Source of the DNA: Marinicella meishanensis
Lineage (GTDB): Bacteria; Pseudomonadota; Gammaproteobacteria; Xanthomonadales; Marinicellaceae
NCBI RefSeq assembly: GCF_019931145.1
Contig: NZ_JAIOUV010000007.1
Span: 1-64,000 of the forward strand
Length of the DNA: 64,000 nt
Reading direction: 5' to 3'
Shown here: positions 1 to 64,000 of the stretch, piece by piece
How positions within the stretch are numbered: position 1 is the stretch's first letter
Layout: every line of letters begins with the position of its first letter
Program-made: the position numbers and the translations under genes
The notes under the pieces: generated by a model
The model's database searches: none
What the model was told of the DNA's origin: nothing
The model's input: the letters and a program-made list of their open reading frames with translations, nothing else

Positions 1-99
1 CAATGTAAACCCCTTTGTGACAAATTAATGAAATTAATTCCTAACCACAGCCAAACAACTCAGCGCAAAACCAGTACTGACGCGGGGTTGTGTGCTGGA

Positions 100-1065
100 T
101 CACTTGGTGGCGGTGATGATCACCCGCTGTGGGGGTGGATGACCTTCGGTGGTTTGTTGTTGGTCTTCACTGAGGAAGTCAGGCAAGGAATGGAACTGCA
201 TCCAGTCGGTGGACCTTTGTTCAGCCGTGGTGGTTCGCGAGACATCGACCACCGTCACTTGTTTGAAACCCACTTTTCTCAGCCACAGGCACAGCATGTC
301 AACACTGGGTAAGAACCAGACGTTGCGCATTTGGGCATAACGGCCCGGCGGCACCAGACAGGTGGTGGCATCGCCATCGACCACCAGGGTCTCCAACACC
401 AACTGCCCCCCTTGGCTCAATAAGTTCTTGAGTTGCTCCAAATGGTCAATCGGTGATTTGCGGTGGTACAAGATGCCCATGGAAAACACCACGTCAAAAC
501 AACGCATGTCTGCGGGCATCGCCTCCACCCTCAGGGGCAACACCGCGGCCCCGGTTTGGGCGTATTTTTCAACCGCCCAAAACTGCACGTTTTGCAACAA
601 TCCAGGTTCAATGCCCAGCAACACCCGTGGCCGGTGTTCGGCCATTTTCAACAGGTAATAGCCATTGCCACAACCCACGTCCAACACCGTGCGGTGCTGT
701 AATGGCGGCAAGGCACTGAGCACCCGTTGCCATTTGAAATCAGAACGCCATTCGGCATCAACCAAACAGTCACCCACTTGAAAGGGTCCTTTGCGCCATG
801 GGTGCAAGCCACGCAATGATTGTTCCAACCGCTGTTCATCGACCTGCCCGGCTGGCCATCGGATGGTGACTGGGGCTTGGCCAGGGATCAGTGCAGCCTC
901 GGGCACCTCGGGCAGCTTATCAAAAGCCGCCAACCAACGGTGTAAATCGCCTTGATTGATTTGCTCAATGGCGTGGTCGGTGATGGCTCGCAAGCGGTCT
1001 GCATGTGGTTGCAAAGCAGAGTCGGCGAGGCTTGCCCAAAAGGGTTTCAGTTGGGTTTTGAACAT
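100..1065 (-). CDS. cmoB: tRNA U34 carboxymethyltransferase CmoB
   Basis: CmoB transfers the carboxymethyl group of carboxy-SAM to 5-hydroxyuridine at the wobble position of certain tRNAs, giving cmo5U. The 321-residue protein matches the family's usual length (about 323). A Rossmann methyltransferase core starts near residue 128 with LDVGCGNGYY, followed by GIEPG and an FSMGILYHRKSP segment typical of CmoB. It is the last gene of a leftward group and starts 3 bases after the stop of cmoA, whose product makes the carboxy-SAM cofactor. The pair therefore forms a complete two-step pathway. The 99 bases downstream, up to the window edge, show no gene. Confidence 0.95.
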   Translation of the reverse strand: MFKTQLKPFWASLADSALQPHADRLRAITDHAIEQINQGDLHRWLAAFDKLPEVPEAALIPGQAPVTIRWPAGQVDEQRLEQSLRGLHPWRKGPFQVGDCLVDAEWRSDFKWQRVLSALPPLQHRTVLDVGCGNGYYLLKMAEHRPRVLLGIEPGLLQNVQFWAVEKYAQTGAAVLPLRVEAMPADMRCFDVVFSMGILYHRKSPIDHLEQLKNLLSQGGQLVLETLVVDGDATTCLVPPGRYAQMRNVWFLPSVDMLCLWLRKVGFKQVTVVDVSRTTTAEQRSTDWMQFHSLPDFLSEDQQQTTEGHPPPQRVIITATK

Positions 1066-1068
1066 GGC

Positions 1069-1782
1069 TTATTTGATGGCCACCATGGAGACAAAGTTGA
1101 ACGCTTTGAACCACACTTCGGTGTGCTGAAAACCGGCTTGTCGGAGTCGTTGCTGCCAAGTTTCCAAACTGTCGGGCTTGAGGGAGTCTTCCAGGGCCTG
1201 TCTTTTTTGGGCGATCTCCATGTCCGAATAGCCATTGACCTTTTTGTAACCATGGTAATAATCGATCATGGTTTGGCTGGATAGGATTTTTTCCGACAAC
1301 ACAAATACCCCACCCGGATTCAACGCTTGGTAAATGGCCTCACACACCCCTGCCCGACTGGCCACAGGCATGAACTGTAAAGTGAAATTACTCACCACCA
1401 TGCTGGCATTATTCATGGAAAAGTCGGCGACGTCGGCGCAATGGGCGTCGATGCGGTTGTGCAGTTTCAAGGCAGACAACTGTTCGGTCAGCGATGCGAT
1501 CATCGGTGGTGAATTGTCCACCGCGTGGATGTGGATTGATTTTGGACCAATGGCTTGATCGATGGTTAAGGACACCGCCCCCAAAGAAGCCCCCAGGTCA
1601 TACACTTGGGTTTCGGCTTGCACGTGGTTCATGGCCAGCATGGCCGTACCTTTTAAAATGGTGTCATAGCCTGGCACCGAGCGTTTGATCATGTCCGGAA
1701 ACACCGCCACGACTTTTTCATCAAAGGCAAAGGCTTTGATGTGGCTGTAAGGTTGAGAAAATAACTGGTCTTTGTCGCCCAT
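1069..1782 (-). CDS. cmoA: carboxy-S-adenosyl-L-methionine synthase CmoA
   Basis: CmoA converts SAM and prephenate into carboxy-SAM, the cofactor used by CmoB. The N-terminus chosen here, MGDKDQLFS, aligns with the family start, and the FDEKVVAVFPDMIKRSVPGY block just after it is diagnostic. An upstream in-frame start at 1827 would add 15 residues and overlap the HIT gene, so it is less likely. The methyltransferase motif YDLGASLG sits near residue 60. The stop is 3 bases from the cmoB start, indicating co-transcription and probably coupling. No strong ribosome binding site is visible before the chosen ATG. Confidence 0.93.
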   Translation of the reverse strand: MGDKDQLFSQPYSHIKAFAFDEKVVAVFPDMIKRSVPGYDTILKGTAMLAMNHVQAETQVYDLGASLGAVSLTIDQAIGPKSIHIHAVDNSPPMIASLTEQLSALKLHNRIDAHCADVADFSMNNASMVVSNFTLQFMPVASRAGVCEAIYQALNPGGVFVLSEKILSSQTMIDYYHGYKKVNGYSDMEIAQKRQALEDSLKPDSLETWQQRLRQAGFQHTEVWFKAFNFVSMVAIK

Positions 1783-1811
1783 GATGGTTGCTTGGATTGG
1801 CCGCAGCTGGG

Positions 1812-2156
1812 TCAGCCTGGCGGCCATAGCATTTGGCGACCGGCCAAGAAATGCAAGTGAATGTGATACACCGTTTGACCACCGTGACCATTGCAGTTCA
1901 TGACCACTCGATAGCCCTCATCAGCCACCCCCACTTCCGCGGCATACTCCTTGGCTGCCAAGTGCATGCGACTGAGGTAATCGATGTTGTCGGCATCCAA
2001 GTCATTGTGGGTGGCAATCCGCACTTTGGGAATGAACAGCACATGGATCGGCGCTTGGGGGTTGACGTCTTTGAATCCCAAGACATGCGCGTCTTCATAA
2101 ACGATGTCAGCGGGAATTTCTTTTTGCAGAATCAGATCAAAAATGGTCGGTTCCAT
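1812..2156 (-). CDS. HIT family protein (HinT-like nucleotide hydrolase)
   Basis: This is a small histidine-triad protein of 114 residues, the normal size of bacterial HinT. The catalytic HIHLH triad lies near the C-terminus, preceded by a conserved NCNGHGGQTVYH segment. The N-terminus IFDLILQKEIPADIVYEDA is typical of the family. HinT proteins hydrolyse purine nucleoside phosphoramidates and aminoacyl-AMP; the physiological role in bacteria is not settled. It sits 8 bases after recR and before cmoA, all on the same strand, so it probably belongs to the dnaX-cmoB transcript. Confidence 0.93.
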   Translation of the reverse strand: MEPTIFDLILQKEIPADIVYEDAHVLGFKDVNPQAPIHVLFIPKVRIATHNDLDADNIDYLSRMHLAAKEYAAEVGVADEGYRVVMNCNGHGGQTVYHIHLHFLAGRQMLWPPG

Positions 2157-2164
2157 AAGGACTC

Positions 2165-2752
2165 CTATAAATTGGTGCGACTGGCAAAGGCATGGGCCAA
2201 GGTGGAATTGTCGATGTACTCCAGATCACCCCCCAACGGCACACCGTGGGCCAAGCGCGTGGCTTTGATGCCGCCTTGTTCAGCCAGGTGGGCCAAATAC
2301 TGGGCGGTGGTCTCACCTTCCAACGTGGAACCGGTGGCGATGATCATCTCATGACATTCAGGTGAAGACAGCAGGTCAACCAGTTTTTCCAGCTTCAAAG
2401 CCTCTGGCCCCACCCCATCCAGCGGCGACAATTTGCCATGCAAGACGAAATATCGGCCATTGAAATCGGTGGCACTTTCCAAATGGATGATGTCCGCTGG
2501 TGATTCCACCACACACACCTGGCGGTCGCTGCGGTGGGGGTTGGCACAGAGTTTACAAATGTTGTTCTCAGTGAGGGTGCGGCAAACGTCGCACTCCCCC
2601 ACCTGGTCTATGGCCAGGGCCAGGGTTTCGGCCAATTTTTGGCCGCCTTCCGGGTCTTTTTGGAGCAGGTGAAAGGTCAATCGTTGGGCGGTCTTGGGCC
2701 CCACCCCAGGCAAGATTTGTAGCGACGCAATCAGTTCACTGATCAGTGACAT
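2165..2752 (-). CDS. recR: recombination mediator RecR
   Basis: RecR works with RecO (encoded elsewhere in this window at 31523-32212) to load RecA on gapped DNA. The 195-residue protein shows the full family layout. An N-terminal helix-hairpin-helix (LPGVGPKTAQRL) is followed by a four-cysteine zinc finger (CDVC...CKLC) near residues 57-72. Next comes a Toprim domain beginning VVESPADI, and then the C-terminal ATGSTLEGETTAQYL and HGVPLGGDLEY segments. Its start overlaps the ybaB stop by one base, the common dnaX-ybaB-recR arrangement. Confidence 0.97.
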   Translation of the reverse strand: MSLISELIASLQILPGVGPKTAQRLTFHLLQKDPEGGQKLAETLALAIDQVGECDVCRTLTENNICKLCANPHRSDRQVCVVESPADIIHLESATDFNGRYFVLHGKLSPLDGVGPEALKLEKLVDLLSSPECHEMIIATGSTLEGETTAQYLAHLAEQGGIKATRLAHGVPLGGDLEYIDNSTLAHAFASRTNL

Positions 2753-3075
2753 CAGAAGGGCATTTTGAAGCCTGGTGGCAAATTCAAACCTTCGGCCAAA
2801 CCGCCCAGGTTGTCTTTTTGCATGTCGGCAATTTTGTTCATCGCATCATTGAATGCGGCCACCAACAAATCTTCCAGCATTTCGTGGTCGCCATCCACCA
2901 TGCCATGATCGATTTTGATGCCTTTGACTTGGTGTTGGCCATTCATGGTGATTTGCACGGTGTCGCCACCGGCTGAGCCCACCACTTCTTTGTTGGCCAT
3001 TTCTTGTTGTGCTTGCTGCATTTGTTCTTGCATTTTTTGCACTTGCTGCATCATGTTACCTAATGTGCCTTTCAT
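2752..3075 (-). CDS. ybaB: YbaB/EbfC family nucleoid-associated protein
   Basis: This is a small DNA-binding protein of 107 residues, with a glutamine-rich coiled-coil N-terminus (MMQQVQKMQEQMQQAQQEM) and the invariant C-terminal LPPGFKMPF. The ATG at 3075 is chosen because AGGTGA lies at the right distance upstream. An in-frame GTG three codons earlier would overlap the end of dnaX. The gene sits directly between dnaX and recR, as in most gammaproteobacteria. The role is thought to be nucleoid organisation or a link with recombination; nothing here narrows that further. Confidence 0.95.
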   Translation of the reverse strand: MKGTLGNMMQQVQKMQEQMQQAQQEMANKEVVGSAGGDTVQITMNGQHQVKGIKIDHGMVDGDHEMLEDLLVAAFNDAMNKIADMQKDNLGGLAEGLNLPPGFKMPF

Positions 3076-3076
3076 G

Positions 3077-4759
3077 TCAGTCACCTAATTTATTTTGAAT
3101 GATGGTGGCGCCAAATTGTTGTTGCAAATCGGTCACCACGTGATCCAAGTTTTGGGGTTGTTCAGCTTGCTGCTTTTGTTGTAAAGATTCTTTGGCCAGG
3201 GAGTCGGCATGGTCTTTATAAACATACTGCAAACGGTATTTATCGGACCCCGCCAACAAGGCTTGTTCGATGGCCTGCTTGGCCCGATCGGTCATGAAGT
3301 TGTTGGCCGCTTGGTCCACAGCAAATGTAATGACTTTTTGGTCATTTTCAAGCAGCTCCATGTTCCTGGCCAATTCGCGGGCGGTGCCTTTGAGTTTCAA
3401 AGCTTGAAACACATCCGGCCAAGTGTTGCGCTGCAGCTGACTCAAATCAACCGCTTCGTTGACCGCTGGTGCCGCTTCTTTGACCGCTTGCAGTGGTGGC
3501 GGCTGAGGCGCAGCAGGGCTCGAATCGACGACCTGGGCTACTGGTTGTTCGGTGACTTGTTGGGCTGTGGGCTGCGGCTGGGTGTTGGCTGTGTTGTTGG
3601 TTGTGGCGTTGGCCTTTGGTGACTGACCCGCGTTGGTTTGGTTGGCCTGTCGTTGGCGCCCACCGGGTTGGCCGGTTTGCGGCTCAAAAGCCAGCATGCG
3701 CATCACCGCCATTTCAAAACTGATTTTCTTGTTGGGTGTGATGTTGATTTGTTGCAGGGCCAAGACCACCAACTGGTAATACCACTGCACCGTTTCGGGG
3801 TGAATTTCAGCCGCCAAACTTTTCAACACGGCCGCTTCAAAATTGGCCCCACCGGTGACCGCACCCAGGCTTTGTATTAAGGACACTTCATGCAACAACA
3901 GACACAGGTCTTCCAACAAGTGGCTGTAATCCACTGACATGTCATGCAACCAGCCCAGTTTGTCCATTACCCCAGCCTCTTCTTGCTGTTGTATCAACTG
4001 CAACAACTCGGTGACATGGGTTTGTTCAATGGTTCCCAGCATGCCGCGGATCTCATCGTAGGTGATCTGACCGGCACCAAACGCCAGTGATTGATCCAAC
4101 AAACTCAAGGCATCTCGCATGCTGCCATCGGCCACCCGGGCGATCAATTCCACGGCCCGTTCATCATAATGCACCGATTCTTGCTTCAGCAAGTGTAGCA
4201 AATGATCACCGATTTGTTTTTGGGTCAGGCGTTTGAGGTTGAATTGCAAGCAACGCGACAGCACCGTCACCGGCAGCTTGTCTGGTTCGGTGGTGGCGAG
4301 CAAAAACTTGACGTGTTCTGGTGGTTCTTCGAGGGTTTTCAACAAAGCATTGAATGAGCTTTTCGAAAACATGTGAACCTCGTCAATCAGGTAAATCTTG
4401 TAGCTGCCTTTGTTGGGCGCATATTGCACATTGTCCAACAGGCTGCGGGTGTCATCGACACCGGTGCGCGAGGCAGCGTCCACTTCGATCAAATCGATGA
4501 AATCGCCTTGTTTGATTTCTTCACAATGTTGACATTCACCACATGGATGGCCAGACACCCCTTGCTGACAATTCAGCGCTTTGGCCAACACCCTGGCCAG
4601 GGTCGTTTTGCCCACTCCACGGGTGCCGGTGAATAAAAACGCGTGGTGTAAGCGGTCACTTTCTAAGCCATTAACCAGGGCCTGAACCACGTGTTCCTGG
4701 CCGACGATTTCTTGGAAATTCTGGGGTCTATATTTTCTGGCGAGTACTTGGTAGGTCAT
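3077..4759 (-). CDS. dnaX: DNA polymerase III subunit tau (DnaX)
   Basis: This is the clamp-loader ATPase of the replisome. Residues 1-370 carry the AAA+ module: Walker A GTRGVGKTT, a zinc-binding cluster (CQQG...CGECQHC), LIDEVHMFS as Walker B, and sensor 1 LATTEPDKLP. A Q/A/P/T-rich linker (about 375-450) leads to a tau C-terminal domain that would contact polymerase alpha. No in-frame run of six or more As followed by G, as used for programmed frameshifting in E. coli, was found, so production of a short gamma form is not supported. It is the first protein gene after the SRP RNA gene. Confidence 0.96.
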   Translation of the reverse strand: MTYQVLARKYRPQNFQEIVGQEHVVQALVNGLESDRLHHAFLFTGTRGVGKTTLARVLAKALNCQQGVSGHPCGECQHCEEIKQGDFIDLIEVDAASRTGVDDTRSLLDNVQYAPNKGSYKIYLIDEVHMFSKSSFNALLKTLEEPPEHVKFLLATTEPDKLPVTVLSRCLQFNLKRLTQKQIGDHLLHLLKQESVHYDERAVELIARVADGSMRDALSLLDQSLAFGAGQITYDEIRGMLGTIEQTHVTELLQLIQQQEEAGVMDKLGWLHDMSVDYSHLLEDLCLLLHEVSLIQSLGAVTGGANFEAAVLKSLAAEIHPETVQWYYQLVVLALQQINITPNKKISFEMAVMRMLAFEPQTGQPGGRQRQANQTNAGQSPKANATTNNTANTQPQPTAQQVTEQPVAQVVDSSPAAPQPPPLQAVKEAAPAVNEAVDLSQLQRNTWPDVFQALKLKGTARELARNMELLENDQKVITFAVDQAANNFMTDRAKQAIEQALLAGSDKYRLQYVYKDHADSLAKESLQQKQQAEQPQNLDHVVTDLQQQFGATIIQNKLGD

Positions 4760-4778
4760 GATGAAAATCAGGTAATGG

Positions 4779-4888
4779 GACTCCCGTCAGCCGGTCCTCA
4801 CACATAAAATCACAGCTGCGGCTGCTCCCTTCCGGGCCTGACCGGGTTCACTGCTATTTATTGCAAGGTGACAAACGGAAGTCACCGA
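4779..4888 (-). ncRNA. ffs: signal recognition particle RNA, small bacterial (4.5S) type
   Basis: Read on the minus strand, this stretch contains the near-universal SRP domain IV signature GTCAGGCCCGGAAGGGAGCAG, where Ffh binds. The 5' segment GACTTCCGT (4883-4875) pairs fully, with one G-U, with ACGGGAGTC (4787-4779) near the 3' end, closing the long hairpin at about 105 nucleotides, as expected for 4.5S RNA. The ends are estimated from that pairing and from the promoter just upstream. The gene lies immediately ahead of dnaX on the same strand. Confidence 0.9.
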
Positions 4889-4894
4889 GGCGGT

Positions 4895-4923
4895 ATTATC
4901 TCTGAACAGCCGTCTTTTGTCTA
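4895..4923 (-). promoter_or_regulatory. sigma-70 type promoter of ffs
   Basis: On the minus strand TAGACA (4923-4918) and GATAAT (4900-4895) are separated by exactly 17 bases, each matching 5 of 6 consensus positions. Transcription would start about 7 bases later, near 4888, just ahead of the SRP RNA. No terminator is obvious between ffs and dnaX, so it may also feed the dnaX-cmoB operon. Confidence 0.7.
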
Positions 4924-5112
4924 GGGCCTGTTAACAACAATTGCATCATCACAATGCAGTCCAGCCAGGTCAGTGTCAAAGCGCAAATTGCTTGGTTTGA
5001 TCATTCTTATCCAGCTTTGACAACGCCAGATTCGGCTGTTGCTGATTGAGCCATGTGGCTGGGTCAGATTACCACCCAACAGCGTGATGCAGTCAATCAC
5101 TCGGTGTGACCA

Positions 5113-5817
5113 TCAAGTTGGCGAATTTGGGGCGTTATATTCTTGCATCACCTGCTTTACCAAAGGCACCGTGACTTTGCGCTTGAGGGCCAATGAAGCG
5201 GTGGCCAAACGGCTGAACAACTGATACAACTCAGGGTATGATCTGCGGTGGTGGGCTTGTACATATTGCATCACCGCCGGATCCAACTTGATGCCGTTCA
5301 GGTGAAATTGCTGTTGCATGCACTGCAAGGCCTGTTTGCCTTGCAAAGGCGCCAAAGTGAAACCCAGTCCCGACTGCAGGCGCGAGCGCAAATCGGGCAG
5401 TTGCCACTGTGGGTCTCTGGCTTGGATGTGCGACGACAAAACCAATTTAATGTGGGCTGACCGGCAATGGTTGAAACCATTGAACAAAGCGATTTCATGG
5501 TCTAGATGGCCGGCCAATTCACCGACATCATCCAACAACAAAAAAGCCATCGACTCAGGCAACACCGCAGCCCAATCCATGGTCCCGATTTGCCTGCCAT
5601 CCAACAGCAAGTGAGGACAATTGTGCGCTTCCAACAGCGCAGCCAGAGACAACAATAAATGGGTTTTGCCGGTGTGTTGAGGCCCCCAAATGTGGGTGAA
5701 GGCTGGCAACTGGCTCGGTTGACTCAAGGCATCAACCACCGTAGGGTGACCGATGAAGTCGGCCATGGTGGGCTGCACCATCGAGGTGAATGGCAAGGTG
5801 GCTTGCAGTGGCTTCAT
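5113..5817 (-). CDS. hda: DnaA regulatory inactivator Hda-like protein
   Basis: This is a DnaA-related AAA+ protein of 234 residues lacking the DnaA N- and C-terminal domains. Walker A is GPQHTGKTHLL (about residues 45-55), Walker B LLLDDVGE, and the arginine-rich LPDLRSRLQSGLGF box is characteristic of Hda/DnaA. Hda with the sliding clamp promotes ATP hydrolysis by DnaA and so limits re-initiation. It follows the AI-2E permease gene by 17 bases on the same strand, the synteny seen in Pseudomonas. The 200 bases between it and ffs (4925-5112) show no gene. Confidence 0.9.
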   Translation of the reverse strand: MKPLQATLPFTSMVQPTMADFIGHPTVVDALSQPSQLPAFTHIWGPQHTGKTHLLLSLAALLEAHNCPHLLLDGRQIGTMDWAAVLPESMAFLLLDDVGELAGHLDHEIALFNGFNHCRSAHIKLVLSSHIQARDPQWQLPDLRSRLQSGLGFTLAPLQGKQALQCMQQQFHLNGIKLDPAVMQYVQAHHRRSYPELYQLFSRLATASLALKRKVTVPLVKQVMQEYNAPNSPT

Positions 5818-5834
5818 TCGAATCGCGGCAAGGT

Positions 5835-6965
5835 TCAGACAGAGCCCTCGTCTGGCGGTTGGGCTGATTTGGCAGAATCATCGTTGGTCAGGTTGATGTC
5901 GCTTTCTTTGCCGTAAAGCTTGCTCCCCATATAACGTTCATGCCCATGGCGCAACAACACCATGATCACCGCTGCCAAGGGCAAACCCAACAACACACCA
6001 ACAAAGCCAAAGAGTTGACCGCCGGCCAACACTGCAAAAATCACCGCCACCGGGTGCAAACCGATGCGATCCCCCACCAACCAGGGCGTCAACACAAAGC
6101 CCTCCAATAATTGACCCACGCCAAACACAATCAACACATAAAATACGTGGTTCATGTCGCCAAACTGCACCACTGCGGCGATGACCCCGGCCACCAAGCC
6201 GACAAACGTGCCCAAATAAGGGACGAATGAAATCAAGCCAGCGCCCATGCCGATCAACAAAGACAACTCGATACCGATGAACCACAAACCAGTGGTGTAA
6301 ATGGCACCCAGAGCCAGCATCACACTCAACTGCCCCCGCAGGAATGAACTCAAGACAGAATTGGCGTCATGGCTGATTTGACTGACGGTGCGATAATAAG
6401 GTCGGGGAATCAACTCACTGACCCGATTGGTGATGATGTCCCAATCTCTCAGCAAATAAAAAGTCACCACTGGTATCAACAAAAAGTTCATCAACCAATT
6501 GACGATCACCAAACCACTTTTGGTCACCGAGCTGATGATTGTTTGGGCAATGCCTCCGGCACTTTCCCAATGGGTCTTTAACAGCTGGGTCAGCTCGGTG
6601 ACATCGAACAAATTGGTTTCGATGCCAAAGGTGCTGCGCAGCCAAGGTGTGAGGTTGTCACTGAGCCACTGGTAATAGACCGGCAAATTCCGAATCAGAC
6701 TGGCGATTTGTTTTTCCAAACTTGGGATCAACACCAACAAGATGGCAAACACCAAAATGCTGATCACCAAAAACACCACAGTGACCGCCAAGGTTCGACT
6801 CAGTTTCCAGCGTTCCAGTTGATCGGCCAAAGGGTCAAACAAATAGGCCAACAAGGCCCCCACGGCAAACGGCGTCAAGATCGGTGACAATAGATATATG
6901 AGGTAACCGACAAAAACGATCAATGCCAGGCCGTACCATTGTTTGTTGATTTTATTTTCAGACAT
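5835..6965 (-). CDS. AI-2E family (PerM-like) inner-membrane transporter
   Basis: The protein has 376 residues with about seven to eight hydrophobic segments, beginning YGLALIVFVGYLIYLLSPIL. A larger loop (about 80-150) follows the first hairpin. The C-terminal half has the family block VPYLGTFVGLVAGVIAAVV and QLLEGFVLTPWLVG. Members export AI-2 or small solutes or act as Na+/H+ antiporters; the substrate cannot be told from sequence. It lies between a phosphatidyltransferase gene and hda in the same direction, so it is probably in one operon with them. Confidence 0.9.
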   Translation of the reverse strand: MSENKINKQWYGLALIVFVGYLIYLLSPILTPFAVGALLAYLFDPLADQLERWKLSRTLAVTVVFLVISILVFAILLVLIPSLEKQIASLIRNLPVYYQWLSDNLTPWLRSTFGIETNLFDVTELTQLLKTHWESAGGIAQTIISSVTKSGLVIVNWLMNFLLIPVVTFYLLRDWDIITNRVSELIPRPYYRTVSQISHDANSVLSSFLRGQLSVMLALGAIYTTGLWFIGIELSLLIGMGAGLISFVPYLGTFVGLVAGVIAAVVQFGDMNHVFYVLIVFGVGQLLEGFVLTPWLVGDRIGLHPVAVIFAVLAGGQLFGFVGVLLGLPLAAVIMVLLRHGHERYMGSKLYGKESDINLTNDDSAKSAQPPDEGSV

Positions 6966-6969
6966 GGGG

Positions 6970-7545
6970 TTATGGATTCATGGATTGTTGTGCGCGGGCT
7001 TGGCGTTTCATGGCAAAACCCATCCACACATAATGAACACCGCTCATCACGGTGAATAAGCCCACCAACCAGATCAATGGCTGGTGCATCACAGACAGGT
7101 CCAACCAGCCACTCATGGACACCAGCAGCACCAAAATCAAGAGGATTTGTAATGCGGTGTTGAATTTACTGATCAGGGTGGGCGTGGCTTTGGCCAACTT
7201 GCCCACACAAAAATGGTAGTAGGTGGCGCCGGCGATGATGACCAAATCACGCCCCACAACCAACACAAACAGCCACCATGGAATCAATGACTGCAAGGCA
7301 AACACAGTGTAACAACACAGCATCATCAATTTGTCAGCCAGTGGATCCAATACCCCACCCAGCCAACCTTGCCAATTGTATTTTTTGGCCAAGAAACCAT
7401 CCAGCCCATCGGAAGCCCCGGCCAACAAGGCCACCAACAATGCCCCTTTGTATTCCTTGTGCCACATCAACCACATCAGCGGCAACATCGCCGCCATGCG
7501 CAAAATGGTGATGAAATTGGGTAGGTATTTCAGATAAGCGGTCAT
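6970..7545 (-). CDS. CDP-alcohol phosphatidyltransferase (PgsA-like)
   Basis: This is an integral membrane enzyme of 191 residues with several hydrophobic helices. The active-site block runs DGLDGFLAKKY...GGVLDPLADK (about residues 46-72). It keeps the four aspartates of the DGxxAR-x8-Gx3Dx3D motif, but the arginine is a lysine. Homologues condense CDP-diacylglycerol with glycerol-3-phosphate or another alcohol. The ATG at 7545 overlaps the DUF2066 stop as ATGA; a start at 7554 would overlap further. Its place beside perM and purM rather than uvrC leaves open whether it is the main PgsA or a paralogue. Confidence 0.85.
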   Translation of the reverse strand: MTAYLKYLPNFITILRMAAMLPLMWLMWHKEYKGALLVALLAGASDGLDGFLAKKYNWQGWLGGVLDPLADKLMMLCCYTVFALQSLIPWWLFVLVVGRDLVIIAGATYYHFCVGKLAKATPTLISKFNTALQILLILVLLVSMSGWLDLSVMHQPLIWLVGLFTVMSGVHYVWMGFAMKRQARAQQSMNP

Positions 7546-8564
7546 GGCAGCCACTTGAACAATATGGTTTGGCCCAAATCCAAGGGCACATGGGCCAACA
7601 AACCTTCTTTGTTGACGTAGTCAATGAAGGTATCCGGCAGCACTTTGATGCGCATCACGGCTTGCAGCTGCTGGTCTTGAAATTGGTTGATTTGATAGGC
7701 ATCCACCAACGCGTGGTTGTCCAAATAGCTGATCAAACGCAACATGTGGTCGGCATCCACCAAGTCATTGATCGACACGCCAATGGTATTGGTATTGAAT
7801 TCATCGGCATACAACCGTTGTCCCTCAGCCATCACAGCTTGTACCGCTGTGACCAGGGCTTGCATGCCACCAGCCAAATCGACGAACTGGCGGTTTTTGA
7901 TCAGCATGGGTTGTTCTGGCTGGGCCAAGCCAAAGCGGTATGAATACCCCGACCGGGTGTGTTGTACAAAGACCAACAGCACCGCGGCATGTATTTCATC
8001 GATGAGAATGAAGTCAACCAGGTCTGGGTTCAAGAAGCGCACGTCCTCGGGTTGAAACACCAACAAATCAGCGGCGTTGGGGTCGTAGAACTGGACCGGT
8101 ATACCGGTCACATCAAACCACTTCTTCAGCCAATAAACCACCGGCGATTCAGGCACCGATGACACCAAAGTTTGGTCTGCCAACTCTTCCACCACCCAGA
8201 CAAACAATTGACCCCGTCGATCGGGCCACACGGGGATGTCGTTGTCCAGCATGTACTGATGGGTTTTTTCATCATCCACTATCAAATGAAACCATTGGGC
8301 GGAGGCATCCACGGCCGGCGGCACACTCTCCACATAACTGCGCAGTACGGCCTGTTGATGCTGTTCGGTCAAGGGGAATTGGGCTTGCAGAGCCTGGCCA
8401 CCCAAGCCACTTTTCTTGCTCAACACCGAATAAAATGCCGCCTCATTTTGCGTCAGGTTGCTGGTCGTATCGGCACGCACCAAAGTGGCAGACTGGTTGG
8501 TGTCTACCGTGGCAGCAAACAACTCAAATGTGAGCAACAATAAGGTCAGGGTGCAGATTTTCAT
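7542..8564 (-). CDS. DUF2066 domain secreted protein
   Basis: The protein has 340 residues with a clear N-terminal signal peptide (MKICTLTLLLLTFELFAA) and no further membrane span, so it is periplasmic. The body fits the DUF2066 family, whose genes typically lie between purM and perM/hda in gammaproteobacteria, exactly as here. Function is unknown. It is transcribed away from purM and overlaps the phosphatidyltransferase start by four bases, so the two are translationally coupled. The shared 123-base spacer with purM (8565-8687) contains a small dyad TGCGAT-N5-ATCGCA (8630-8646) of unknown meaning. Confidence 0.75.
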   Translation of the reverse strand: MKICTLTLLLLTFELFAATVDTNQSATLVRADTTSNLTQNEAAFYSVLSKKSGLGGQALQAQFPLTEQHQQAVLRSYVESVPPAVDASAQWFHLIVDDEKTHQYMLDNDIPVWPDRRGQLFVWVVEELADQTLVSSVPESPVVYWLKKWFDVTGIPVQFYDPNAADLLVFQPEDVRFLNPDLVDFILIDEIHAAVLLVFVQHTRSGYSYRFGLAQPEQPMLIKNRQFVDLAGGMQALVTAVQAVMAEGQRLYADEFNTNTIGVSINDLVDADHMLRLISYLDNHALVDAYQINQFQDQQLQAVMRIKVLPDTFIDYVNKEGLLAHVPLDLGQTILFKWLP

Positions 8565-8687
8565 GGCGACAATTATAAAGGAATAAAGTCAAGGCCAAGC
8601 AACTAAATTAGTGCTAATTTTCCACCCTTTGCGATGGCCAATCGCATAAAATTTGGATCTCTTAAAATATTTCACTTGGTTCACCCC

Positions 8688-9725
8688 ATGGCAAACAACA
8701 AATCATTCACTTACAAGGACGCTGGCGTTGACATTGATGCTGGCAATCAACTGGTTGAGCAGATCAAACCATGGGTCAAAGCCACCCATCGACCTGGGGT
8801 CATGGGCTCACTTGGCGGCTTTGGCGGTTTGTTCGATCTGACCCAAACCGGGGTGGAAAATCCGGTGTTGGTCTCAGGCACAGATGGCGTGGGCACCAAG
8901 CTCAAACTGGCCCACATGTTGAATGATCACAGCACCATTGGCATCGATTTGGTGGCCATGTGCGTGAATGACATCATCGTGCTGGGTGCCGAGCCGTTGT
9001 TTTTTCTCGATTATTACGCTTGCGGTAAGTTGGACACCCACCAAGCCAGCCAAGTGATCGCTGGCATTGCCAATGGTTGCCAACAGTCTGGCTGCGCTCT
9101 GATTGGTGGCGAAACGGCAGAAATGCCCGGCATGTACGAAGGAGACGATTATGATTTGGCTGGATTTGTGGTGGGGGTGGTCGACAAGCACCAGGTCATT
9201 GATGGCAGTGGCGTACAAGCGGGTCAAACCTTGATTGGGGTGGCCTCAAGCGGCCCGCATTCCAACGGCTATTCCCTGATCAGGAAAATCATTGAAGCCA
9301 CCCAGACAGATTTGAACCAACCTTTTGATGGCGCCACTTTGGGTCAAAAGTTGCTGGCGCCCACACAGTTGTATGCCAAACCGGTGTTGGATTTGTTGCG
9401 AGCCAACTTACCGATTCATGCCATTGCCCACATCACCGGCGGGGGCATCATGGAAAACATCAGTCGGGTGATGCCGGCCGGCGTGGCCATCGAAGTGGAC
9501 CCCAACAGTTGGCAGAGACCAGCGGTGTTTGATTGGCTGCAACAGCAAGGCAACATCGAAGCAGTGGAAATGCTGCGCACCTTCAACTGTGGCATTGGTT
9601 TGTGTCTGGTGACCGACACCGAACACAGCGAAGCGGTCATTGCCCAATTGAAAAAACATGACCTGGCCGCTTGGAACGTGGGACAGACCATTGCACATGC
9701 GGGCCAAGATGTCGTGATTCTTTGA
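8688..9725 (+). CDS. purM: phosphoribosylformylglycinamidine cyclo-ligase PurM
   Basis: PurM catalyses the fifth step of purine synthesis, the ATP-dependent closure of FGAM to AIR. The 345-residue product starts [20 protein letters not shown], the family N-terminus; an in-frame ATG at 8634 would add 18 residues without family support. Conserved blocks are [32 protein letters not shown] and [11 protein letters not shown]. The stop shares one base with the purN start, so the two are coupled. No strong ribosome binding site is visible before the ATG. Confidence 0.96.
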
Positions 9726-10336
9726 TGAGAGTTGCAGTCCTCATTTCTGGTCGTGGCAGCAACTTGGCGGCCCTGATCAATCACCAACACGGCTATGCCA
9801 TTGAACATGTGATCAGCAACAACCCCTACGCCGCTGGTTTGCAATTGGCACGGGATCACGGCATCACCAACACCTACCTCAATTGGTCCAATCGCGAACG
9901 GGCAGAACACATGTTGGGTGAATTGTTGCAACAACTGGCGGTGGATTTGGTGGTGTTGGCGGGCTTCATGCGGATCCTGTCGGCTGAATTGGTGCACCGG
10001 TTCGCCGGAAAAATCATCAACATCCACCCTTCCTTGCTGCCCAAATACCCTGGGCTGAACACCCATCAAAAGGTTTTGGATCACCAGGATCCCTGGCATG
10101 GGGCCACTGTGCACCTGGTGGATGAGCACCTTGACCAAGGTCCCAGCCTGGCCCAAACCACCATCGCGGTCCAAGCCGGAGATGACGCCAATGCCTTGGC
10201 TGACCGATTAATTTTGCAAGAACATAAACTTTTGACCACTGTGGTGGGTCTGATAGCCCAAGGCGACCTGATTTGGACCGACGATGAGGTTCGCTATCAT
10301 GGCCAAACGATGACCCAACCGCTGATGATTGAATGA
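9725..10336 (+). CDS. purN: phosphoribosylglycinamide formyltransferase PurN
   Basis: PurN transfers a formyl group from 10-formyl-THF to GAR in purine synthesis. The start [14 protein letters not shown] is chosen because it matches the family and its A is the last base of the purM stop; an in-frame upstream start lies inside purM. The catalytic region shows LAGFMRILS, NIHPSLLPKYPG and GATVHLVDEHLDQGP, which contain the Asn, His and Asp active residues. It has 203 residues, close to the usual 212. The end overlaps the next gene by four bases (ATGA). Confidence 0.96.
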   Translation: MRVAVLISGRGSNLAALINHQHGYAIEHVISNNPYAAGLQLARDHGITNTYLNWSNRERAEHMLGELLQQLAVDLVVLAGFMRILSAELVHRFAGKIINIHPSLLPKYPGLNTHQKVLDHQDPWHGATVHLVDEHLDQGPSLAQTTIAVQAGDDANALADRLILQEHKLLTTVVGLIAQGDLIWTDDEVRYHGQTMTQPLMIE

Positions 10337-11046
10337 TGCATGCCCGACCAAAGAAACCAAACCGCCATTGGCTGCTGGTCACTGCCCTGCTCCTGCTGGC
10401 CGGACCCTTGTGGGCCCAGCACAACAAACCAGCAGGCTATCAGGCCAAATACCAAATCCTGCGTGGCGGCAAACCCACCGCACAACAAGTCACCGAACTG
10501 ACAATCAGCAACAATCGATACACCCTCAAAGACCACACCGAAGGCACCCACGGGCTGGCTTCAATGACTGGATTTGAGCGCACCGAATCAACCCAGTTCA
10601 CCTTGCAAGGCTTGGCCATTTTGACCATTGAGCACCGCATGAAACAAACCGTGGCCTTCAGCAAAAAAGCCTACCAATTCAGGGCCGAACCTGGCAGCAC
10701 CACGATCCGCGGCCAACACAAAAAGAAGCCATTTCAAGTGACCGCGGAAGTACGCCCTGTCAGCGCTCACATGATGCCTTGGTGGTTGGGCCACCAGGTG
10801 TGTAATGGCTTGCTACCGAAAGCCGTGACCGTGTTGAAATCCAAACAGCTGCGGACGTATCACTTCCAAATCGTGGAAGAAGCCGATGGCTTGGTCAGAA
10901 TGGATCGCATCTACCCGGCTGGGACCGATAAAAGCACCAGCACCTGGCTGGACACCAAACAACATTGTTTGCCGGTGAAAACCCGCCATCGTGAAGGCGA
11001 TGATCCGGTGATCGAAACGGTGTTGCAATCTCACCAGTTTCACTGA
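10333..11046 (+). CDS. DUF3108 domain periplasmic protein
   Basis: The protein has 237 residues with a hydrophobic signal sequence (WLLVTALLLLAGPLWA) and a periplasmic body. The DUF3108 fold is suggested by the opening AGYQAKYQILRGGKP, the central TGFERTESTQF and the late FQIVEEADGLVRMDRIY. DUF3108 genes commonly follow purN in gammaproteobacteria. Its start overlaps the purN stop (ATGA), so it is the third gene of the operon. Function is unknown; the position is more informative than the sequence. Confidence 0.75.
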   Translation: MMHARPKKPNRHWLLVTALLLLAGPLWAQHNKPAGYQAKYQILRGGKPTAQQVTELTISNNRYTLKDHTEGTHGLASMTGFERTESTQFTLQGLAILTIEHRMKQTVAFSKKAYQFRAEPGSTTIRGQHKKKPFQVTAEVRPVSAHMMPWWLGHQVCNGLLPKAVTVLKSKQLRTYHFQIVEEADGLVRMDRIYPAGTDKSTSTWLDTKQHCLPVKTRHREGDDPVIETVLQSHQFH

Positions 11047-11080
11047 CGGATAATTATTGGTCCTGAGGCGGACAGAACAC

Positions 11081-11110
11081 TTGTATCCCCAAGGGCGATT
11101 CAGGTATGAT
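11081..11110 (+). promoter_or_regulatory. putative blaI promoter with overlapping operator dyad
   Basis: TTGTAT (11081-11086) and TATGAT (11105-11110) are 18 bases apart, about 35 bases ahead of the blaI ATG. The -10 box is embedded in the palindrome GTATGATATAC (11104-11114). A dyad over the -10 region is where BlaI/MecI dimers usually bind to autorepress, so this is a reasonable operator candidate. Confidence 0.5.
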
Positions 11111-11145
11111 ATACGAGGAACTTCGTTAAACCAAATCACTATACC

Positions 11146-11526
11146 ATGACAAATTTACCAAAACCAACCAAAACAGAGCTGGCCATACTGAATATCATGT
11201 GGGTCATATCACCGGCAACGGTGCGACAAATCCACGAAGAAATCATCAAAACCGGTAAAACCAGTTACACCACCACCTTGAAAATGTTGCAGGTCATGCA
11301 TCAAAAAGGTCTGGTGACCAGAAACAGCGAGCACAAGGCACATATATATGAACCCACGCTCAGTAAAAAAGAAACCCAAAAGCAAATGCTGGAAGACTTG
11401 AAGAACCGATTGTTTGGAGGATCGATCAGTTCTTTGGTGATGCAAGCTTTGGGTACTTCTGACGAAACCAAACAGTCAGAACTTGACGAAATCAGGGCAT
11501 TGATTGAGAAAGTAGAAAACAGTTAA
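11146..11526 (+). CDS. blaI: BlaI/MecI/CopY family transcriptional repressor
   Basis: This is a 126-residue winged-helix repressor. The N-terminal DNA-binding half reads PTKTELAILNIMWV...TVRQIHEEI...SYTTTLKMLQVMHQKGLVTRN, the standard family pattern, and a dimerisation/cleavage half follows. It lies 12 bases ahead of an M56 (BlaR1-like) sensor protease, so the two form a signal-responsive pair in which the sensor causes the repressor to be cleaved. No beta-lactamase or copper pump is adjacent. The regulated genes may be only this operon or lie elsewhere. Confidence 0.9.
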   Translation: MTNLPKPTKTELAILNIMWVISPATVRQIHEEIIKTGKTSYTTTLKMLQVMHQKGLVTRNSEHKAHIYEPTLSKKETQKQMLEDLKNRLFGGSISSLVMQALGTSDETKQSELDEIRALIEKVENS

Positions 11527-11538
11527 ACTGAAAAACAT

Positions 11539-13365
11539 ATGCTGGCAGCTGACACACAATGGCTCATTTCTTCCATTGGATGGGCACTCATACACTTTTT
11601 GTGGCAAGGCACACTGATCACGGGTGCCTATTGGCTCATCACGAGAAACCTGCAATCCATCCACGCCAAGTATTGGACCGGCATGGCCTTGGTGGTGGTC
11701 AGTTTGGTGGTTCCCATCATCCACATCACGTCCGGCGTTCCTGCAGCAGAACAAGCCACCCAAGTCATAACCCTGACGGCCACTGTGGTGTCTTATCAAC
11801 AACTGAGTTACGACGGGTTGTTGCAGTATATGATCAATGCCAGCCTGCCCTATTTGGTGCTGGTATGGGCGGCCACCGTGATGTTTTTAAGCTTTCGCCT
11901 GGTCAGGTCCTGGATTCAGCTGGCTGCCATTGAACACGAATGCGAACCGTCGATTTCCAGAAAATTCAAGCAATACATCAAAGACACCGCCATCCGCTTG
12001 GATTTGCCCACCATTCCGGTGTTGAAAATTTCCAGAAAAGTCATGGTGCCAGCGGCCTATGGTTTTTTCAAACCCACCGTATTGTTGCCCCTGAGTCTCA
12101 TCAACCACATCCCACAAGACCAATTGGATGCCATCATCAAGCATGAGTTGTGCCACCTGAAACGCAATGATTTCATTCACAACATCGTGCAATTGTTTGC
12201 CGACATTCTGTTGTTCTTCCATCCCGGCATCCGCTGGATGAACAACGACATCCGTCACATCCGTGAACAATGTTGTGACCAACTGGTGCTGTCACATGAC
12301 ACCGAAACTTTGACCTATGCCAAAGCCTTGACCAACATCGCGGAATTTTCCAATGGCATCAAGCTGAGCCCCAGTGTGCATTTGGGCATCAATGATGGCA
12401 TGTTGCTTAACCGGGTTAAGTTTTTGTTGCAAAACAAGTCCAGCCAATCATCTTTGATGGTGTTTGTTCCCTTCTTGTTGCTGTTCTTGTTGATGCTGGT
12501 CATGTTGCAACCCGCCAATCAAGGCGACAATGGCTTTTCACTGTCTGCAGCGGAAACCCAAATCACCTTGGCCGATGAGGCGACAATCACCGCGCCTTTC
12601 GGCAGAAAAAATTTCGGTCAGCAAGACTTTTATCCCAAGTTTGCCAGCACTGAGTACAACAGCGAGGCTGAGCCAACAGCCACACAAGCACCGGTCCGCA
12701 CGGAACCGGCAATGGCTGTCAACAGCTCGTCAAACGCCAACACCCCTGCACCGGCAGTGGTCAATAACCTGTTGACTGAATCGCTCATTGACCGGCAAGC
12801 CATGATGGCCTCAATGAAACAAGACATCGAACTGCCAGTGACTGATGATCTGGTCACGACCTATGACCTGTTTGACCCCAAAGAACAAGCCTTGTCAGGA
12901 CAGCCGCCGATGGCCGAATTGGCCACCAGCACGACAGAGGTGGTGGCAGACAGCCTGAATGAAACCGTCCCCAGAACGTCAGATCACAGCAACAACCTGG
13001 CCTCCTTCACGGCGGACAACAGCATCAAGCCGCTGTATAAAAAGTATGTGGCACCCAATTACCCGCAACATTTTTGGTACAACCAAATTGAACAAGAAGT
13101 GATTGCCACGTTCAAAATCAATCCCAATGGCAAAGTCTATGACATCAAGCTGAATTCCCAGATCAATAATTTTGTGGCGTTTGAACAAGAGGTGGAAAAA
13201 GCCATGAAACGTTGGAAGTTTGATCCCAAGTCCTTGAACAGCAGCACATTACAACGGACTTATCAGCAGATATTCAGTTTTGCCATCAGTGACGATATAG
13301 AAAGAAACTGCGAACTGAAAACCACCGGAACCCGGCTCAGTAAGCCCATGCCATGTAACAAATAA
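11539..13365 (+). CDS. BlaR1-type M56 metallopeptidase with C-terminal TonB domain
   Basis: The protein has 608 residues. The N-terminal membrane part opens with GWALIHFLWQGTL, the hallmark of BlaR1 sensors. Several spans lead to a zinc protease domain with HELCH near residue 203, and another span (FLLLFLLMLVMLQ) lies near 320. The following 170 residues are low-complexity (A/T/S/P/N). The last ~95 residues (from APNYPQHFW) match the TonB C-terminal fold, ending in the EKAMKRWKFDPK block. In place of the penicillin-binding sensor of BlaR1 there is thus a TonB-like module. What it senses is unknown. Confidence 0.85.
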   Translation: MLAADTQWLISSIGWALIHFLWQGTLITGAYWLITRNLQSIHAKYWTGMALVVVSLVVPIIHITSGVPAAEQATQVITLTATVVSYQQLSYDGLLQYMINASLPYLVLVWAATVMFLSFRLVRSWIQLAAIEHECEPSISRKFKQYIKDTAIRLDLPTIPVLKISRKVMVPAAYGFFKPTVLLPLSLINHIPQDQLDAIIKHELCHLKRNDFIHNIVQLFADILLFFHPGIRWMNNDIRHIREQCCDQLVLSHDTETLTYAKALTNIAEFSNGIKLSPSVHLGINDGMLLNRVKFLLQNKSSQSSLMVFVPFLLLFLLMLVMLQPANQGDNGFSLSAAETQITLADEATITAPFGRKNFGQQDFYPKFASTEYNSEAEPTATQAPVRTEPAMAVNSSSNANTPAPAVVNNLLTESLIDRQAMMASMKQDIELPVTDDLVTTYDLFDPKEQALSGQPPMAELATSTTEVVADSLNETVPRTSDHSNNLASFTADNSIKPLYKKYVAPNYPQHFWYNQIEQEVIATFKINPNGKVYDIKLNSQINNFVAFEQEVEKAMKRWKFDPKSLNSSTLQRTYQQIFSFAISDDIERNCELKTTGTRLSKPMPCNK

Positions 13366-13367
13366 CC

Positions 13368-13652
13368 ATGTCAGAAATCAACATTTCCTATCCCCTGGAT
13401 TGTCACATTGATCATTCCAAAGAAACCCTGCTGTCACTGTTACAGGCATTGGAGGACAAATACGCCATCCAACATGAGTTCATCAGTGAGCATGAATGTA
13501 ATTTATCGGGTTCTGGCGTATCCGGTTTGTTGACTTTGGCCGATGATGGCATTGAAATCCATGCCAGGCTGGGGTTTTTCATGATACCTTTTAAAACCGT
13601 GATTGAGACCGAAATCAAAAACAAACTCGACGAATCATTTGGCGGCAGTTAG
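13368..13652 (+). CDS. polyhydroxyalkanoic acid system family protein (PHA granule-regulator like)
   Basis: This is a small cytosolic protein of 94 residues with no signal or membrane segment. The pattern of a short N-terminal strand (INISYPLDC), a helix (KETLLSLLQALEDKYAI) and an amphipathic C-terminus (IPFKTVIETEIKNKLDE) resembles the PHA_gran_rgn family. Those proteins are small and often annotated near polyester or stress genes. It starts two bases after the stop of the M56 gene, so it is probably part of the blaI operon, and is followed at once by a strong terminator. The family call is moderate. Confidence 0.6.
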   Translation: MSEINISYPLDCHIDHSKETLLSLLQALEDKYAIQHEFISEHECNLSGSGVSGLLTLADDGIEIHARLGFFMIPFKTVIETEIKNKLDESFGGS

Positions 13653-13671
13653 CCGGCAGCAAATCAAGCAC

Positions 13672-13701
13672 AAAAAAAACCGGCTCATTGGCCGGTTTTT
13701 T
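13672..13701. terminator. bidirectional Rho-independent terminator
   Basis: An eight-A run is followed by the stem CCGGC / GGCCGG and a T6 tract. It closes the rightward blaI operon and, read on the other strand, the leftward peroxiredoxin gene whose stop is at 13721. Confidence 0.9.
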
Positions 13702-13720
13702 CATGCGATTGATTCAATCG

Positions 13721-14170
13721 TCACAGCTTGCGCTTGATGATGTCGGTCAATTCATCCACCGAACGTCGGTAAATGGACACCGACTCCACATGCTTGTACT
13801 TGATCTCAAAGTTTTTATCCACCAAGAAGACCGATCGTTTGACCCCAAACCAACCAAAAGAATCATACAACTTGGACACCTCACCTTCGGCATCACTCAG
13901 TAAAGTGAATGGCAGTCCATGCTCTTTCTTGAATGATTTGATGAACCCAGATTCATCACCACTGATGGCAATCACATCCACATTCAGCGCACTGAATTTA
14001 TCGTAATGATCTCGGTAATCCCGCATCTGTTGCTGACAAACCGGCAAGTTGTCGCCTGGATAAAACACCAGCAATGCATTGCCCTTCAGCTTAGATGATA
14101 GTTTGAACGGTTTGCCATTGTCTGCGATCAATGAAAAATCAGGTGCTTTATCACCAGTCTCTAGTGCCAT
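13721..14170 (-). CDS. AhpC/TSA family peroxiredoxin with atypical active site
   Basis: The thioredoxin-fold peroxidase has 149 residues and starts MALETGDKAPDFSL, preceded by a GAGAGAAAT ribosome binding site. Longer in-frame starts, up to 14335, would cross the tRNA promoter area and give unsupported sequence. Conserved elements are LLVFYPGDN...VCQQQMRDYRDHY and FGVKRSVFLVDK. In the usual PxxxTxxC motif the Thr is replaced by Leu (PGDNLPVC), and Gln follows the cysteine where Thr is common. No resolving cysteine is present in the rest of the chain, so it would be a 1-Cys type if active. Confidence 0.85.
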   Translation of the reverse strand: MALETGDKAPDFSLIADNGKPFKLSSKLKGNALLVFYPGDNLPVCQQQMRDYRDHYDKFSALNVDVIAISGDESGFIKSFKKEHGLPFTLLSDAEGEVSKLYDSFGWFGVKRSVFLVDKNFEIKYKHVESVSIYRRSVDELTDIIKRKL

Positions 14171-14341
14171 ATTTCTCTCAAAACCAACTAAAACGGCGTA
14201 TTTTATCTGTTTTACCCAGAAATAAAAAGGTGTGACATTCACCACAGGCCAAAAAATGAATTTTTGCTGAAAAAAAATCTGGATTTGACCCGACATTTGA
14301 GCTAAAGTACGCAACCTCATTGAGCGATGAGCCAATGGTGC

Positions 14342-14432
14342 GGAGAGATGGCAGAGCGGTTGAATGCACCGGTCTTGAAAACCGGCATACGTTAATAGCG
14401 TATCCAGGGTTCGAATCCCTGTCTCTCCGCCA
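14342..14432 (+). tRNA. tRNA-Ser (anticodon UGA)
   Basis: This is a complete class II tRNA of 91 bases with encoded CCA. The acceptor GGAGAGA pairs with TCTCTCC. The anticodon loop CTTGAAA gives UGA within stem CCGGT/ACCGG. The variable arm is long (CATACGTTAATAGCGTATC), as required for serine tRNAs, and the T-arm is AGGGTTCGAATCCCT. Immediately downstream begins a 0.6-kb field of hairpin repeats built partly from copies of its own 3' half. Confidence 0.97.
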
Positions 14433-14490
14433 TTTTTATCAGCATCCTTGCTGAAAAAAATGGCGCATAGTCAGTATGAAGAATCCTCTT

Positions 14491-14584
14491 CTGGGTTCGA
14501 AAAATTTTTCCGGAAAAAATTTTGACGCCGCAGGCGCCCGAAGGGGCAAATACAGGATGTATTTGATCAATCCCTGTCTCGCCA
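14491..14584 (+). repeat. tRNA-Ser-derived repeat unit A1 (T-loop split by hairpins)
   Basis: The unit begins with CTGGGTTCGAA, a copy of the T-arm 5' half of tRNA-Ser. It continues with 68 bases of hairpins (14501-14568) and ends with AATCCCTGTCTCGCCA, the T-arm 3' half plus a degraded acceptor end. Hairpins include TTTTTccggAAAAA, a GC-rich cGCCgcaGGCg and CAAATACaggatGTATTTG (14547-14565). The latter has CAGGA at 14553-14557. A spacer with CACTACCAACAAC and CCATCTGAAG separates it from A2 and recurs after A2. Confidence 0.8.
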
Positions 14585-14650
14585 TCCACTACCAACAACC
14601 CACCATCTGAAGTACCTCTTTGGTCGAAAATCCCACATAAGAACCTCTCT

Positions 14651-14809
14651 TTTGGGTTCGAAAAAATTGTCAGGAACAATTTTTGACGCCGCAAGCGCCC
14701 GCAGGGTGAAATGCAGGACGCAATTCATCAAAAATTCGTATGGAGCGAATTTTCACACCAGCCCGAAGGGGCAAATACAGGATGTATTTGATCAATCCCT
14801 GTCTCGCTA
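14651..14809 (+). repeat. tRNA-Ser-derived repeat unit A2
   Basis: It has the same architecture as A1 but a longer, 131-base insert (14663-14793) between TTGGGTTCGAA and AATCCCTGTCTCGCTA. Hairpins in order are AAAATTGTcaggaACAATTTT, a short C/G stem, a partly degraded stem around GCAGGACGC, AAAATTCGtatggagCGAATTTT, and CAAATACaggatGTATTTG. Three loops carry CAGGA (14671, 14714, 14778). The stems differ from one another while the loop core is kept. Confidence 0.8.
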
Positions 14810-14877
14810 TCCACTACCAACAACACCATCTGAAGCACCACCTTGGTCGAAGAGCCAACATACAAACCACTCTTCTG

Positions 14878-15057
14878 GATTCGAAAAAATTGTCAGGAAC
14901 AATTTTTCACGCCAGCCCCGAAGGGGTGAATCGCTGGGATGCGATGAATAAATATTCATCTGGAATGAATTTTACCATTCACATCCCTGTGAATGACCCT
15001 ACGGGTTACATGAAAAAGTTTTCCAGAAACTTTTTTGACGCCGCAGGCGCCTGCTGA
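14878..15057 (+). repeat. tRNA-Ser-derived repeat unit A3, lacking the 3' tRNA remnant
   Basis: It begins GGATTCGAA and runs through at least six hairpins: AAAATTGTcaggaACAATTTT (CAGGA at 14894), AGCCCCgaaGGGG, ATCGCtgggatGCGAT, ATTCATctggaATGAAT, CATTCACatccctGTGAATG and AAAAGTTTtccagAAACTTTT. Positions 14971-15039 are nearly identical to 57885-57953, inside the broken tRNA-Ser copy 43 kb away. No AATCCCTG half follows; the unit runs instead into a remnant of a peptidase gene. Confidence 0.75.
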
Positions 15058-15085
15058 AGCAGTGGCCATGGCTTTCAAGGGGTAA

Positions 15086-15358
15086 ATAGGCGTCACTTAT
15101 ATGGGCAGTCAATCCTCCGGTTACACCACTGGCATCAGTCGGGTTGAATTGCCTGACGGTTCTTTGGTGCGTTTGTCGGTTGCACACTTTGCTGATCGCA
15201 ACCAACAGCTGCACCAGCAAGGCCTGGCTCCCGATGTGGTCGCAGATGCCAAACAGCCACTGCCGGATCAAGCCCGTCAATTCCTGGCGTCGCAGGAATT
15301 TTGCAAACTCTCGGACGTTGTAATCAAGACAATGCTGTTTTTGAGGGTCGTTTTTTAA
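15086..15358 (+). pseudogene. remnant of an S41 (C-terminal processing) peptidase
   Basis: The frame opened at 15101 translates to a recognisable S41 C-terminal segment: SGYTTG, then VELPDGSLVRLSVAHFADRN, then a QGLAPDVVADAKQPLPDQAR ending. This corresponds to the strand-rich part after the catalytic serine in these proteases. The catalytic region itself is missing: a TAA (15083-15085) and the hairpin repeats precede it, and after about residue 70 the similarity fades. There is no credible start or ribosome binding site, so this looks like a leftover of a gene cut off at the repeat field. Similarity was judged by eye only. Confidence 0.5.
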
Positions 15359-15502
15359 GCCATGCTCAAGTTCAAGGTACTGGCACACAGTCCAGTGCAA
15401 CATTGAAGACAACGACGATTTCAAACCTGTGTATATTCTGCTCAGTTCCATAAAAATGCACAACCCATGGTCTTGTCCTGCCCAATCACCGGGCGCTCAG
15501 AC

Positions 15503-15529
15503 TTGACAGTTGATATCATGCAATGTCAA
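15503..15529. promoter_or_regulatory. dyad TTGACA-N15-TGTCAA upstream of LytTR gene
   Basis: Two perfect 6-base inverted halves are centred 21 bases apart, about two helical turns, and end 25 bases before the regulator's ATG. Spacing and position suit a dimeric regulator acting on its own gene. TTGACA could also serve as a -35 box, but no matching -10 is seen at 16-18 bases. Confidence 0.4.
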
Positions 15530-15554
15530 ACGACATCACTTAAAATGACACTTT

Positions 15555-16334
15555 ATGAAAATGACCCACAACCTTCAGTTCTTTCTGGCTTTGCTTACCA
15601 TTTCAGTCACTTGGTCATTGGCTATTTTTCTCAAAGAAACAACTGTCCAAGCACAAGTTAATTTCTTTCACGTGCTGGTTTGGCAAGCCCTGATATGGTT
15701 TTTCTGGGTTTTGCTGTATCTTATACACCGCAAAATATCACGCTTGCTCAATAAACAAAAGTCTTCTAAAAAATGGCTTTTATTATGGGCAATCTTGGCC
15801 GTATCGATTCACTACATTTGGTTTTTTACTGTCTGCCAACTGATCAGCCCATACCTGGGATTTCCGCACACGAAATATGGCGTATATCCTTACTTTTTTA
15901 TCTTTTGGACCTTGTTGGACATTGCCTTGATGGCTGCCCTGATAATGAAACCCAAAGATGATGAGGTAAAGAGTCCAACAACAGAACCACAGTGGCTTAG
16001 CTTAAAACGCGGCAAGCAAAATTACGTATTAAAACCTGATGAAATAAATTGGCTTTCTGCAGAAAATTACTACACCAAACTATACACAACAAAAGGGGAG
16101 TTTTTGGAGCGCAAACCAATGAAGTATTTTCAAAAGTTATTACCACCAGATATGTTCGTCAGAATTCATCGCTCAACGATGGTAAACATTGATCAAATAT
16201 GCAGCTTGGAAAAAGACCGTTCAGGTGGAAAAACAATCAAACTCGCAGATGGCAACGTCAGAAAAATCAGTCGAACTCAGCTCAAACGTGTTCAAAAAGC
16301 CATTGCAGAGCGATGCATCGACACCATTGACTGA
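15555..16334 (+). CDS. membrane-anchored LytTR family DNA-binding regulator
   Basis: The protein has 259 residues. Four hydrophobic segments occupy about residues 8-27, 38-57, 73-92 and 110-131. A short linker is followed by a LytTR DNA-binding domain (about 150-250) with INWLSAENYYTKLYT, LPPDMFVRIHRSTMVNI and SRTQLKRV. It has no receiver domain, so it fits the group of membrane LytTR regulators that sense signals directly or through a partner membrane protein. The gene is clearly more AT-rich than the housekeeping genes around it, hinting at acquisition with the next gene. An alternative ATG lies two codons downstream. Confidence 0.88.
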   Translation: MKMTHNLQFFLALLTISVTWSLAIFLKETTVQAQVNFFHVLVWQALIWFFWVLLYLIHRKISRLLNKQKSSKKWLLLWAILAVSIHYIWFFTVCQLISPYLGFPHTKYGVYPYFFIFWTLLDIALMAALIMKPKDDEVKSPTTEPQWLSLKRGKQNYVLKPDEINWLSAENYYTKLYTTKGEFLERKPMKYFQKLLPPDMFVRIHRSTMVNIDQICSLEKDRSGGKTIKLADGNVRKISRTQLKRVQKAIAERCIDTID

Positions 16335-16414
16335 CCATTTAGCAACCAATGACTGCATAACAAGCAACAACCTACCAAACACCCGCTATACTCCGTCATT
16401 TCTGAGGAGTCACC

Positions 16415-17353
16415 ATGAAATTGTATAAATTCGCTGAAATTGCAGCATTTTTATGTGGTTTTGCAACGGTTTCAGTTGCAGAAATTTCCATTAAAAAATT
16501 AACCAATATTGAAACATCCTACCCCCATTGGTCGCCTGATGATCAAAAAATTGTGTTTCAATCCAATCGAATGGATGACGACTCAGAAATTTATGTCATG
16601 AACAGTGACGGTACTGGCATTCAAAGACTGACAAATTCGCCTGGACATGATGGCTCGCCCATTTGGTCACCAGATGGCCAGAAAATCTTGTTCAGCTCCA
16701 CTAGAGATGGAAATTACGAAGTTTACATCATGAATGCAGATGGGACAGATCCAGTGAATCTGACCAATCACCCAGCCAATGATGGCCATCCAAACTTTTC
16801 TCCCGATGGCAAGAACATCATTTTTAACAGCAACAGAAGCATGGATCTGGAGGATTACCCAACAACTGCGTACACCGCTGATGCCAACATTGATCTTTAT
16901 GAAATGGACATAGATGGCAACGACGTTCGCAGGGTCACTGATTATGAAAGCTGGGACTCATACCCTGACATTTCTCCTGATGGTCAAAAAATTGCTTTCC
17001 GGAGGCGTCTGTTGACTGATATGGGATCAACCACAGGTAACTCAGAAGTATTCATTGCAAACAGAGATGGCTCCCAAGCTTTCAACTTATCCAATTATCC
17101 GGAACACGATGGTTGGCCAGCTTGGTCACCAGATGGTCACCTCGTCGCTTATGCGTCAGAACGCGAGCGGGAAGGCAACTGGCAAATATACACCATAAAA
17201 CCAGATGGTTCAGACAGGCGAAGAATCACTGAATTTGACTCACAAGGGGCTTCTTTTACCAAGCCTCAATGGTCTTCAGATGGCAATCGGATCATTTGCA
17301 CCAGAACCAAAGATGGCAATGTGGAAATTTTCATCATCGCGCTTGAACAGTGA
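16415..17353 (+). CDS. secreted TolB-like beta-propeller (PD40/WD40-like) protein
   Basis: The protein has 312 residues with a signal peptide (FAEIAAFLCGFATVSVAE). It contains six to seven repeats of the TolB/PD40 type, with recurring phrases such as PHWSPDDQKIVFQSNR, PIWSPDGQKILFSSTRDG, NFSPDGKNIIFNSNR and PAWSPDGHLVAYASERE. Together these would form one beta-propeller. It has no TolB N-terminal domain, so it is not the Tol-Pal protein. A good ribosome binding site (GAGGAG) precedes the ATG. It is AT-rich like the LytTR gene, 80 bases upstream. Function is likely binding or scaffolding in the periplasm or outside. Confidence 0.88.
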   Translation: MKLYKFAEIAAFLCGFATVSVAEISIKKLTNIETSYPHWSPDDQKIVFQSNRMDDDSEIYVMNSDGTGIQRLTNSPGHDGSPIWSPDGQKILFSSTRDGNYEVYIMNADGTDPVNLTNHPANDGHPNFSPDGKNIIFNSNRSMDLEDYPTTAYTADANIDLYEMDIDGNDVRRVTDYESWDSYPDISPDGQKIAFRRRLLTDMGSTTGNSEVFIANRDGSQAFNLSNYPEHDGWPAWSPDGHLVAYASEREREGNWQIYTIKPDGSDRRRITEFDSQGASFTKPQWSSDGNRIICTRTKDGNVEIFIIALEQ

Positions 17354-17467
17354 AGAAAATTTTTTTATCCGTTTCGGACAAGGGCTCCTGGTTTAAGACA
17401 ATGCCTTAAATGCGCCCATTAATCGACATAAGCCAAATCACAGTAAAATTCATGGTTCGATAATTTA

Positions 17468-18745
17468 TTGTCTACAAACCAGCGGTTGCTTGATGCTAAA
17501 ATAGCTGCTTTTTGCGGCCGGAACACTGCTTTGACCCCACCAGAAATTTTGACTGACCAACCTCACCAGTTCATTGAGCACGACGGTGTGCGTTTGTTGT
17601 TGTTGGGCACCGCACATGTTTCGCAAAAAAGCGCTGACGTGGTGCGCTCGCTGATTGAGACCGGTGACTATGACACCATTGCCATCGAACTGGATGAAAT
17701 CAGGTATCAGGCAATCACCGATGAAAATCGCTACAAAAACATGGACCTGGTCAGCATCATTAAAAACAAACAAACTGGACTGATCGCCACCAATTTGGCC
17801 ATGAGTGCTTACCAAAATCGCTTGGCCGAACAACTGGGCGTTGAACCCGGTGCGGAAATGCGACAAGCCATACAGTCCGCCAAAGAGCGCAACCTGGCTT
17901 TGTGGAAAATAGACCGCAGTGTGGGCATCACCATGAAACGGACTTGGCGATCTCTCAGGTTCATGGAAAAAATCAATTTGATTTTTGGTTTTGGCGGATT
18001 CTTTGAAAAAGAAGAAATCAGCGAAAAAGAAATTGAGAAACTGAAATCTGGTGACATGCTGGAAAGCACCTTCAATGAATTTTCAGAAAATTCCGAGTCA
18101 CTGTACAAATCACTGATTGATGAACGCGATCAATTCATGGCTGCGCGGTTACAACAGTCCATTAGCAAACCACCCATTTCCAGCGCTCAACCGGTGAAAA
18201 ACGTGTTGGTCATCATTGGTGCCGGGCACCTCAAAGGCCTGGCCAACTACATGCAAGCCCCGATGGACTGCAACCAAACCATCAACCAATTGAACACCCT
18301 GCCACCGAAAAAGACTTGGGTGAAATTGTTACCGTGGTTAATAACCCTGGTGATCCTGGCTGGCTTTGCTTGGGGATTTGCCAAAAACAGCGATTTGGGT
18401 TTTGACCTGGTCAAGACTTGGTTTTTATACAATGGCGTGCTCTCAGGCATCGGTGCCGCCATCGCCGGCGCCCACCCGGTAACCATTTTTGCCGCAGTGG
18501 TGGCTGCTCCATTCACCTCTTTGAATCCGACCATAGCTGCTGGCATGGTGGCGGCCCTGGTTGAAACCATGATCCGCAAACCCAAAGTGCACCATTTCGA
18601 GTCCTTGCAGCAAGACGCCATGCACCTCAAAGGCTGGTGGAAAAACCCCGTGACCCGTGTGTTGTTGGTGTTCGTGTTGACCAACATCGGCTCGGCGGTG
18701 GCCACTTGGGTCTCTGGCTTCAAAATATTCAATCAGTTGATTTGA
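17468..18745 (+). CDS. TraB/GumN-type domain membrane protein
   Basis: The protein has 425 residues. The TraB core starts around residue 40 with VRLLLLGTAHVSQKSADVV and IAIELDEIRYQ, and has GAGHLKGL near residue 255. These conserved Gly/His/Glu blocks are typical of TraB proteins. The last third holds about four membrane spans. The only start ahead of the conserved region in this frame is TTG at 17468; other TTGs at about 17520-17550 are possible, so the N-terminus is uncertain. Bacterial members resemble proteins that antagonise pheromone signals, but their role is not established. Confidence 0.85.
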   Translation: MSTNQRLLDAKIAAFCGRNTALTPPEILTDQPHQFIEHDGVRLLLLGTAHVSQKSADVVRSLIETGDYDTIAIELDEIRYQAITDENRYKNMDLVSIIKNKQTGLIATNLAMSAYQNRLAEQLGVEPGAEMRQAIQSAKERNLALWKIDRSVGITMKRTWRSLRFMEKINLIFGFGGFFEKEEISEKEIEKLKSGDMLESTFNEFSENSESLYKSLIDERDQFMAARLQQSISKPPISSAQPVKNVLVIIGAGHLKGLANYMQAPMDCNQTINQLNTLPPKKTWVKLLPWLITLVILAGFAWGFAKNSDLGFDLVKTWFLYNGVLSGIGAAIAGAHPVTIFAAVVAAPFTSLNPTIAAGMVAALVETMIRKPKVHHFESLQQDAMHLKGWWKNPVTRVLLVFVLTNIGSAVATWVSGFKIFNQLI

Positions 18746-18746
18746 C

Positions 18747-19721
18747 ATGAGCGCATTTGCCATTGGCCCCCACTTGATTGAACATCCCGTCATGCTGGCG
18801 CCCATGGCCGGTGTCACCGACCGTCCTTTTCGACAATTGTGCCGACGCTTGGGGGCTTCATATGCGGTGTCAGAAATGCTCAGTTGTGACCTGTCACTGT
18901 TGCGCACCGCCAAAACCCAATTTCGCATGAATCATGACGGCGAACCTGGGCCCATTGCCGTGCAAATTGCCGGTTCGGATCCCAAGGCATTGGCGGCAGC
19001 GGCACAGCACAATGTTGCCAATGGTGCCCAAATCATCGACATCAACATGGGCTGCCCCCAGAAAAAAGTGGCCAAGAAGATGTGTGGCTCAGCCCTGATG
19101 GCCAACCCAGACCTGGTGCAAGCCATCTGCCGGGAAGTGGTCGAGTCGGTGGCCGTGCCGGTCACACTGAAAACCCGCTTAGGCACCGATGAGCAGCACC
19201 AAAATGTGACCTTGATCGCCCAGCTGGCTGAAGCAGCTGGCATTGCCGCTTTGTTCATTCATGGCCGCACCAAAGCACAAAAATACCAAGGACACAGTGA
19301 CTATGACTTGATCGCAGCGGTGAAACAAGCCGCGAACATTCCGGTGATCGCCAATGGCGACATTGACAGCCCAGCCAAAGCCGCAGCAGTTTTGCAACAG
19401 ACCCAATGTGATGGCATCATGATTGGCCGGGCTGCCCAAGGCAACCCGTGGATCTTTCAACAAATCAAAAGCCACTTGGCAACCGGCCAAGCCGCACCCA
19501 AACCCCAGCCTACTGAAGTCATTCAAGTGATGTATGAACACGTCAAAAACCTGCATGACTTTTATGGTCCAGCGACCGGTTGTCGCATTGCCAGGAAACA
19601 CATCAAATGGTTCCTCAAAGGCATGAACCTGGACCCCATCGCCCGCCAACTGATGACCATCGGTGATGCGGAGGAGCAATTGTTGTTCATCAACCAAAAC
19701 CTGTTAGAAAAGGCAGCATAA
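18747..19721 (+). CDS. dusB: tRNA-dihydrouridine synthase DusB
   Basis: DusB reduces uridine 17 of tRNA with FMN and NADPH. The 324-residue protein has the Dus signature: LAPMAGVTDRPFR at the N-terminus, INMGCPQKKVAKK with the catalytic cysteine near residue 100, FIHGRTKAQKY, IANGDI and GRAAQGNPWIF, the last typical of the DusB subgroup. The usual downstream partner in gammaproteobacteria, fis, is absent; a DUF349 gene follows, sharing one base (TAATG). Confidence 0.94.
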   Translation: MSAFAIGPHLIEHPVMLAPMAGVTDRPFRQLCRRLGASYAVSEMLSCDLSLLRTAKTQFRMNHDGEPGPIAVQIAGSDPKALAAAAQHNVANGAQIIDINMGCPQKKVAKKMCGSALMANPDLVQAICREVVESVAVPVTLKTRLGTDEQHQNVTLIAQLAEAAGIAALFIHGRTKAQKYQGHSDYDLIAAVKQAANIPVIANGDIDSPAKAAAVLQQTQCDGIMIGRAAQGNPWIFQQIKSHLATGQAAPKPQPTEVIQVMYEHVKNLHDFYGPATGCRIARKHIKWFLKGMNLDPIARQLMTIGDAEEQLLFINQNLLEKAA

Positions 19722-22459
19722 TGAGTATTTTACAGTGGTTTAACAAACCAAAATGGCAAAGCCCCAACGAACAAGTCAGAATCACCGCCATCAAATCAAC
19801 CCAAGATCCGGTGCTGATTGATGCCTTGCTCGACATCGTCAACAACGACCCCAGTGACAAAGTGCAAAAAACGGCCTTGTCGCGCATCAAAGACCTCTCA
19901 GACTTGCTGTCAATCCTCAACAACCATCCCAACAAAGCCGTGCGCCAGCAAGCCGGCAAAAAGATCAACCACATTTTCAGCCACAACGACAGCCATGAGT
20001 TGGTCGAATGGTTGGAGCAGGTGAAAGAACCTGAAGTGATCCGCACTTTGGCCAAAACCGCCGCCAACACCCAAGTCAGAAAATCCGCCATCAGCCAAAT
20101 CAGTCAACAAGGACTGCTCAGTGAATTGCTGTTGACAGAGCCAGACACCGACCTGCAGGACCTGATCCTGGAGCAAATTGAACAACCCACCACCCTCAAG
20201 CGTTTGGCCAACAATATGGCCAAAAGCCATACCGAATTGCATGCCAAGATTCAAGACAAGCTGGCGACCAAGCAGCGCTTGAAACCCGCTGATGAAGCCA
20301 TTCAACTGTGTCAGCTGTTGGAGCATGTGGTACTGGACAAAACCCACCAGCCTGACTTGGAACACATTCAGCAGCAATGGCAAGGCCTTCAAGATCAGGT
20401 GGACAAAACCATCCAAACCCGGTTCAATGGGGCTTTTTCAGCGGCCAAGATGACCTTGGATCCCGAGCATCGCCGGGAGTTTTTGCGCAAACAGAAGGTC
20501 CAACGAGGCCGCACCATGATGGCAGAAATCACCAGCAAACTGAAACAGACTGAAAACTGGGGATTGCCAGACATCCAAGCGCTGATTGGTAAGCATCAAT
20601 CGATTGAACAGGAAGCCTTGCCTGCCGATGAACAAGCCGAATCACAAGCCTTGAAAGTCCGCCTGGAAGAAATCCGTGCGGCGGTTCAGAAAAGCCAACA
20701 GATTCCCAAGCAAGTGACACAAATTCTGGATCAATTGCAACAGGCATTGTCGCAGCCGGTGGCCCGGCCCGATCAACTGAAGCAGTTCAAAAAACGCTGG
20801 TCCCAAGCCACCCAGTCGATCCCCACCAGTGAGGTTTTCAGCACGGTTACACAAGATTTCAATGACGCCTGCCTGAAACTGGCTGAGAAAATTGAGCATT
20901 CGGCGCAAAAACGTGACCAAGCCGCCAAAGACGCGGTGGCCATGATTGAGCCCACCCTACAGGAAATCAAAGATGGTCACCTCACCCAGGCCAAAGCCAT
21001 GGCCAATGAGTTGGCTGAGCTGAAAAAATTGGCTGGTTTCAACCATCCCATCATCAAACAAAACAAATACCCACTGGACAGCGTCTGGCAACAACTGAAA
21101 GACTTGAGAAAGTGGCAAAAATGGAGCAACGACAAAGCCCGACAAGACATCATCGATGAATTGCAGACCATGGTGGGGCAAGGACAACACCCCGATGCCG
21201 TCATGAAAAAACTGAAAGAAGCGAATGAGCGTTGGTACGCCTTGGAGGACATGGAAAAATTACCCGGTGACCGATTTCCCAGTCGCAACCAAAAAATGTG
21301 GCAAGCCTTCCGCGCCGTTTCGAAATCCTTGTTCGAGCCCACGCAGCCCTTTTTTGAGAAAAGGAATGAACAACAAAACGCCCACTTGGGCGACATCCAA
21401 ACCCACATCGAAGCCATGCAGACCATCGATTTGGCGGAAGCCAGCGAGCGTGATCTGTCCCGCATGAGCCGACAAGCGATCAATTACCTCAAGTCTTTGG
21501 ATGAGTTGCCCCCCAAACAACGGGGAAAAGCTGCCAAGAATTTGCGGAAAGCCATCAACCGCATCGACCAAAAACTGTCGGAATTTTATGCCATTGCAGA
21601 GCGCAAAAAATTAAAGTTGATTGAACAAGCCCAAGCCTTGAGCGAAGTGGAAGACATGGCTGAGGCGACCCATGCAGCCAAGCAATTGCAGCAACAATGG
21701 AAATCAGCCGGCATGGTGAAACAGCACCAGGAACGCAAGCTGTGGAAAAAGTTTCGCCAGGCCAATGATGCGGTGTTCAATCGCCTAGACCAGGCCAAAC
21801 AAGCACAAAATGAAGCGCACCAAGCCCAAAGAAAGGCCGCCAATGCCTTCATCAAAACCCAGCAAAGTGCCTTGAAAAAAGCCCCAAACAGTGAAGCCTT
21901 GTTGCAGCTGCGAGCAACCGCCTTGCAAGGCTGGGATGCTCTGGATAAACCGGCCAAAATGCTGGATCATGAATACAATCACCTGTTACACAACATCGAC
22001 CAAGCCATCAAACAAGCGCAATTCAAAGCCACCCTGCAATGTTATGAAAACAAGCAGCGACTGGATGGTCTTTACACCCAGTTGGAACAAGGTCAAATCG
22101 ATGCCGCCGAATTTGAGCAGAAATCCAGCAAGTTGCTGGATGCTGACATGCAGTCCTTGTTTCAGCAGCGCAAGGCCAGCGAAGGATCCAATGAACAGCT
22201 GGCAGCGTTGTTGATTCAAGGTGAATTCATCACTGGGCTGGAAACGCCTGAGGATGAGCTGGAAGCGCGCATGGCTTATCAAGTCAAAGTGTTGTCACAG
22301 CGCATGGCCGGCGACAAAACACCTGACAACCACAACCAGGCAATGGCCTGGTTGGATCACTGGTATACCGAACCCAAAGCCGATGCCAGCTACCTCAAAC
22401 AAAACCAAAAACGCATCAAGGCACTGATCAAAGCCATGACCCAATTGATGATGGAATGA
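19721..22459 (+). CDS. large DUF349 domain coiled-coil protein
   Basis: The cytosolic protein has 912 residues and no signal or membrane segments. The N-terminal ~130 residues look like HEAT-type repeats (ITAIKSTQDPVLIDALLDI, LNNHPNKAVRQQAGKKI). The centre and C-terminus are helical coiled coil with several DUF349-like units marked by aromatic/basic phrases such as RKWQKWSND, GDRFPSRNQKMWQAFRAV and ERKLWKKFRQAND. Function is unknown. The start overlaps the dusB stop by one base, so the two are co-translated, and a hairpin follows at 22468. Confidence 0.82.
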   Translation: MSILQWFNKPKWQSPNEQVRITAIKSTQDPVLIDALLDIVNNDPSDKVQKTALSRIKDLSDLLSILNNHPNKAVRQQAGKKINHIFSHNDSHELVEWLEQVKEPEVIRTLAKTAANTQVRKSAISQISQQGLLSELLLTEPDTDLQDLILEQIEQPTTLKRLANNMAKSHTELHAKIQDKLATKQRLKPADEAIQLCQLLEHVVLDKTHQPDLEHIQQQWQGLQDQVDKTIQTRFNGAFSAAKMTLDPEHRREFLRKQKVQRGRTMMAEITSKLKQTENWGLPDIQALIGKHQSIEQEALPADEQAESQALKVRLEEIRAAVQKSQQIPKQVTQILDQLQQALSQPVARPDQLKQFKKRWSQATQSIPTSEVFSTVTQDFNDACLKLAEKIEHSAQKRDQAAKDAVAMIEPTLQEIKDGHLTQAKAMANELAELKKLAGFNHPIIKQNKYPLDSVWQQLKDLRKWQKWSNDKARQDIIDELQTMVGQGQHPDAVMKKLKEANERWYALEDMEKLPGDRFPSRNQKMWQAFRAVSKSLFEPTQPFFEKRNEQQNAHLGDIQTHIEAMQTIDLAEASERDLSRMSRQAINYLKSLDELPPKQRGKAAKNLRKAINRIDQKLSEFYAIAERKKLKLIEQAQALSEVEDMAEATHAAKQLQQQWKSAGMVKQHQERKLWKKFRQANDAVFNRLDQAKQAQNEAHQAQRKAANAFIKTQQSALKKAPNSEALLQLRATALQGWDALDKPAKMLDHEYNHLLHNIDQAIKQAQFKATLQCYENKQRLDGLYTQLEQGQIDAAEFEQKSSKLLDADMQSLFQQRKASEGSNEQLAALLIQGEFITGLETPEDELEARMAYQVKVLSQRMAGDKTPDNHNQAMAWLDHWYTEPKADASYLKQNQKRIKALIKAMTQLMME

Positions 22460-22467
22460 CCCACCAA

Positions 22468-22502
22468 CAGCCACCAATTTCCATTGGACTTGGTGGCTGT
22501 TT
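22468..22502 (+). terminator. hairpin terminator after the DUF349 gene
   Basis: CAGCCACCAA pairs perfectly with TTGGTGGCTG across a 12-base loop and is followed by a short TTTC tract. The T-run is weak, so termination may be partial. Confidence 0.6.
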
Positions 22503-22621
22503 CACAGACTGCTGCATGCCTGTCACCCGTGACCACAGCGGCACTTCATGACCATCTGCACATCTTTTAAAGCCCAGAACTCTCTACAATGGATCGGTTT
22601 TATGATCATACGCGAGGACAC

Positions 22622-24661
22622 ATGAAAAAGACCCTGTTAATCACTGGCTTGTCGCTGGGATTGGTGGCTTGCCAACCCAATGCCGTCAAGCAAACATCGA
22701 CGGCCGATACCAACAACACCGTGGCATCCGGTATTTCTCTGGAGAACATGGACAAAAGCGTCCGGCCACAAGACGATTTTTACCGCCACATCAACGGCAA
22801 ATGGTTAAAGGAGTTTGAATTACCGGCCGATAAATCCAACTACGGTGCGTTCACCAAATTGGCCGAAGAGTCCCGCGAACGGGTCAAAGCCATCATCAAT
22901 GATGTCTCGGCCATGGACAACGCCCAAGGCAGTGCCGAGCAAAAGATTGCCGACATCTACCGTGGTTACATGGATACCGATCAAATCAATGCCCTGGGCA
23001 TGAAACCCATCGCCGCAGAAATGGCCAAAATTGACGCCATTTCCAACCGCGATGAGCTGAGTGAGTACATGGGGTATGCCGATGTATATAGCGCCGCCCC
23101 TCTGGGCATGTTTGTGTACATCGATCAGAAACAATCGGACCAACACATCGTTTACATGGGTCAAGGCGGTTTGGGTTTACCCAATCGGGATTACTATTTC
23201 AAAGACGATGAGAAATCCGAAAACATCCGCAACAAATACCAACAACACATTCAAAACATGTTCGACTTGGCGGGTGTGGTCAATCCAGCAGCGGCCAAAG
23301 ATGTGGTGTATGCGATTGAAAAGGACCTGGCTGAAGGTCAATGGAACCCCATCCAAAACCGCGATCGGGACAAGACCTACAACAAGATGAGTTTTGCTGA
23401 GTTTTCTGCGCAACTGCCCAATGTCAACTGGGATGCGTGGTTAACCCACTCCATGATTGAACAACCCGAGCATTTGGTGGTCATGCAACCCCCTTATTTG
23501 AACACCGTCAATGAGGTGTTGGCCAAATACAGCATTGATGATTGGAAGAATTATTTCCGTTGGCACATGCTGAGCAACGCGGCTGATTACCTCAGTGAGC
23601 CGTTTGAAAAAGAAGATTTCGCTTTTTATGGCACGGTATTGACCGGTACCACCGAGCAAGAACCCCGATGGAAACGTGGGGTCGACTTGGTCAACGGCTT
23701 GACCGGCGAATTGGTCGGCAAAGTTTATGTCAAGAAACACTTTCCACCTGAAGCCAAAGAGCGCATGGTGGATTTGATTGAAAACTTGCGTGATGCCTAT
23801 GGCCAAAGCATCAAAGATCTGGATTGGATGGGCGATGAAACCAAAGTGAAAGCCTTGGACAAACTGGCCAAGTTCGATCCCAAAATCGGCTACCCCGATG
23901 TGTGGCGTGATTACAGCAACTTGAACATTGCCGGTGATGACCTGGTGGCCAACTTGAAAGAAGCCACCCGCTTTTTCACCCACCGCAATCGCAGCAAATT
24001 GGGCCAACCCATTGACCGCAATGAGTGGGGCATGAACCCACAAACGGTGAACGCCTATTACAACCCCACCAAAAACGAAATCGTCTTCCCAGCGGCCATT
24101 TTGCAACCACCGTTCTTTAATTTGGTGGCCGATGAGGCCGTCAACTACGGCGGCATCGGCGCGGTGATCGGACATGAAATGGGCCACGGTTTTGATGACC
24201 AAGGTTCTAAATATGACGGTGACGGCAATTTGAAAAACTGGTGGACCGATGAAGACCGGGCCAATTTTGAACAGTTGACCAACAAACTGGTTAAACAATA
24301 CGACGCCTTCACGGTGGTTGATGGCACCCACGTCAAAGGTGAATTCACCCAAGGTGAAAACATCGGCGACTTGAGTGGTCTGTCCATTGCTTACAAAGCC
24401 TTCAAGGCCAATTACAAAGATGACCGCGTGATCGATGGTTACACCCCAGAACAACGATTCTTCATGGGTTGGGCCCAAGTCTGGATGCGTAAATACCGCG
24501 ACGAAGAATTGTTGCGACGCATCGATGTCGATCCCCATTCACCTTCTGAGTTCAGGGCCAATGGCATTTTGCGTAACCTGCCTGAATTCTATGAGGCTTT
24601 CAATGTACAACCGGGTGATGGCATGTACTTACCACCGGAAGAACGGGTGAAAATCTGGTAA
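22622..24661 (+). CDS. M13 family metallopeptidase, lipoprotein (neprilysin/PepO-like)
   Basis: The protein has 679 residues from the ATG chosen at 22622, which gives a lipoprotein signal MKKTLLITGLSLGLVAC with lipobox LVAC; an upstream ATG at 22589 adds nothing sensible. The N-terminal M13 domain begins RPQDDFYRHINGKWL. The catalytic part has the substrate-binding VNAYYNP, the zinc motif HEMGHGFDDQGS (about residue 517), GENIGDLSGLSIAY with the third zinc ligand, and the terminal KIW. It would be an oligopeptidase in the periplasm or anchored to a membrane. A perfect terminator follows. Confidence 0.95.
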   Translation: MKKTLLITGLSLGLVACQPNAVKQTSTADTNNTVASGISLENMDKSVRPQDDFYRHINGKWLKEFELPADKSNYGAFTKLAEESRERVKAIINDVSAMDNAQGSAEQKIADIYRGYMDTDQINALGMKPIAAEMAKIDAISNRDELSEYMGYADVYSAAPLGMFVYIDQKQSDQHIVYMGQGGLGLPNRDYYFKDDEKSENIRNKYQQHIQNMFDLAGVVNPAAAKDVVYAIEKDLAEGQWNPIQNRDRDKTYNKMSFAEFSAQLPNVNWDAWLTHSMIEQPEHLVVMQPPYLNTVNEVLAKYSIDDWKNYFRWHMLSNAADYLSEPFEKEDFAFYGTVLTGTTEQEPRWKRGVDLVNGLTGELVGKVYVKKHFPPEAKERMVDLIENLRDAYGQSIKDLDWMGDETKVKALDKLAKFDPKIGYPDVWRDYSNLNIAGDDLVANLKEATRFFTHRNRSKLGQPIDRNEWGMNPQTVNAYYNPTKNEIVFPAAILQPPFFNLVADEAVNYGGIGAVIGHEMGHGFDDQGSKYDGDGNLKNWWTDEDRANFEQLTNKLVKQYDAFTVVDGTHVKGEFTQGENIGDLSGLSIAYKAFKANYKDDRVIDGYTPEQRFFMGWAQVWMRKYRDEELLRRIDVDPHSPSEFRANGILRNLPEFYEAFNVQPGDGMYLPPEERVKIW

Positions 24662-24683
24662 GCAGACCCGCTTCAGCAACACC

Positions 24684-24711
24684 CAAAAGGTGGACTTCGG
24701 TCCACCTTTTT
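24684..24711 (+). terminator. Rho-independent terminator after M13 peptidase
   Basis: AAAAGGTGGAC-ttcg-GTCCACCTTTT is a perfect stem with a UUCG-type tetraloop and a T5 tail. It lies 23 bases after the stop codon. Confidence 0.93.
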
Positions 24712-24788
24712 CTTGCCATGGAGATTTTTTTGCAACCTTTTGCTGTCTCCTCCGTATAGCCAAGTATCATCCACTCAGAGGTCCCCAA

Positions 24789-26453
24789 ATGAAACGATAT
24801 ACTTTGCTCATCTTCACCGCCCTGCTCTCAGCCTGTGTCGCCCACAACCCTGACCAGCAAGAAGTCAAACCCAAGCCGCGGACAGTCGCTGAAGCAGAAG
24901 CCGACCAGTCATCAGGTGTGATCGCGGTCACCGGCAACCGCATCAAGCATGAAGAGTCCTTAGGTGCTGCCAAAGCCGAACCGCATCGCCGCCAAGCCCC
25001 CATGGCCGTCAGTGCGGACTTATTTCACCAACCGATCCAGCCGTTGGACCGCGAAAATTACCACCATTTTGATGACCAAGTGGTGCAATCGGTGTTCAAG
25101 CAGCCCATTTCCACCTTCAGTATTGATGTCGACACCGGTTCATACGCCAATGTCCGCAGGATGCTGAACCAAGGGCAAATACCCCGCAAAGATGCGGTGC
25201 GGGTGGAAGAATTGATCAATTATTTCGATTATGCCTATGCGACCCCAGAACGCCAGGATCAGCCGTTTTTGGCCACCACCGAGTTGGCCCCATCACCCTG
25301 GAATGAACAGGCCCACCTGTTGCACATTGGCATCAAGGGCTACCAACCACAGAGGGCACAAAGACCGGCGGCCAATTTGGTGTTCCTGATCGATGTTTCC
25401 GGGTCCATGAACAGTCCCGATAAAATTGGCTTGCTCAAATCATCACTGAAATTATTGACCCGCCAAATGACCGCTGAAGACACCGTCAGCATCGTGGTTT
25501 ATGCCGGTGCGGCTGGGGTTGTGTTGGAACCCACACCCGGCAACAACCAAGCCAAAATTGCCATGGCCTTGGATCAATTGACCGCCGGAGGTTCGACCAA
25601 CGGTGCCGCCGGCATCCACTTGGCCTACCAACTGGCAGAGCAGCACAAGAAAGACCACGGCATCAATCGCATCCTGATCGCCACTGATGGCGACTTCAAT
25701 GTGGGCACCACCCACTTTGAAGCATTGAAAGAATTGGTCGAGCACAAGCGGCAACAAGGGGTGTCGCTGACCACCTTGGGCTTTGGCACCGGAAACTACA
25801 ACGACCATCTGATGGAACAACTGGCCGATGTTGGCAACGGCAATTACGCCTACATCGACACCATCAAAGAAGCCAACAAGGTGTTGGTCAACCAAATCAA
25901 TTCGACCCTGTTCACCATCGCCAAAGACGTCAAAATTCAAATTGAATTCAATCCCAATGCGGTCAGCGAGTACCGCTTGATTGGCTATGAAAACCGCCAG
26001 TTGAATGAAGAAGATTTTGCCAATGACAAGGTCGATGCCGGAGAAATCGGTGCGGGGCACACCGTCACCGCCATCTATGAAATTGTGTTGGCCGGGCAAA
26101 CCGGTTGGCTCAGCGAATCGCGTTATCAGCAACAACCCGTGGTTGATGCCCACAGCGATGAATTGGCGTTCTTGAAAATTCGGTACAAAGCCCCCGATGC
26201 CGAACGCAGTCAATTGTTGCAATGGCCCATCATGCAGCAAAACATCCGCTCATTGGAGGACGCCTCGAATGAATTCAAATTCGCTGCCTCAGTGGCCGCC
26301 TTTGGTCAATTGTTGCGCGACGGCACCTACTTGAACGCCTTCACCTATGACGATGTGTTGGACCTGGCCCGCGGTGCCAAAGGACCCGACGCCTATGGTT
26401 ATCGGGGAGAGTTCATCCAGTTGGTTTCCCTGGCCAAAGGCTTGGTCAACTGA
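24789..26453 (+). CDS. von Willebrand factor A domain lipoprotein (YfbK-like)
   Basis: The protein has 554 residues. The start at 24789 gives a lipoprotein signal MKRYTLLIFTALLSAC; an open frame from 24690 would run through the terminator. After an acidic linker comes a short TVTGNRIKxE-like phrase (residues about 42-52), then the YfbK N-terminal domain (FSIDVDTGSYANVRRML) and a VWA domain with MIDAS DVSGSMNS at about residue 201. The C-terminal domain has FLKIRYKAPD. Such proteins bind metal and mediate protein contacts at the envelope, often near TonB receptors or MoxR ATPases. Neither is adjacent here. Confidence 0.88.
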   Translation: MKRYTLLIFTALLSACVAHNPDQQEVKPKPRTVAEAEADQSSGVIAVTGNRIKHEESLGAAKAEPHRRQAPMAVSADLFHQPIQPLDRENYHHFDDQVVQSVFKQPISTFSIDVDTGSYANVRRMLNQGQIPRKDAVRVEELINYFDYAYATPERQDQPFLATTELAPSPWNEQAHLLHIGIKGYQPQRAQRPAANLVFLIDVSGSMNSPDKIGLLKSSLKLLTRQMTAEDTVSIVVYAGAAGVVLEPTPGNNQAKIAMALDQLTAGGSTNGAAGIHLAYQLAEQHKKDHGINRILIATDGDFNVGTTHFEALKELVEHKRQQGVSLTTLGFGTGNYNDHLMEQLADVGNGNYAYIDTIKEANKVLVNQINSTLFTIAKDVKIQIEFNPNAVSEYRLIGYENRQLNEEDFANDKVDAGEIGAGHTVTAIYEIVLAGQTGWLSESRYQQQPVVDAHSDELAFLKIRYKAPDAERSQLLQWPIMQQNIRSLEDASNEFKFAASVAAFGQLLRDGTYLNAFTYDDVLDLARGAKGPDAYGYRGEFIQLVSLAKGLVN

Positions 26454-26502
26454 TCCCCAAGCAGTACAATGGACCCAGGTAAGTCCAGGGTCCGGGCCTA
26501 CC

Positions 26503-26535
26503 AGGCCATGGGAATTGAACTTCTCATGGCCTTTT
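26503..26535 (+). terminator. hairpin terminator after the VWA gene
   Basis: AGGCCATG pairs with CATGGCCT across a 14-base spacer and is followed by TTTT. It lies in the 143-base gap before the next gene. Confidence 0.6.
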
Positions 26536-26596
26536 GGGTCTCAATGCCACATTGGGCCAATGACCTTGAACACCTTCACTGAATGGAGCTTGATCG

Positions 26597-27127
26597 ATGA
26601 AAGACGCCCCCAAAAAAACCAATCAATGGCTGATCTGGCTGCCTTTGCTCAGCTTGTTCGCCGCCACGGCTTGGTGGCTGTGGCCAAAGCCATCGATCAC
26701 CACACCCAGTGACACCCATAAAGCGGAGCAGCGTGTGGAGCCCACTGTCACCCCCACCGATCAAGCCCACACCCTCGATGCCCCTGCAGCCACCACCGCC
26801 CCTCCCGTGCCATTGGATCAATTGGAACAAGTGATCGAACAACAAGGACACATATCCATCACCGGCCGCCCCATTGATGAAGCGTCATTGCGGGCCAATC
26901 AGCAGCGCTTGTTGGATGAGTTAAAAGGTCAGAAAAGGCCCATCAACCCCAGCACCATGAGTCCCCTGATGGCCCTGGAATATGAACAGTTTGGGCGTTA
27001 TTTGGAACGCGGTGATTTCGCCCTGGCCGACCAGTTACTGACTGATATGCAAGAAAATTGGCCGGAGTACGATTACGAAGAAATGATTTATCAACTGGCC
27101 CTGGCAGAGGTCAATGCCGACCAGTGA
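26597..27127 (+). CDS. membrane-anchored protein of unknown function
   Basis: The protein has 176 residues and is not recognised. One N-terminal membrane helix (LIWLPLLSLFAATAWWLW) would leave the rest in the periplasm. A Thr/Pro/Ala-rich linker (about 35-75) precedes a mostly helical acidic domain with GRPIDEASLRANQQRLLDEL and a final YEQFGRYLERGDFALADQLLTDM. The last part resembles one tetratricopeptide-like helical hairpin. It ends 13 bases before the convergent mvaB stop. Its own promoter would lie in 26536-26596, but none is distinct. Confidence 0.6.
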   Translation: MKDAPKKTNQWLIWLPLLSLFAATAWWLWPKPSITTPSDTHKAEQRVEPTVTPTDQAHTLDAPAATTAPPVPLDQLEQVIEQQGHISITGRPIDEASLRANQQRLLDELKGQKRPINPSTMSPLMALEYEQFGRYLERGDFALADQLLTDMQENWPEYDYEEMIYQLALAEVNADQ

Positions 27128-27140
27128 ACCAGGCAAGCCC

Positions 27141-28037
27141 TCAGCCACTGAAGGCTTGCGCCACTTGGCTGTTGGTCGATCGACCCAAAACGCTGGAAAT
27201 CTGTTGCCCCACCTGAATCAACTGAGCTAAATCAATCCCGGTTTCGATGCCCATGCCATGCAGCATATAGACCACGTTTTCGGTGCTGACGTTGCCACTG
27301 GCACCGCGGGCATAGGGACAGCCACCCAAACCCGCCACAGAAGCATCGATCACCGCAGCACCCAAGGGCAGACAGGCGTGGATGTTGGCCAAAGCCTGGC
27401 CATAGGTGTCATGGAAGTGTAAGGCCAATTGTGCGGTGGGTATCTGTTCGGCACAAAGGCTGAACATGTGGGCGGCTTTTTGCGGCGTACCGGTACCGAT
27501 GGTGTCACCCAAAGACACCTCATAACAGCCCATTTGGTGTAAGCGATGGGCCACTTGTGCCACCACTTTGGGATCGATTTCACCTTCATAAGGGCAACCC
27601 AACACACAAGACACATAACCCCGCACCTGCATGTCATGGGCTTGCGCTTTTTCCAGCACCGGTGCAAATCGAGCAAAGGATTCATCAATCGAACAATTGA
27701 TGTTTTTTTGGTTGAAGCTTTCTGATGCCGCGGTGAACACCGCCACTTCTTTGATTCCCGCCGCGATGGCTGCATCCAAGCCCTTCAGGTTTGGGGTCAA
27801 GGCCGAATAATGCACCCCAGCAGCTGGCTGGATACCGGCACAGACTGCACTGGCATCGGCCAATTGAGGCACCCATTTGGGCGACACAAAACCGGTGACT
27901 TCGATGTGCTTGACCCCAGCGGCTTGTAAACCATGGATCAAAGCCAATTTGTCTTTCACGGCAATGGTTTGCGCTTCGTTTTGCAAGCCGTCTCGAGGTG
28001 ACACTTCCACCAGTTTTATCCTTTCAGGCAACATCAC
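27141..28037 (-). CDS. mvaB: hydroxymethylglutaryl-CoA lyase
   Basis: This enzyme cleaves HMG-CoA to acetoacetate and acetyl-CoA, the last step of leucine degradation. The 298-residue TIM barrel has the DRE-TIM start VEVSPRDGLQNE and GLGGCPYARGASGN with the catalytic cysteine near residue 235, matching the family signature. It overlaps the upstream biotin carboxylase gene by four bases (ATGA), so the pair is coupled. This supports reading that neighbour as methylcrotonyl-CoA carboxylase. Confidence 0.95.
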   Translation of the reverse strand: MMLPERIKLVEVSPRDGLQNEAQTIAVKDKLALIHGLQAAGVKHIEVTGFVSPKWVPQLADASAVCAGIQPAAGVHYSALTPNLKGLDAAIAAGIKEVAVFTAASESFNQKNINCSIDESFARFAPVLEKAQAHDMQVRGYVSCVLGCPYEGEIDPKVVAQVAHRLHQMGCYEVSLGDTIGTGTPQKAAHMFSLCAEQIPTAQLALHFHDTYGQALANIHACLPLGAAVIDASVAGLGGCPYARGASGNVSTENVVYMLHGMGIETGIDLAQLIQVGQQISSVLGRSTNSQVAQAFSG

Positions 28038-29926
28038 ACCGGCTCCATATCAACCAACACCGTCTCCGCCTGAACCTGATCATTGGCCTGGTGATGCACG
28101 GCCTTGACGGTGGCATCGGCCTCGGCTTTGAGTTCCAGCTCCATCTTCATCGCTTCCATCACCACCAAGGTGGTACCGGCACGCACCTGATCACCGTCTT
28201 TGACTTTCAATTCAATGATTTTGCCCGGCATCGGCGCGATGATGGCGTTGGCATCAGCCACCGAAGCCTTGGCCTCGTAATCAGGCAAAGAGAATTCATG
28301 GCGCAAATGGTTGTGCACCACTTGCACTTGATGGCGGTGGACATGACAGCGGTCTTGGGGACCCGGTAAATAATGGTCTTGTCCATTGATCAAATAGGCG
28401 TCGTCTTCCCAAGTGACCGTGAAATGATGCTCAGTGCCTTGGTGGAACAGCTGCAGCTGCAAGGGCTGATTGCCCTGTAAGCGCCAGCCGTTGGCTCGGT
28501 CCCAGACCCGTGCGCTGCCTGGTGTCGACAACAGATGATCGGCATAAATGGCGACCACTTCAGGGCTCAAGCTTGGCAGGTAGGCCAACTCACCCTGATC
28601 CAATGAATTGGTGTAAATTTGGTGTTTGAGGAAGGCTTTGGTCGACAACAAATGCGACAAAAAGCCGATGTTGGTTTTCACCCCAAACACCGCACTTTCA
28701 TCCAACACTTGTTGCATTCTTTTGATGCAGGTTTTGCGATTTTTGGCCCACACCACCAGTTTGGCGATCATCGGGTCATAATGGATGGTCACCGAATCGG
28801 CGGTACCGACGCCCGAATCAACCAGCACGTGATCAGCCACCGCCAATTGAACCCGTTCCAACAGACCCGTTGAAGGCAGGTAGTTGTTGGTCGGATCCTC
28901 GGCATACAAGCGCACTTGGATGGCATGGCCTGACTCGTGAATTTCTGTTTGTTTTTTCGGCAGCGGTTCGCCTTGGGCCACTTTGATTTGCCAGGCGACC
29001 AGATCCACCCCAGTGATCAACTCACTGACCCGGTGTTCCACTTGCAAACGGGTGTTCATCTCCATGAAATAAAACGAGTCATCACCATCCATGATGAACT
29101 CGATGGTGCCTGCCCCCACATAATCAATGGCCTGGGTGGCCTTGACCGCTGCATTCAACATGTCGGTGCGGGTGGCATCACTCAAACCCGCTGCCGGGGC
29201 TTCCTCAATGACTTTTTGATAACGCCGTTGGGTCGAACAATCCCGTTCGAACAAATGCACCACGTGGCCATGTTGATCGGCAAACACCTGCACCTCAATG
29301 TGCTTGGGTTGGGTGATGTATTTTTCCAAAATAACCTGATCGTCGCCAAAAGCGTTTTTGGCTTCGCGTTGGGCGGATTTCAACTGGTCATCAAAGTCAC
29401 TGGCCTGGTGCACGATTTTCATGCCTTTACCACCACCACCGGCCACCGCTTTGATCAACACCGGATAACCGATTTCAGCAGCCGCCTGGCGCAAAGTGTC
29501 GGTGCTTTGATCGGCCTCTTGATAACCCGGCACACAGGGCACATCGGCCTGCAGCATGGTTTGTTTGGCGGCGGATTTCGAACCCATCAAGCGCAAGGCT
29601 TCTGCCGGCGCACCAATAAAGATGATGTTGTGTTTGGCCAAGGCTTCCGCAAATTCAGCCCGTTCCGACAAGAACCCATAACCGGGGTGCACCGCATCGA
29701 CTTGATGGATTTTGGCGGCGGCAATCAACTTGTCAATGTTCAAATAGGAGTCGGCCAAATTTGCGCTGCCCAAATGGCACGCTTCATCGGCCATTTGCAC
29801 GTGCTTGGCATGGCGGTCAGGGTCGGCAAAAACCGCCACGGTTTTGATGTTGAGTTGGCGGCATGTGGCGATGATTCTGACGGCGATCTCACCGCGATTG
29901 GCGATCAATATTTTTCCAATGGACAT
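28034..29926 (-). CDS. biotin carboxylase/BCCP subunit, probably methylcrotonyl-CoA carboxylase alpha
   Basis: The protein has 630 residues. It begins MSIGKILIANRGEIAVRII at the ATG chosen here; a start at 29956 adds ten unsupported residues. The biotin carboxylase domain (1-450) has the ATP loop AVAGGGGKGMKIV, EKYITQPKHIEVQVF and FMEMNTRLQVEH. The C-terminal biotinyl domain has VMEAMKMEL near residue 590, with lysine as the biotin site. Sequence alone cannot separate acetyl-, propionyl- and methylcrotonyl-CoA carboxylases. The coupled HMG-CoA lyase gene favours leucine catabolism, but no carboxyltransferase (beta) gene, acyl-CoA dehydrogenase or enoyl-CoA hydratase is in the window. Confidence 0.9.
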   Translation of the reverse strand: MSIGKILIANRGEIAVRIIATCRQLNIKTVAVFADPDRHAKHVQMADEACHLGSANLADSYLNIDKLIAAAKIHQVDAVHPGYGFLSERAEFAEALAKHNIIFIGAPAEALRLMGSKSAAKQTMLQADVPCVPGYQEADQSTDTLRQAAAEIGYPVLIKAVAGGGGKGMKIVHQASDFDDQLKSAQREAKNAFGDDQVILEKYITQPKHIEVQVFADQHGHVVHLFERDCSTQRRYQKVIEEAPAAGLSDATRTDMLNAAVKATQAIDYVGAGTIEFIMDGDDSFYFMEMNTRLQVEHRVSELITGVDLVAWQIKVAQGEPLPKKQTEIHESGHAIQVRLYAEDPTNNYLPSTGLLERVQLAVADHVLVDSGVGTADSVTIHYDPMIAKLVVWAKNRKTCIKRMQQVLDESAVFGVKTNIGFLSHLLSTKAFLKHQIYTNSLDQGELAYLPSLSPEVVAIYADHLLSTPGSARVWDRANGWRLQGNQPLQLQLFHQGTEHHFTVTWEDDAYLINGQDHYLPGPQDRCHVHRHQVQVVHNHLRHEFSLPDYEAKASVADANAIIAPMPGKIIELKVKDGDQVRAGTTLVVMEAMKMELELKAEADATVKAVHHQANDQVQAETVLVDMEPV

Positions 29927-30130
29927 GGTTTGCAAGTGCTGAACAAAGGCAGCCATTATACATCAAGCAGGCCGGCCTGGCGGCCTGCCTTGCGCCGAAT
30001 ATTCACCCCCAATGACGGTCTTTGCTCAAACCCAATCGTGATCCATGACAAGCGAAAATAATGCGGGTTTTGGCTGCTCACCCGCGACAGATTTGGTATG
30101 ATGAATTGACAATCTGTTCTGGAGGTCATC

Positions 30131-31534
30131 ATGAAATTGCGTCTTTTGATTTCAATCCACTGCCTGCTGTGGTCACTGCAGGTCTCGGCCAACACGGCTC
30201 CCAAGACCGACCCGGTACAGCCTCTTCATTTGAACACCCATCAAATCAGTGTCCAAGCCAAGCAACGGAGTGTCGCTGTGGCCCAACGTTGGCAGCCCAG
30301 CAAACACACGGTCTCACAGTTGTTAACCACCCCCATGGATGCCACGGTCAACATCCAGTCATTTCCCGATGTGATACGGGATGTGGCCGATGCCGTGCAC
30401 CTCAAGAGCCATCAGGCCGTTGGCTTGACGCGTTATGAGATCATGGCCCCCGGAGCAAAAATCACGGCCCTGACAGACCAGGGAACGGTGACCTTACCAC
30501 CACCCAATTTATTGGTCTATGGCGACACCGCCCAGGGTGTCAGCCTGGTGGTGAACCCAAACAATGGGGATGTGTCGGGCTTGATCAATCAAGCCGGCGT
30601 GACCATGGCCATCACAGGTAATTTACATCAAGGCATCGATTTCCAGCCAACCGACAGCGGCGTACCCACCGATCAGGCCAGCCAACAATGCCAGACCGCC
30701 CTGGCAGATCAACCGGGTGATCCTTTGGCCGACTTGCAAGTTGACCTGATGTCACAAACCTTGTCACCCAGTCCTCGCGGGGCGCTTGATTATCAGGCAG
30801 TGGTGGCGGTGGACACCGACAACGAATGGATGGCTGGCAAAGGCAACAACACCACCACAGCCACCAATTACATTGTTGGTTTGTTCAGTGACATGAACGT
30901 GTTTTATGAACGTGATTTGTCCTTGCGCCTGTTGATTGGCAACGTCAATTTGCGCATCGCCGCCGACCCTTTCCCCACCCGCTCAGACATCTTTGACTCA
31001 CTGAATGATTTTGGTGAATACTGGCGGGTCAACAACGACGCCATCAGTCGCGATTTTGTGGTTTTACTCAGTGGTCAAAATATTGCTAACTTCTCTTTCT
31101 CTGGCATCGCCTGGATCAATCAATACTGCGAAAACGGCTTCCTGCAAGCCGGTGGCACCGAGACGGTGGGTAGTTACAGCGTCAACCGCATCGGCTCCAG
31201 CTTATCAACCGGCTTCACCGCTCAGTTTGTGGGTCATGAATTGGGCCATAACATGGGTTCACCACACACCCATTGTTATGTGCCTGCTGTGGACCAATGC
31301 TTCAACGGCGAAGGCGGTTGTTACGGCGGCGCTGTGTCTTGCCCTGGTGGCAGTGCTGGCACCATCATGAGCTATTGTCACTTTGGCGCGCCCAATGGCG
31401 CGGATTGTGGTTTGAATGACGATGAGTTCCATCCGACGGTAATCACCCTGTTGGATACCCGCATCGTCAGTAATTTCCCTTCGTGCATTGAGCCGTTGAG
31501 CGCGGATTTGATTTTTGCCAACTCATTTGACTGA
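30131..31534 (+). CDS. secreted M12B-like zinc metalloprotease with IFANSFD tail
   Basis: The protein has 467 residues with a signal peptide (LLISIHCLLWSLQVSA) after a strong GGAGGT ribosome binding site. Residues about 25-215 look like a propeptide. The protease domain starts near YQAVVAVDTDNEW and has HELGHNMGSPHTH at about residue 368, the full HExxHxxGxxH zinc site, and a Met-turn at GTIMSYC. Eight or so cysteines lie after the catalytic site. The C-terminus DLIFANSFD follows the last cysteine by about a dozen residues and resembles short tails shared by secreted proteins of this lineage. It overlaps the convergent recO by 12 bases. Confidence 0.9.
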   Translation: MKLRLLISIHCLLWSLQVSANTAPKTDPVQPLHLNTHQISVQAKQRSVAVAQRWQPSKHTVSQLLTTPMDATVNIQSFPDVIRDVADAVHLKSHQAVGLTRYEIMAPGAKITALTDQGTVTLPPPNLLVYGDTAQGVSLVVNPNNGDVSGLINQAGVTMAITGNLHQGIDFQPTDSGVPTDQASQQCQTALADQPGDPLADLQVDLMSQTLSPSPRGALDYQAVVAVDTDNEWMAGKGNNTTTATNYIVGLFSDMNVFYERDLSLRLLIGNVNLRIAADPFPTRSDIFDSLNDFGEYWRVNNDAISRDFVVLLSGQNIANFSFSGIAWINQYCENGFLQAGGTETVGSYSVNRIGSSLSTGFTAQFVGHELGHNMGSPHTHCYVPAVDQCFNGEGGCYGGAVSCPGGSAGTIMSYCHFGAPNGADCGLNDDEFHPTVITLLDTRIVSNFPSCIEPLSADLIFANSFD

Positions 31535-32212
31535 GGGCCGTTCAGCTGGCCGGGCTTTGAGCAATGCCCGGCTTTGAATGGTTTTGCCATGAACCAAGTG
31601 ATTGATCACCCCCCGCATCAGGCGATTCAAGGGCTTGAGTTGCTCTGCGGACAAGTCAGCCCCTTGGGTAAACAGCCGGAACACCGCCACCGTGCATTGG
31701 TCTGACTGCGGTTTGATGCCCAAGCCGTTGATGGAATCAAAAGCCAAGTGATCCTGGTCTTTTGCACCTTGAGGCAGGGTCAGCTCGTAACCCATGGCAC
31801 AGTACAATTGCCACTCAAAACGACGCAGCAGCAAGGCCACGCTGGTGGCACTTTTCAAACCATCAATGGTCTGAGCATAACAGTGATAAATGGCTTGATT
31901 GGCCTCGTCGTGGTAATTGGACAACAACAGCAGTTCGTTGCAATACAACATGGCCACGTGGTTGGTATAGCCGGTTTTGAACGGCGCCCCCGGCTGTTCA
32001 GCCGAGACCAAGGTCTGCAATGCGGATCGACCGGTGAAACTGACCTCACATTCGATGAATGGCTGCAATTGGCCTTTGAATTTGGATTTGGGGCCGCGGC
32101 TGCCTTTGCCCAACACATCAACCACACCGTGGTGTTGGCTGAAAATTTTGATCAATTCGCTGCTGTCCTTATAGGGTTTCTTGTGCAGCACGTAGGCCCG
32201 GTCATGCAGCAT
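31523..32212 (-). CDS. recO: DNA repair protein RecO
   Basis: RecO anneals single strands and works with RecR in the RecFOR pathway. It has 229 residues, with an N-terminal OB fold (AYVLHKKPYKDSSELIKIFSQ, GVVDVLGKGSRGPKS) and a helical C-terminal half (LLLRRFEWQLYCAMGYELTL). The zinc-cysteine cluster seen in some RecO proteins is absent, as in the E. coli protein. It lies 14 bases after era as the last gene of the lepA operon; pdxJ, often next, is not present. Confidence 0.93.
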   Translation of the reverse strand: MLHDRAYVLHKKPYKDSSELIKIFSQHHGVVDVLGKGSRGPKSKFKGQLQPFIECEVSFTGRSALQTLVSAEQPGAPFKTGYTNHVAMLYCNELLLLSNYHDEANQAIYHCYAQTIDGLKSATSVALLLRRFEWQLYCAMGYELTLPQGAKDQDHLAFDSINGLGIKPQSDQCTVAVFRLFTQGADLSAEQLKPLNRLMRGVINHLVHGKTIQSRALLKARPAERPSVK

Positions 32213-32226
32213 AATCCCGGGGCGAT

Positions 32227-33165
32227 TCAGTCTTTGAACTCATCGGTGTAACCCAAGGCTTCAATGGCCTTGATGTCGTCGGTCCAAGATGATTTGACCT
32301 TGACCCACAATTTGAGATTGACCTTGGCTTCGATGAACTGTTCGATGGCTTGTCTGGCTTTGATGCCAATTTGCTTGATGGCATCACCTTGGGTGCCGAT
32401 GATGATGCGTTTTTGGTTGTTGCGCTCGACCCAGATGTTGGCATGGATGTGATGCATCCGTCCTTTGATTTCATACGCTTCGATGTTGACCGTCACGCTG
32501 TATGGCAACTCTTGATGGAACCGCTCCATCAGTTGTTCACGGATCAACTCCGTGATGAAAAATCGGGTCGATCGATCAGAAATCTGGTCTTCATCAAAAA
32601 TCGGTTCGCCAACCGGCAGGTAATCATATATCACCTTGAGCAAGGGCTCCAAGTGTTTGTTTTTTAAGGCGCTGATGTAATGAATTTGATCAAAATGGTG
32701 TTCCCCAACCAGGCGTTCAACAAATGGCATCAGCTGTTCTTTGTGTTTTACTTTATCGATCTTGTTGATCACCAGAATTTTTTTGGCCGACGACTGCTGC
32801 ATGACTTTGGCGGCCCGGCGGTCTTCATCGGTCCACTTCAAAGCTTCCACCAAAAACAACACCACGTCCACCCCATGCGATGAAGACTGGGCGGTTTGGT
32901 TCAAGTGTTTGTTCAGGGCGGTGCCTTTTTGGTTGTGAATGCCTGGCGTGTCAATGAACACCATTTGCGCGGCTGCGGTGCTGTGTATGGCCAAGATTTG
33001 ATGGCGGGTGGTTTGTGGCTTGTGCGAGACAATGGACAGTTTTTGTTGCAGCACTTGATTGATGAAGGTGGACTTGCCCACATTGGGGCGGCCAATCACC
33101 GCCACATAGCCGGATTTATAAGACTGCTTGGAGTCTGGGTGATCCATGGTATCGGCGTCGCTCAT
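32227..33165 (-). CDS. era: GTPase Era
   Basis: Era is an essential GTPase for 16S rRNA and 30S maturation. It has 312 residues. The GTPase domain has G1 GRPNVGKST, G3 DTPGIH and G4 NKID, and the KH RNA-binding domain reads RIIIGTQGDAIKQIGIKAR. The ATG at 33165 overlaps the rnc stop (ATGA) and is preferred over a start five codons earlier inside rnc. The coupling with rnc is universal in this class and fits their shared job in rRNA processing. Confidence 0.97.
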   Translation of the reverse strand: MSDADTMDHPDSKQSYKSGYVAVIGRPNVGKSTFINQVLQQKLSIVSHKPQTTRHQILAIHSTAAAQMVFIDTPGIHNQKGTALNKHLNQTAQSSSHGVDVVLFLVEALKWTDEDRRAAKVMQQSSAKKILVINKIDKVKHKEQLMPFVERLVGEHHFDQIHYISALKNKHLEPLLKVIYDYLPVGEPIFDEDQISDRSTRFFITELIREQLMERFHQELPYSVTVNIEAYEIKGRMHHIHANIWVERNNQKRIIIGTQGDAIKQIGIKARQAIEQFIEAKVNLKLWVKVKSSWTDDIKAIEALGYTDEFKD

Positions 33166-33821
33166 TGGGCTTCGAGCCATTCAATGGCTTTGTTGGCTGC
33201 CGACTGTTCGGCTTTTTTGATGGAACTGCCGGTCGACTCAATTTTTAAATCCAATTCGGCCACCTGACAACTGACTTTGAAGCGAATTTCCTGTTCGGTC
33301 TCAGCGGCTTCCAGCAATCGATAACTGGGCAGTTGCAGGCCCCGCTGTTGCAGCCTTTCCTGCAGTTCAGATTTGGGGTCTTTTTTGATGATTTGGGGAT
33401 CGATGTCTTGCAACCACGGCTGCATCACCGCTTCAATGAATTGTTTGGCTTGGGCAAAGCCTTGGTCCATCAACACCGCACCGAACACCGCTTCAACGGC
33501 ATCGGCCAGCACCGAGGATTTGTTCACCCCGCCCGATTTGATTTCACCGGCCCCCAGTTTGATTTGTGGCCCCAATTGGTAATGGCGTGCAATCGCCGCC
33601 AAGGTTTTGCCTTTGACCAATTGCGAACGCAAACGAGACAGTTCACCTTCGGAAAGTTGTTCGAAGGTTTGGAATAAGAAGTCTGAGATCACCAATGACA
33701 ACACCGAATCACCCAAAAACTCCAGGCGTTCGTTGTTGTTCTTTCCCGCACTGCGGTGGGTCAGGGCCTGATTGATCCAACGGGTGTCATGCCAAGTGAC
33801 TTTTTGGCCCAATATGTTCAA
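33162..33821 (-). CDS. rnc: ribonuclease III
   Basis: RNase III cuts double-stranded RNA in rRNA precursors and regulatory targets. It has 219 residues. The catalytic signature ERLEFLGDSVLSLVIS lies near residues 34-49, and the second catalytic block is DAVEAVFGAVLMDQGF. A C-terminal double-stranded RNA-binding domain has KSELQERLQQRGLQLPSY and SIKKAEQSAANKAIEWL. Length is slightly below E. coli (226). It is flanked by a DUF4845 gene and era, all leftward. Confidence 0.97.
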   Translation of the reverse strand: MNILGQKVTWHDTRWINQALTHRSAGKNNNERLEFLGDSVLSLVISDFLFQTFEQLSEGELSRLRSQLVKGKTLAAIARHYQLGPQIKLGAGEIKSGGVNKSSVLADAVEAVFGAVLMDQGFAQAKQFIEAVMQPWLQDIDPQIIKKDPKSELQERLQQRGLQLPSYRLLEAAETEQEIRFKVSCQVAELDLKIESTGSSIKKAEQSAANKAIEWLEAQ

Positions 33822-33835
33822 AACGAATCGTCAGC

Positions 33836-34195
33836 TTAAAGAGTCACGCTTTCTTCGAACTTGATTTTGAAGGACAAATTACCGAGAAATTCTTTTTCCA
33901 CCTCGTATTTGACCCGCAATTCACGGCCATTGCCACGGACCACCTTGAAGTCTTCGGCTTTGACCTGATCCACATAACTCACGTACAGCAATTTGCTGAT
34001 GCGGTTTTTGATTTCACCGGGTGACAGGTTGGCGGCGCCTTCATTGGCCACGGTTTTCATGGCTTTGACCACCGACATGTGATCCATATAAACCGGCCCA
34101 ATTTGCATCCCTGCGTACAGGAAAAAGCCCAGTACGCCCAACACAAACACAAATCCAATCAATGTGATCCCTTTGGCTTTTTTCAATGATTTCAT
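33836..34195 (-). CDS. DUF4845 membrane protein
   Basis: The protein has 119 residues with one N-terminal membrane helix (ITLIGFVFVLGVLGFFLYAGM), preceded by lysines in the manner of a pilin-like leader. The chosen ATG has GAGGT upstream at good distance; a start at 34237 lacks one. The remaining chain (YMDHMSVVKAMKTVANE...) would be periplasmic. DUF4845 genes typically sit between lepB and rnc, exactly as here. Function is unknown. Confidence 0.88.
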   Translation of the reverse strand: MKSLKKAKGITLIGFVFVLGVLGFFLYAGMQIGPVYMDHMSVVKAMKTVANEGAANLSPGEIKNRISKLLYVSYVDQVKAEDFKVVRGNGRELRVKYEVEKEFLGNLSFKIKFEESVTL

Positions 34196-34268
34196 GGTTT
34201 TACCTCGGTTATTTCGCTGAATTTGATATCTAATCATTCAATTATTATCAGGACACGGCCATTCATTG

Positions 34269-35066
34269 TCAAATGATCTTGGTACCGATGCGCTTCAAGC
34301 CTTCAAAAAAGTGAGGGATGCGCCAGTGCATCCAGATGAATTGCGCCTTTCCGACCAAATTCCGTTCTGGCACAAAGCCCCACTCGCGGCTGTCTTTGGA
34401 ATTATCTCGATTATCACCCATCACAAAGTAATGCCCTTGAGGCACCACCACATTGGTGTGAATGAATGGGTTGTAGCGACCATTGATGGTCAGCATTTGA
34501 TGGCCTTCTTCAGTCAGAAATTCGGTTTTTTCAATGTTGCTTCTGCGTTCACCATTGCGGTCCAAAAACCCTTCATACTGTCCATTAACCTCTTGTTTCA
34601 CTGCCTCACCGTTGATGTACAGCATCTTTTTCTTGGTGTCATAAAACAATTCATCACCTGGCAGTCCCACCACCCGCTTGATGTAATCATCGCTTTGATC
34701 CGGAGGATATCTGAACACCACCACGTCTCCCCGCTCTGGGTGACCCACTTCAATGATGGTGTCATGGGTGACGGGCATTTTTAAGCCGTACGAAAATTTG
34801 TTGACGTAAATGAAGTCACCGGTCAATAAGGTCGGCATCATGGATCCCGAAGGGATTCTGAATGGCTCAAACACGAAAGTGCGAACCAGCAACACGAAGA
34901 AGAACACCGGAAAAAAAGAATAACCAAATGACAGGATGTGGGACATGATGGTTTTGTGTTCCGGCTCTTGGCCTTTGTATTTGAATTTTCCGATCAGCCA
35001 CATCACAAAAGTGATCAGGCTGGCCAGGGTCAAAAATGCTTCAAAATCAAAGTGTATTTCATTCAC
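34269..35066 (-). CDS. lepB: signal peptidase I
   Basis: LepB cleaves signal peptides of exported proteins at the outer face of the inner membrane. It has 265 residues, with two N-terminal membrane helices (ASLITFVMWLIG, SFFPVFFFVLLVRTF). The catalytic serine is in PSGSMMPTLLTGD near residue 93 and the general-base lysine in DDYIKRVVGLPGD near 150. Box E is MGDNRDNSKDSREWGFVP. It follows lepA by 13 bases in the leftward operon. Confidence 0.97.
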   Translation of the reverse strand: MNEIHFDFEAFLTLASLITFVMWLIGKFKYKGQEPEHKTIMSHILSFGYSFFPVFFFVLLVRTFVFEPFRIPSGSMMPTLLTGDFIYVNKFSYGLKMPVTHDTIIEVGHPERGDVVVFRYPPDQSDDYIKRVVGLPGDELFYDTKKKMLYINGEAVKQEVNGQYEGFLDRNGERRSNIEKTEFLTEEGHQMLTINGRYNPFIHTNVVVPQGHYFVMGDNRDNSKDSREWGFVPERNLVGKAQFIWMHWRIPHFFEGLKRIGTKII

Positions 35067-35079
35067 AGGGTCTGGTCCT

Positions 35080-36864
35080 CTAATTGTCTACCTTCAACAC
35101 CGCCAAGAAAGCTTCTTGCGGCACTTCCACCCGGCCGATTTGTTTCATGCGTTTTTTACCGGCTTTTTGTTTTTCCAATAGTTTCTTTTTACGGGTGGCA
35201 TCGCCGCCGTAACATTTGGCGGTGACGTTTTTGCGCAACGCTTTGACTGTGGTGCGCGCAATGATTTGTGAGCCGATGGCAGCCTGAATGGCCACATCGA
35301 ACATTTGTCGTGGGATCAGCTCTTTGAGTCGCTCGGTCAAGTCCCGGCCACGGCGTTGGGCATTTTCCCGGTGGGTCAGGATCGACAAAGCATCAACCCG
35401 GTCGCCGTTGATCAACACATCCAGGCGGATGAAGGGACCGGCTTGGTAATGGCTGAACTCATATTCAAATGAGGCATAGCCCCGGCTGACTGACTTGAGT
35501 CGATCAAAAAAGTCCAACACCACTTCACTCAATGGCAAATCAAAGCTCAACTGCACTTGATTGCCGAGGTATTGCATGTTTTTTTGTACCCCGCGCTTTT
35601 CGATGCACAAACTGATCACCGGTCCCACATAATCTTGTGGCAACAGGATGTTGGCGGTGATGATGGGCTCACGGATTTCATCGAACATGGCTGGCAGGTC
35701 AGCGGGGTTGTCCAACATCACCGTTGCGCCGGTCTTATCAACCATTTCGTAAACCACCGTGGGTGCGGTGGTCACCAAATCGATGTCAAACTCCCGTTCG
35801 ATGCGCTCCTGAATGACTTCCATGTGCAACATGCCCAAAAAGCCACACCGAAAACCAAAGCCCAGGGCCGAAGAGGTTTCGGGCTCAAAGGTCAGCGAGG
35901 CATCATTCAAACGCAATTTTTCCAATGATTCACGCAAGTCTTGATAGTCATCGGCAGCGGTAGGAAACAAACCAGCAAAGACCCGCGGCTGCGACTCCAT
36001 GAAGCCCGCCAGAGGCTCACTGGCAGGATTTTGGGTCAAGGTGATCGTGTCGCCCACTGGCGCCCCGTGCACGTCTTTGATGGATGCCGTTAAATAGCCG
36101 ACTTCTCCACATTTGAGACCCGTTCCAGGGGTGCGCTTGGGGGTGAACTTACCCAGACCATCGACCTGCTGTTCACTTTTCAGCGACATGATCTGAACTT
36201 TGTCTTTGACTTTCAGTTCACCATTGAACACCCGGATCAAGGACACCACACCCAAGTAATTATCAAACCAAGAGTCAATGATGGAGGCTTGCAATGGGGC
36301 TTCAGACGAGCCTTTAGGTGCCGGAATCAAGTCCGCTATGGCTTCCAGCACCGACTCGATGCCTTGTCCGGTCTTGGCCGAGACCAACAAGGCGTCACTG
36401 GCGTCGATGCCTATGATTTCTTCAATTTCTTGTTTCACCCGCTCGACATCGGCAGAAGGCAGGTCGATTTTGTTGATCACTGGAATCACTTCCAAGCCCA
36501 TTTCGATGGCGGTATAACAGTTGGCCACCGATTGGGCCTCCACGCCCTGTGCCGCATCCACCACCAACAGAGCCCCTTCACAGGCCGCCAGTGATCGCGA
36601 CACTTCGTAGGAGAAGTCGACATGGCCTGGGGTGTCAATCAGATTGTATTGGTAGGTTTCACCCGATTGTGAGACATACTGCAGACTCACGGCTTGGGAT
36701 TTGATGGTGATGCCCCGCTCCCGTTCAATGTCCATGCTGTCCAAGACTTGTTGGTTCATCTCTCGCTCGGACAAACCACCACAGATCTGGATGAAGCGAT
36801 CTGCCAGGGTTGATTTACCGTGGTCGATGTGAGCAATGATCGAAAAATTTCGAATGTTCTTCAT
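35080..36864 (-). CDS. lepA: elongation factor 4 (LepA)
   Basis: This is a translation GTPase that can back-translocate ribosomes and aids 30S biogenesis. It has 594 residues from [20 protein letters not shown]; eight upstream codons in frame are not supported by the family. It has the G motifs [16 protein letters not shown] and NKID, then EF-G-like domains and the LepA-specific C-terminal domain with [25 protein letters not shown]. It starts the leftward lepA-recO operon and is insulated from degQ by a terminator hairpin at 36921-36955. Confidence 0.97.
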
Positions 36865-36920
36865 GGATGACAATGATACCAACTTCAATGTGAACGGGAT
36901 TGGCTGTTCTCAGACCCCTG

Positions 36921-36955
36921 AAAACAACAAATCCCATGAGATTCATGGGATTTGT
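36921..36955 (-). terminator. terminator after degQ
   Basis: The perfect 13-base inverted repeat ACAAATCCCATGA / TCATGGGATTTGT has a 3-base loop. On the minus strand it is followed by TTGTTTTC. It lies 24 bases beyond the degQ stop and upstream of lepA, separating the sigma-E operon from the lepA operon. Confidence 0.8.
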
Positions 36956-36978
36956 CGCTATTTTATACCAAAGCAGGC

Positions 36979-38337
36979 TCAGCGTTCAATCACTATAAAA
37001 GTATTACCGGGTCCGCGTTTGATCAACAGCACCAAGGGTTCATCGTCGTCCAGCTCATCGATGGCGTCACTGAAATCTGACAAGTTCTCCACAGCGGTCT
37101 TGCCGATGCGTTGGATCACATCGCCCACCCGCAAGTTGGCCCGCTCCACATCGCGATCGGTGATGTCGGTGACGATCACCCCGGTTTCGACCCCAGCCCG
37201 TTCCTTGTCTTGCTCAGACAATTTACTGACCGAAAAGCCGATGCCCGCTTCCACTTCGGGGTTCTCATCATTGCTGCCATTGGCTTGTTGGTTGTTATTG
37301 AACACGCCCAAGACAGCGGTTAAGTCTTTCACTTTGCCATCCCTGAACACCTGTAATGACACTTCGGTGTCAGGCATCACCGTACCCACCACCGGTGGCA
37401 ATGACTGGCGGGTGGGAATGGATTTGCCATTGAAGCGAACAATCACATCACCCACTTCAACCCCGGCTTTGGCCGCGGCACTGCCTGGAGAAACTTGGTT
37501 GACCAAGGCACCCATGGGTTTGTCCATACCCAAATAATCGGCCATGGCTTGGTTCACATTGTCGATGCCAACACCCAACAAGCCGCGCTTGACCACGCCG
37601 TTTTTTTGCAGCTGATTGGCCACGTTCATGGCCACATCTATGGGCACCGAAAAGGACAAGCCCATATAACCACCGGTGTTGGAAAAGATCAAGGTGTTGA
37701 TGCCAACCACTTCGCCATCCAGGTTGATCAAGGGACCACCTGAATTTCCGCGATTGATGGGCACATCAGATTGGATGTATGGCACATATTGTTGGGCACC
37801 GATTTGTCGGCCTTTGGCACTGATGATGCCTTTGGTGATGGAGTTTTCAAAGCTCAACGGAGAGCCGATGGCCATCACCCATTCGCCGATTTCCACTTCC
37901 TCATTCATCGCCAATTTGAGCGTGGGTAAGCCTTGGCCTTCTATTTTCAACACCGCGATGTCACTGGCTTCGTCCTCACCGACCAATTCCGCTTCAAATT
38001 CACGCCGATCCATCAAGGTCACAATGATTTTATCGGCCCCTTCCACCACATGGCGGTTGGTCAAGATGGTGCCATCGGCATCGATGATGAAGCCAGAACC
38101 ACCAGAAACCCGGTCACGGTTTTGGGGTTGGTTGGGAAAACCAAAAAATCGATACAGGTCATTATTCGGATCACCTTCATCGTTGGCGATCTCCTCGGCA
38201 TTGTCACGGGCCACAATATTGACCACCGCCGGGCCTGTGCGTTTGGCCAAATCGGTGAAATTCGGCAACGTCATCTCTGCCGCCAACGCCGTGAAACTGA
38301 ATGACCACAAGATCAACAATGGAATCATTTTTTTCAT
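36979..38337 (-). CDS. degQ: Do-family periplasmic serine protease (DegQ/MucD)
   Basis: This is an envelope quality-control protease. It has 452 residues with a signal peptide (MIPLLILWSFSFTALAA). The ATG at 38337 is chosen for its AAGGAG ribosome binding site. The catalytic triad is His in LTNRHVVEGADK, Asp in ASDIAVLKI and Ser in RGNSGGPL. Two PDZ domains follow (about 265-350 and 375-450) with RGLLGVGIDN and AGVETGVIV. Its place at the end of rpoE-rseA-rseC is that of mucD in Pseudomonas, so it is probably sigma-E controlled. Confidence 0.94.
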   Translation of the reverse strand: MKKMIPLLILWSFSFTALAAEMTLPNFTDLAKRTGPAVVNIVARDNAEEIANDEGDPNNDLYRFFGFPNQPQNRDRVSGGSGFIIDADGTILTNRHVVEGADKIIVTLMDRREFEAELVGEDEASDIAVLKIEGQGLPTLKLAMNEEVEIGEWVMAIGSPLSFENSITKGIISAKGRQIGAQQYVPYIQSDVPINRGNSGGPLINLDGEVVGINTLIFSNTGGYMGLSFSVPIDVAMNVANQLQKNGVVKRGLLGVGIDNVNQAMADYLGMDKPMGALVNQVSPGSAAAKAGVEVGDVIVRFNGKSIPTRQSLPPVVGTVMPDTEVSLQVFRDGKVKDLTAVLGVFNNNQQANGSNDENPEVEAGIGFSVSKLSEQDKERAGVETGVIVTDITDRDVERANLRVGDVIQRIGKTAVENLSDFSDAIDELDDDEPLVLLIKRGPGNTFIVIER

Positions 38338-38402
38338 GTTCAACTCCTTCATTTGGGTAATTGTTTGGTTGATTTTGCTTGCTATAGACTGCTGATCACA
38401 GA

Positions 38403-38882
38403 CTAAGTGCTGATGAAAGGTAAAATCGTGACTTTTGGCCTAAATTTCAAGGCTTTAATGGAATTTTTTCTGCGCACCACCAGCGCCCAAGCCGCCACCC
38501 CGACCAACAAGCCACCCAAGGCCATGTGGTCCACCGGCCAAGCCATGATTTGGCCAGCCCAATGACCGGCACTGGCAGCCAACAACATCACCAGCAAGGG
38601 CAGCAAGTACAGCCAAGCACTGGAGGTCAGCAAATCATGTTGATCAATGACGAGGCGCACTTCTTGTTCGCTTGGAGTCGCGTGTTGTAACAGACCTTCG
38701 GGGTCATGTAATTGGTACTGGGGGTGCTTGAGTGACAGCTCAAAGGTGTGTTTTCGCATGGCGAACAAATCCACCAGGGGTTGGTTGCAATTCAGCGGAC
38801 AGCCTTGACAGTTTTCGGTTTTGATGAGTTTCAAGGTGATGGTCCCTGCTTCACAGGCCATCACCTTGGCGACTCGATTCAT
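38403..38882 (-). CDS. rseC: SoxR-reducing system protein RseC family
   Basis: This inner-membrane protein has 159 residues. The cytoplasmic N-terminal cysteine cluster reads ENCQGCPLNC (about residues 23-32). Two membrane helices follow (SAWLYLLPLLVMLLAASAGH and GGLLVGVAAWALVV). RseC modulates sigma-E signalling and takes part in electron transfer to SoxR in E. coli. It follows rseA directly, with no rseB gene between them. The downstream degQ has its own ribosome binding site after a 65-base gap. Confidence 0.88.
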   Translation of the reverse strand: MNRVAKVMACEAGTITLKLIKTENCQGCPLNCNQPLVDLFAMRKHTFELSLKHPQYQLHDPEGLLQHATPSEQEVRLVIDQHDLLTSSAWLYLLPLLVMLLAASAGHWAGQIMAWPVDHMALGGLLVGVAAWALVVRRKNSIKALKFRPKVTILPFIST

Positions 38883-38907
38883 GCTGGGAGTTTCATGCAG
38901 GTTGGCT

Positions 38908-39501
38908 TCAATCTTCCGCGGTGTTTTGCCGGTTTTGTTGTTGCGACTGGATGATCAAGCGGTTGGCATATTCGGCATTGTAATACACCGGAATTTGTGG
39001 TCGCTCATTGCTTTCCTGCAAATACTGTTGGATCTGCGGTGTCAATGACGGGTAGCGGGTATAGCCCATCGGCTGTTCCACCCGCACCACCTGGGCATTG
39101 GGTGGGTTGATGAATTGTTCAGCCGTTTTGGCATAGACCGGGCTGGCTTGTTCGGCGTTGGGGATGGCATTGCTGTTGTAGGTCAGCACCGCGACCCAAG
39201 CCACCGAAGCGGCAATGGCGGAGCCGGCGACGGCTTTGAGCCAACCATTGAATCGATTCGGTTTATGTTCCACCATCACAGGCTCTGCTTGTTGCAGTTG
39301 TTTGACCACCTGGGCACCCAAATTGTGCATCAACGGTGCGTCGTTGTTTTGTTGCAAGCTTGACCGCAGCATGTGGTAACTGTTCCAGCTGGCTTGCAAG
39401 GTGGTATCTGATTGCATGCGCTTCAGCAGGAAACGGCTGCAGTCATTGGGCAGTTCACCATCCATCAATTCAGAAATGTTTTGTTTTGACTTATCTGACA
39501 T
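38908..39501 (-). CDS. rseA: sigma-E anti-sigma factor RseA
   Basis: The protein has 197 residues. The N-terminal cytoplasmic domain binds sigma-E (KQNISELMDGELPNDCSRFLLKRM). One membrane span (AVAGSAIAASVAWVAVLTY) lies at about 93-111, and a glutamine/proline-rich periplasmic part follows. Regulated proteolysis of RseA releases sigma-E under envelope stress. It overlaps the rpoE end by 11 bases, so the sigma and its inhibitor are coupled. The periplasmic region is where RseB would bind, but rseB is not encoded next to it. Confidence 0.9.
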   Translation of the reverse strand: MSDKSKQNISELMDGELPNDCSRFLLKRMQSDTTLQASWNSYHMLRSSLQQNNDAPLMHNLGAQVVKQLQQAEPVMVEHKPNRFNGWLKAVAGSAIAASVAWVAVLTYNSNAIPNAEQASPVYAKTAEQFINPPNAQVVRVEQPMGYTRYPSLTPQIQQYLQESNERPQIPVYYNAEYANRLIIQSQQQNRQNTAED

Positions 39502-40096
39502 TTTGCTTTCTTACACTCTCTTCTTCTAACAACGGTCGCAAAGCCATGTCAATGGCATCACGGGCCCGGAATATTCTGGATCTGACTGTGCCTATCGGAC
39601 AGTCCATTTCAGCCGCAATTTCCTCATAACTGAGGCCGTCCACCTCGCGCAGTACAATCGCAGTTTTCAAATCTTCAGGCAATTGAGCGATGGCCTTGGC
39701 CATGGTGTGCTCCAATTCGCCCCGGGAATAAACGGCATCGGGCGTGTCCAAACTGCGCTGGTCCTCATTTGAGCCGAAAGATTCGGCCTCTTCAAATTCC
39801 ACCTGGGTGTTTTGAATGCGCCTTGATCTGGCCACCAGGTGGTTCTTTGAGGTGTTCACCGCGATGCGGTAAATCCAGGTATAGAATGAACTGTCACCCC
39901 GAAAATTGGGCAACGCCCGAAACACTTTGATGAAAACTTCTTGGGCCACATCTTGTATTTCATGGCGGTCTTTGATGAATTTGGCAATCACATTGGCCAC
40001 TTTTTGCTGGTAGCGATTGACCAACAATTCAAACGCGGCCATTTTTCCTTGTTTGGCTTGCTCGACCAGCTCTGCATCCAATGTTTTTTCTGACAT
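39491..40096 (-). CDS. rpoE: RNA polymerase sigma-E factor
   Basis: This is a group IV (ECF) sigma factor for envelope stress. It has 201 residues from MSEKTLDAELVEQAKQG, which aligns with E. coli RpoE and has AGGA upstream; an in-frame ATG at 40120 is also possible. Region 2 carries IQDVAQEVFIKVFRALPNFRGDSSFYTWIYRIA. Region 4 carries LPEDLKTAIVLREVDGLSYEEIAAEMDCPIGTVRSRIFRARDAID. A sigma-E type promoter lies directly upstream, so the gene is probably autoregulated. Confidence 0.96.
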   Translation of the reverse strand: MSEKTLDAELVEQAKQGKMAAFELLVNRYQQKVANVIAKFIKDRHEIQDVAQEVFIKVFRALPNFRGDSSFYTWIYRIAVNTSKNHLVARSRRIQNTQVEFEEAESFGSNEDQRSLDTPDAVYSRGELEHTMAKAIAQLPEDLKTAIVLREVDGLSYEEIAAEMDCPIGTVRSRIFRARDAIDMALRPLLEEESVRKQNVR

Positions 40097-40132
40097 CTTA
40101 TCCTGATTGTTCGAATTCATTTAATTGCCTGC

Positions 40133-40160
40133 TTGGACTGTCATGAACTGAAAATAGTTC
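40133..40160 (-). promoter_or_regulatory. putative sigma-E-dependent promoter of rpoE
   Basis: On the minus strand GAACTA (40160-40155) is followed by 16 bases and GTCCAA (40138-40133). This closely matches the sigma-E consensus GAACTT-N16-GTCnAA. It sits 13-37 bases ahead of the two possible rpoE starts, where autoregulation is expected. Confidence 0.7.
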
Positions 40161-40168
40161 ATTGCGTT

Positions 40169-42727
40169 TTAATTATTTTTTAATATTTCGGCCCGTTGGG
40201 TCAGGATCCGATCAATTTCACTGGCTGGCACCGGTCGGCAATACAAATATCCCTGAAAATAATCGCATCCTTTTTGTGACAAATACAGTCTTTGTTCCTC
40301 GGTTTCAACCCCTTCTGCCACAATGTAATGCCCCACCCTTTTGGCCATGTCAATGGTGGCATCCAAAATGGCCTCGTCGTCGGGGCTCAAACCAATGTTT
40401 TTCACAAACACCTGATCGATTTTGAGGGTTTTGGCGGGAATTTTGCGCAAGTAATCCAGGGTTGAATGGCCGGTACCAAAATCATCAATGGATAAGGTAC
40501 AGCCCAGATTCACCAGCTTCTTGAACATCAACAAGGCGTCTTTAACGCTCTTGAATTTTTCACTCTCGGTGATTTCGAAGTCCAGGTGTTTGGGATAAAT
40601 GCCTGACTCATTGATCACTTCACTGATTTTCTCCGTCAGGTTTTTATCCGACAATTGCAATGGGGACAGGTTGACTGACATGGTCAACGGCAAATTGAAT
40701 TTTCGTTGCCAGGTTTTCAATGTCTCACAGGATTTCTTGATCACCAACATGCCAATCTGGTGAATCAAATCCGATTGTTCGGCCAAGGGAATGAACAAGC
40801 CCGGACTGATGATGCCCAAGTCGGGGTGTTCCCATCGCACCAAGGCTTCAAAGCCCATGATGTCTTCGGTGGTGGCATCGATCTTGGGTTGGTAGTAGAC
40901 ATCAATTTGCCCTTCCTCAATGGCCAGCTGCAAATTCTTCACCATTTCTTCGTTCTGCTTGGCATGATCACCGTCCAGTGAATCCTGATACAAGGTGAAG
41001 CGGTTTTTACCGTTGAGCTTGGCATCATACAAGGCAATGTCGGCATGTTTGATCAGCTTATTCACCGTCTGCCCATGTTCAGGGAATTGGGCAATCCCCA
41101 AGGAAATGGTCAAATTGATCTCACTGCCATTTTTTAATTTGATGGGATTGGCCACGGCTTTCAAAATGTTGCTGGCGATTTGTTTGGTTTTTTCTGCGTC
41201 CACATCTTTGTACAGCAAAATCAAAAACTCATCACCGGCATAACGGGCGGCCACACCATGGGCATTGACGTGTTTTTTCAGTAAATTGGCGATGTTGATC
41301 AGCACATCATCACCCACATCATGACCCAAAGAATCGTTGATGACTTTGAAGCGGTCCAAATCCAGGAACATCACCGCCACATAAGCCGGATTGGTTTCAA
41401 TGGTTTGTTCGATGGCTTTGACGATGTAGCGGCGATTGAGCAGATTGGTCAACACGTCATACTGACTCTCGGATTCGTGTGATTTTTGCAAGGCTTTGAA
41501 AGCCATGGATTGCTTATAATGCAACGACAGTTGTTGGAACAACAGTTTCAAGGTGGCCCATTGTTTCGGTTTTTTGACACAACCACTAACCATCAGTGCG
41601 TCACTTTTGTCATCCACCGCGCAATTGAAGACCACAAAAGTGTTGATCGAATAAAACTTCAAAAAGTCATCACCTGGAATTTTTTTGTGGGCTTCGTCTT
41701 CCACTGAGTAGGCCCGGGCATTCTGTAGCTTGCGGGTGACAAACTCATGTTGAGAACTGATGAACTTTTGCGCAAAATTACTCAATGAACAGTCCCACAC
41801 CAAATCGGTGTATTGACCAGACCGTTTTTTCGCCACGATGAAGCAGAAATCAAAACTTGCCCATTTGAGCAATGTTTTCATGTCTTCAAGTTGCGCCTTG
41901 TTGTCGAAATCCAAGGTGGTAACCAAAGACAAAAAGTGCAGGAATTTTTGCTGATAGACCTGCTCAGTCCGGTCATGAAGTTCTGCCAAATAGTATGGAT
42001 CATCACCGATGCTCACATAATTGATGCGCAATATCACGGCTTTGTAACCACTGCCAAGGTCAATCAACAGCCGTTCTTTGATTTGTCCTTGTTCGGTTAA
42101 CGTGGCTTTGAGGTGTTCAATGGCACTGATTTCCTTGGCTTCAACCAATTCATACCAAATCTTGTCTTGCAACGCCTCCTGGTCCACAGCAAACACCGAC
42201 TTAACCGAATCATTGACGTGCGTAATCCGATGGCTGTTGACATCAATCAACACCTGAGGCAAACCCGAAGGTTGAAAATACTGGGTCAGAAAAACTTCCA
42301 GCTCGTTGTGTTGGTGCACAACCGACTTGGTCGTGGACTCTGATGACTGTTCCAAGGCCACTTGTCTGGCCACCAGTTCCGATTGCAATATGGGGGAAAA
42401 CAACAAGTCATCAACGTGGGATTGGATCTCCACAAACTGCTTGTGATTCAAATTGACTTGCTTTGAGACCAAACCCACCATATGCAAGGCTGGGAATTTG
42501 ACTTTCAAATCCAATATCTGCTTATTGCTTTGCACCCATTGTTTGGAAATTTCAAACACCAAAACCGCAATGTCATCGTCTTCATTGGCCAACATGTCAT
42601 GCATTTGAGCGAGATCGGTGGCGGTGTAAATTTTGTCAGCCTCCAAGCCATCAAAGTAATCAAAGAAAGCCAAGCGGTCTTTCTTCTCGCCACAAGCAAT
42701 CAGGATGTTTTGATTACGGAAGCTCAT
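40169..42727 (-). CDS. GGDEF/EAL c-di-GMP signalling protein with receiver-like N-terminus
   Basis: The protein has 852 residues and is cytosolic. Residues 1-115 look like a degenerate receiver domain (ILIACGEKKDRLAFFDYF, VLVFEISKQWV). A PAS-like segment follows (SHRITHVNDSVKSVFAVD), then a GAF-like stretch. The cyclase domain has RYAGDEFLILL, an active-type variant of GGDEF. The phosphodiesterase domain has EALVRWEHP, DDFGTGHSTLDYLRKIP and EGVETEEQ. Key EAL residues appear intact, so it may both make and degrade c-di-GMP. It overlaps the preceding unknown gene by 14 bases and lies two genes after a PilZ protein. Confidence 0.92.
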   Translation of the reverse strand: MSFRNQNILIACGEKKDRLAFFDYFDGLEADKIYTATDLAQMHDMLANEDDDIAVLVFEISKQWVQSNKQILDLKVKFPALHMVGLVSKQVNLNHKQFVEIQSHVDDLLFSPILQSELVARQVALEQSSESTTKSVVHQHNELEVFLTQYFQPSGLPQVLIDVNSHRITHVNDSVKSVFAVDQEALQDKIWYELVEAKEISAIEHLKATLTEQGQIKERLLIDLGSGYKAVILRINYVSIGDDPYYLAELHDRTEQVYQQKFLHFLSLVTTLDFDNKAQLEDMKTLLKWASFDFCFIVAKKRSGQYTDLVWDCSLSNFAQKFISSQHEFVTRKLQNARAYSVEDEAHKKIPGDDFLKFYSINTFVVFNCAVDDKSDALMVSGCVKKPKQWATLKLLFQQLSLHYKQSMAFKALQKSHESESQYDVLTNLLNRRYIVKAIEQTIETNPAYVAVMFLDLDRFKVINDSLGHDVGDDVLINIANLLKKHVNAHGVAARYAGDEFLILLYKDVDAEKTKQIASNILKAVANPIKLKNGSEINLTISLGIAQFPEHGQTVNKLIKHADIALYDAKLNGKNRFTLYQDSLDGDHAKQNEEMVKNLQLAIEEGQIDVYYQPKIDATTEDIMGFEALVRWEHPDLGIISPGLFIPLAEQSDLIHQIGMLVIKKSCETLKTWQRKFNLPLTMSVNLSPLQLSDKNLTEKISEVINESGIYPKHLDFEITESEKFKSVKDALLMFKKLVNLGCTLSIDDFGTGHSTLDYLRKIPAKTLKIDQVFVKNIGLSPDDEAILDATIDMAKRVGHYIVAEGVETEEQRLYLSQKGCDYFQGYLYCRPVPASEIDRILTQRAEILKNN

Positions 42728-43208
42728 TGGCACTGATCCACTTGCCATCCCGCAACACGTAGTTTCCATCCAGCCCCATGTTGAAATCTATGATCTTGCC
42801 ATGGATGGCAAAAAACTGGTGGGAAGAGCCTTTGGGCAAGATGAACAAGAATTTAACGGCACCACTGAAATCGGGTGTGTTGCGAGAAAAAAACAATTTG
42901 GCTTCCAACCAAGTGTCTTTGTCATTGATCGGAAAAATGAATACCGAGAAGTGTTTCCTGTCACTGGCAAATTTAACAGCCGCGCTGAAATCTCTGGTTT
43001 TGGGGGGTGGCGGTTCGGAGCTTTTCAGGTTCATCAGGCCTTGTTCTTTGACCCACAAATAGGTCGCCCAACCGGTCCTCAATGACAAGGACTTCAAGCT
43101 TTTTGGTAAGCCCTCGACTGAATTTTTATGTACATACAGCGCTTGAGAGGCAGTCCTCAGCTCATCTTCTAAATTGAGTAATTCATGGCTGCTGAGAAAC
43201 TCACTCAT
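42714..43208 (-). CDS. unknown protein between PilZ and GGDEF-EAL genes
   Basis: The soluble protein has 164 residues, no signal peptide and no recognised domain. The N-terminal ~45 residues are helical and polar (FLSSHELLNLEDELRTASQALYVHK). The C-terminal half is strand-rich with alternating hydrophobics (HFSVFIFPINDKDTWLEAKLFF, GAVKFLFILPKG). It starts one base after the PilZ stop and overlaps the GGDEF-EAL gene, so the three genes are tightly linked. The placement suggests a role in c-di-GMP output or pilus control, but that is inference from position only. Confidence 0.65.
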   Translation of the reverse strand: MSEFLSSHELLNLEDELRTASQALYVHKNSVEGLPKSLKSLSLRTGWATYLWVKEQGLMNLKSSEPPPPKTRDFSAAVKFASDRKHFSVFIFPINDKDTWLEAKLFFSRNTPDFSGAVKFLFILPKGSSHQFFAIHGKIIDFNMGLDGNYVLRDGKWISANELP

Positions 43209-43209
43209 G

Positions 43210-43566
43210 TCACATGGTTAAGGATGGGATATCCTCTCCGCTGTATGGGGCCAGGATGGTGTTGATTTTGGTTTTGACCACTTCCATGTCGGCATCGTCA
43301 TTGAATTGCACCCCAATGCCTTGAGATCGACCGCCTTGTGACCCTTTCGGGGTAATCCACACCACTTTCCCGGTGATGGGCATGCGCTCATCTTGATCCA
43401 AAGTGAGGATCATGAACACGTCGTCACCGATCTTGTATTCTTTGGTGGTTTTGACAAACAAGCCACCATTGTTGATGAATGGCATATAACATTGGTGCAA
43501 CTCTGCAGCACCCTGGATGTTTAAAGACAATATGCCTTTTTTGGCCATACCCCCTGCAAATGCCAT
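43210..43566 (-). CDS. pilZ: PilZ domain protein, type IV pilus type
   Basis: The protein has 118 residues and starts with a strong GGGAGGT ribosome binding site. It matches the small PilZ of type IV pilus systems: GILSLNIQGAAELHQCYMPFINNGGLFV, then IGDDVFMILTLDQDERMPITGKVVWITPKG and GIGVQFND. This class lacks the RxxxR c-di-GMP motif of canonical PilZ domains, and none is seen here. It works in pilus assembly by contacting PilB/FimX-type partners in known systems. The order holB-pilZ is conserved in Pseudomonas and Xanthomonas. Confidence 0.92.
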   Translation of the reverse strand: MAFAGGMAKKGILSLNIQGAAELHQCYMPFINNGGLFVKTTKEYKIGDDVFMILTLDQDERMPITGKVVWITPKGSQGGRSQGIGVQFNDDADMEVVKTKINTILAPYSGEDIPSLTM

Positions 43567-43568
43567 GG

Positions 43569-44546
43569 TTACCTCCCGTGATTCAGTTCGTTCTTTATTT
43601 CGATCAACAGCGACTCCAGCAACAACTGGGGTTTGATCTGGGTATTAAAGTTTAGCATAAACTGTTGAATCAATTCATTCAATTTAATAATAATATGAGT
43701 CACTTTCGGACTGTTCTTAATTATTTGATTTAAAGAATGATTGGCAAAAACTTCGTGAGACATGGCTTGCCACTGAGATTTCATCAGATGCAAACCATGG
43801 CGTTGCAACATGGACCAATCATTGAGGGTGAACCCCTCGTTTAATGATTTCGCCCCTTGCGCTGTGGAGATGTGCTCATTGAGCACCTGCACCAACACAT
43901 CCAGTTGCTGCTGAAACTGTTGCAAATGTCCGGTTTCCAACAAGCTTTGACAAGTCATCGGCTGCCAGTCGGTTAAGATCAGGGCATCATTCACTGCCGC
44001 TTGATCTTGCCCTGTCTGGGCCGTCAACCAATCTGCCAATTGTTGCTTTTCGGCCGCATTCAACACCACATCCAAAGTGATGCATCGGCTTTTGATGGTC
44101 GGCATCAATTGGTGCCTGGATTCGGTGACCAAAAACAACAAACCACGACTGGGTGGCTCTTCCAAGACTTTCAACAAGGCGTTGGCGGCGGCGGTGTTCA
44201 TGGACTCCGCCTGGTCGATGATCGCCACTTTGTAATCAGAACAATGCGGGGTCGAAGTGAAGAATTCAGTCAGTTCTCTGATGGCTTTGACTTTGATCAG
44301 GTTTTTCTCAGGCCTGACCCAGTCGACATCGGGATGGTGTCCAGCCGCCAGCAAACGGCAGTTTTGACAAGTGCCACAATGTCCATTTTGGTCAACACGA
44401 CACAATAAGTCGGCCAAGATCTGCTGTAACAAATTATGTTTGCCCATACCGGGTGGCGCATTGACGATCACCGCTTGCGGTTTGTGGTCATTGGCCAGGG
44501 CCGCATGCCATTGGGCCAGGTGTTTTTCCAACCAAAATAATTTCAT
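43569..44546 (-). CDS. holB: DNA polymerase III subunit delta'
   Basis: This is a clamp-loader subunit of 325 residues. The AAA+-like domain has a P-loop variant NAPPGMGKHNLLQ near residue 28. The four-cysteine zinc site reads CRVDQNGHCGTCQNC (about 49-63), and the conserved phrases are IDQAESMNTAAANALLKVLEEPP and TIKSRCITL. The C-terminal collar domain is less conserved. It overlaps the tmk stop by four bases (ATGA). Confidence 0.94.
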   Translation of the reverse strand: MKLFWLEKHLAQWHAALANDHKPQAVIVNAPPGMGKHNLLQQILADLLCRVDQNGHCGTCQNCRLLAAGHHPDVDWVRPEKNLIKVKAIRELTEFFTSTPHCSDYKVAIIDQAESMNTAAANALLKVLEEPPSRGLLFLVTESRHQLMPTIKSRCITLDVVLNAAEKQQLADWLTAQTGQDQAAVNDALILTDWQPMTCQSLLETGHLQQFQQQLDVLVQVLNEHISTAQGAKSLNEGFTLNDWSMLQRHGLHLMKSQWQAMSHEVFANHSLNQIIKNSPKVTHIIIKLNELIQQFMLNFNTQIKPQLLLESLLIEIKNELNHGR

Positions 44547-45169
44547 GGCTCAAGCCCTGTTTTAAATGCCTTCATGTGGTCGACAATTTGGGCTTGGACC
44601 TGGGCAATCGATTGATTGGCATCGACCAACTTAATGCGGCCGGGGTCTTGTTCAGCCCGTTGCAGATAGCCCTGCCTGATCTGCTCAAAAAAGGTCAGGT
44701 CTTCTTGTTCTATGCGGTCTTTGTCCGATCGCTGGGCGGCCCGCTGCAAACCAGTGGCTGGATCGACATCCAACAACAAGGTCAAATCTGGTTGGGTGTC
44801 TGCCACCACCCACCGTTCCAAAAACTCAATGGTGGACCAGGCGATGCCCCGGCCTTGCCCTTGATACGCAAAACTGGCATCCACAAAGCGGTCCGAAACC
44901 ACCCATTGACCAGCCGCCAAGGCGGGTCTGATGACTTTGGCGAGGTGCTCATTGCGCGCAGCAAACATCAACAACAATTCAGTTTCATCGGCCAGGTGAT
45001 CACTGTGCAACAACAACTCACGTATGCGCTCAGCATTGGCCTCGCCGCCGGGCTCACGGGTGGTGATGTAAGGTACTTGCCACGCATCCAATTGCGCGGT
45101 GATGCAGGCCATGGCGGTCGATTTGCCGGCCCCTTCAGAACCTTCTAAGGTGATGAATTGGGCGCCCAT
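44543..45169 (-). CDS. tmk: thymidylate kinase
   Basis: Tmk phosphorylates dTMP to dTDP. It has 208 residues, with P-loop EGSEGAGKST near the N-terminus, TREPGGEANAERIRELLL with the DR/E-type catalytic region, and SDRFVDASFAYQGQGRG. The ATG at 45169 shares its A with the mltG stop. A GTG one codon earlier was rejected because it lies inside mltG. It is the typical mltG-tmk-holB order. Confidence 0.95.
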   Translation of the reverse strand: MGAQFITLEGSEGAGKSTAMACITAQLDAWQVPYITTREPGGEANAERIRELLLHSDHLADETELLLMFAARNEHLAKVIRPALAAGQWVVSDRFVDASFAYQGQGRGIAWSTIEFLERWVVADTQPDLTLLLDVDPATGLQRAAQRSDKDRIEQEDLTFFEQIRQGYLQRAEQDPGRIKLVDANQSIAQVQAQIVDHMKAFKTGLEP

Positions 45170-46170
45170 CACTCGCCCCGCAAATAGGCAGCCACGGCTT
45201 TTTGATGTTGCTCGTAAGTCTCGCTGAAGGTGTGCCCGCCTTTGTTGTTGGCCACGAAATACAGTTCCTTGCCCTGGTTGGGGTGGGCAGCAGCCACGAT
45301 CGATGCGCCACTGGCCATGGCAATTGGGGTGGGCGGTAAGCCAGTGCGGGTGTAGGTGTTGTAAGGCGTGTCGGTTTTCAAATGGGCGGAGGTGATGTCA
45401 CCCGCATAGGCCGAGCCGACACCATAAATCACTGTGGGATCAGTTTGCAATTTCATGCCTTTTTGTAGGCGTCGGTGGAACACCCCTGAGATGATGTTGC
45501 GTTCACTGGGCTCTGCCGTTTCTTTCTCAATGATCGAGGCCAAAATCAACAATTCATAAGGGGATTTGAGGGTGAGTGATGGGTCGCGGTTTTCCCAGGC
45601 TGTTAACAATGCCTCATTGAGGTCCTGGTGGGCCCGCTGCAACACATCAAAATCAACATCGTCTTTGGTGTACTGATAAGTTTCTGGTAAAAACTGACCT
45701 TCCAAATTGCCCGTTTGAATGCCCAATCTGTTTTTCAATTCACTGTCCTTGATGTCCACCAAAACCTGTTTCAGTGGACTGTTGAGAAACTGTTTTTTGA
45801 TTTGTTCCCAGGTATGCCCTTCAACGATGGTGATGCTGTAGGTTTTGACCCGGTAATCATCGATGTAGGTGATCAATTCGCGTGGCGTCATGGCTTCAGC
45901 GATTTCAAACTCACCAGATTTGATGGCACCACCCAGGTCATTGAAACGGGCCATGATTTTCCAGTTCATTTCGGAACCATAGCCGCCTTGGTCATGCACC
46001 ATGGCAACAAAGTCACTGTAATGACTGCCTTTTTCGATGTCCAACACCACCGGTAAATTCTTAAATACCGGGGTCAGCAAGAACTGCTGGTACTGCTGAT
46101 ACAGGAAAAATCCGACACCAGCCACCAACAAAATCACCACACCTGCAATGGACAACAATACTTTTTTCAT
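45169..46170 (-). CDS. mltG: endolytic transglycosylase MltG
   Basis: MltG cuts nascent peptidoglycan and terminates glycan strand growth. It has 333 residues; the start at 46170 overlaps the pabC stop as ATGA and gives a membrane anchor (VLLSIAGVVILLVAGVGFFLY). The YceG/LysM-like part is followed by the catalytic core ASIIEKETAEPSERNIISGVFHRRL, with the catalytic glutamate, and QTDPTVIYGVG and NTYTRTGLPPTPI. An earlier in-frame start at 46242 lies within pabC. Confidence 0.95.
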   Translation of the reverse strand: MKKVLLSIAGVVILLVAGVGFFLYQQYQQFLLTPVFKNLPVVLDIEKGSHYSDFVAMVHDQGGYGSEMNWKIMARFNDLGGAIKSGEFEIAEAMTPRELITYIDDYRVKTYSITIVEGHTWEQIKKQFLNSPLKQVLVDIKDSELKNRLGIQTGNLEGQFLPETYQYTKDDVDFDVLQRAHQDLNEALLTAWENRDPSLTLKSPYELLILASIIEKETAEPSERNIISGVFHRRLQKGMKLQTDPTVIYGVGSAYAGDITSAHLKTDTPYNTYTRTGLPPTPIAMASGASIVAAAHPNQGKELYFVANNKGGHTFSETYEQHQKAVAAYLRGE

Positions 46171-46988
46171 GCATTCAATAACGCTTCCCAATACCTGTTT
46201 ATTGTAGCGTGAACCGATGAGGAAGTGCCAAAGGAAATGCAATCTTTTGCGCCTGGGCCAATGACTTGGGACACCGCTGTGAAGCCACGCACCGCATTGC
46301 CCACCAACAGGCCATCAAAATCTGGCACTTGCTGCCAAGCAATCGCTTGTTGTTGTACCGCACACACACTTTTGAGCCAGCTCAAGGCCACGCCCTGGAC
46401 GCCACATTGACTCAATTCTGGAGTCCATATCTGCTCCCCTTTGAGCAACAACACGTTTTGCTGGGTGGTTTCAATCACCTGGTCTGCCACATCCAGCAGC
46501 AACAAATCGTCGGCGGTGGGGTGTTGCTGCAATTCGGCCGACAACAACACCTGCTCCAGCCGACTGAGGTGTTTGAGTCCAGCCAGGTTGGGTTGGTGTG
46601 ACAAACGGCCATTGGCGACCGCCAAGGTGATGGGATCCGCGGTGGCGGCGTTGAGCAGGTCATGGGCAGTCAACAGCCACTCAAAACGGCCCGTTTGTGG
46701 GCGATACCCGCGTTCCTCCCCTGCCCTGAAAACCAACAATTTCAACACCCCATCTGGCTCGGCACATTGGCTGGCGTGTTGTTTCAGCAACCGTTGCATG
46801 TGGCTGACATCCAGCGCGTCAAACAGCAAGGCTTCAAGCCCCTTTTGCAAGCGCTGCAAGTGCCATGACAGCAGGGGAATGCGGCCGCGATGCCAGCGCA
46901 TGGTTTCGAACAAGCCATCGCCATACTGCATGGCCCGATTCAACAGCATATCAGGTCGACTGTGGTCAAATGAACTGGCAATGATCAT
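46167..46988 (-). CDS. pabC: aminodeoxychorismate lyase PabC
   Basis: This PLP enzyme of the class IV aminotransferase fold makes 4-aminobenzoate for folate. It has 273 residues with conserved blocks RAMQYGDGLFETMRW, GLKHLSRLEQVL (PLP-binding lysine near residue 140) and ETTQQNVLLLKG. Its start overlaps the pabB stop by four bases, so the two folate-pathway genes are coupled. E. coli has pabC here but keeps pabB elsewhere. Confidence 0.92.
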   Translation of the reverse strand: MIIASSFDHSRPDMLLNRAMQYGDGLFETMRWHRGRIPLLSWHLQRLQKGLEALLFDALDVSHMQRLLKQHASQCAEPDGVLKLLVFRAGEERGYRPQTGRFEWLLTAHDLLNAATADPITLAVANGRLSHQPNLAGLKHLSRLEQVLLSAELQQHPTADDLLLLDVADQVIETTQQNVLLLKGEQIWTPELSQCGVQGVALSWLKSVCAVQQQAIAWQQVPDFDGLLVGNAVRGFTAVSQVIGPGAKDCISFGTSSSVHATINRYWEALLNA

Positions 46989-48319
46989 GGCTTCCCGGAT
47001 GGATTGTGTGGTTCGGTCATGACGGGTTGCAAGGCATTGATCATGCCCTGGGCTTTGTGCCGTGTTTCGGCCAATTCAGCGTCGGGGTCTGAATCAAATA
47101 CGATGCCAGCGCCGGCATTGAAGTGGGCCTTTGAATCCAGCATGCCCACGGTCCTGATCAATATATTCAGGTCCACTTGACCGTTGTGGTTGATGTAGCC
47201 CAAACTGCCGGTGTAACAACCGCGGTCACGTTGTTCGATGGCATGAATGATTTCCATACAGCGTATTTTAGGACAACCGGTGATGGTGCCACCAGGAAAC
47301 AAGGCTTTGATGGCATCGACCACCGTGGCGTCCGGTTTCAAAGTGCCTTTGATGTTGGACACAATGTGATGCACATGTTGGTAACTTTCCACCACCATCA
47401 ACTCATTGACTGCCACGGTACCGGTGCGGCAAACCTTACCGATGTCATTGCGTTCCAAGTCGATCAACATGATGTGCTCAGCTTGTTCTTTGGGCGTCTC
47501 CAACAACTCCTTGATCATCGCCGCATCGGCTTGCGGGTCATCACCCCGAGGCCGCGTCCCGGCAATGGGTCGCGTTTCAATGACTCCATTTTTGATGCAA
47601 AACAAACGCTCAGGTGAAGAACTGACCACCGCAAAATTTTGCACTTGTAACAAGGCTGAAAACGGTGCTGGGTTGGCTTGGCGCAGGCGTGCAAACAAGG
47701 CCGCCGGGGTCACTTCCGGGGCCAGGTTAACCCGATATTGACGGGATAAATTGGCTTGATATATGTCCCCTGCCCGGATCAAGGCCTTGGCCTCATTCAC
47801 CGCCTGAATGAAGTGATCGGCCGCATCCTCCTTCGGCTGCTCAATGGCCGCTCTGCAGTGTGCACTGGCCGCCGGGGATGACAGTTGTGCTTGAATCATT
47901 GCGGCGGCCGCAGACGACTCCGCCCACAAAGTGGTCTTGCCGGCAATTTGATCATGCACCAACGCCCCTTGACAATACACGGCCAAGGCCAAAGGCTCGG
48001 CACAGTTGTGCTTGATCAAATGCGCCAACTTCGGCTCCATAAAATAAGCCGACTCATAAGCAAAGTAAACCAACCACCCCCATTGAAATGGGGCGGAACC
48101 GGCCGTGTCATTGGGCGGGCCATCAATGCAAAGCAACAATTGCTCCAGCTGCTCACGATCATAGGCCAGCATTTCCATGCTGGGAGCCGCCATCAAGATG
48201 TCATAGCGGCCCAAGTGTTCATTGACCGATTGGCTTTCGAGTAAGGCAGGAAAAAAGCCTGATTGGGTAGCCGCCAAGGCCAACAAATCAGGCTTTGAAT
48301 CAAGTTGAATCTCAATCAA
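46985..48319 (-). CDS. pabB: aminodeoxychorismate synthase component I (PabB; TrpE family)
   Basis: This chorismate-binding enzyme of 444 residues makes 4-amino-4-deoxychorismate together with an amidotransferase not present in this window. The core has IYQANLSRQYRV, FCIKNGVIETRPIAGTRPRG, LERNDIGKVCRTGTV and PGGTITGCPKIRCMEII. It carries PIAGT where E. coli PabB has PIKGT with its active-site lysine, so by that motif alone it would look like TrpE. Coupling with pabC argues for PabB. The start is 16 bases after the fabF stop. Confidence 0.85.
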   Translation of the reverse strand: MIEIQLDSKPDLLALAATQSGFFPALLESQSVNEHLGRYDILMAAPSMEMLAYDREQLEQLLLCIDGPPNDTAGSAPFQWGWLVYFAYESAYFMEPKLAHLIKHNCAEPLALAVYCQGALVHDQIAGKTTLWAESSAAAAMIQAQLSSPAASAHCRAAIEQPKEDAADHFIQAVNEAKALIRAGDIYQANLSRQYRVNLAPEVTPAALFARLRQANPAPFSALLQVQNFAVVSSSPERLFCIKNGVIETRPIAGTRPRGDDPQADAAMIKELLETPKEQAEHIMLIDLERNDIGKVCRTGTVAVNELMVVESYQHVHHIVSNIKGTLKPDATVVDAIKALFPGGTITGCPKIRCMEIIHAIEQRDRGCYTGSLGYINHNGQVDLNILIRTVGMLDSKAHFNAGAGIVFDSDPDAELAETRHKAQGMINALQPVMTEPHNPSGKP

Positions 48320-48335
48320 GGTCGATCAAGCAAGG

Positions 48336-49583
48336 TCAACGGGCCGACAAGGCATTGAACACCAAAGAGCCGTTGGTGCCCCCAAACCCGAAGGAATTGG
48401 TGATCACCACACCCACCGGTGCATCACGGGCGGTGTTGGGCACATAATCCAAGTCACACTCAGGATCCGGATTGGTCAAGTTGATGGTGGGTGGCAGAAT
48501 TTGGTCTTTGATGGCCATCACACTGAACACCGCTTCAATGCCACCAGCGGCACCCAACAAATGCCCAGTCATGGATTTGGTGGATGACACCGCCATGTCA
48601 TGGGCATGGTCACCGAAAGCCACTTTGATGGCATCACTTTCGCCTTTGTCCCCTTGCGGAGTTGACGTGCCATGGGCATTGACATAGTTGAACTGATCGG
48701 CATTGAAACCGGAATCATTGATGGCATTGACCATGCAACGGGCCGCCCCTTCACCACCGGGTGATGGCGCAGTCATGTGGTGGGCGTCAGAACTCATGCC
48801 AAATCCAGACAGCTCGGCATAGATGTGGGCCCCACGCTGTTTTGCGTGTTCATACGCTTCAATCACCATCACACCGGCACCGTCACCCAACACAAAACCG
48901 TCGCGCTCCAGGTCCCAAGGCCGAGACGCTGCAGTTGGGTCATCATTGCGGGTTGACAAGGCTTTGGATTGTGAAAAGCCGCCAATGGCAATCGGAGTTG
49001 AGGCATATTCGGCACCGCCACAAATCATCACATCGGCATCACCGTAAACGATGGATCGGTAGGCCATGCCGATGCTGTGGGTGGCCGAAGAACAGGCCGA
49101 AACCATGGCCAAGTTGGGCCCTTTCAAGCCGTATTTGATGCTCAAATGACCAGAAGCCATGTTGATGATGGTGCTGGGAATGAAAAATGGTGAAATCCTT
49201 CTGGGGCCTTTTTCCAACCAGGTTTCGGTGGTGTTTTGGATGCCCAAAATACCACCAATACCCGCGCCCACATAGACGCCAATGCGTTCGGCATTGGCCT
49301 CGGTAACCTCCAAGCCCGAATCGACCATGGCATCATGACCAGCGGCCATGGCATAGTGGATGAATGGGTCCATTTTTTTGGCATCTTTGGCAGAGATGTA
49401 TTCAGTGACATCAAAGTCTTTGATTTCTCCAGCAATTTTGGCAGCAAAATCGGTGGTGTCAAAATGGGTGATTGGTGCAATGCCACTGACCCCGTTGCTG
49501 ATGTTATGCCAGGCTTGTTTCAGTGAATTCCCCACAGGCGATACGATGCCCATGCCCGTGACCACTACCCTGCGTTTAGTCAT
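48336..49583 (-). CDS. fabF: beta-ketoacyl-ACP synthase II
   Basis: FabF condenses malonyl-ACP with acyl-ACP in elongation. It has 415 residues, with the catalytic cysteine in VSACSSATHSIG near residue 165 and the histidines in NAHGTSTPQGD and KSMTGHLLGAAGG. The end FGFGGTNGSLVF is typical. It lies 140 bases after acpP, with a hairpin and T-tract between them that may reduce expression relative to the acyl carrier protein. Confidence 0.97.
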   Translation of the reverse strand: MTKRRVVVTGMGIVSPVGNSLKQAWHNISNGVSGIAPITHFDTTDFAAKIAGEIKDFDVTEYISAKDAKKMDPFIHYAMAAGHDAMVDSGLEVTEANAERIGVYVGAGIGGILGIQNTTETWLEKGPRRISPFFIPSTIINMASGHLSIKYGLKGPNLAMVSACSSATHSIGMAYRSIVYGDADVMICGGAEYASTPIAIGGFSQSKALSTRNDDPTAASRPWDLERDGFVLGDGAGVMVIEAYEHAKQRGAHIYAELSGFGMSSDAHHMTAPSPGGEGAARCMVNAINDSGFNADQFNYVNAHGTSTPQGDKGESDAIKVAFGDHAHDMAVSSTKSMTGHLLGAAGGIEAVFSVMAIKDQILPPTINLTNPDPECDLDYVPNTARDAPVGVVITNSFGFGGTNGSLVFNALSAR

Positions 49584-49669
49584 AGTTTGTCCCCGTCATT
49601 AAGTGGTTGCCCTGCAGTTGCATGGCATGATGTTGGTGTGGATTGAATGATTCCAGACCATAAAAACTG

Positions 49670-49698
49670 GAAAAGCCACGATCAGATCGCAGCTTTTC
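49670..49698 (-). terminator. attenuating hairpin between acpP and fabF
   Basis: On the minus strand GAAAAGC pairs with GCTTTTC around an inner CGAT/ATCG stem, and a GTTTTTAT tract follows five bases later. It lies 25 bases beyond acpP and before fabF, so it is probably a partial terminator setting a high ACP-to-FabF ratio. Confidence 0.55.
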
Positions 49699-49722
49699 AT
49701 TCAAATCATTCGGCAAAAAGTA

Positions 49723-49962
49723 TCAGGCGTTTTCAGTTACGTAATCGATCGCTTGTTGCACAGTGGTGATTTTTTCGGCATCCTCTTCAGGAATTTCACA
49801 TTCGAATTCCTCTTCCAAAGCCATGACCAGCTCAACGGTATCCAAAGAATCGGCGCCCAAGTCATCGACAAAAGAAGATGAATTGCTCAGCTCAGAAACT
49901 TCAACATCCAGATCCAACTGTTCAACTACGATTTCTTTTACTTTATTTTCTACGTCACTCAT
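49723..49962 (-). CDS. acpP: acyl carrier protein
   Basis: This is the carrier of fatty-acid intermediates, with 79 residues and a strongly acidic composition. The phosphopantetheine attachment serine is in [19 protein letters not shown], at about residue 38. The N-terminus has [13 protein letters not shown]. It lies between fabG and fabF as in E. coli. The 155-base leader is AT-rich and probably contains its own promoter, although no clean -35/-10 pair stands out. Confidence 0.98.
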
Positions 49963-50117
49963 TGTGGTGTTTACCTATGTAAAAAAGCATATTGTATGCA
50001 AGGTTTATAAAATATTCCACCCTTATATTATGGCGGCCAAGGGATTATCAAGTATCCACCTGATATTTGTTTCAAACGTCTGTAACAGACAGCAGCCACT
50101 GCCCGTCAGACCTGCCT

Positions 50118-50867
50118 TCATGACATGTACATGCCGCCATTGACATGGATGGTTTCGCCGGTGATGTAAGCGCCGGCTCCTGAAGCCAAGAACAACACTG
50201 CCTGTGCAATGTCCTGGGTTGTGCCCAGGCGTTGCAGCGGCACTTGCTGCAACAAGCTGTCCCGTTGGGCCGCGTCCAACTCATCGGTCATGTCGGTTTG
50301 GATGTAACCGGGTGCCACCACATTGACGGTGATGCCACGTGAGCCGACTTCTCGAGCCAAGGACTTGGAAAAACCGATCAGTCCGGCTTTGGCTGCGGCA
50401 TAATTGCATTGACCCGGGTTACCCATGTCGCCAATCACTGAACCGATGTTGATGATGCGCCCGGTTTTGGCTTTCATCATGCCACGGATGCAGGCTTTGC
50501 TCATCAAGTAAATGGATGACAAATTGGTGTTGATGACCTGCTGCCAATCGTCCAGGTTCATGCGCATCAACAGTTTGTCATTGGTGATGCCGGCGTTGTT
50601 GACCAACACCGTGGGCAGACCCACCGAGCCTTTCAGTTCAGCCATCAGTTGGTCGACACTGTCTGCATTGGACACATCCAACACCGCCCCACGACCACCG
50701 TGGGCCGACAAGTAGTCGGTGATCGACTCTGCACCGCTGGCCGAAGTGGCGGTCCCAACCACCACCGCACCTTGTTTGGCCAAAGTCTCTGCGATGTCGC
50801 GACCAATGCCACGACTGGCACCCGTCACCAACACCACGGTGCCAGTTAAATCAAATAAATCACTCAT
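50118..50867 (-). CDS. fabG: 3-oxoacyl-ACP reductase FabG
   Basis: This NADPH-dependent short-chain reductase has 249 residues. The cofactor loop is TGASRGIGRDIA, the catalytic tetrad includes Ser in INIGSVIGDMG, and YAAAK holds the Tyr and Lys. The ATG at 50867 is preceded by GGGGAG; a GTG two codons earlier is also in frame. It follows fabD closely in the plsX-fabHDG order. Confidence 0.97.
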   Translation of the reverse strand: MSDLFDLTGTVVLVTGASRGIGRDIAETLAKQGAVVVGTATSASGAESITDYLSAHGGRGAVLDVSNADSVDQLMAELKGSVGLPTVLVNNAGITNDKLLMRMNLDDWQQVINTNLSSIYLMSKACIRGMMKAKTGRIINIGSVIGDMGNPGQCNYAAAKAGLIGFSKSLAREVGSRGITVNVVAPGYIQTDMTDELDAAQRDSLLQQVPLQRLGTTQDIAQAVLFLASGAGAYITGETIHVNGGMYMS

Positions 50868-50869
50868 GT

Positions 50870-51790
50870 TCACTCCCCGATTAATGATTGAAACCCTTTG
50901 GCATTGAGCAAAGGGATGACTTGTAAATTGCGATCAAAACGTTTGAACAGGCCTGACAGCACCTTACCGGGACCGCATTCTGCGACGGTGTCCACGCCTT
51001 GGTTTTGCAGGGCTTGCATGGTCTCTGTCCAACGCACTGGGGCAAACAGTTGTTGGGTCAAGGCCGCTTTGATGGCCGCCTCACTCTCGTGGCTTTGCAC
51101 ATCGACGTTGTGCAACACCGGAACTTGTGGCGTTTGCCATTCGGTGGCATCCAAGTCCGCTTTCAACTGCTCAGCAGCCGGTCGCATCAAAGCGCAATGA
51201 GAAGGCACACTGACGGCCAAAGGCATGACTTTTTTGGCCCCGGCATCGCTGCACAATTGGCTGGCTTCAGTCACAGCCTCAGTTTCACCAGCGATCACGA
51301 TTTGTCCGGGAGAGTTGTAATTGGCGGGGCTGACCTGGCCATTGGCTTGGGCACAAGCGGCTTCAACCGAGGCCTCATCCAAACCCAACACCGCGGCCAT
51401 AGATCCCGTGCCGGCAGGCACCGCCTGCTGCATGTATGTGCCCCGTTTGTGGACCAACTGGATGGCATCGGCAAAGTCCACCGCACCGGCACAAACCAAA
51501 GCCGAATATTCGCCCAAAGAGTGCCCCGCCATGACGGTCACCTGAATTTCTTTTCGCGCCATGATGGCTCGATAAATACCCACCGAGGTGGCCAACAAGG
51601 CCGGTTGGGTCCATTGGGTTTGATTGAGTTCTTCGGCTGGACCTTGGTTGACCATGTTGAGCAAGTCAATACCGAGGACTTCGTTGGCTGTTTTCAAACA
51701 AGCGGTCACTTCTGGATGGTCCATCAAACCATCCAACATGCCAACCGATTGCGATCCCTGACCAGGGAATACAAAAGCGAGTTTATTCAT
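50870..51790 (-). CDS. fabD: malonyl-CoA:ACP transacylase
   Basis: FabD loads malonate onto ACP. It has 306 residues, with the start AFVFPGQGSQSVGML, the catalytic serine in the AGHSLGEYSALVCAGA nucleophile elbow near residue 92, and the catalytic histidine in SVPSHCALM near 200. It lies 16 bases after fabH. The family length is normal. Confidence 0.97.
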   Translation of the reverse strand: MNKLAFVFPGQGSQSVGMLDGLMDHPEVTACLKTANEVLGIDLLNMVNQGPAEELNQTQWTQPALLATSVGIYRAIMARKEIQVTVMAGHSLGEYSALVCAGAVDFADAIQLVHKRGTYMQQAVPAGTGSMAAVLGLDEASVEAACAQANGQVSPANYNSPGQIVIAGETEAVTEASQLCSDAGAKKVMPLAVSVPSHCALMRPAAEQLKADLDATEWQTPQVPVLHNVDVQSHESEAAIKAALTQQLFAPVRWTETMQALQNQGVDTVAECGPGKVLSGLFKRFDRNLQVIPLLNAKGFQSLIGE

Positions 51791-51806
51791 TAGTTCTGTC
51801 GATAAA

Positions 51807-52778
51807 TCAGTATTTAATCAGAGCAGAGCCCCAGGTGAAACCACCACCAAAGGCCTCCAATAACAACACGTCCCCACGTGCGATTTGACCACTTCTGATG
51901 GCTTCATCCAAAGCCAGACCGACCGAAGCGGCCGAGGTGTTTCCATGTTTGTCGACCGTGACCACCACCTGGTCCATGCTCATGCTGAGTTTTTTGGCGG
52001 TGGCGGTGATGATGCGCAAATTGGCTTGGTGCGGGATCAACCAATCGATGTCGGTCTTTTTCAAGCCATTGGCTTTCAGGGTTTCTTTGACAATGCGACC
52101 CAAGGTCATGACCGCGGTTTTGAACACTTCATTGCCTTTCATGCGGATTTTCAAACCGCCATTGGGCTCATTTTTCAAACCGGTTGAAACCCCCACGGTG
52201 GCATTAAGCAAATGATCGTGACCGCCATCGGCATGTAAATGGGTGGACAAAATGCCGGGTTCTTCACTGGCCTCCAAGACGATGGCACTGGCGCCATCAC
52301 CGAACAACACACAGGTGGTGCGGTCATTCCAATCGACCATGCGGGTCAAGGTTTCGGTACCTATCACCAACGCCCGTTTGTGTTGTCCCGATTGGATGAA
52401 CTTATCGGCCACACCCAGGGCATATATGGAGCCACTGCAAGCGGCGTTGACGTCCATGGCGGCAATGCCATTGCAACCCAAGCCTTTTTGAATCAAACAG
52501 GCGGTGCTGGGAAACACCAGATCTGGGGTGGTGGTGCCGACCACAATCAAATCGATGTCATCGGCGGTCATACCAGCAGCGGCCAAGGCTTTTTCTGCCG
52601 CAGCCAAGCCCAACGTTGAAGACGTTTCGCCTTCACCAGCCACATGCCTTTGTTGAATGCCGGTGCGATCTCTGATCCACTGATCATCGGTATCCACCAT
52701 TTTTTCCAAATCGGCATTGGTCAGGATTTTTTTCGGCAAATGACTGCCGGTGCCACGAATTTTAGAATATATTCTCAT
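51807..52778 (-). CDS. fabH: beta-ketoacyl-ACP synthase III
   Basis: FabH starts fatty-acid synthesis by condensing acetyl-CoA with malonyl-ACP. It has 323 residues from MRIYSKIRGTGSHLP; a GTG five codons upstream adds unsupported residues. The catalytic triad is Cys in VNAACSGSIYAL, His in IPHQANLRI and Asn in HGNTSAASV. It is flanked by plsX and fabD. Confidence 0.97.
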   Translation of the reverse strand: MRIYSKIRGTGSHLPKKILTNADLEKMVDTDDQWIRDRTGIQQRHVAGEGETSSTLGLAAAEKALAAAGMTADDIDLIVVGTTTPDLVFPSTACLIQKGLGCNGIAAMDVNAACSGSIYALGVADKFIQSGQHKRALVIGTETLTRMVDWNDRTTCVLFGDGASAIVLEASEEPGILSTHLHADGGHDHLLNATVGVSTGLKNEPNGGLKIRMKGNEVFKTAVMTLGRIVKETLKANGLKKTDIDWLIPHQANLRIITATAKKLSMSMDQVVVTVDKHGNTSAASVGLALDEAIRSGQIARGDVLLLEAFGGGFTWGSALIKY

Positions 52779-52805
52779 TGAAGATTGTCCCACACTTATT
52801 TTTTC

Positions 52806-53768
52806 TTATGTTTGGTCTGATGTCCCTTGCTGGTGCTTGATGTATTTGGCGGTTCTCACCAAGGCATGGTAAAACCCATGTTGATTGCTGTTGCCATGTG
52901 CCTTAACCACCAGTCCGTCCAAGCCCAATAACAACGCCCCATTATATTGGGCCGGGTTGAAATTATCATCCTTATTTTGCCCCAACCACAGTGCTTTGAA
53001 TCGTTGCCACCAACCCCGTTTGGGCGCTGGCTTGAACTGTTGCAACACCCCTTCACAGGCTTTCAATGTGATGTTGCCCACAAAGCCATCACAACAAACC
53101 ACATCGGCATATCCCGCAAACAAGTGGGTGCCTTCACAGAAGCCCACGTAATTGAGGTCAGATGCCTGCAGCAGGCGATCAGCCTGTTGCACCGTGTCAT
53201 GGCCTTTGATGTGCTCGGTGCCCACATTCAACAGCGCCACTTCGGGCTGGCGACCACATTCAAGCAGGCCCGGGGCCATGGCCGCTCCCAGTTCGGCCAA
53301 GGCATACAAGTCATCGGCCCGGTACTCCAAAGTGGCGCCAATGTCCAAAAACAATGTGGGTTTGGGCACCCCCGGCAACACCGTGGCCAAGGCCGGTCGT
53401 TCGATGGGGAAATCCGCCTTGAGCCAATATTTGGCAAATCCCACCAAGGCACCGCTGTTGCCGGCGGTCAGGATGGCGTCGGCTTGTTTGTCAGCCACGG
53501 CTTTGATGGCCATGGACAAACTGCTGTCTTGCTTTTTGCGCAAGGCCAGCAAAGGTGATTCATCCATAGTCACCTGCCCTTCGACCACTTGGGGCTGTAA
53601 GCGAGGGCCCAGAGATGGCAATGTGTCTTGCAAGCTGTCCAGGGTGGTTTGATTGAGGAACAGTTTGATTTCAAAATCAGCCTGTTCCGCCATGAATTGT
53701 TGGATGGCCAGAACGCGACTGAGTGGGGTGTCATCGCCACCCAATAAATCAATGGCGATCACCGGCAT
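52806..53768 (-). CDS. plsX: phosphate acyltransferase PlsX
   Basis: PlsX makes acyl-phosphate from acyl-ACP for phospholipid synthesis. It has 320 residues from MPVIAIDLLGGDDTP, where most relatives read DAMGGD. Other family blocks are ADAILTAGNSGALVGFA, TLFLDIGA and VCCDGFVGNITLKACEG. The start at 53768 fits the family; one at 53813 adds a non-conserved tail. A hairpin with T-run lies between rpmF and this gene. Confidence 0.93.
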   Translation of the reverse strand: MPVIAIDLLGGDDTPLSRVLAIQQFMAEQADFEIKLFLNQTTLDSLQDTLPSLGPRLQPQVVEGQVTMDESPLLALRKKQDSSLSMAIKAVADKQADAILTAGNSGALVGFAKYWLKADFPIERPALATVLPGVPKPTLFLDIGATLEYRADDLYALAELGAAMAPGLLECGRQPEVALLNVGTEHIKGHDTVQQADRLLQASDLNYVGFCEGTHLFAGYADVVCCDGFVGNITLKACEGVLQQFKPAPKRGWWQRFKALWLGQNKDDNFNPAQYNGALLLGLDGLVVKAHGNSNQHGFYHALVRTAKYIKHQQGTSDQT

Positions 53769-53806
53769 GAGATGGCCCCATTGGGTTGGTGCTGGACCAT
53801 AACCCA

Positions 53807-53840
53807 CAAACAAAAATGGGTAAAGAAATCTTTACCCATT
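53807..53840 (-). terminator. hairpin with T-tract between rpmF and plsX
   Basis: On the minus strand AATGGGTAAAG-attt-CTTTACCCATT is a perfect 11-base stem followed by TTTGTTTG. It lies 53 bases beyond the rpmF stop and 39 before plsX, so it would end or attenuate the yceD-rpmF transcript. Confidence 0.75.
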
Positions 53841-53892
53841 GATGTATTGCAGTTCATGCGAGATTGGCTAGGTTGTGCCATCAGAGTTCAAC

Positions 53893-54090
53893 TCACTCTT
53901 CGGTATCAACCTCTTTCTCGTCAAACTGAACGACTTCTTTGCCACGGTAAAAGCCTTCTGGGCTGACGTGATGACGCAGATGAGTTTCACCGGTTTCACT
54001 TTCGATCGATAAAGTGCGTGATTTCAACTTATCATGCCCACGTCGCATGCCTCGTTTAGAAGGTGTGACACGGCTTTTTTGTACTGCCAT
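53893..54090 (-). CDS. rpmF: 50S ribosomal protein L32
   Basis: The protein has 65 residues and is basic at the N-terminus: [20 protein letters not shown] is the L32 signature. The C-terminus is [16 protein letters not shown] followed by an acidic tail. It lacks the zinc-binding cysteines of some bacterial L32 proteins, as in E. coli. It is placed between yceD and plsX as in most proteobacteria. Confidence 0.97.
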
Positions 54091-54109
54091 TTTGATTCTC
54101 CAAAATTAC

Positions 54110-54628
54110 TTAATCTTTTGTTTTTAATTCTTTCAATGCAGCAAAAGGATTCTCAGTTTCCTCTGCCACTGGCTCACTGTCCTGATCTGCCAAGTATTGA
54201 CTGTTCAATCGGGCCCCGGGTTTCAATGGAATGTCGGGGATTAACAACAACACCTCATCTTCCAACAAAGCCTTGGGATCAACCAGCATGTCCACCACCC
54301 ATGAGGGTGACACATGGGCTTCCAGTTTAGCCTCGTCCTCCAACTCACTGATGAAACCAATGGTGTTGTTGGACTTGAGCTCAAACTCAAAAGTGTCCAG
54401 GCTGCGTTGACAGATCAACTCCAGCATCGCTTGAATTTGAATGGTTGCTTCTCCCAATACCGTTTTGGAATGTTTGAACTGGATGTCATAGTTGATTTCA
54501 GCCTCTTGAGAACTGATCAATTCTGACGGCATCCGGTCCAATTCTGACAGCAACAACACCCCATGCAATCGATATTCTTTCCTTACCGCTGCATTCAATT
54601 CAATTGAATCTGGTAGTGATTTAGCCAT
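54110..54628 (-). CDS. yceD: YceD (DUF177) family protein
   Basis: The protein has 172 residues. The DUF177 pattern includes DIQFKHSKTVLGEATIQIQAMLELICQRSLDTFEFE (positions about 46-81) and PSWVVDMLVDPKALLEDEVLLLIPDIPLKPG. YceD homologues affect 23S rRNA accumulation in plants and E. coli. It heads the leftward rpmF-fab operon. A TATAAT box (54702-54697, minus strand) in the divergent spacer may be its promoter, but no good -35 is visible. Confidence 0.93.
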   Translation of the reverse strand: MAKSLPDSIELNAAVRKEYRLHGVLLLSELDRMPSELISSQEAEINYDIQFKHSKTVLGEATIQIQAMLELICQRSLDTFEFELKSNNTIGFISELEDEAKLEAHVSPSWVVDMLVDPKALLEDEVLLLIPDIPLKPGARLNSQYLADQDSEPVAEETENPFAALKELKTKD

Positions 54629-54823
54629 AGCCGGCGAATTCTACTGGTTTTGCCCGGTGATTGCAAACCAATTAACGAGTTTTTCTGAGACAATGATTAT
54701 AACCAAAACCCTTGATAATTGGGGACTTTTACGCATTTTAGTCGGATTGATGACAAGCGCACATGGATTCAAAAGTGGCCCACAGTTTGATATCATAGAA
54801 ATCCTTCTGCAATCGACGCCAAA

Positions 54824-55393
54824 GTGCCCATCCAAATACAACCAGTCAGCTACGAAAAACGCCTGCAATCCCGCGAATTGAGCGCGGTTGAATTGGTGGT
54901 GATTCATTGCACCGAATTGCCCGATTTGGCCATGGCCAGAGAATATGCCGAAAAGGTGTTGTACGACAGTGGGACCGGTAACTGCGGACACTATTATGTG
55001 GATCGCAACGGCGATGTTTTGCAGTGGGTGGACCCAGCCTTTGTGGCCCACCATGTCAAAGGCCACAACCTACAATCCATTGGCATCGAACTGGTCAATT
55101 CGGGTCGTTATCCTGATTGGCATGTGTCCACAGCACAAACCCCATCGGAACCATACCCGAAACAACAAATCGACGGCTTGGTGGGTCTTTTGCAACACCT
55201 GCAGTTGACTTTACCCAACCTCAAACACGTGGCTGGCCATGAAGACCTGGATCAAACACGCATTCCGGCCAGCGACAATCCGCAGGTCCAAATTGCCCGC
55301 AAAATTGACCCGGGCCCGCTGTTTCCCTGGCACCAAGTGATGCCACAAATCAACCTCATCAATATAGGCTCTCATGCAAAACAATATGAATGA
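54824..55393 (+). CDS. ampD: N-acetylmuramoyl-L-alanine amidase, AmpD-like
   Basis: This zinc amidase recycles or cleaves peptidoglycan fragments. It has 189 residues with a GTG start. The Amidase_2 fold shows zinc histidine in LVVIHCTELP, the ligand block HVAGHEDLDQTRIP and a final KIDPGPLFPW. No signal peptide is seen, consistent with cytosolic AmpD rather than secreted AmiD. The 20-base overlap with tesB downstream indicates co-expression. Confidence 0.88.
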   Translation: MPIQIQPVSYEKRLQSRELSAVELVVIHCTELPDLAMAREYAEKVLYDSGTGNCGHYYVDRNGDVLQWVDPAFVAHHVKGHNLQSIGIELVNSGRYPDWHVSTAQTPSEPYPKQQIDGLVGLLQHLQLTLPNLKHVAGHEDLDQTRIPASDNPQVQIARKIDPGPLFPWHQVMPQINLINIGSHAKQYE

Positions 55394-56255
55394 ATTGGAT
55401 AAATTATTGGGTTATTTTGAACTGGAACACCTGGAAGTTAATTTGTTCCGAGGCCAGTCACTGGACATCGGCACGGGTCGCATTTTTGGCGGCCAAGCCT
55501 TGTCACAAGCCCTGAAAGCAGCTTACCTGACCACTGAAAACCAAGAGGTGCACTCATTACATGCTTACTTCTTGCGCGAGGGTGACTGCAATAAACCGGT
55601 GATTTACCAAGTTGAACGGGCCCGTGATGGTCGCACCTTCAGCAACCGCCGGGTATCGGCCATCCAAAATGGCAAACCAATTTTAATCTTGGCTTGTTCA
55701 TTTCAAAGATTAGAAGCCGGGATGGAACACCAAAAGCCCATGCCTGCGGTGCCACTGCCAGATGAGTTGACCGAAAAAACCCTGATTCCAGGGGATAAAA
55801 TCAAACACCTCTCGCCGCGGATGCGCCGCACGCTGACCACCCAGGGTCCCTTTGAATTTCGCTTTGTTGATGACGTCGATCCTTTTGACAGCGAACCCAA
55901 AGAAGCCATCAAGCGTTTGTGGTTCAAGGCCCGCTATCCGCTGGATGAGCCACAACTCATGCACCGCACCTTGCTCACTTTTGTGTCAGATTACCACCTG
56001 GTTTCAACCGCCACCTTGCCCCATGGGGTGTCGTATTTGGACCCCAAATTGCAATTTGCCAGTTTGGATCACGCCATGTGGTTCCACCGCCCCTTTGCCA
56101 TTGACGACTGGTTGCTGTATGACTGTGACAGTCCCAGCGCATCGGAAGCCAGGGGCTTTGCCACCGGTCATGTGTTTGACATCCAGGGCAATTTGGTGGC
56201 ATCCACCGCTCAACAAGGCCTGATGCGCATGTGGGAAGAAGCCAAGTCTTCTTGA
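55374..56255 (+). CDS. tesB: acyl-CoA thioesterase II
   Basis: The protein has 293 residues and a double hot-dog fold. The N-terminal hot-dog begins LFRGQSLDIGTGRIFGGQALSQAL, then HSLHAYFLREGD; the C-terminal one has YLDPKLQFASLDHAMWFHRPF and DDWLLYDCDSPSASEARGFATGHVFD with the catalytic Asp/Thr/Gln region. TesB hydrolyses medium- and long-chain acyl-CoA. Length is near E. coli (286). It converges with the nhaC gene, whose stop is directly adjacent. Confidence 0.95.
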   Translation: MQNNMNELDKLLGYFELEHLEVNLFRGQSLDIGTGRIFGGQALSQALKAAYLTTENQEVHSLHAYFLREGDCNKPVIYQVERARDGRTFSNRRVSAIQNGKPILILACSFQRLEAGMEHQKPMPAVPLPDELTEKTLIPGDKIKHLSPRMRRTLTTQGPFEFRFVDDVDPFDSEPKEAIKRLWFKARYPLDEPQLMHRTLLTFVSDYHLVSTATLPHGVSYLDPKLQFASLDHAMWFHRPFAIDDWLLYDCDSPSASEARGFATGHVFDIQGNLVASTAQQGLMRMWEEAKSS

Positions 56256-57641
56256 TCAAGGCTGCTTGGGGTCGCGGATGATGGCCCACCCCAAGTAGGC
56301 AAACACAATGGCCACCACAGGATTCAGTAAATTCAACAAGGCATAGGGTGCAAAATCAAGCACCGAAATGCCCAAAGTGGCCGCGTAAAAAGCCCCAGCT
56401 GTGGTCCAAGGAATCAGGCCTGCCAGCAAGGTGATGCCCTCTTCCACGGAACGCGACAACACCGAGGCATCAATGCCTTTCTTGGCATAGGCTTTGCGAA
56501 ACACTTGGCTGTTGAGAATGATGGCAATGTAACCTTCGCCCAAGGCCGCCACCGTCATGAAGCCGGAGCCTATGGTGGCCGCCACCAAGGAGCCGGTGCG
56601 ACGGGTGCGATCCACCAACCCGCCCAACAAGGCCATCACAAATCCAGCACCTTGCAAAATGCCACCCAAGGCAATGGCGATCAAGGCCAACAACAAGGTC
56701 CAAGCCATGCTGTACAAACCGCCCCGCCCCAGCAATTGATCGATGTTGTCGACACCGGTGTTGGTGGGACTGTTCTGCCACAAGGCATGGGCCAACTGTG
56801 GCACCGTTGCCTCTTGAAACAACCAGGCAATGACCACCGCCACCGCCACACAAGCCGTCATGCTCACCTCAGCAGCAACTTTGCGGTAACTGAGGAACAC
56901 CATCACCACCACCGGCCAAATGGTGACCAGTGGGTTCAAATTGAATTCGCCAGCCAAGGCGGTTCTGATGGTTTCGATTTGTGCCGTTTGCGCCGCAGTG
57001 GTTGACAAGTTCATTCCCACCACCGCAAAAATCAAGGTGACCAACAAGAACGTCGGGATGGTGGTCATCATCATCGAACGGATGTGGGCATACAAATCGG
57101 TGTCCGCACTCATGGCCGCCAAATTGGTGGTGTCTGAAACCGGCGACATTTTGTCGCCAAACGTGGCCCCCGATACCACCATGCCTGCGACCCAGTACAG
57201 TGGCATGTCTTGCGCCAAACCAATGCCCATGAACACCACACCCAAGGTACCCACGGTCCCCCAAGAGGTGCCGGTCAACAACGACATCAAGGCACACAAC
57301 ACAAAGCCAACCGGTAAAAACACCGCCGGCGAGATCCAATCCAAACCGTAATAAATCAAGGTGGCCACCGTACCACTTTTCATCAAAGCCGCAATCACCA
57401 GCCCAATCAACAGAAAAATATATATGGCCGGTAAAGCCCGATGGATGGCACTGCTCATCATCTCCCGAATGGTGCGGTATTGATACCCCAGCACAGCGGC
57501 ATGGATGGCGGCCCAAACCACCCCCACAAACAACACCACATGCAACAAGTGATCCAACACAAACATGCCAGCCGCGATCAAACCAAACAAGCCAGCAAAC
57601 ACCAACAAAGCGTGCCAAAAATGAACGTTCTTTTCAGACAT
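56256..57641 (-). CDS. nhaC: NhaC-type Na+/H+ antiporter
   Basis: This multi-span membrane protein has 461 residues and about eleven hydrophobic segments. NhaC family phrases include SAVFLPVGFVLCALMSLLTGTSWGTVGTLG, ATFGDKMSPVSDTTNLAA and LAALGEGYIAIIL-like text near residue 370. The start MSEKNVHFWH is preferred over an ATG five codons earlier. It would export sodium in exchange for protons, fitting a marine or saline habitat, although a related organic-acid or malate exchange is also known in the family. Confidence 0.9.
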   Translation of the reverse strand: MSEKNVHFWHALLVFAGLFGLIAAGMFVLDHLLHVVLFVGVVWAAIHAAVLGYQYRTIREMMSSAIHRALPAIYIFLLIGLVIAALMKSGTVATLIYYGLDWISPAVFLPVGFVLCALMSLLTGTSWGTVGTLGVVFMGIGLAQDMPLYWVAGMVVSGATFGDKMSPVSDTTNLAAMSADTDLYAHIRSMMMTTIPTFLLVTLIFAVVGMNLSTTAAQTAQIETIRTALAGEFNLNPLVTIWPVVVMVFLSYRKVAAEVSMTACVAVAVVIAWLFQEATVPQLAHALWQNSPTNTGVDNIDQLLGRGGLYSMAWTLLLALIAIALGGILQGAGFVMALLGGLVDRTRRTGSLVAATIGSGFMTVAALGEGYIAIILNSQVFRKAYAKKGIDASVLSRSVEEGITLLAGLIPWTTAGAFYAATLGISVLDFAPYALLNLLNPVVAIVFAYLGWAIIRDPKQP

Positions 57642-57735
57642 GGAAATCCACCACATTAAGACCGATGATCAGTATATCGTCTTTTTCATCGCTCTTGGGG
57701 ATTCGGCAAATAATGACACAATTTGATCCCCGCAC

Positions 57736-58020
57736 CATTCCAATCACATGAAAAAAACGTTACAAGACACCACCCACGCGGTGAGGTGTCTGAGTGGTTG
57801 AAGGAGCTCGCCTGGAAAGCGGCCAAAAACATACTTTGGCGTTAATAGCGTATCGGGGGTTCGGAAATTATGTCAGGAACAAAATTTACCATTCACCTCC
57901 CTGTGAATGGCCCTACGGGTTGCATGAAAAAGTTTTCCCGAAACTTTTTTCACGTCAGCCCAAAGGGGCAAATACATGGATGTATTTGATAATCCCTCTC
58001 TGACATTTCACAAACTTCCC
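57736..58020 (+). pseudogene. broken tRNA-Ser(GGA) copy with hairpin insert in the T-loop
   Basis: This tandem duplicate, offset 295 bases, starts at the promoter of the intact gene downstream. The body (57780-57863) keeps the acceptor 5' strand, D-arm and anticodon stem-loop with GGA. The variable arm carries extra bases (CCAAAAACATACTTTGG region). After GGGGGTTCG the T-loop is interrupted by 127 bases (57864-57990). These contain CATTCAC/GTGAATG, ACCC/GGGT-like, AAAAGTTTtcccgAAACTTTT and AATACatggatGTATT hairpins. Then come AATCCCTCTCTGA and a lost CCA end. The promoter -10 is also degraded (TACAAG). It cannot yield a normal tRNA unless the insert is removed. Confidence 0.8.
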
Positions 58021-58032
58021 ACCATTAAGCCA

Positions 58033-58061
58033 TTCCAATCACATGAAAAAAACGTTACAAT
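58033..58061 (+). promoter_or_regulatory. promoter of tRNA-Ser(GGA)
   Basis: TTCCAA (58033-58038) and TACAAT (58056-58061) are exactly 17 bases apart, with transcription expected near 58068, seven bases ahead of the tRNA. The same block occurs 295 bases upstream with a mutated -10. Confidence 0.6.
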
Positions 58062-58074
58062 CCACCACCCACGC

Positions 58075-58165
58075 GGTGAGGTGTCTGAGTGGTTGAAGGA
58101 GCTCGCCTGGAAAGCGGGTATACGTTAATAGCGTATCGAGGGTTCGAATCCCTCTCTCACCGCCA
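58075..58165 (+). tRNA. tRNA-Ser (anticodon GGA)
   Basis: This is an intact 91-base class II tRNA with encoded CCA. The acceptor GGTGAGG pairs with TCTCACC. The anticodon loop CTGGAAA gives GGA, the long variable arm is TATACGTTAATAGCGTATC, and the T-arm is GAGGGTTCGAATCCCTC. It is the functional copy of the locus; the upstream duplicate is broken. Tandem 169-bp repeats begin three bases after the CCA. Confidence 0.97.
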
Positions 58166-58167
58166 AT

Positions 58168-58694
58168 ATTTGCATGCCGCTGGCATACAAATATTGGCAG
58201 TTCGATCGGGTGCCGAACCCGAGCTGGTTCGAAAAAAATGACAGGATCATTTTTTGACGCCGAAGGCGCCCGCAGGTTCAAATGCAGGACGCATTTGATC
58301 AATCCCTCCCCCAACAATTCTCACTCGCCAAACATCATCTATTTGCCGCTGGCATACAAATATTGGCAGTTCGATCGGGTGCCGAACCCGAGCTGGTTCG
58401 AAAAAAATGACAGGATCATTTTTTGACGCCGAAGGCGCCCGCAGGTTCAAATGCAGGACGCATTTGATCAATCCCTCCCCCAACAATTCTCACTCGCCAA
58501 ACATCATCTATTTGCCGCTGGCATACAAATATTGGCAGTTCGATCGGGTGCCGAACCCGAGCTGGTTCGAAAAAGATGACAGGATCATTTTTTGACGCCG
58601 AAGGCGCCCGCAGGGTCAAATGCAGGACGCATTTGATCAATCCCTCCCCCAACAATTCTCACCCGCCAAACATCATCTATTTGCCGCTGGCATT
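58168..58694 (+). repeat. tandem array of 3.1 copies of a 169-bp tRNA-derived hairpin repeat
   Basis: Copies lie at 58168-58340 (with a 4-base insertion), 58341-58509, 58510-58678 and a 16-base start of a fourth at 58679-58694. They are nearly identical to each other. Each contains ATGCCgctGGCAT, GGGTgccgAACCC, CTGGTTCGAA (a T-arm 5' half), AAATGAcaggaTCATTT, a cGCC/GGCg stem, CAAATGCaggacGCATTTG and AATCCCTC (a T-arm 3' half). A degraded acceptor tail ends each copy. Six CAGGA loops lie on the same strand as the tRNA. The repeats are too long and spacer-free to be CRISPR. Confidence 0.92.
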
Positions 58695-58753
58695 GATACA
58701 TCAGTGCATTTTTGGGCAGCTCGAACAGCCGCCAATCATCTATGTTAAGCCAC

Positions 58754-58782
58754 AAAAAAAACCCGCCAAAGCGGGTTTTTTT
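58754..58782. terminator. strong bidirectional terminator
   Basis: An A-run, the perfect stem CCCGC-caaa-GCGGG and a T7 tract lie here. Read rightward it would end a transcript running from tRNA-Ser(GGA) through the repeats. Read leftward it ends the small membrane-protein gene whose stop is at 58801. Confidence 0.93.
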
Positions 58783-58800
58783 ATGCTCACATGGTTACTT

Positions 58801-58974
58801 CTATATACCCTTGACCAAATTGCCCAATGCCAATAAGGCAAAACCGGCGACCAAGACCCAGTATTCATAACCCGAGACCACCGGGATGGCGGTGACTTTG
58901 GCTGATACGATTGACAAAATGGCCAGGATGACTGCAATCAAAAAGACCACTTGTTTGGGTGCACTTAAACTCAT
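58801..58974 (-). CDS. tiny two-span membrane protein
   Basis: The protein has 57 residues. The ATG at 58974 is preferred to one at 59034 because AGGAGTGAAC immediately precedes it. Two hydrophobic segments (VVFLIAVILAILSIVSA and YWVLVAGFALLALGNLVKGI) are separated by a short polar turn, so it should be a hairpin in the inner membrane. No family is recognised. It stands alone between a terminator and the glycosyltransferase-like gene, with its own ribosome binding site. Confidence 0.75.
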   Translation of the reverse strand: MSLSAPKQVVFLIAVILAILSIVSAKVTAIPVVSGYEYWVLVAGFALLALGNLVKGI

Positions 58975-59076
58975 GTTCACTCCTCTTTTTTTGGTTTGAC
59001 TTCGACGTTTTTTTTGGTTTGAGATCAAATCCACCCTGGATCATGGCAAAAAATACTTGAGATTGCAAGCCATCTT

Positions 59077-60288
59077 TCAGTCTGGACCTGCCCCGATGAT
59101 GGTTTGATAGTCAGGCATGTCCAGCAATTGTTGTTGGGGTATCGAGTTGAATTGATCTTGCAAAAAATGCACGGATTTCAAAATTTTGAAGGCATCAAAC
59201 CACTCATGCACGAATTGTTGCCAACGTTGATTGGTTTTGGCTTGTGAGTGGTTTTTGGGCAACAATTGGCCCAATTGCCAGTATTGATTGAGGCCGTGGT
59301 CATCAGTTGGCAGTTGTTGGGATTCAAAATAATCCAACAGTTCTTGGCGCCATGACTGCAGCACATGAAAAATGTGTGGGTGGTAGTAAAGCACCGATTG
59401 ATCGCGGGCTGCCGCCTGTTGTAGCCGCTTGATCGCTGGTCCGGTACCAAAGGGCACCCGATCAGACAGCCGGCTGCGAATGCGCACCACCACATCGGCC
59501 ACATTCAGGACCGCTCCCACCTTGGCCAATTTGTTCAACAAATAAAAATCTTCGCCACCACTGCGACAAGGAAAACCCCTGACTTGCACATAGGCGGTGG
59601 CATGGACCACCAACGTGCTGCCCAATGGAATGTAGGCATATTGCGCACCCAGGAACTGCACCCCTTGCCGGTAGTAATGCAGCTTGAAATCATATTGCTG
59701 TTGCCAATGTTGCAAGTCAGGATCGTCGCTGTGGTGCTCAAAGGACAGGCTCAAGGCCGCTGCTTGTTGCGCCTGGGCGGCTTGGAAATAGTTGGCTGGC
59801 AAACATACGTCGGCATCGGTGCTGTGAATCCATGGTGAGTTGACTCGCCCCATCAACATCAGGCGCAGAGCCGTGTCGGCTGCAATTTTGCGGGCCAGGC
59901 CCACTCCTTTACTGGGGTCAAAGGGGTGTTCATTGAAATCCAACAACAACAAATCACAACCAGCCAAACCCAACAACAAATGATGCCCAGCCGCCAATGC
60001 ATGTTGCCGTTTGGCCTGAGCCAAGCAATGTGCTTTGAGCCGTTGGTTTTGTTGTTGCCACGTGGCGCTTTTGTCATGGTCTTGAGGTCGATTCAGCAAC
60101 ACGATCAACAACACAGACGGGGTTACCTGATGTTGCATCAGGCGCTCTATGAAATCGGGCGCTTCGCCACAAACGGGTACCATCACCACCTGTTGCCACT
60201 GGTGTTCCTTGGCCCCTTCAAGGCAGTCCACATCGTGGCCATATTGGCTGAGGTATTGCTTGGCGGCTTGCCGCTGTGTTGGGGTCAA
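59077..60288 (-). CDS. glycosyltransferase family 2-like protein
   Basis: The protein has 403 residues and is rich in Gln and His. It seems to have a GT-A fold: VVMVPVCGEAPDFIERLM at the N-terminus resembles the nucleotide-sugar entry strand, and WIHSTDADVCLPANYF (about residue 155) holds a DxD-type metal site. GGEDFYLLNKLAKVG (about 238) resembles the catalytic ED region. No membrane span is seen. Its start is a TTG whose TGA overlaps the miaE stop, so translation is probably coupled. Substrate is unknown. Confidence 0.7.
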   Translation of the reverse strand: MTPTQRQAAKQYLSQYGHDVDCLEGAKEHQWQQVVMVPVCGEAPDFIERLMQHQVTPSVLLIVLLNRPQDHDKSATWQQQNQRLKAHCLAQAKRQHALAAGHHLLLGLAGCDLLLLDFNEHPFDPSKGVGLARKIAADTALRLMLMGRVNSPWIHSTDADVCLPANYFQAAQAQQAAALSLSFEHHSDDPDLQHWQQQYDFKLHYYRQGVQFLGAQYAYIPLGSTLVVHATAYVQVRGFPCRSGGEDFYLLNKLAKVGAVLNVADVVVRIRSRLSDRVPFGTGPAIKRLQQAAARDQSVLYYHPHIFHVLQSWRQELLDYFESQQLPTDDHGLNQYWQLGQLLPKNHSQAKTNQRWQQFVHEWFDAFKILKSVHFLQDQFNSIPQQQLLDMPDYQTIIGAGPD

Positions 60289-60869
60289 TGCACGGCAGCC
60301 CGGAACGGCAACTGTTTGACGATTTCGGCTTCGGCATCCAACAATTCATCCAACCGATCCTGGACTTCTTGCTGGCCGTAATATTGATGGGCCAATTTCA
60401 CAAACAAAGTGTAGTGGCGGTTTTCGGCTTTGGCCAAGCGCAAATAGAAGTCTTTCATTTTGGCATCGTCCAATGACTCACCCAGCAGGTGAAAACGTTC
60501 ATGCCCGCGCTTTTCCACGATGCTGAATATCAGCAATCGATCCAACAAATAGGTGCGGCCATCCTTCCTGATCAGTTTCAACAAGGCCCGAATGTACGGA
60601 TCCTTTTCATCATTGGCCTGTTGCAGCCCGCGATCCAGCATGATTTTCATGACTTCTCTGAAATGCGCCATTTCTTCCATCGCCAAATCAATCATGCCAC
60701 GAATCAAGTCGGGTTTATCGGGATAATGTTGCACCATAGACATGGCCAAGGCCGCGGCTTTGCGCTCACAAGCCGCATGGTCTTGCAAGAAGGCATTGAA
60801 ATCAGATTTGGCCACATCAACCCATTCGGGGGCGGTTTGCACCCGCAATTCGTATTCCATATCACTCAT
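60285..60869 (-). CDS. miaE: tRNA-(ms2io6A)-hydroxylase MiaE
   Basis: This di-iron monooxygenase hydroxylates the isopentenyl group of ms2i6A37 in tRNAs. The 194-residue helical protein has the paired iron ligands: ACERKAAALA, MEEMAHFREVM, IVEKRGHERFHLL and AENRHYTLF. It belongs to the ferritin-like superfamily and needs O2. It is co-oriented with a two-component system, with the response regulator stop two bases upstream. The tRNA-Ser(UGA) found in this window is the type of tRNA that carries this modification. Confidence 0.93.
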   Translation of the reverse strand: MSDMEYELRVQTAPEWVDVAKSDFNAFLQDHAACERKAAALAMSMVQHYPDKPDLIRGMIDLAMEEMAHFREVMKIMLDRGLQQANDEKDPYIRALLKLIRKDGRTYLLDRLLIFSIVEKRGHERFHLLGESLDDAKMKDFYLRLAKAENRHYTLFVKLAHQYYGQQEVQDRLDELLDAEAEIVKQLPFRAAVH

Positions 60870-60871
60870 GC

Positions 60872-61513
60872 TCAGATCAGTCCCAGCTCCAAAGCTTTCA
60901 ACACCGCACGGGTGCGGTCTCTGACGCCCAGTTTAGACAAGATATTGGACACGTGGTTTTTCACAGTGCCTTCGGCCACAAAGATGGAATTGGCAATTTC
61001 CTTGTTGCTGTAGCCACCGGCCATGAGTCGCAGGATCTCGGTTTCGCGGTTGGTCAATGGTTCCGGGCGTTCAAAACTGACGAACTCATTTTTCAAGCCT
61101 TCCACACTCTCTAATATGCGTTCGGTGATTTGTGGGCGCACGATGGTTTTGCCTTCGGCCACTTGTTTGATGCCTTCCACCAACTCTTCCAGTGGCACGT
61201 CTTTCAACAGATAACCTTTGGCCCCGGCTTTGACCCCGGCCAAGATCAATTCTTCATCATCAAAGGTGGTCAGAATGATGGTGGGCGGCAATTGATTGAG
61301 TTGCGACAACTCATGCAACACATCCAGTCCAGACATGCCGGGCATGCGCATGTCCAACAACACCACATCCGGGTTTAATTTGGGCACCAAATCTATGGCT
61401 TCCTGCCCAGATCGGGCTTCGCCAATCACTTCGATGTCATCGGCAATTTCCAACAGGGCTTGAACCCCTTGCCTGACCAAATTTTGGTCGTCTACCAGTA
61501 ATACTTTAATCAT
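60872..61513 (-). CDS. NarL/LuxR-type response regulator
   Basis: The protein has 213 residues. The receiver domain (1-120) has the acidic pair in VLLVDDQNLVRQG, the phospho-acceptor Asp in VVLLDMRMPGMSGLDVL at about 54, and Lys in GYLLKDVPLEELV. The C-terminal LuxR helix-turn-helix (150-213) has LTNRETEILRLMAGGYSNKEIANSIFVAEGTVKNHVSNIL. It lies 24 bases after a DesK-like kinase gene, so the two form a cognate pair. Targets are unknown. Confidence 0.95.
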   Translation of the reverse strand: MIKVLLVDDQNLVRQGVQALLEIADDIEVIGEARSGQEAIDLVPKLNPDVVLLDMRMPGMSGLDVLHELSQLNQLPPTIILTTFDDEELILAGVKAGAKGYLLKDVPLEELVEGIKQVAEGKTIVRPQITERILESVEGLKNEFVSFERPEPLTNRETEILRLMAGGYSNKEIANSIFVAEGTVKNHVSNILSKLGVRDRTRAVLKALELGLI

Positions 61514-61537
61514 TCGTTGTTATGCCCTCAACTGCCA

Positions 61538-62662
61538 TTAAACGGGAAAAGTCAGGGTGCATTTTAACCCCTTTCCAGACTCATAAACACACTGACCATT
61601 CAGTAATTTAACACGTTCGGCCATTCCTGTCATGCCGTTGCCTTTTTTCGACTGACCCAAGCCTATGCCGTCATCCTGCACCACCAAAACCACGCTGTGT
61701 TCCGAGCGCGCCAGTTTCACTTTCAAATGGTTGGCTTGGGCGTGCTTCATGGTGTTGGTGATCAATTCTTGTGCACAGCGCAAAATGGTTTGCGCCAGCT
61801 TGGGGTCCTCCACCAAAAACTCATCAGGTATTTCTTGAGTCACATTGAGGCGAGGCAAACCCGACAACAACTCTTTGATCGCCAAGCCCAGGTCCAAGGT
61901 GCCAGATTGGCGGAATTTCCCCACCACCTCGCGCACATCAGACAACAACAAACGGGCTATCGAATGGGCCTTCTTGACATAGGATTGGGGCTTGCCATCG
62001 GTCATGTGAGAGGCCGCCTCCAAATTCAAAGTCAAAGCCGTCAGATGGTGGCCGATCAAATCATGTAATTCCCGCGAAATGCGCAAGCGTTCATTGATCC
62101 GGGAACTGTCAGCCAACAGCACCTGCGTGGCTTTCAATTCGGTGTTCAACATGCGCAGTTCTTCCTTGGCGTTTTGTTGGCGAAATGCCACCAAAGAGAT
62201 GATGAAGGAAAACACCGAAACACCCAGGTAAATAAAGAACAACACATAAGACTGGGTGCGGTCTTCCAATTCACTGCCGATGTAACCAAACTGAAACCCA
62301 ATCAACAAATTGCACACGGTCAAAAGGATCAGGCTTTGGCGCAGCGGAAACAGCCATGCCAACAACACCGAGATGATCAAAGCATAAAAAATGCCGGTGC
62401 CGCTGTCGGTGATGTGGTTGATCACCAACACCAACACGATCAACATCACGATGGACATCCAGGCCTTGAGTTTGAAGCTCATTTGACCGATGTTGTTGGT
62501 CACAAACCAAAACACCAGCCCAAACAGCACATGAGATATCAGGTAAACATTGAAGGGGCGATTGAAGCTTTCGTACTGCAGCAACAATGGGATCGACAGG
62601 CTGAGCCAGATGATCAGCCCAGCCAGTCGAATTAAGCGGATGTGTGAGTAGCGATAAACCAT
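61538..62662 (-). CDS. DesK/NarX-type membrane sensor histidine kinase
   Basis: The protein has 374 residues. About six membrane helices fill residues 8-160 with almost no periplasmic loops. The HisKA_3 dimerisation domain has the phospho-acceptor His in RISRELHDLIGHHLTALTLNLE near residue 200. The ATPase domain shows ELITNTMKHAQANHL and QDDGIGLGQSKKGNGMTGMAERV. A sensor buried in the membrane suggests detection of membrane state or a lipophilic signal. It is preceded by a secreted protein gene 25 bases upstream. Confidence 0.93.
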   Translation of the reverse strand: MVYRYSHIRLIRLAGLIIWLSLSIPLLLQYESFNRPFNVYLISHVLFGLVFWFVTNNIGQMSFKLKAWMSIVMLIVLVLVINHITDSGTGIFYALIISVLLAWLFPLRQSLILLTVCNLLIGFQFGYIGSELEDRTQSYVLFFIYLGVSVFSFIISLVAFRQQNAKEELRMLNTELKATQVLLADSSRINERLRISRELHDLIGHHLTALTLNLEAASHMTDGKPQSYVKKAHSIARLLLSDVREVVGKFRQSGTLDLGLAIKELLSGLPRLNVTQEIPDEFLVEDPKLAQTILRCAQELITNTMKHAQANHLKVKLARSEHSVVLVVQDDGIGLGQSKKGNGMTGMAERVKLLNGQCVYESGKGLKCTLTFPV

Positions 62663-62687
62663 GCTTTATGCCCTCACTGATTGGTGC

Positions 62688-63893
62688 TTATTTGATCAAA
62701 AATTCGTCGTCACCTATGCGTTCCACCGCCCGGGTGATGGTGGTGTCGCCGACCAACCAAAAATAGGTGCTTCTGGCGCTGGTCAACGGCCGTTCAACCA
62801 ACACCGTTTGATTCAACACGTACAGGATGTCATCTTCTTTGAGTTGGTCGGCCACGATGCTCAAATCAATGCGTTTGTTGCGGGCGTGTGAACGACGCAG
62901 GTCATCCTGATCTTCGATGTTGGTGTCCACCGCAACGAAATTCAGTTCAGTCGGCTCGACCGTGGCTTCGACCACGGCTTCCTGGCGCTCAGCTTTCGGG
63001 GTGTCTCCAGCCACAGCTTCAGGGTCTTTTTGGTACTTGCCACTGCCTTTTTCAATCAACTTGTGCTCTGCGGGGTCATAGGCTTCCTGCATCCAGAAGT
63101 AGATCACCACACCTTGATTCACAAAGCGTTTGATCAACACCACATCACCTTGGATGTACAAATCATCTTTGCTGGTGATGTTGGCATAACTCATTTCTTT
63201 TTCCACCCGTTTGGTGCGGGCGTAGCGCTTGCGCAAGTCTTCTTTGTTTTCTTCGGTGATGGCGGCATCACTCTCCTCTGCTGGCGCAGCTGGGGTGGCG
63301 GCCACCACCGGTTCGCTGACGGCTTGTGGGGCCGTTTCACGGACCGCCGGCTCGGGTTGGGCCACTTCAGTTCGGCTCGGTTCATAGGCCGAATCGGTGC
63401 TGCCATTGGCTGGCGGCACGGTGATTTGCATGTTGCTGATGCCTTCCAACAAGTCACTGTTGTTGTTTTCGAAACTGGTGTCACCAAAATCCGGTGCTTC
63501 CACCTCGGTGTCAATTTCTGGCTTGTCAATGATGACTTGTTTTTGTACCGGTGTGTCACTGCTGGATGACGATGAAATTTTTGCCACCTTGGCGCCTTTC
63601 ACAGCGGTGATGGCAATGCTTTGGTACAGTGAATCTTTGAAGGTCATTTGCACATCACGCTCGCCGGTGTTGGTCAAACCATTGCGGATGGTGGCATGCC
63701 AGTCTTTGGGTGCAGTGACTTTTAACAACCAATTGTTCTTCGTGGCTTGGGCCCCAATTTCAGACATTTTGCTGCTGAAGTTGGGTAATTTGTACTGGTT
63801 TTCAGTCATGCCCCATGAAGGCAATTCGGCGGCAACAGTGAAGCTGCACAGCATCAGTACGCTGATCAATGTGTTTTGAATAAATGATTTCAT
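62688..63893 (-). CDS. secreted protein with duplicated C-terminal module, unknown function
   Basis: The protein has 401 residues with a signal peptide (LISVLMLCSFTVAA). The N-terminal ~110 residues form a strand-rich domain (NNWLLKVTAPKDWHATIRNGL). A long acidic, Ala/Pro-rich linker follows. Two related ~50-residue modules lie at about 224-277 and 337-390: EDLRKRYARTKRVEKEMS...DDLYIQGDVVLIKRF...YFWM and DDLRRSHARNKRIDLSIV...DDILYVLNQTVLVERP...YFWL. It overlaps the upstream gene's stop (ATGA) and precedes a sensor kinase, so it may belong to its signalling path. Confidence 0.75.
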   Translation of the reverse strand: MKSFIQNTLISVLMLCSFTVAAELPSWGMTENQYKLPNFSSKMSEIGAQATKNNWLLKVTAPKDWHATIRNGLTNTGERDVQMTFKDSLYQSIAITAVKGAKVAKISSSSSSDTPVQKQVIIDKPEIDTEVEAPDFGDTSFENNNSDLLEGISNMQITVPPANGSTDSAYEPSRTEVAQPEPAVRETAPQAVSEPVVAATPAAPAEESDAAITEENKEDLRKRYARTKRVEKEMSYANITSKDDLYIQGDVVLIKRFVNQGVVIYFWMQEAYDPAEHKLIEKGSGKYQKDPEAVAGDTPKAERQEAVVEATVEPTELNFVAVDTNIEDQDDLRRSHARNKRIDLSIVADQLKEDDILYVLNQTVLVERPLTSARSTYFWLVGDTTITRAVERIGDDEFLIK

Positions 63894-64000
63894 TTTGAGT
63901 CCTCGATTCCCCCTGTGGTCAATTTTATCGGATCTAAGATGGCTTTGATTTCAGCCTCTGTCATGTTGGTATTTTCTAAAGTCACGTCCAGCACCGAACG
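63890..64000 (-). CDS. 3' end of an unidentified gene
   Basis: Reading leftward from the window edge, one frame stays open for 36 codons and ends in a TGA that overlaps the next gene's ATG as ATGA. The C-terminus reads TEAEIKAILDPIKLTTGG and is acidic and helical. It is too short to identify. The overlap says it is co-translated with the secreted protein downstream. Confidence 0.6.
   Translation of the reverse strand, partial: RSVLDVTLENTNMTEAEIKAILDPIKLTTGGIEDSK

Follow-up and report, generated by a model that had tools for sequence, protein, structure and literature searches.

Tandem tRNA-linked repeats with putative CsrA-binding hairpin loops behind tRNA-Ser(GGA) in Marinicella meishanensis

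A tandem repeat array behind tRNA-Ser(GGA)

The window analyzed here is a stretch of 64,000 nucleotides from Marinicella meishanensis (contig NZ_JAIOUV010000007.1, positions 1 to 64,000, forward strand). It contains a tRNA-Ser(GGA) gene followed on the same strand by three tandem copies of a 169-bp repeat that almost certainly belong to the family of tRNA-linked repeats (TLRs). The features of this locus are listed below, with bit scores for the two models, R1 and R2, that were used to collect the repeat units.

58075..58165, + strand: tRNA-Ser(GGA), the presumed transcript source (ARAGORN; Rfam tRNA, 50.2 bits)
58140..58220, + strand: inverted repeat from the tRNA 3' end to the first repeat, 39-nt arms, 77% complementary; a trailer hairpin with no T run after it
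58175..58693, + strand: tandem 169-bp TLRs, 3.1 copies (repeat searches)
58227..58307, + strand: TLR unit 1, split pseudo T-loop (GGTTCGA...AATCCC) with four hairpins (R1 96.4 bits, R2 82.8 bits)
58396..58476, + strand: TLR unit 2 (R1 96.4 bits, R2 82.8 bits)
58565..58645, + strand: TLR unit 3 (R1 99.2 bits, R2 87.5 bits)
58233..58255, + strand: upstream GGA hairpin of unit 1, 9-bp stem, loop CAGGA; equivalents at 58402-58424 and 58571-58593 (the latter with one stem base changed)
58278..58298, + strand: downstream GGA hairpin of unit 1, 8-bp stem, loop AGGAC closed by C-G; equivalents at 58447-58467 and 58616-58636
58755..58782, + strand: intrinsic terminator-like palindrome at the array end, perfect arms 58755-58766/58771-58782 (inverted-repeat search)

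The tandem-repeat search of the window returned a period of 169 with 99% matches across 3.1 copies; copies 2 and 3 are 100% and 98% identical to copy 1, respectively. Unit 1 starts 61 nt past the tRNA on the same strand, that is, downstream in a stable-RNA operon, which is the position characteristic of TLRs. The original prediction of three 169-bp repeats behind tRNA-Ser(GGA) with a terminator palindrome at the end was confirmed by the repeat searches. It had also placed the motif CAGGA at six positions, all on the tRNA strand: within 58168-58782, the + strand carries CAGGA at exactly 58242, 58285, 58411, 58454, 58580, and 58623 and nowhere else, and the reverse complement TCCTG is absent. 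The further claim of two CAGGA hairpins per repeat holds for copies 1 and 2, both in 5-nt loops, but only in part for copy 3, where a changed stem base leaves the first hairpin imperfect. Base pairing makes the second loop of each repeat AGGAC with a C-G closing pair, within CAGGACG.

Five perfect hairpins with a GGA loop (stem of at least 7) were found in 58166-58790; simulated first-order Markov sequences (n = 500) contained 0.02 of them on average and never more than 1. By the same rule, the remainder of the window contains 40 perfect hairpins, with a GGA loop in 0/40 and a TCC loop in 2/40.

Pattern scans called no sigma-70-like promoter upstream of the tRNA-Ser(GGA) array and no + strand terminator-like site between the tRNA and the first unit. 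The latter result agrees with the original claim that transcription would meet no terminator before 58754, but the scan listed a weaker + strand site at 58690-58707, so that 58754 may not mark the first stop signal; the palindrome at 58755-58782 is absent from that list. A simple series of intrinsic terminators was rejected as an explanation of the array because the sole + strand site called lies behind unit 3, with none within or between the units.

The feature extends beyond 58168-58782 and includes an upstream pseudo-tRNA copy and a second array:

57780..58010, + strand: pseudo-tRNA-Ser(GGA), T-loop split by units in both orientations, 57922-57998 (+) and 57880-57955 (-) (direct repeats; R2 matches)
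14342..14432, + strand: tRNA-Ser(TGA), the other tRNA in the window that a TLR array follows (ARAGORN)
14494..15041, + strand: degenerate TLR array behind tRNA-Ser(TGA), + strand units 14495-14575, 14656-14736, 14726-14800, and 14879-14957, - strand unit 14966-15041

Structure of the repeat unit

The repeat consists of GGTTCGA, an insert, and AATCCC, that is, the tRNA-Ser T-loop (TTCGAAT) opened between A and A. The insert comprises four hairpins: hairpin 1 is A+T-rich, with 9 bp and the loop CNGGA; hairpins 2 and 3 are small, the former with a mostly GNA loop and the latter usually of the form CCC-GNA-GGG; and hairpin 4 has about 8 bp, the loop A(N)GGAX, and a C-G closing pair. As in CsrA-binding RNAs, GGA is located in the loops of stable hairpins, with C in the first loop position of hairpin 1. 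The tails of the window units (AATCCCTC, 10 extra bases, and TCTCAC(T/C)CGCCA) are related to the tRNA sequence (AATCCCTCTCTCACCGCCA) but interrupted.

Single-unit folding of the window units was unremarkable (z -0.26, -0.26, -1.06, and -0.54), and energy-based folding of the tRNA-Ser(TGA) unit at 14488-14580 did not produce the expected outer hairpins. Folding of the entire array is more favorable than that of 20 shuffled versions (z -2.63); its minimum-energy fold pairs neighboring repeats, and the centroid structure retains most of the outer hairpins. The rrB unit of Escherichia coli, discussed below, folds into the same four hairpins (z -5.02).

Conservation of the loops and covariation of the stems

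Model R2 is a covariance model built from 138 matches in 84 sources, none known to be Enterobacterales. Alignment A1 included 24 of 30 units, those dropped being L020 at -248, L047 at 479 and 879, L057 at 160, the window tRNA-Ser(TGA) unit at 389, and the third copy behind tRNA-Ser(GGA) of the window. Because the A1 units had been chosen by their GGA loops, loop counts in A1 prove nothing, and loop-blind patterns were run for that reason. No model was built from alignment A2 (23 of 39 masked units), owing to misalignment of its inner hairpins. R1 and R2, with which alignments A3 and A4 were collected, had seen GGA loops, whereas the loop-blind patterns had not.

The loop-blind patterns, which impose nothing on the first loop but fix one stem sequence family, identified GGA there in 13/13 matches in the class sample (11/369 genomes) and in 111/114 matches in the order sample (65/398 genomes; the exceptions are CCAGA, CCGAA, and CAGGT), counts that are not independent because the matches are related by descent. 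Reversed-pattern controls gave 0 in every genome listed. In A3 (131 distinct units), GGA is present in the loop of hairpin 1 in 127/131 units and of hairpin 4 in 125/130, and in the inner hairpins in only 10/130 (hairpin 2) and 15/131 (hairpin 3); in A4, the class set, hairpins 1 and 4 each have GGA in 41/43 units, and hairpins 2 and 3 in 6/42 and 2/43, respectively. A crude count of the last hairpin (n = 79) gave GGA in 55 cases, a non-GGA loop in 21, and no hairpin in 3, a lower GGA count than that from the alignment because perfect stems were demanded. GGA-less TLRs are undercounted in all these tallies given that rtT-like units, at 18.5-27.6 bits, would fall below the whole-genome threshold. 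The closing pair of hairpin 4 is C-G in 126/127 units.

In contrast to the loops, the stems change. In A3, 23/24 pairs have changed on both sides, and pairing is observed in 95.0% of the cells vs 31.5-51.4% with the partners slid, pair counts that lean to the R1 structure because A3 was fitted to R1. The changes are mostly from Watson-Crick to Watson-Crick pairs, with few G-U, and this scarcity of G-U steps also fits correction of a DNA palindrome. Among perfect hairpins located between -900 and +1200 of the tRNA at 33 tRNA-Ser loci of the genus (n = 168), GGA is found on the tRNA strand in 96, on the opposite strand in 22, on both in 3, and on neither in 47.

Distribution and linkage to stable RNA genes

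The possibility that the array is peculiar to this genome was rejected because R1, R2, and the patterns match many relatives. R1 matches 31/33 genomes of the family at E 0.01 and 160/299 genomes of the order sample; R2, in a search run without negative-control genomes, matches 169/369 gammaproteobacterial genomes at E 1e-5. A pattern that combines the T-loop with the first hairpin detected at least 119 stretches in named genomes, and 41 of 119 such loci were among the 84 sources of R2. Genera among the matches listed include Rhodanobacter, Dyella, Luteibacter, Dokdonella, Alishewanella, Arsukibacterium, Aestuariibacter, Bowmanella, Shewanella, and Thiohalophilus.

These 119 stretches contain 128 matches. 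Within 600 bp, a tRNA or tmRNA is encoded on the strand of the unit for 111 of these and on the other strand for 1; 16 have no such neighbor. Among the matches listed, the tRNA or tmRNA of the same-strand 111 lies 5' of the unit in 89 and 3' in 22; the linked tRNAs, among the matches listed, are those for serine (66), Gln (17), Arg (8), Tyr (7), Val (4), and Glu (4), with T-loop copies favored because the search pattern contains T-loop letters. The 29 new R2 loci listed include 20 with a tRNA or tmRNA within about 300 bp and 9 without. Several relatives (e.g., L087, L091, L092, and L102) have, by eye, a terminator-like hairpin between the tRNA and the unit, as at rrnB, so that read-through may be partial in those relatives.

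The tail after the unit is identical to the adjacent tRNA over 18 letters in 18/60 matches listed, and the tail-tRNA score is at least 14 in 23/61 (61 of 84 matches, from the 80 stretches listed, being usable), vs 0/2068 pairings with tRNAs for other amino acids. Such copying of the adjacent tRNA 3' end is what would be expected if the array were a relic of tRNA 3'-end duplication by recombination, kept as a spacer or terminator, any role of which would lie in processing or termination. The terminator-like hairpins that flank several units can be read in the same way, as can the fact that E. coli TLRs except RrA, RrB, and RrF are without known function, according to the pertinent sections of PMC8144298. 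A relic of this kind would not, however, keep two specific loops while 23/24 pairs change on both sides, and we consider this explanation very improbable.

In the class sample, R2 matches 153/312 csrA-positive vs 16/57 csrA-negative genomes (p 0.004) and, in the good-quality subset, 139/279 vs 5/35 (p 4.8e-5), the five csrA-negative, R2-positive genomes of good quality having been picked by hand on completeness and contamination. This co-occurrence was dropped as proof of a CsrA role; the support it lends is weak because genome size and missing assembly parts are confounders.

Relationship to the TLRs of Escherichia coli

The first report of TLRs in E. coli dates from 1978. Of the 22 now known in that species, every one terminates in a duplicate of the final 18-19 bp of the preceding tRNA or rRNA, and a paper of 2021 stated that TLRs had been without known function (PMC8144298). 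As described in the sections of that paper on CsrA, tagged RrB RNA copurifies CsrA, RrB binds CsrA in vitro with a KD near 100 nM, and replacement of three GGA motifs yields a variant that was unshifted in the tested range; CsrA binding is published for RrB and, by extension, RrA and RrF. Only these three rRNA-linked TLRs are suggested there to bind CsrA, the 19 tRNA-operon TLRs having a CsrA score below 0.01. The same sections report RrB only in Enterobacteriales; the in vivo effects of RrA, RrB, and RrF were modest and contradictory, with deletion and overexpression acting alike (PMC8144298). Outside enterics, RtT sRNA is annotated, expressed, and cold-induced in Thioalkalivibrio, according to the relevant part of PMC8092127.

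R2 matches the E. coli rrnB terminator region with 75 bits (E 5.2e-19) and the loops CGGGA and AGGAC. We identify this unit, unannotated in the record, as rrB by its location, between the terminators of rrnB and the 5S end repeat; the sequence around it duplicates the 5S end, opened at GA/A. For the rtT repeats of E. coli, together with the copy in the tyrT-tyrV spacer, the scores are 27.6, 26.3, 25.8, and 18.5 bits (all four copies); the rtT units share the split T-loop and the hairpin order, and GGA loops are absent. Given that rtT keeps its hairpins without GGA loops, GGA is not needed for TLR persistence. In the argQ-argV region of E. coli, R2 reaches only 10.7-14.2 bits, the first hairpin being lost, and no R2 match was obtained in the metT-glnX region at E up to 1. 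Judged by sequence, the window array is homologous to the E. coli TLRs (rrB, rtT); the original prediction placed the repeats behind a tRNA but missed the known family.

Similarly to RrA, RrB, and RrF, the window array combines a unit with a following, here interrupted sequence related to the stable-RNA 3' end, four hairpins in the same order, outer GGA loops, and a terminator after them, all on the same strand. It differs from these in being located behind tRNA-Ser rather than 5S rRNA, in its three tandem copies, in belonging to a lineage outside Enterobacterales, and in having no terminator-like site called between the stable RNA and the first unit. With RtT/RttR (RF00391, tyrT-tyrV), the window units share the split T-loop GGTTCGA/AATCC, the order of the four hairpins, and the tandem copies behind a tRNA (spacing 178 nt in E. 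coli), whereas they differ from E. coli RtT in having GGA loops.

The Rfam RtT model (RF00391) gave no match in the window at the gathering threshold and none in ten loci at E up to 1, so that the relationship emerges with R2 alone. With Rfam CsrB (RF00018), there was likewise no window match at the gathering threshold, and a conventional CsrB/RsmY/RsmZ gene in the window was rejected for lack of an Rfam match. The sX4 model (RF02223) produced partial matches over tRNA-Ser, below the cut-off. No description of a GGA-loop TLR family outside Enterobacterales was found in open-licence PMC papers.

csrA, a CsrB-like candidate, and additional units in the genome

A search of the genome yielded one csrA match, with an 82-residue product very close to solved CsrA/RsmA proteins, so the original claim of CsrA sites does not fail for want of the gene. 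Downstream of csrA, on the same strand, we noticed by eye four pseudo-tRNA-Ser(GCT) units, a true tRNA-Ser(GCT), and one more unit; the first two pseudo-tRNA units are opened in the D-loop and the next two in the T-loop (L045, 3240-4560, - strand). One further unit of the genome adjoins tmRNA, and another is located in, and antisense to, a gene that we take to be Y1-transposase-like from its translation and motifs. The three tRNA-Ser arrays carry 7, 7, and 7 GGA hairpins on the tRNA strand vs 2, 3, and 0 on the opposite strand (stem of at least 6, G-U allowed).

The search for a conventional CsrB proposed along with the original prediction produced a candidate elsewhere in the genome, a CsrB/RsmB-like RNA at G000:C7:232421-232732 (- strand; L001, 1480-1920), but at 24 bits, under the Rfam cut-off of 71. 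The candidate includes 20 GGA motifs in 440 nt, 14 of these with a stem of at least three pairs by a lax rule, and has loops similar to those of the TLRs, e.g., AGGAA and AGGAT closed by C-G. Its folding z is -1.26, with 9/100 shuffles as good, and chance-looking ORFs overlap it. This is perhaps the conventional CsrA sponge of the genome, so the TLR arrays would not be the sole sponge.

A putative CsrA-titrating trailer

The explanation that we favor, and regard as probable, is that the array consists of TLRs with CsrA-binding loops and that its trailer titrates CsrA in step with tRNA transcription. Under this scenario, the unit would be a tRNA-Ser 3'-end copy, with the T-loop opened by the four-hairpin insert, and the outer hairpins would present CsrA/RsmA loops, namely, CNGGA and, with a C-G closing pair, A(N)GGAX. 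RNA polymerase starting at the tRNA promoter would read through past the trailer hairpin as far as the terminator at 58782; it might be stopped earlier by the weaker site at 58690-58707, still past all six GGA hairpins. tRNA processing would free the tRNA and a trailer RNA with three pairs of GGA hairpins, and the trailer could bind CsrA, lowering free CsrA in proportion to tRNA transcription. The CsrA dimer has two RNA-binding sites, and paired hairpins about 20 nt apart accordingly would suit the dimer.

We infer transcription at this locus, CsrA binding by the array RNA, and titration in the cell. Binding is likely, and the original claim of CsrA sites gained good indirect support from the presence of csrA, the fit of the loops to A(N)GGAX, the conservation of the loops against changing stems, and the CsrA binding of the homologue rrB. 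A real titrating role of the array RNA in the cell seems quite possible, if somewhat doubtful. The published consensus is A(N)GGAX, with the hexaloop ANGGAX on a stem as the high-affinity form; as given in the binding data of PMC4005645, affinity falls 10 to 1000-fold when N is omitted, and the pentaloops AGGGA and AAGGA bind well. Against the CsrA reading, the hairpin 1 loops begin with C and not with the consensus A, the hairpin 4 loop in the window, AGGAC, omits the N of A(N)GGAX, and 16/169 R2-positive genomes, five of these of good quality, are without a csrA match. The GGA-less rtT units, the energy-based fold of the unit behind tRNA-Ser(TGA), the modest effects of RrA, RrB, and RrF in vivo, the copies that are inverted or located in transposase-like genes, and the lack of an upstream promoter call also weigh against this reading.

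The array resembles CsrB, CsrC, RsmY, and RsmZ in its many GGA hairpin loops and presumed CsrA titration; unlike the array, these are stand-alone genes, not linked to tRNAs. In its description of 3'ETS-leuZ of E. coli, PMC8144298 likewise presents a tRNA precursor trailer as a sponge, although one for base-pairing sRNAs and not for a protein as proposed here.

Through its CsrA-type loops, the array may couple tRNA production to a global regulatory system. Among the units within reach of these models and patterns, outside Enterobacterales and at numerous tRNAs, GGA loops predominate, with E. coli rtT as the exception; what was long a curiosity thereby offers a connection between the synthesis of stable RNA and a global regulator that can be put to the test. 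The covariance model, the structure, and the loop consensus obtained here are, in the loci tested, beyond the reach of the Rfam RtT entry. Our broader proposal is tentative: TLRs could be a class-wide, ancestral device of Gammaproteobacteria, in which CsrA decoys are appended to transcripts of tRNA, tmRNA, and rRNA and the level of free CsrA is thereby set continuously by the synthesis of stable RNA. E. coli would have kept only rrA, rrB, and rrF, with rtT-type repeats as eroded remnants, and the genus of the window would have elaborated tandem arrays along with D-, anticodon-, and T-loop decoys in pseudo-tRNAs, one array adjoining csrA.

Insertion sites and possible mobility of the units

Examination by eye indicated GA/A as the entry site of the insert, whether in the T-loop, the D-loop, or the anticodon loop or in the tail of 5S rRNA, and no target duplication was evident at these junctions (L045, L047, L063, L118, and L287). 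Two loci, L047 (about 1960-2170) and L118 (about 1450-1720), contain a pseudo-tRNA-Ser(TGA) with an intact-looking anticodon stem and a hairpin insert in the anticodon loop; L047 has a T-loop insert besides. These pseudo-tRNAs look like a natural tRNA scaffold for RNA hairpins.

Units are also found inside or beside genes that are transposase-like by their translations (L086, L122 [Y1-transposase-like], L263 [IS256-like], and L119-L121), in antisense orientation where the ORF spans the site; the unit inside the IS256-like gene of L263 has AGCCCA on both flanks (by eye). At L270 (1400-1640), a unit lies within an apparent dispersed repeat with the ends GTCATTCCGGCGAAAGCCGG and its inverse. From the copies in transposase-like genes, inside another repeat, and in inverted orientation, it follows that the insert moves or is copied.

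A selfish palindromic DNA or RNA element, entering loops at GA/A and spreading by copying, with GGA being read by the mobility machinery and CsrA irrelevant, would account for the inserts in the T-, D-, and anticodon loops of pseudo-tRNAs (L045, L047, L063, and L118), in the 5S tail copy at E. coli rrnB, in transposase-like genes, and in another repeat. Such an element would further be compatible with the predominance of changes between Watson-Crick pairs and the paucity of G-U, as produced by DNA palindrome correction, and with the mostly GNA triloops of hairpins 2 and 3, given that GNA triloops form stable DNA hairpins. It leaves unexplained the tRNA-strand bias (111 same-strand and 1 opposite of 128, among matches listed) and the agreement of hairpin 4 with a protein-binding consensus that was published independently; moreover, the family member RrB binds CsrA, although the element could be compatible with CsrA binding. 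We therefore consider this explanation unlikely. The Rickettsia palindromic elements, which are alphaproteobacterial and consist of short palindromic inserts in genes and stable RNA genes, resemble the TLR inserts in this general respect.

In genome G010 (G010:C54:33728-54573; L046, L015), a TLR array is located ~20 kb from tRNA-Ser(GGA) on the same contig and starts with the tRNA tail CTCTCTCACCGCCA; an island was probably inserted at the tRNA 3' end in this genome. This arrangement, as if an island had been inserted in between, would be accommodated by a DNA landing site, the duplicated T-loop and tRNA tails being sites where integrative elements attach, or scars that they leave, with the hairpins acting as DNA. 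The units, of about 80 nt, have no genes inside, and neither the conserved GGA loops nor the tRNA-strand bias is predicted by such a site, which makes it a highly improbable explanation compared with the CsrA-binding trailer.

A 27-bp hairpin similar to that at 57925-57951 of the window (TCCC loop; GGGA on the other strand) is present on at least five contigs of genome G013. The window also encodes a bacterial small SRP RNA at 4782-4877 (- strand; 67.7 bits).
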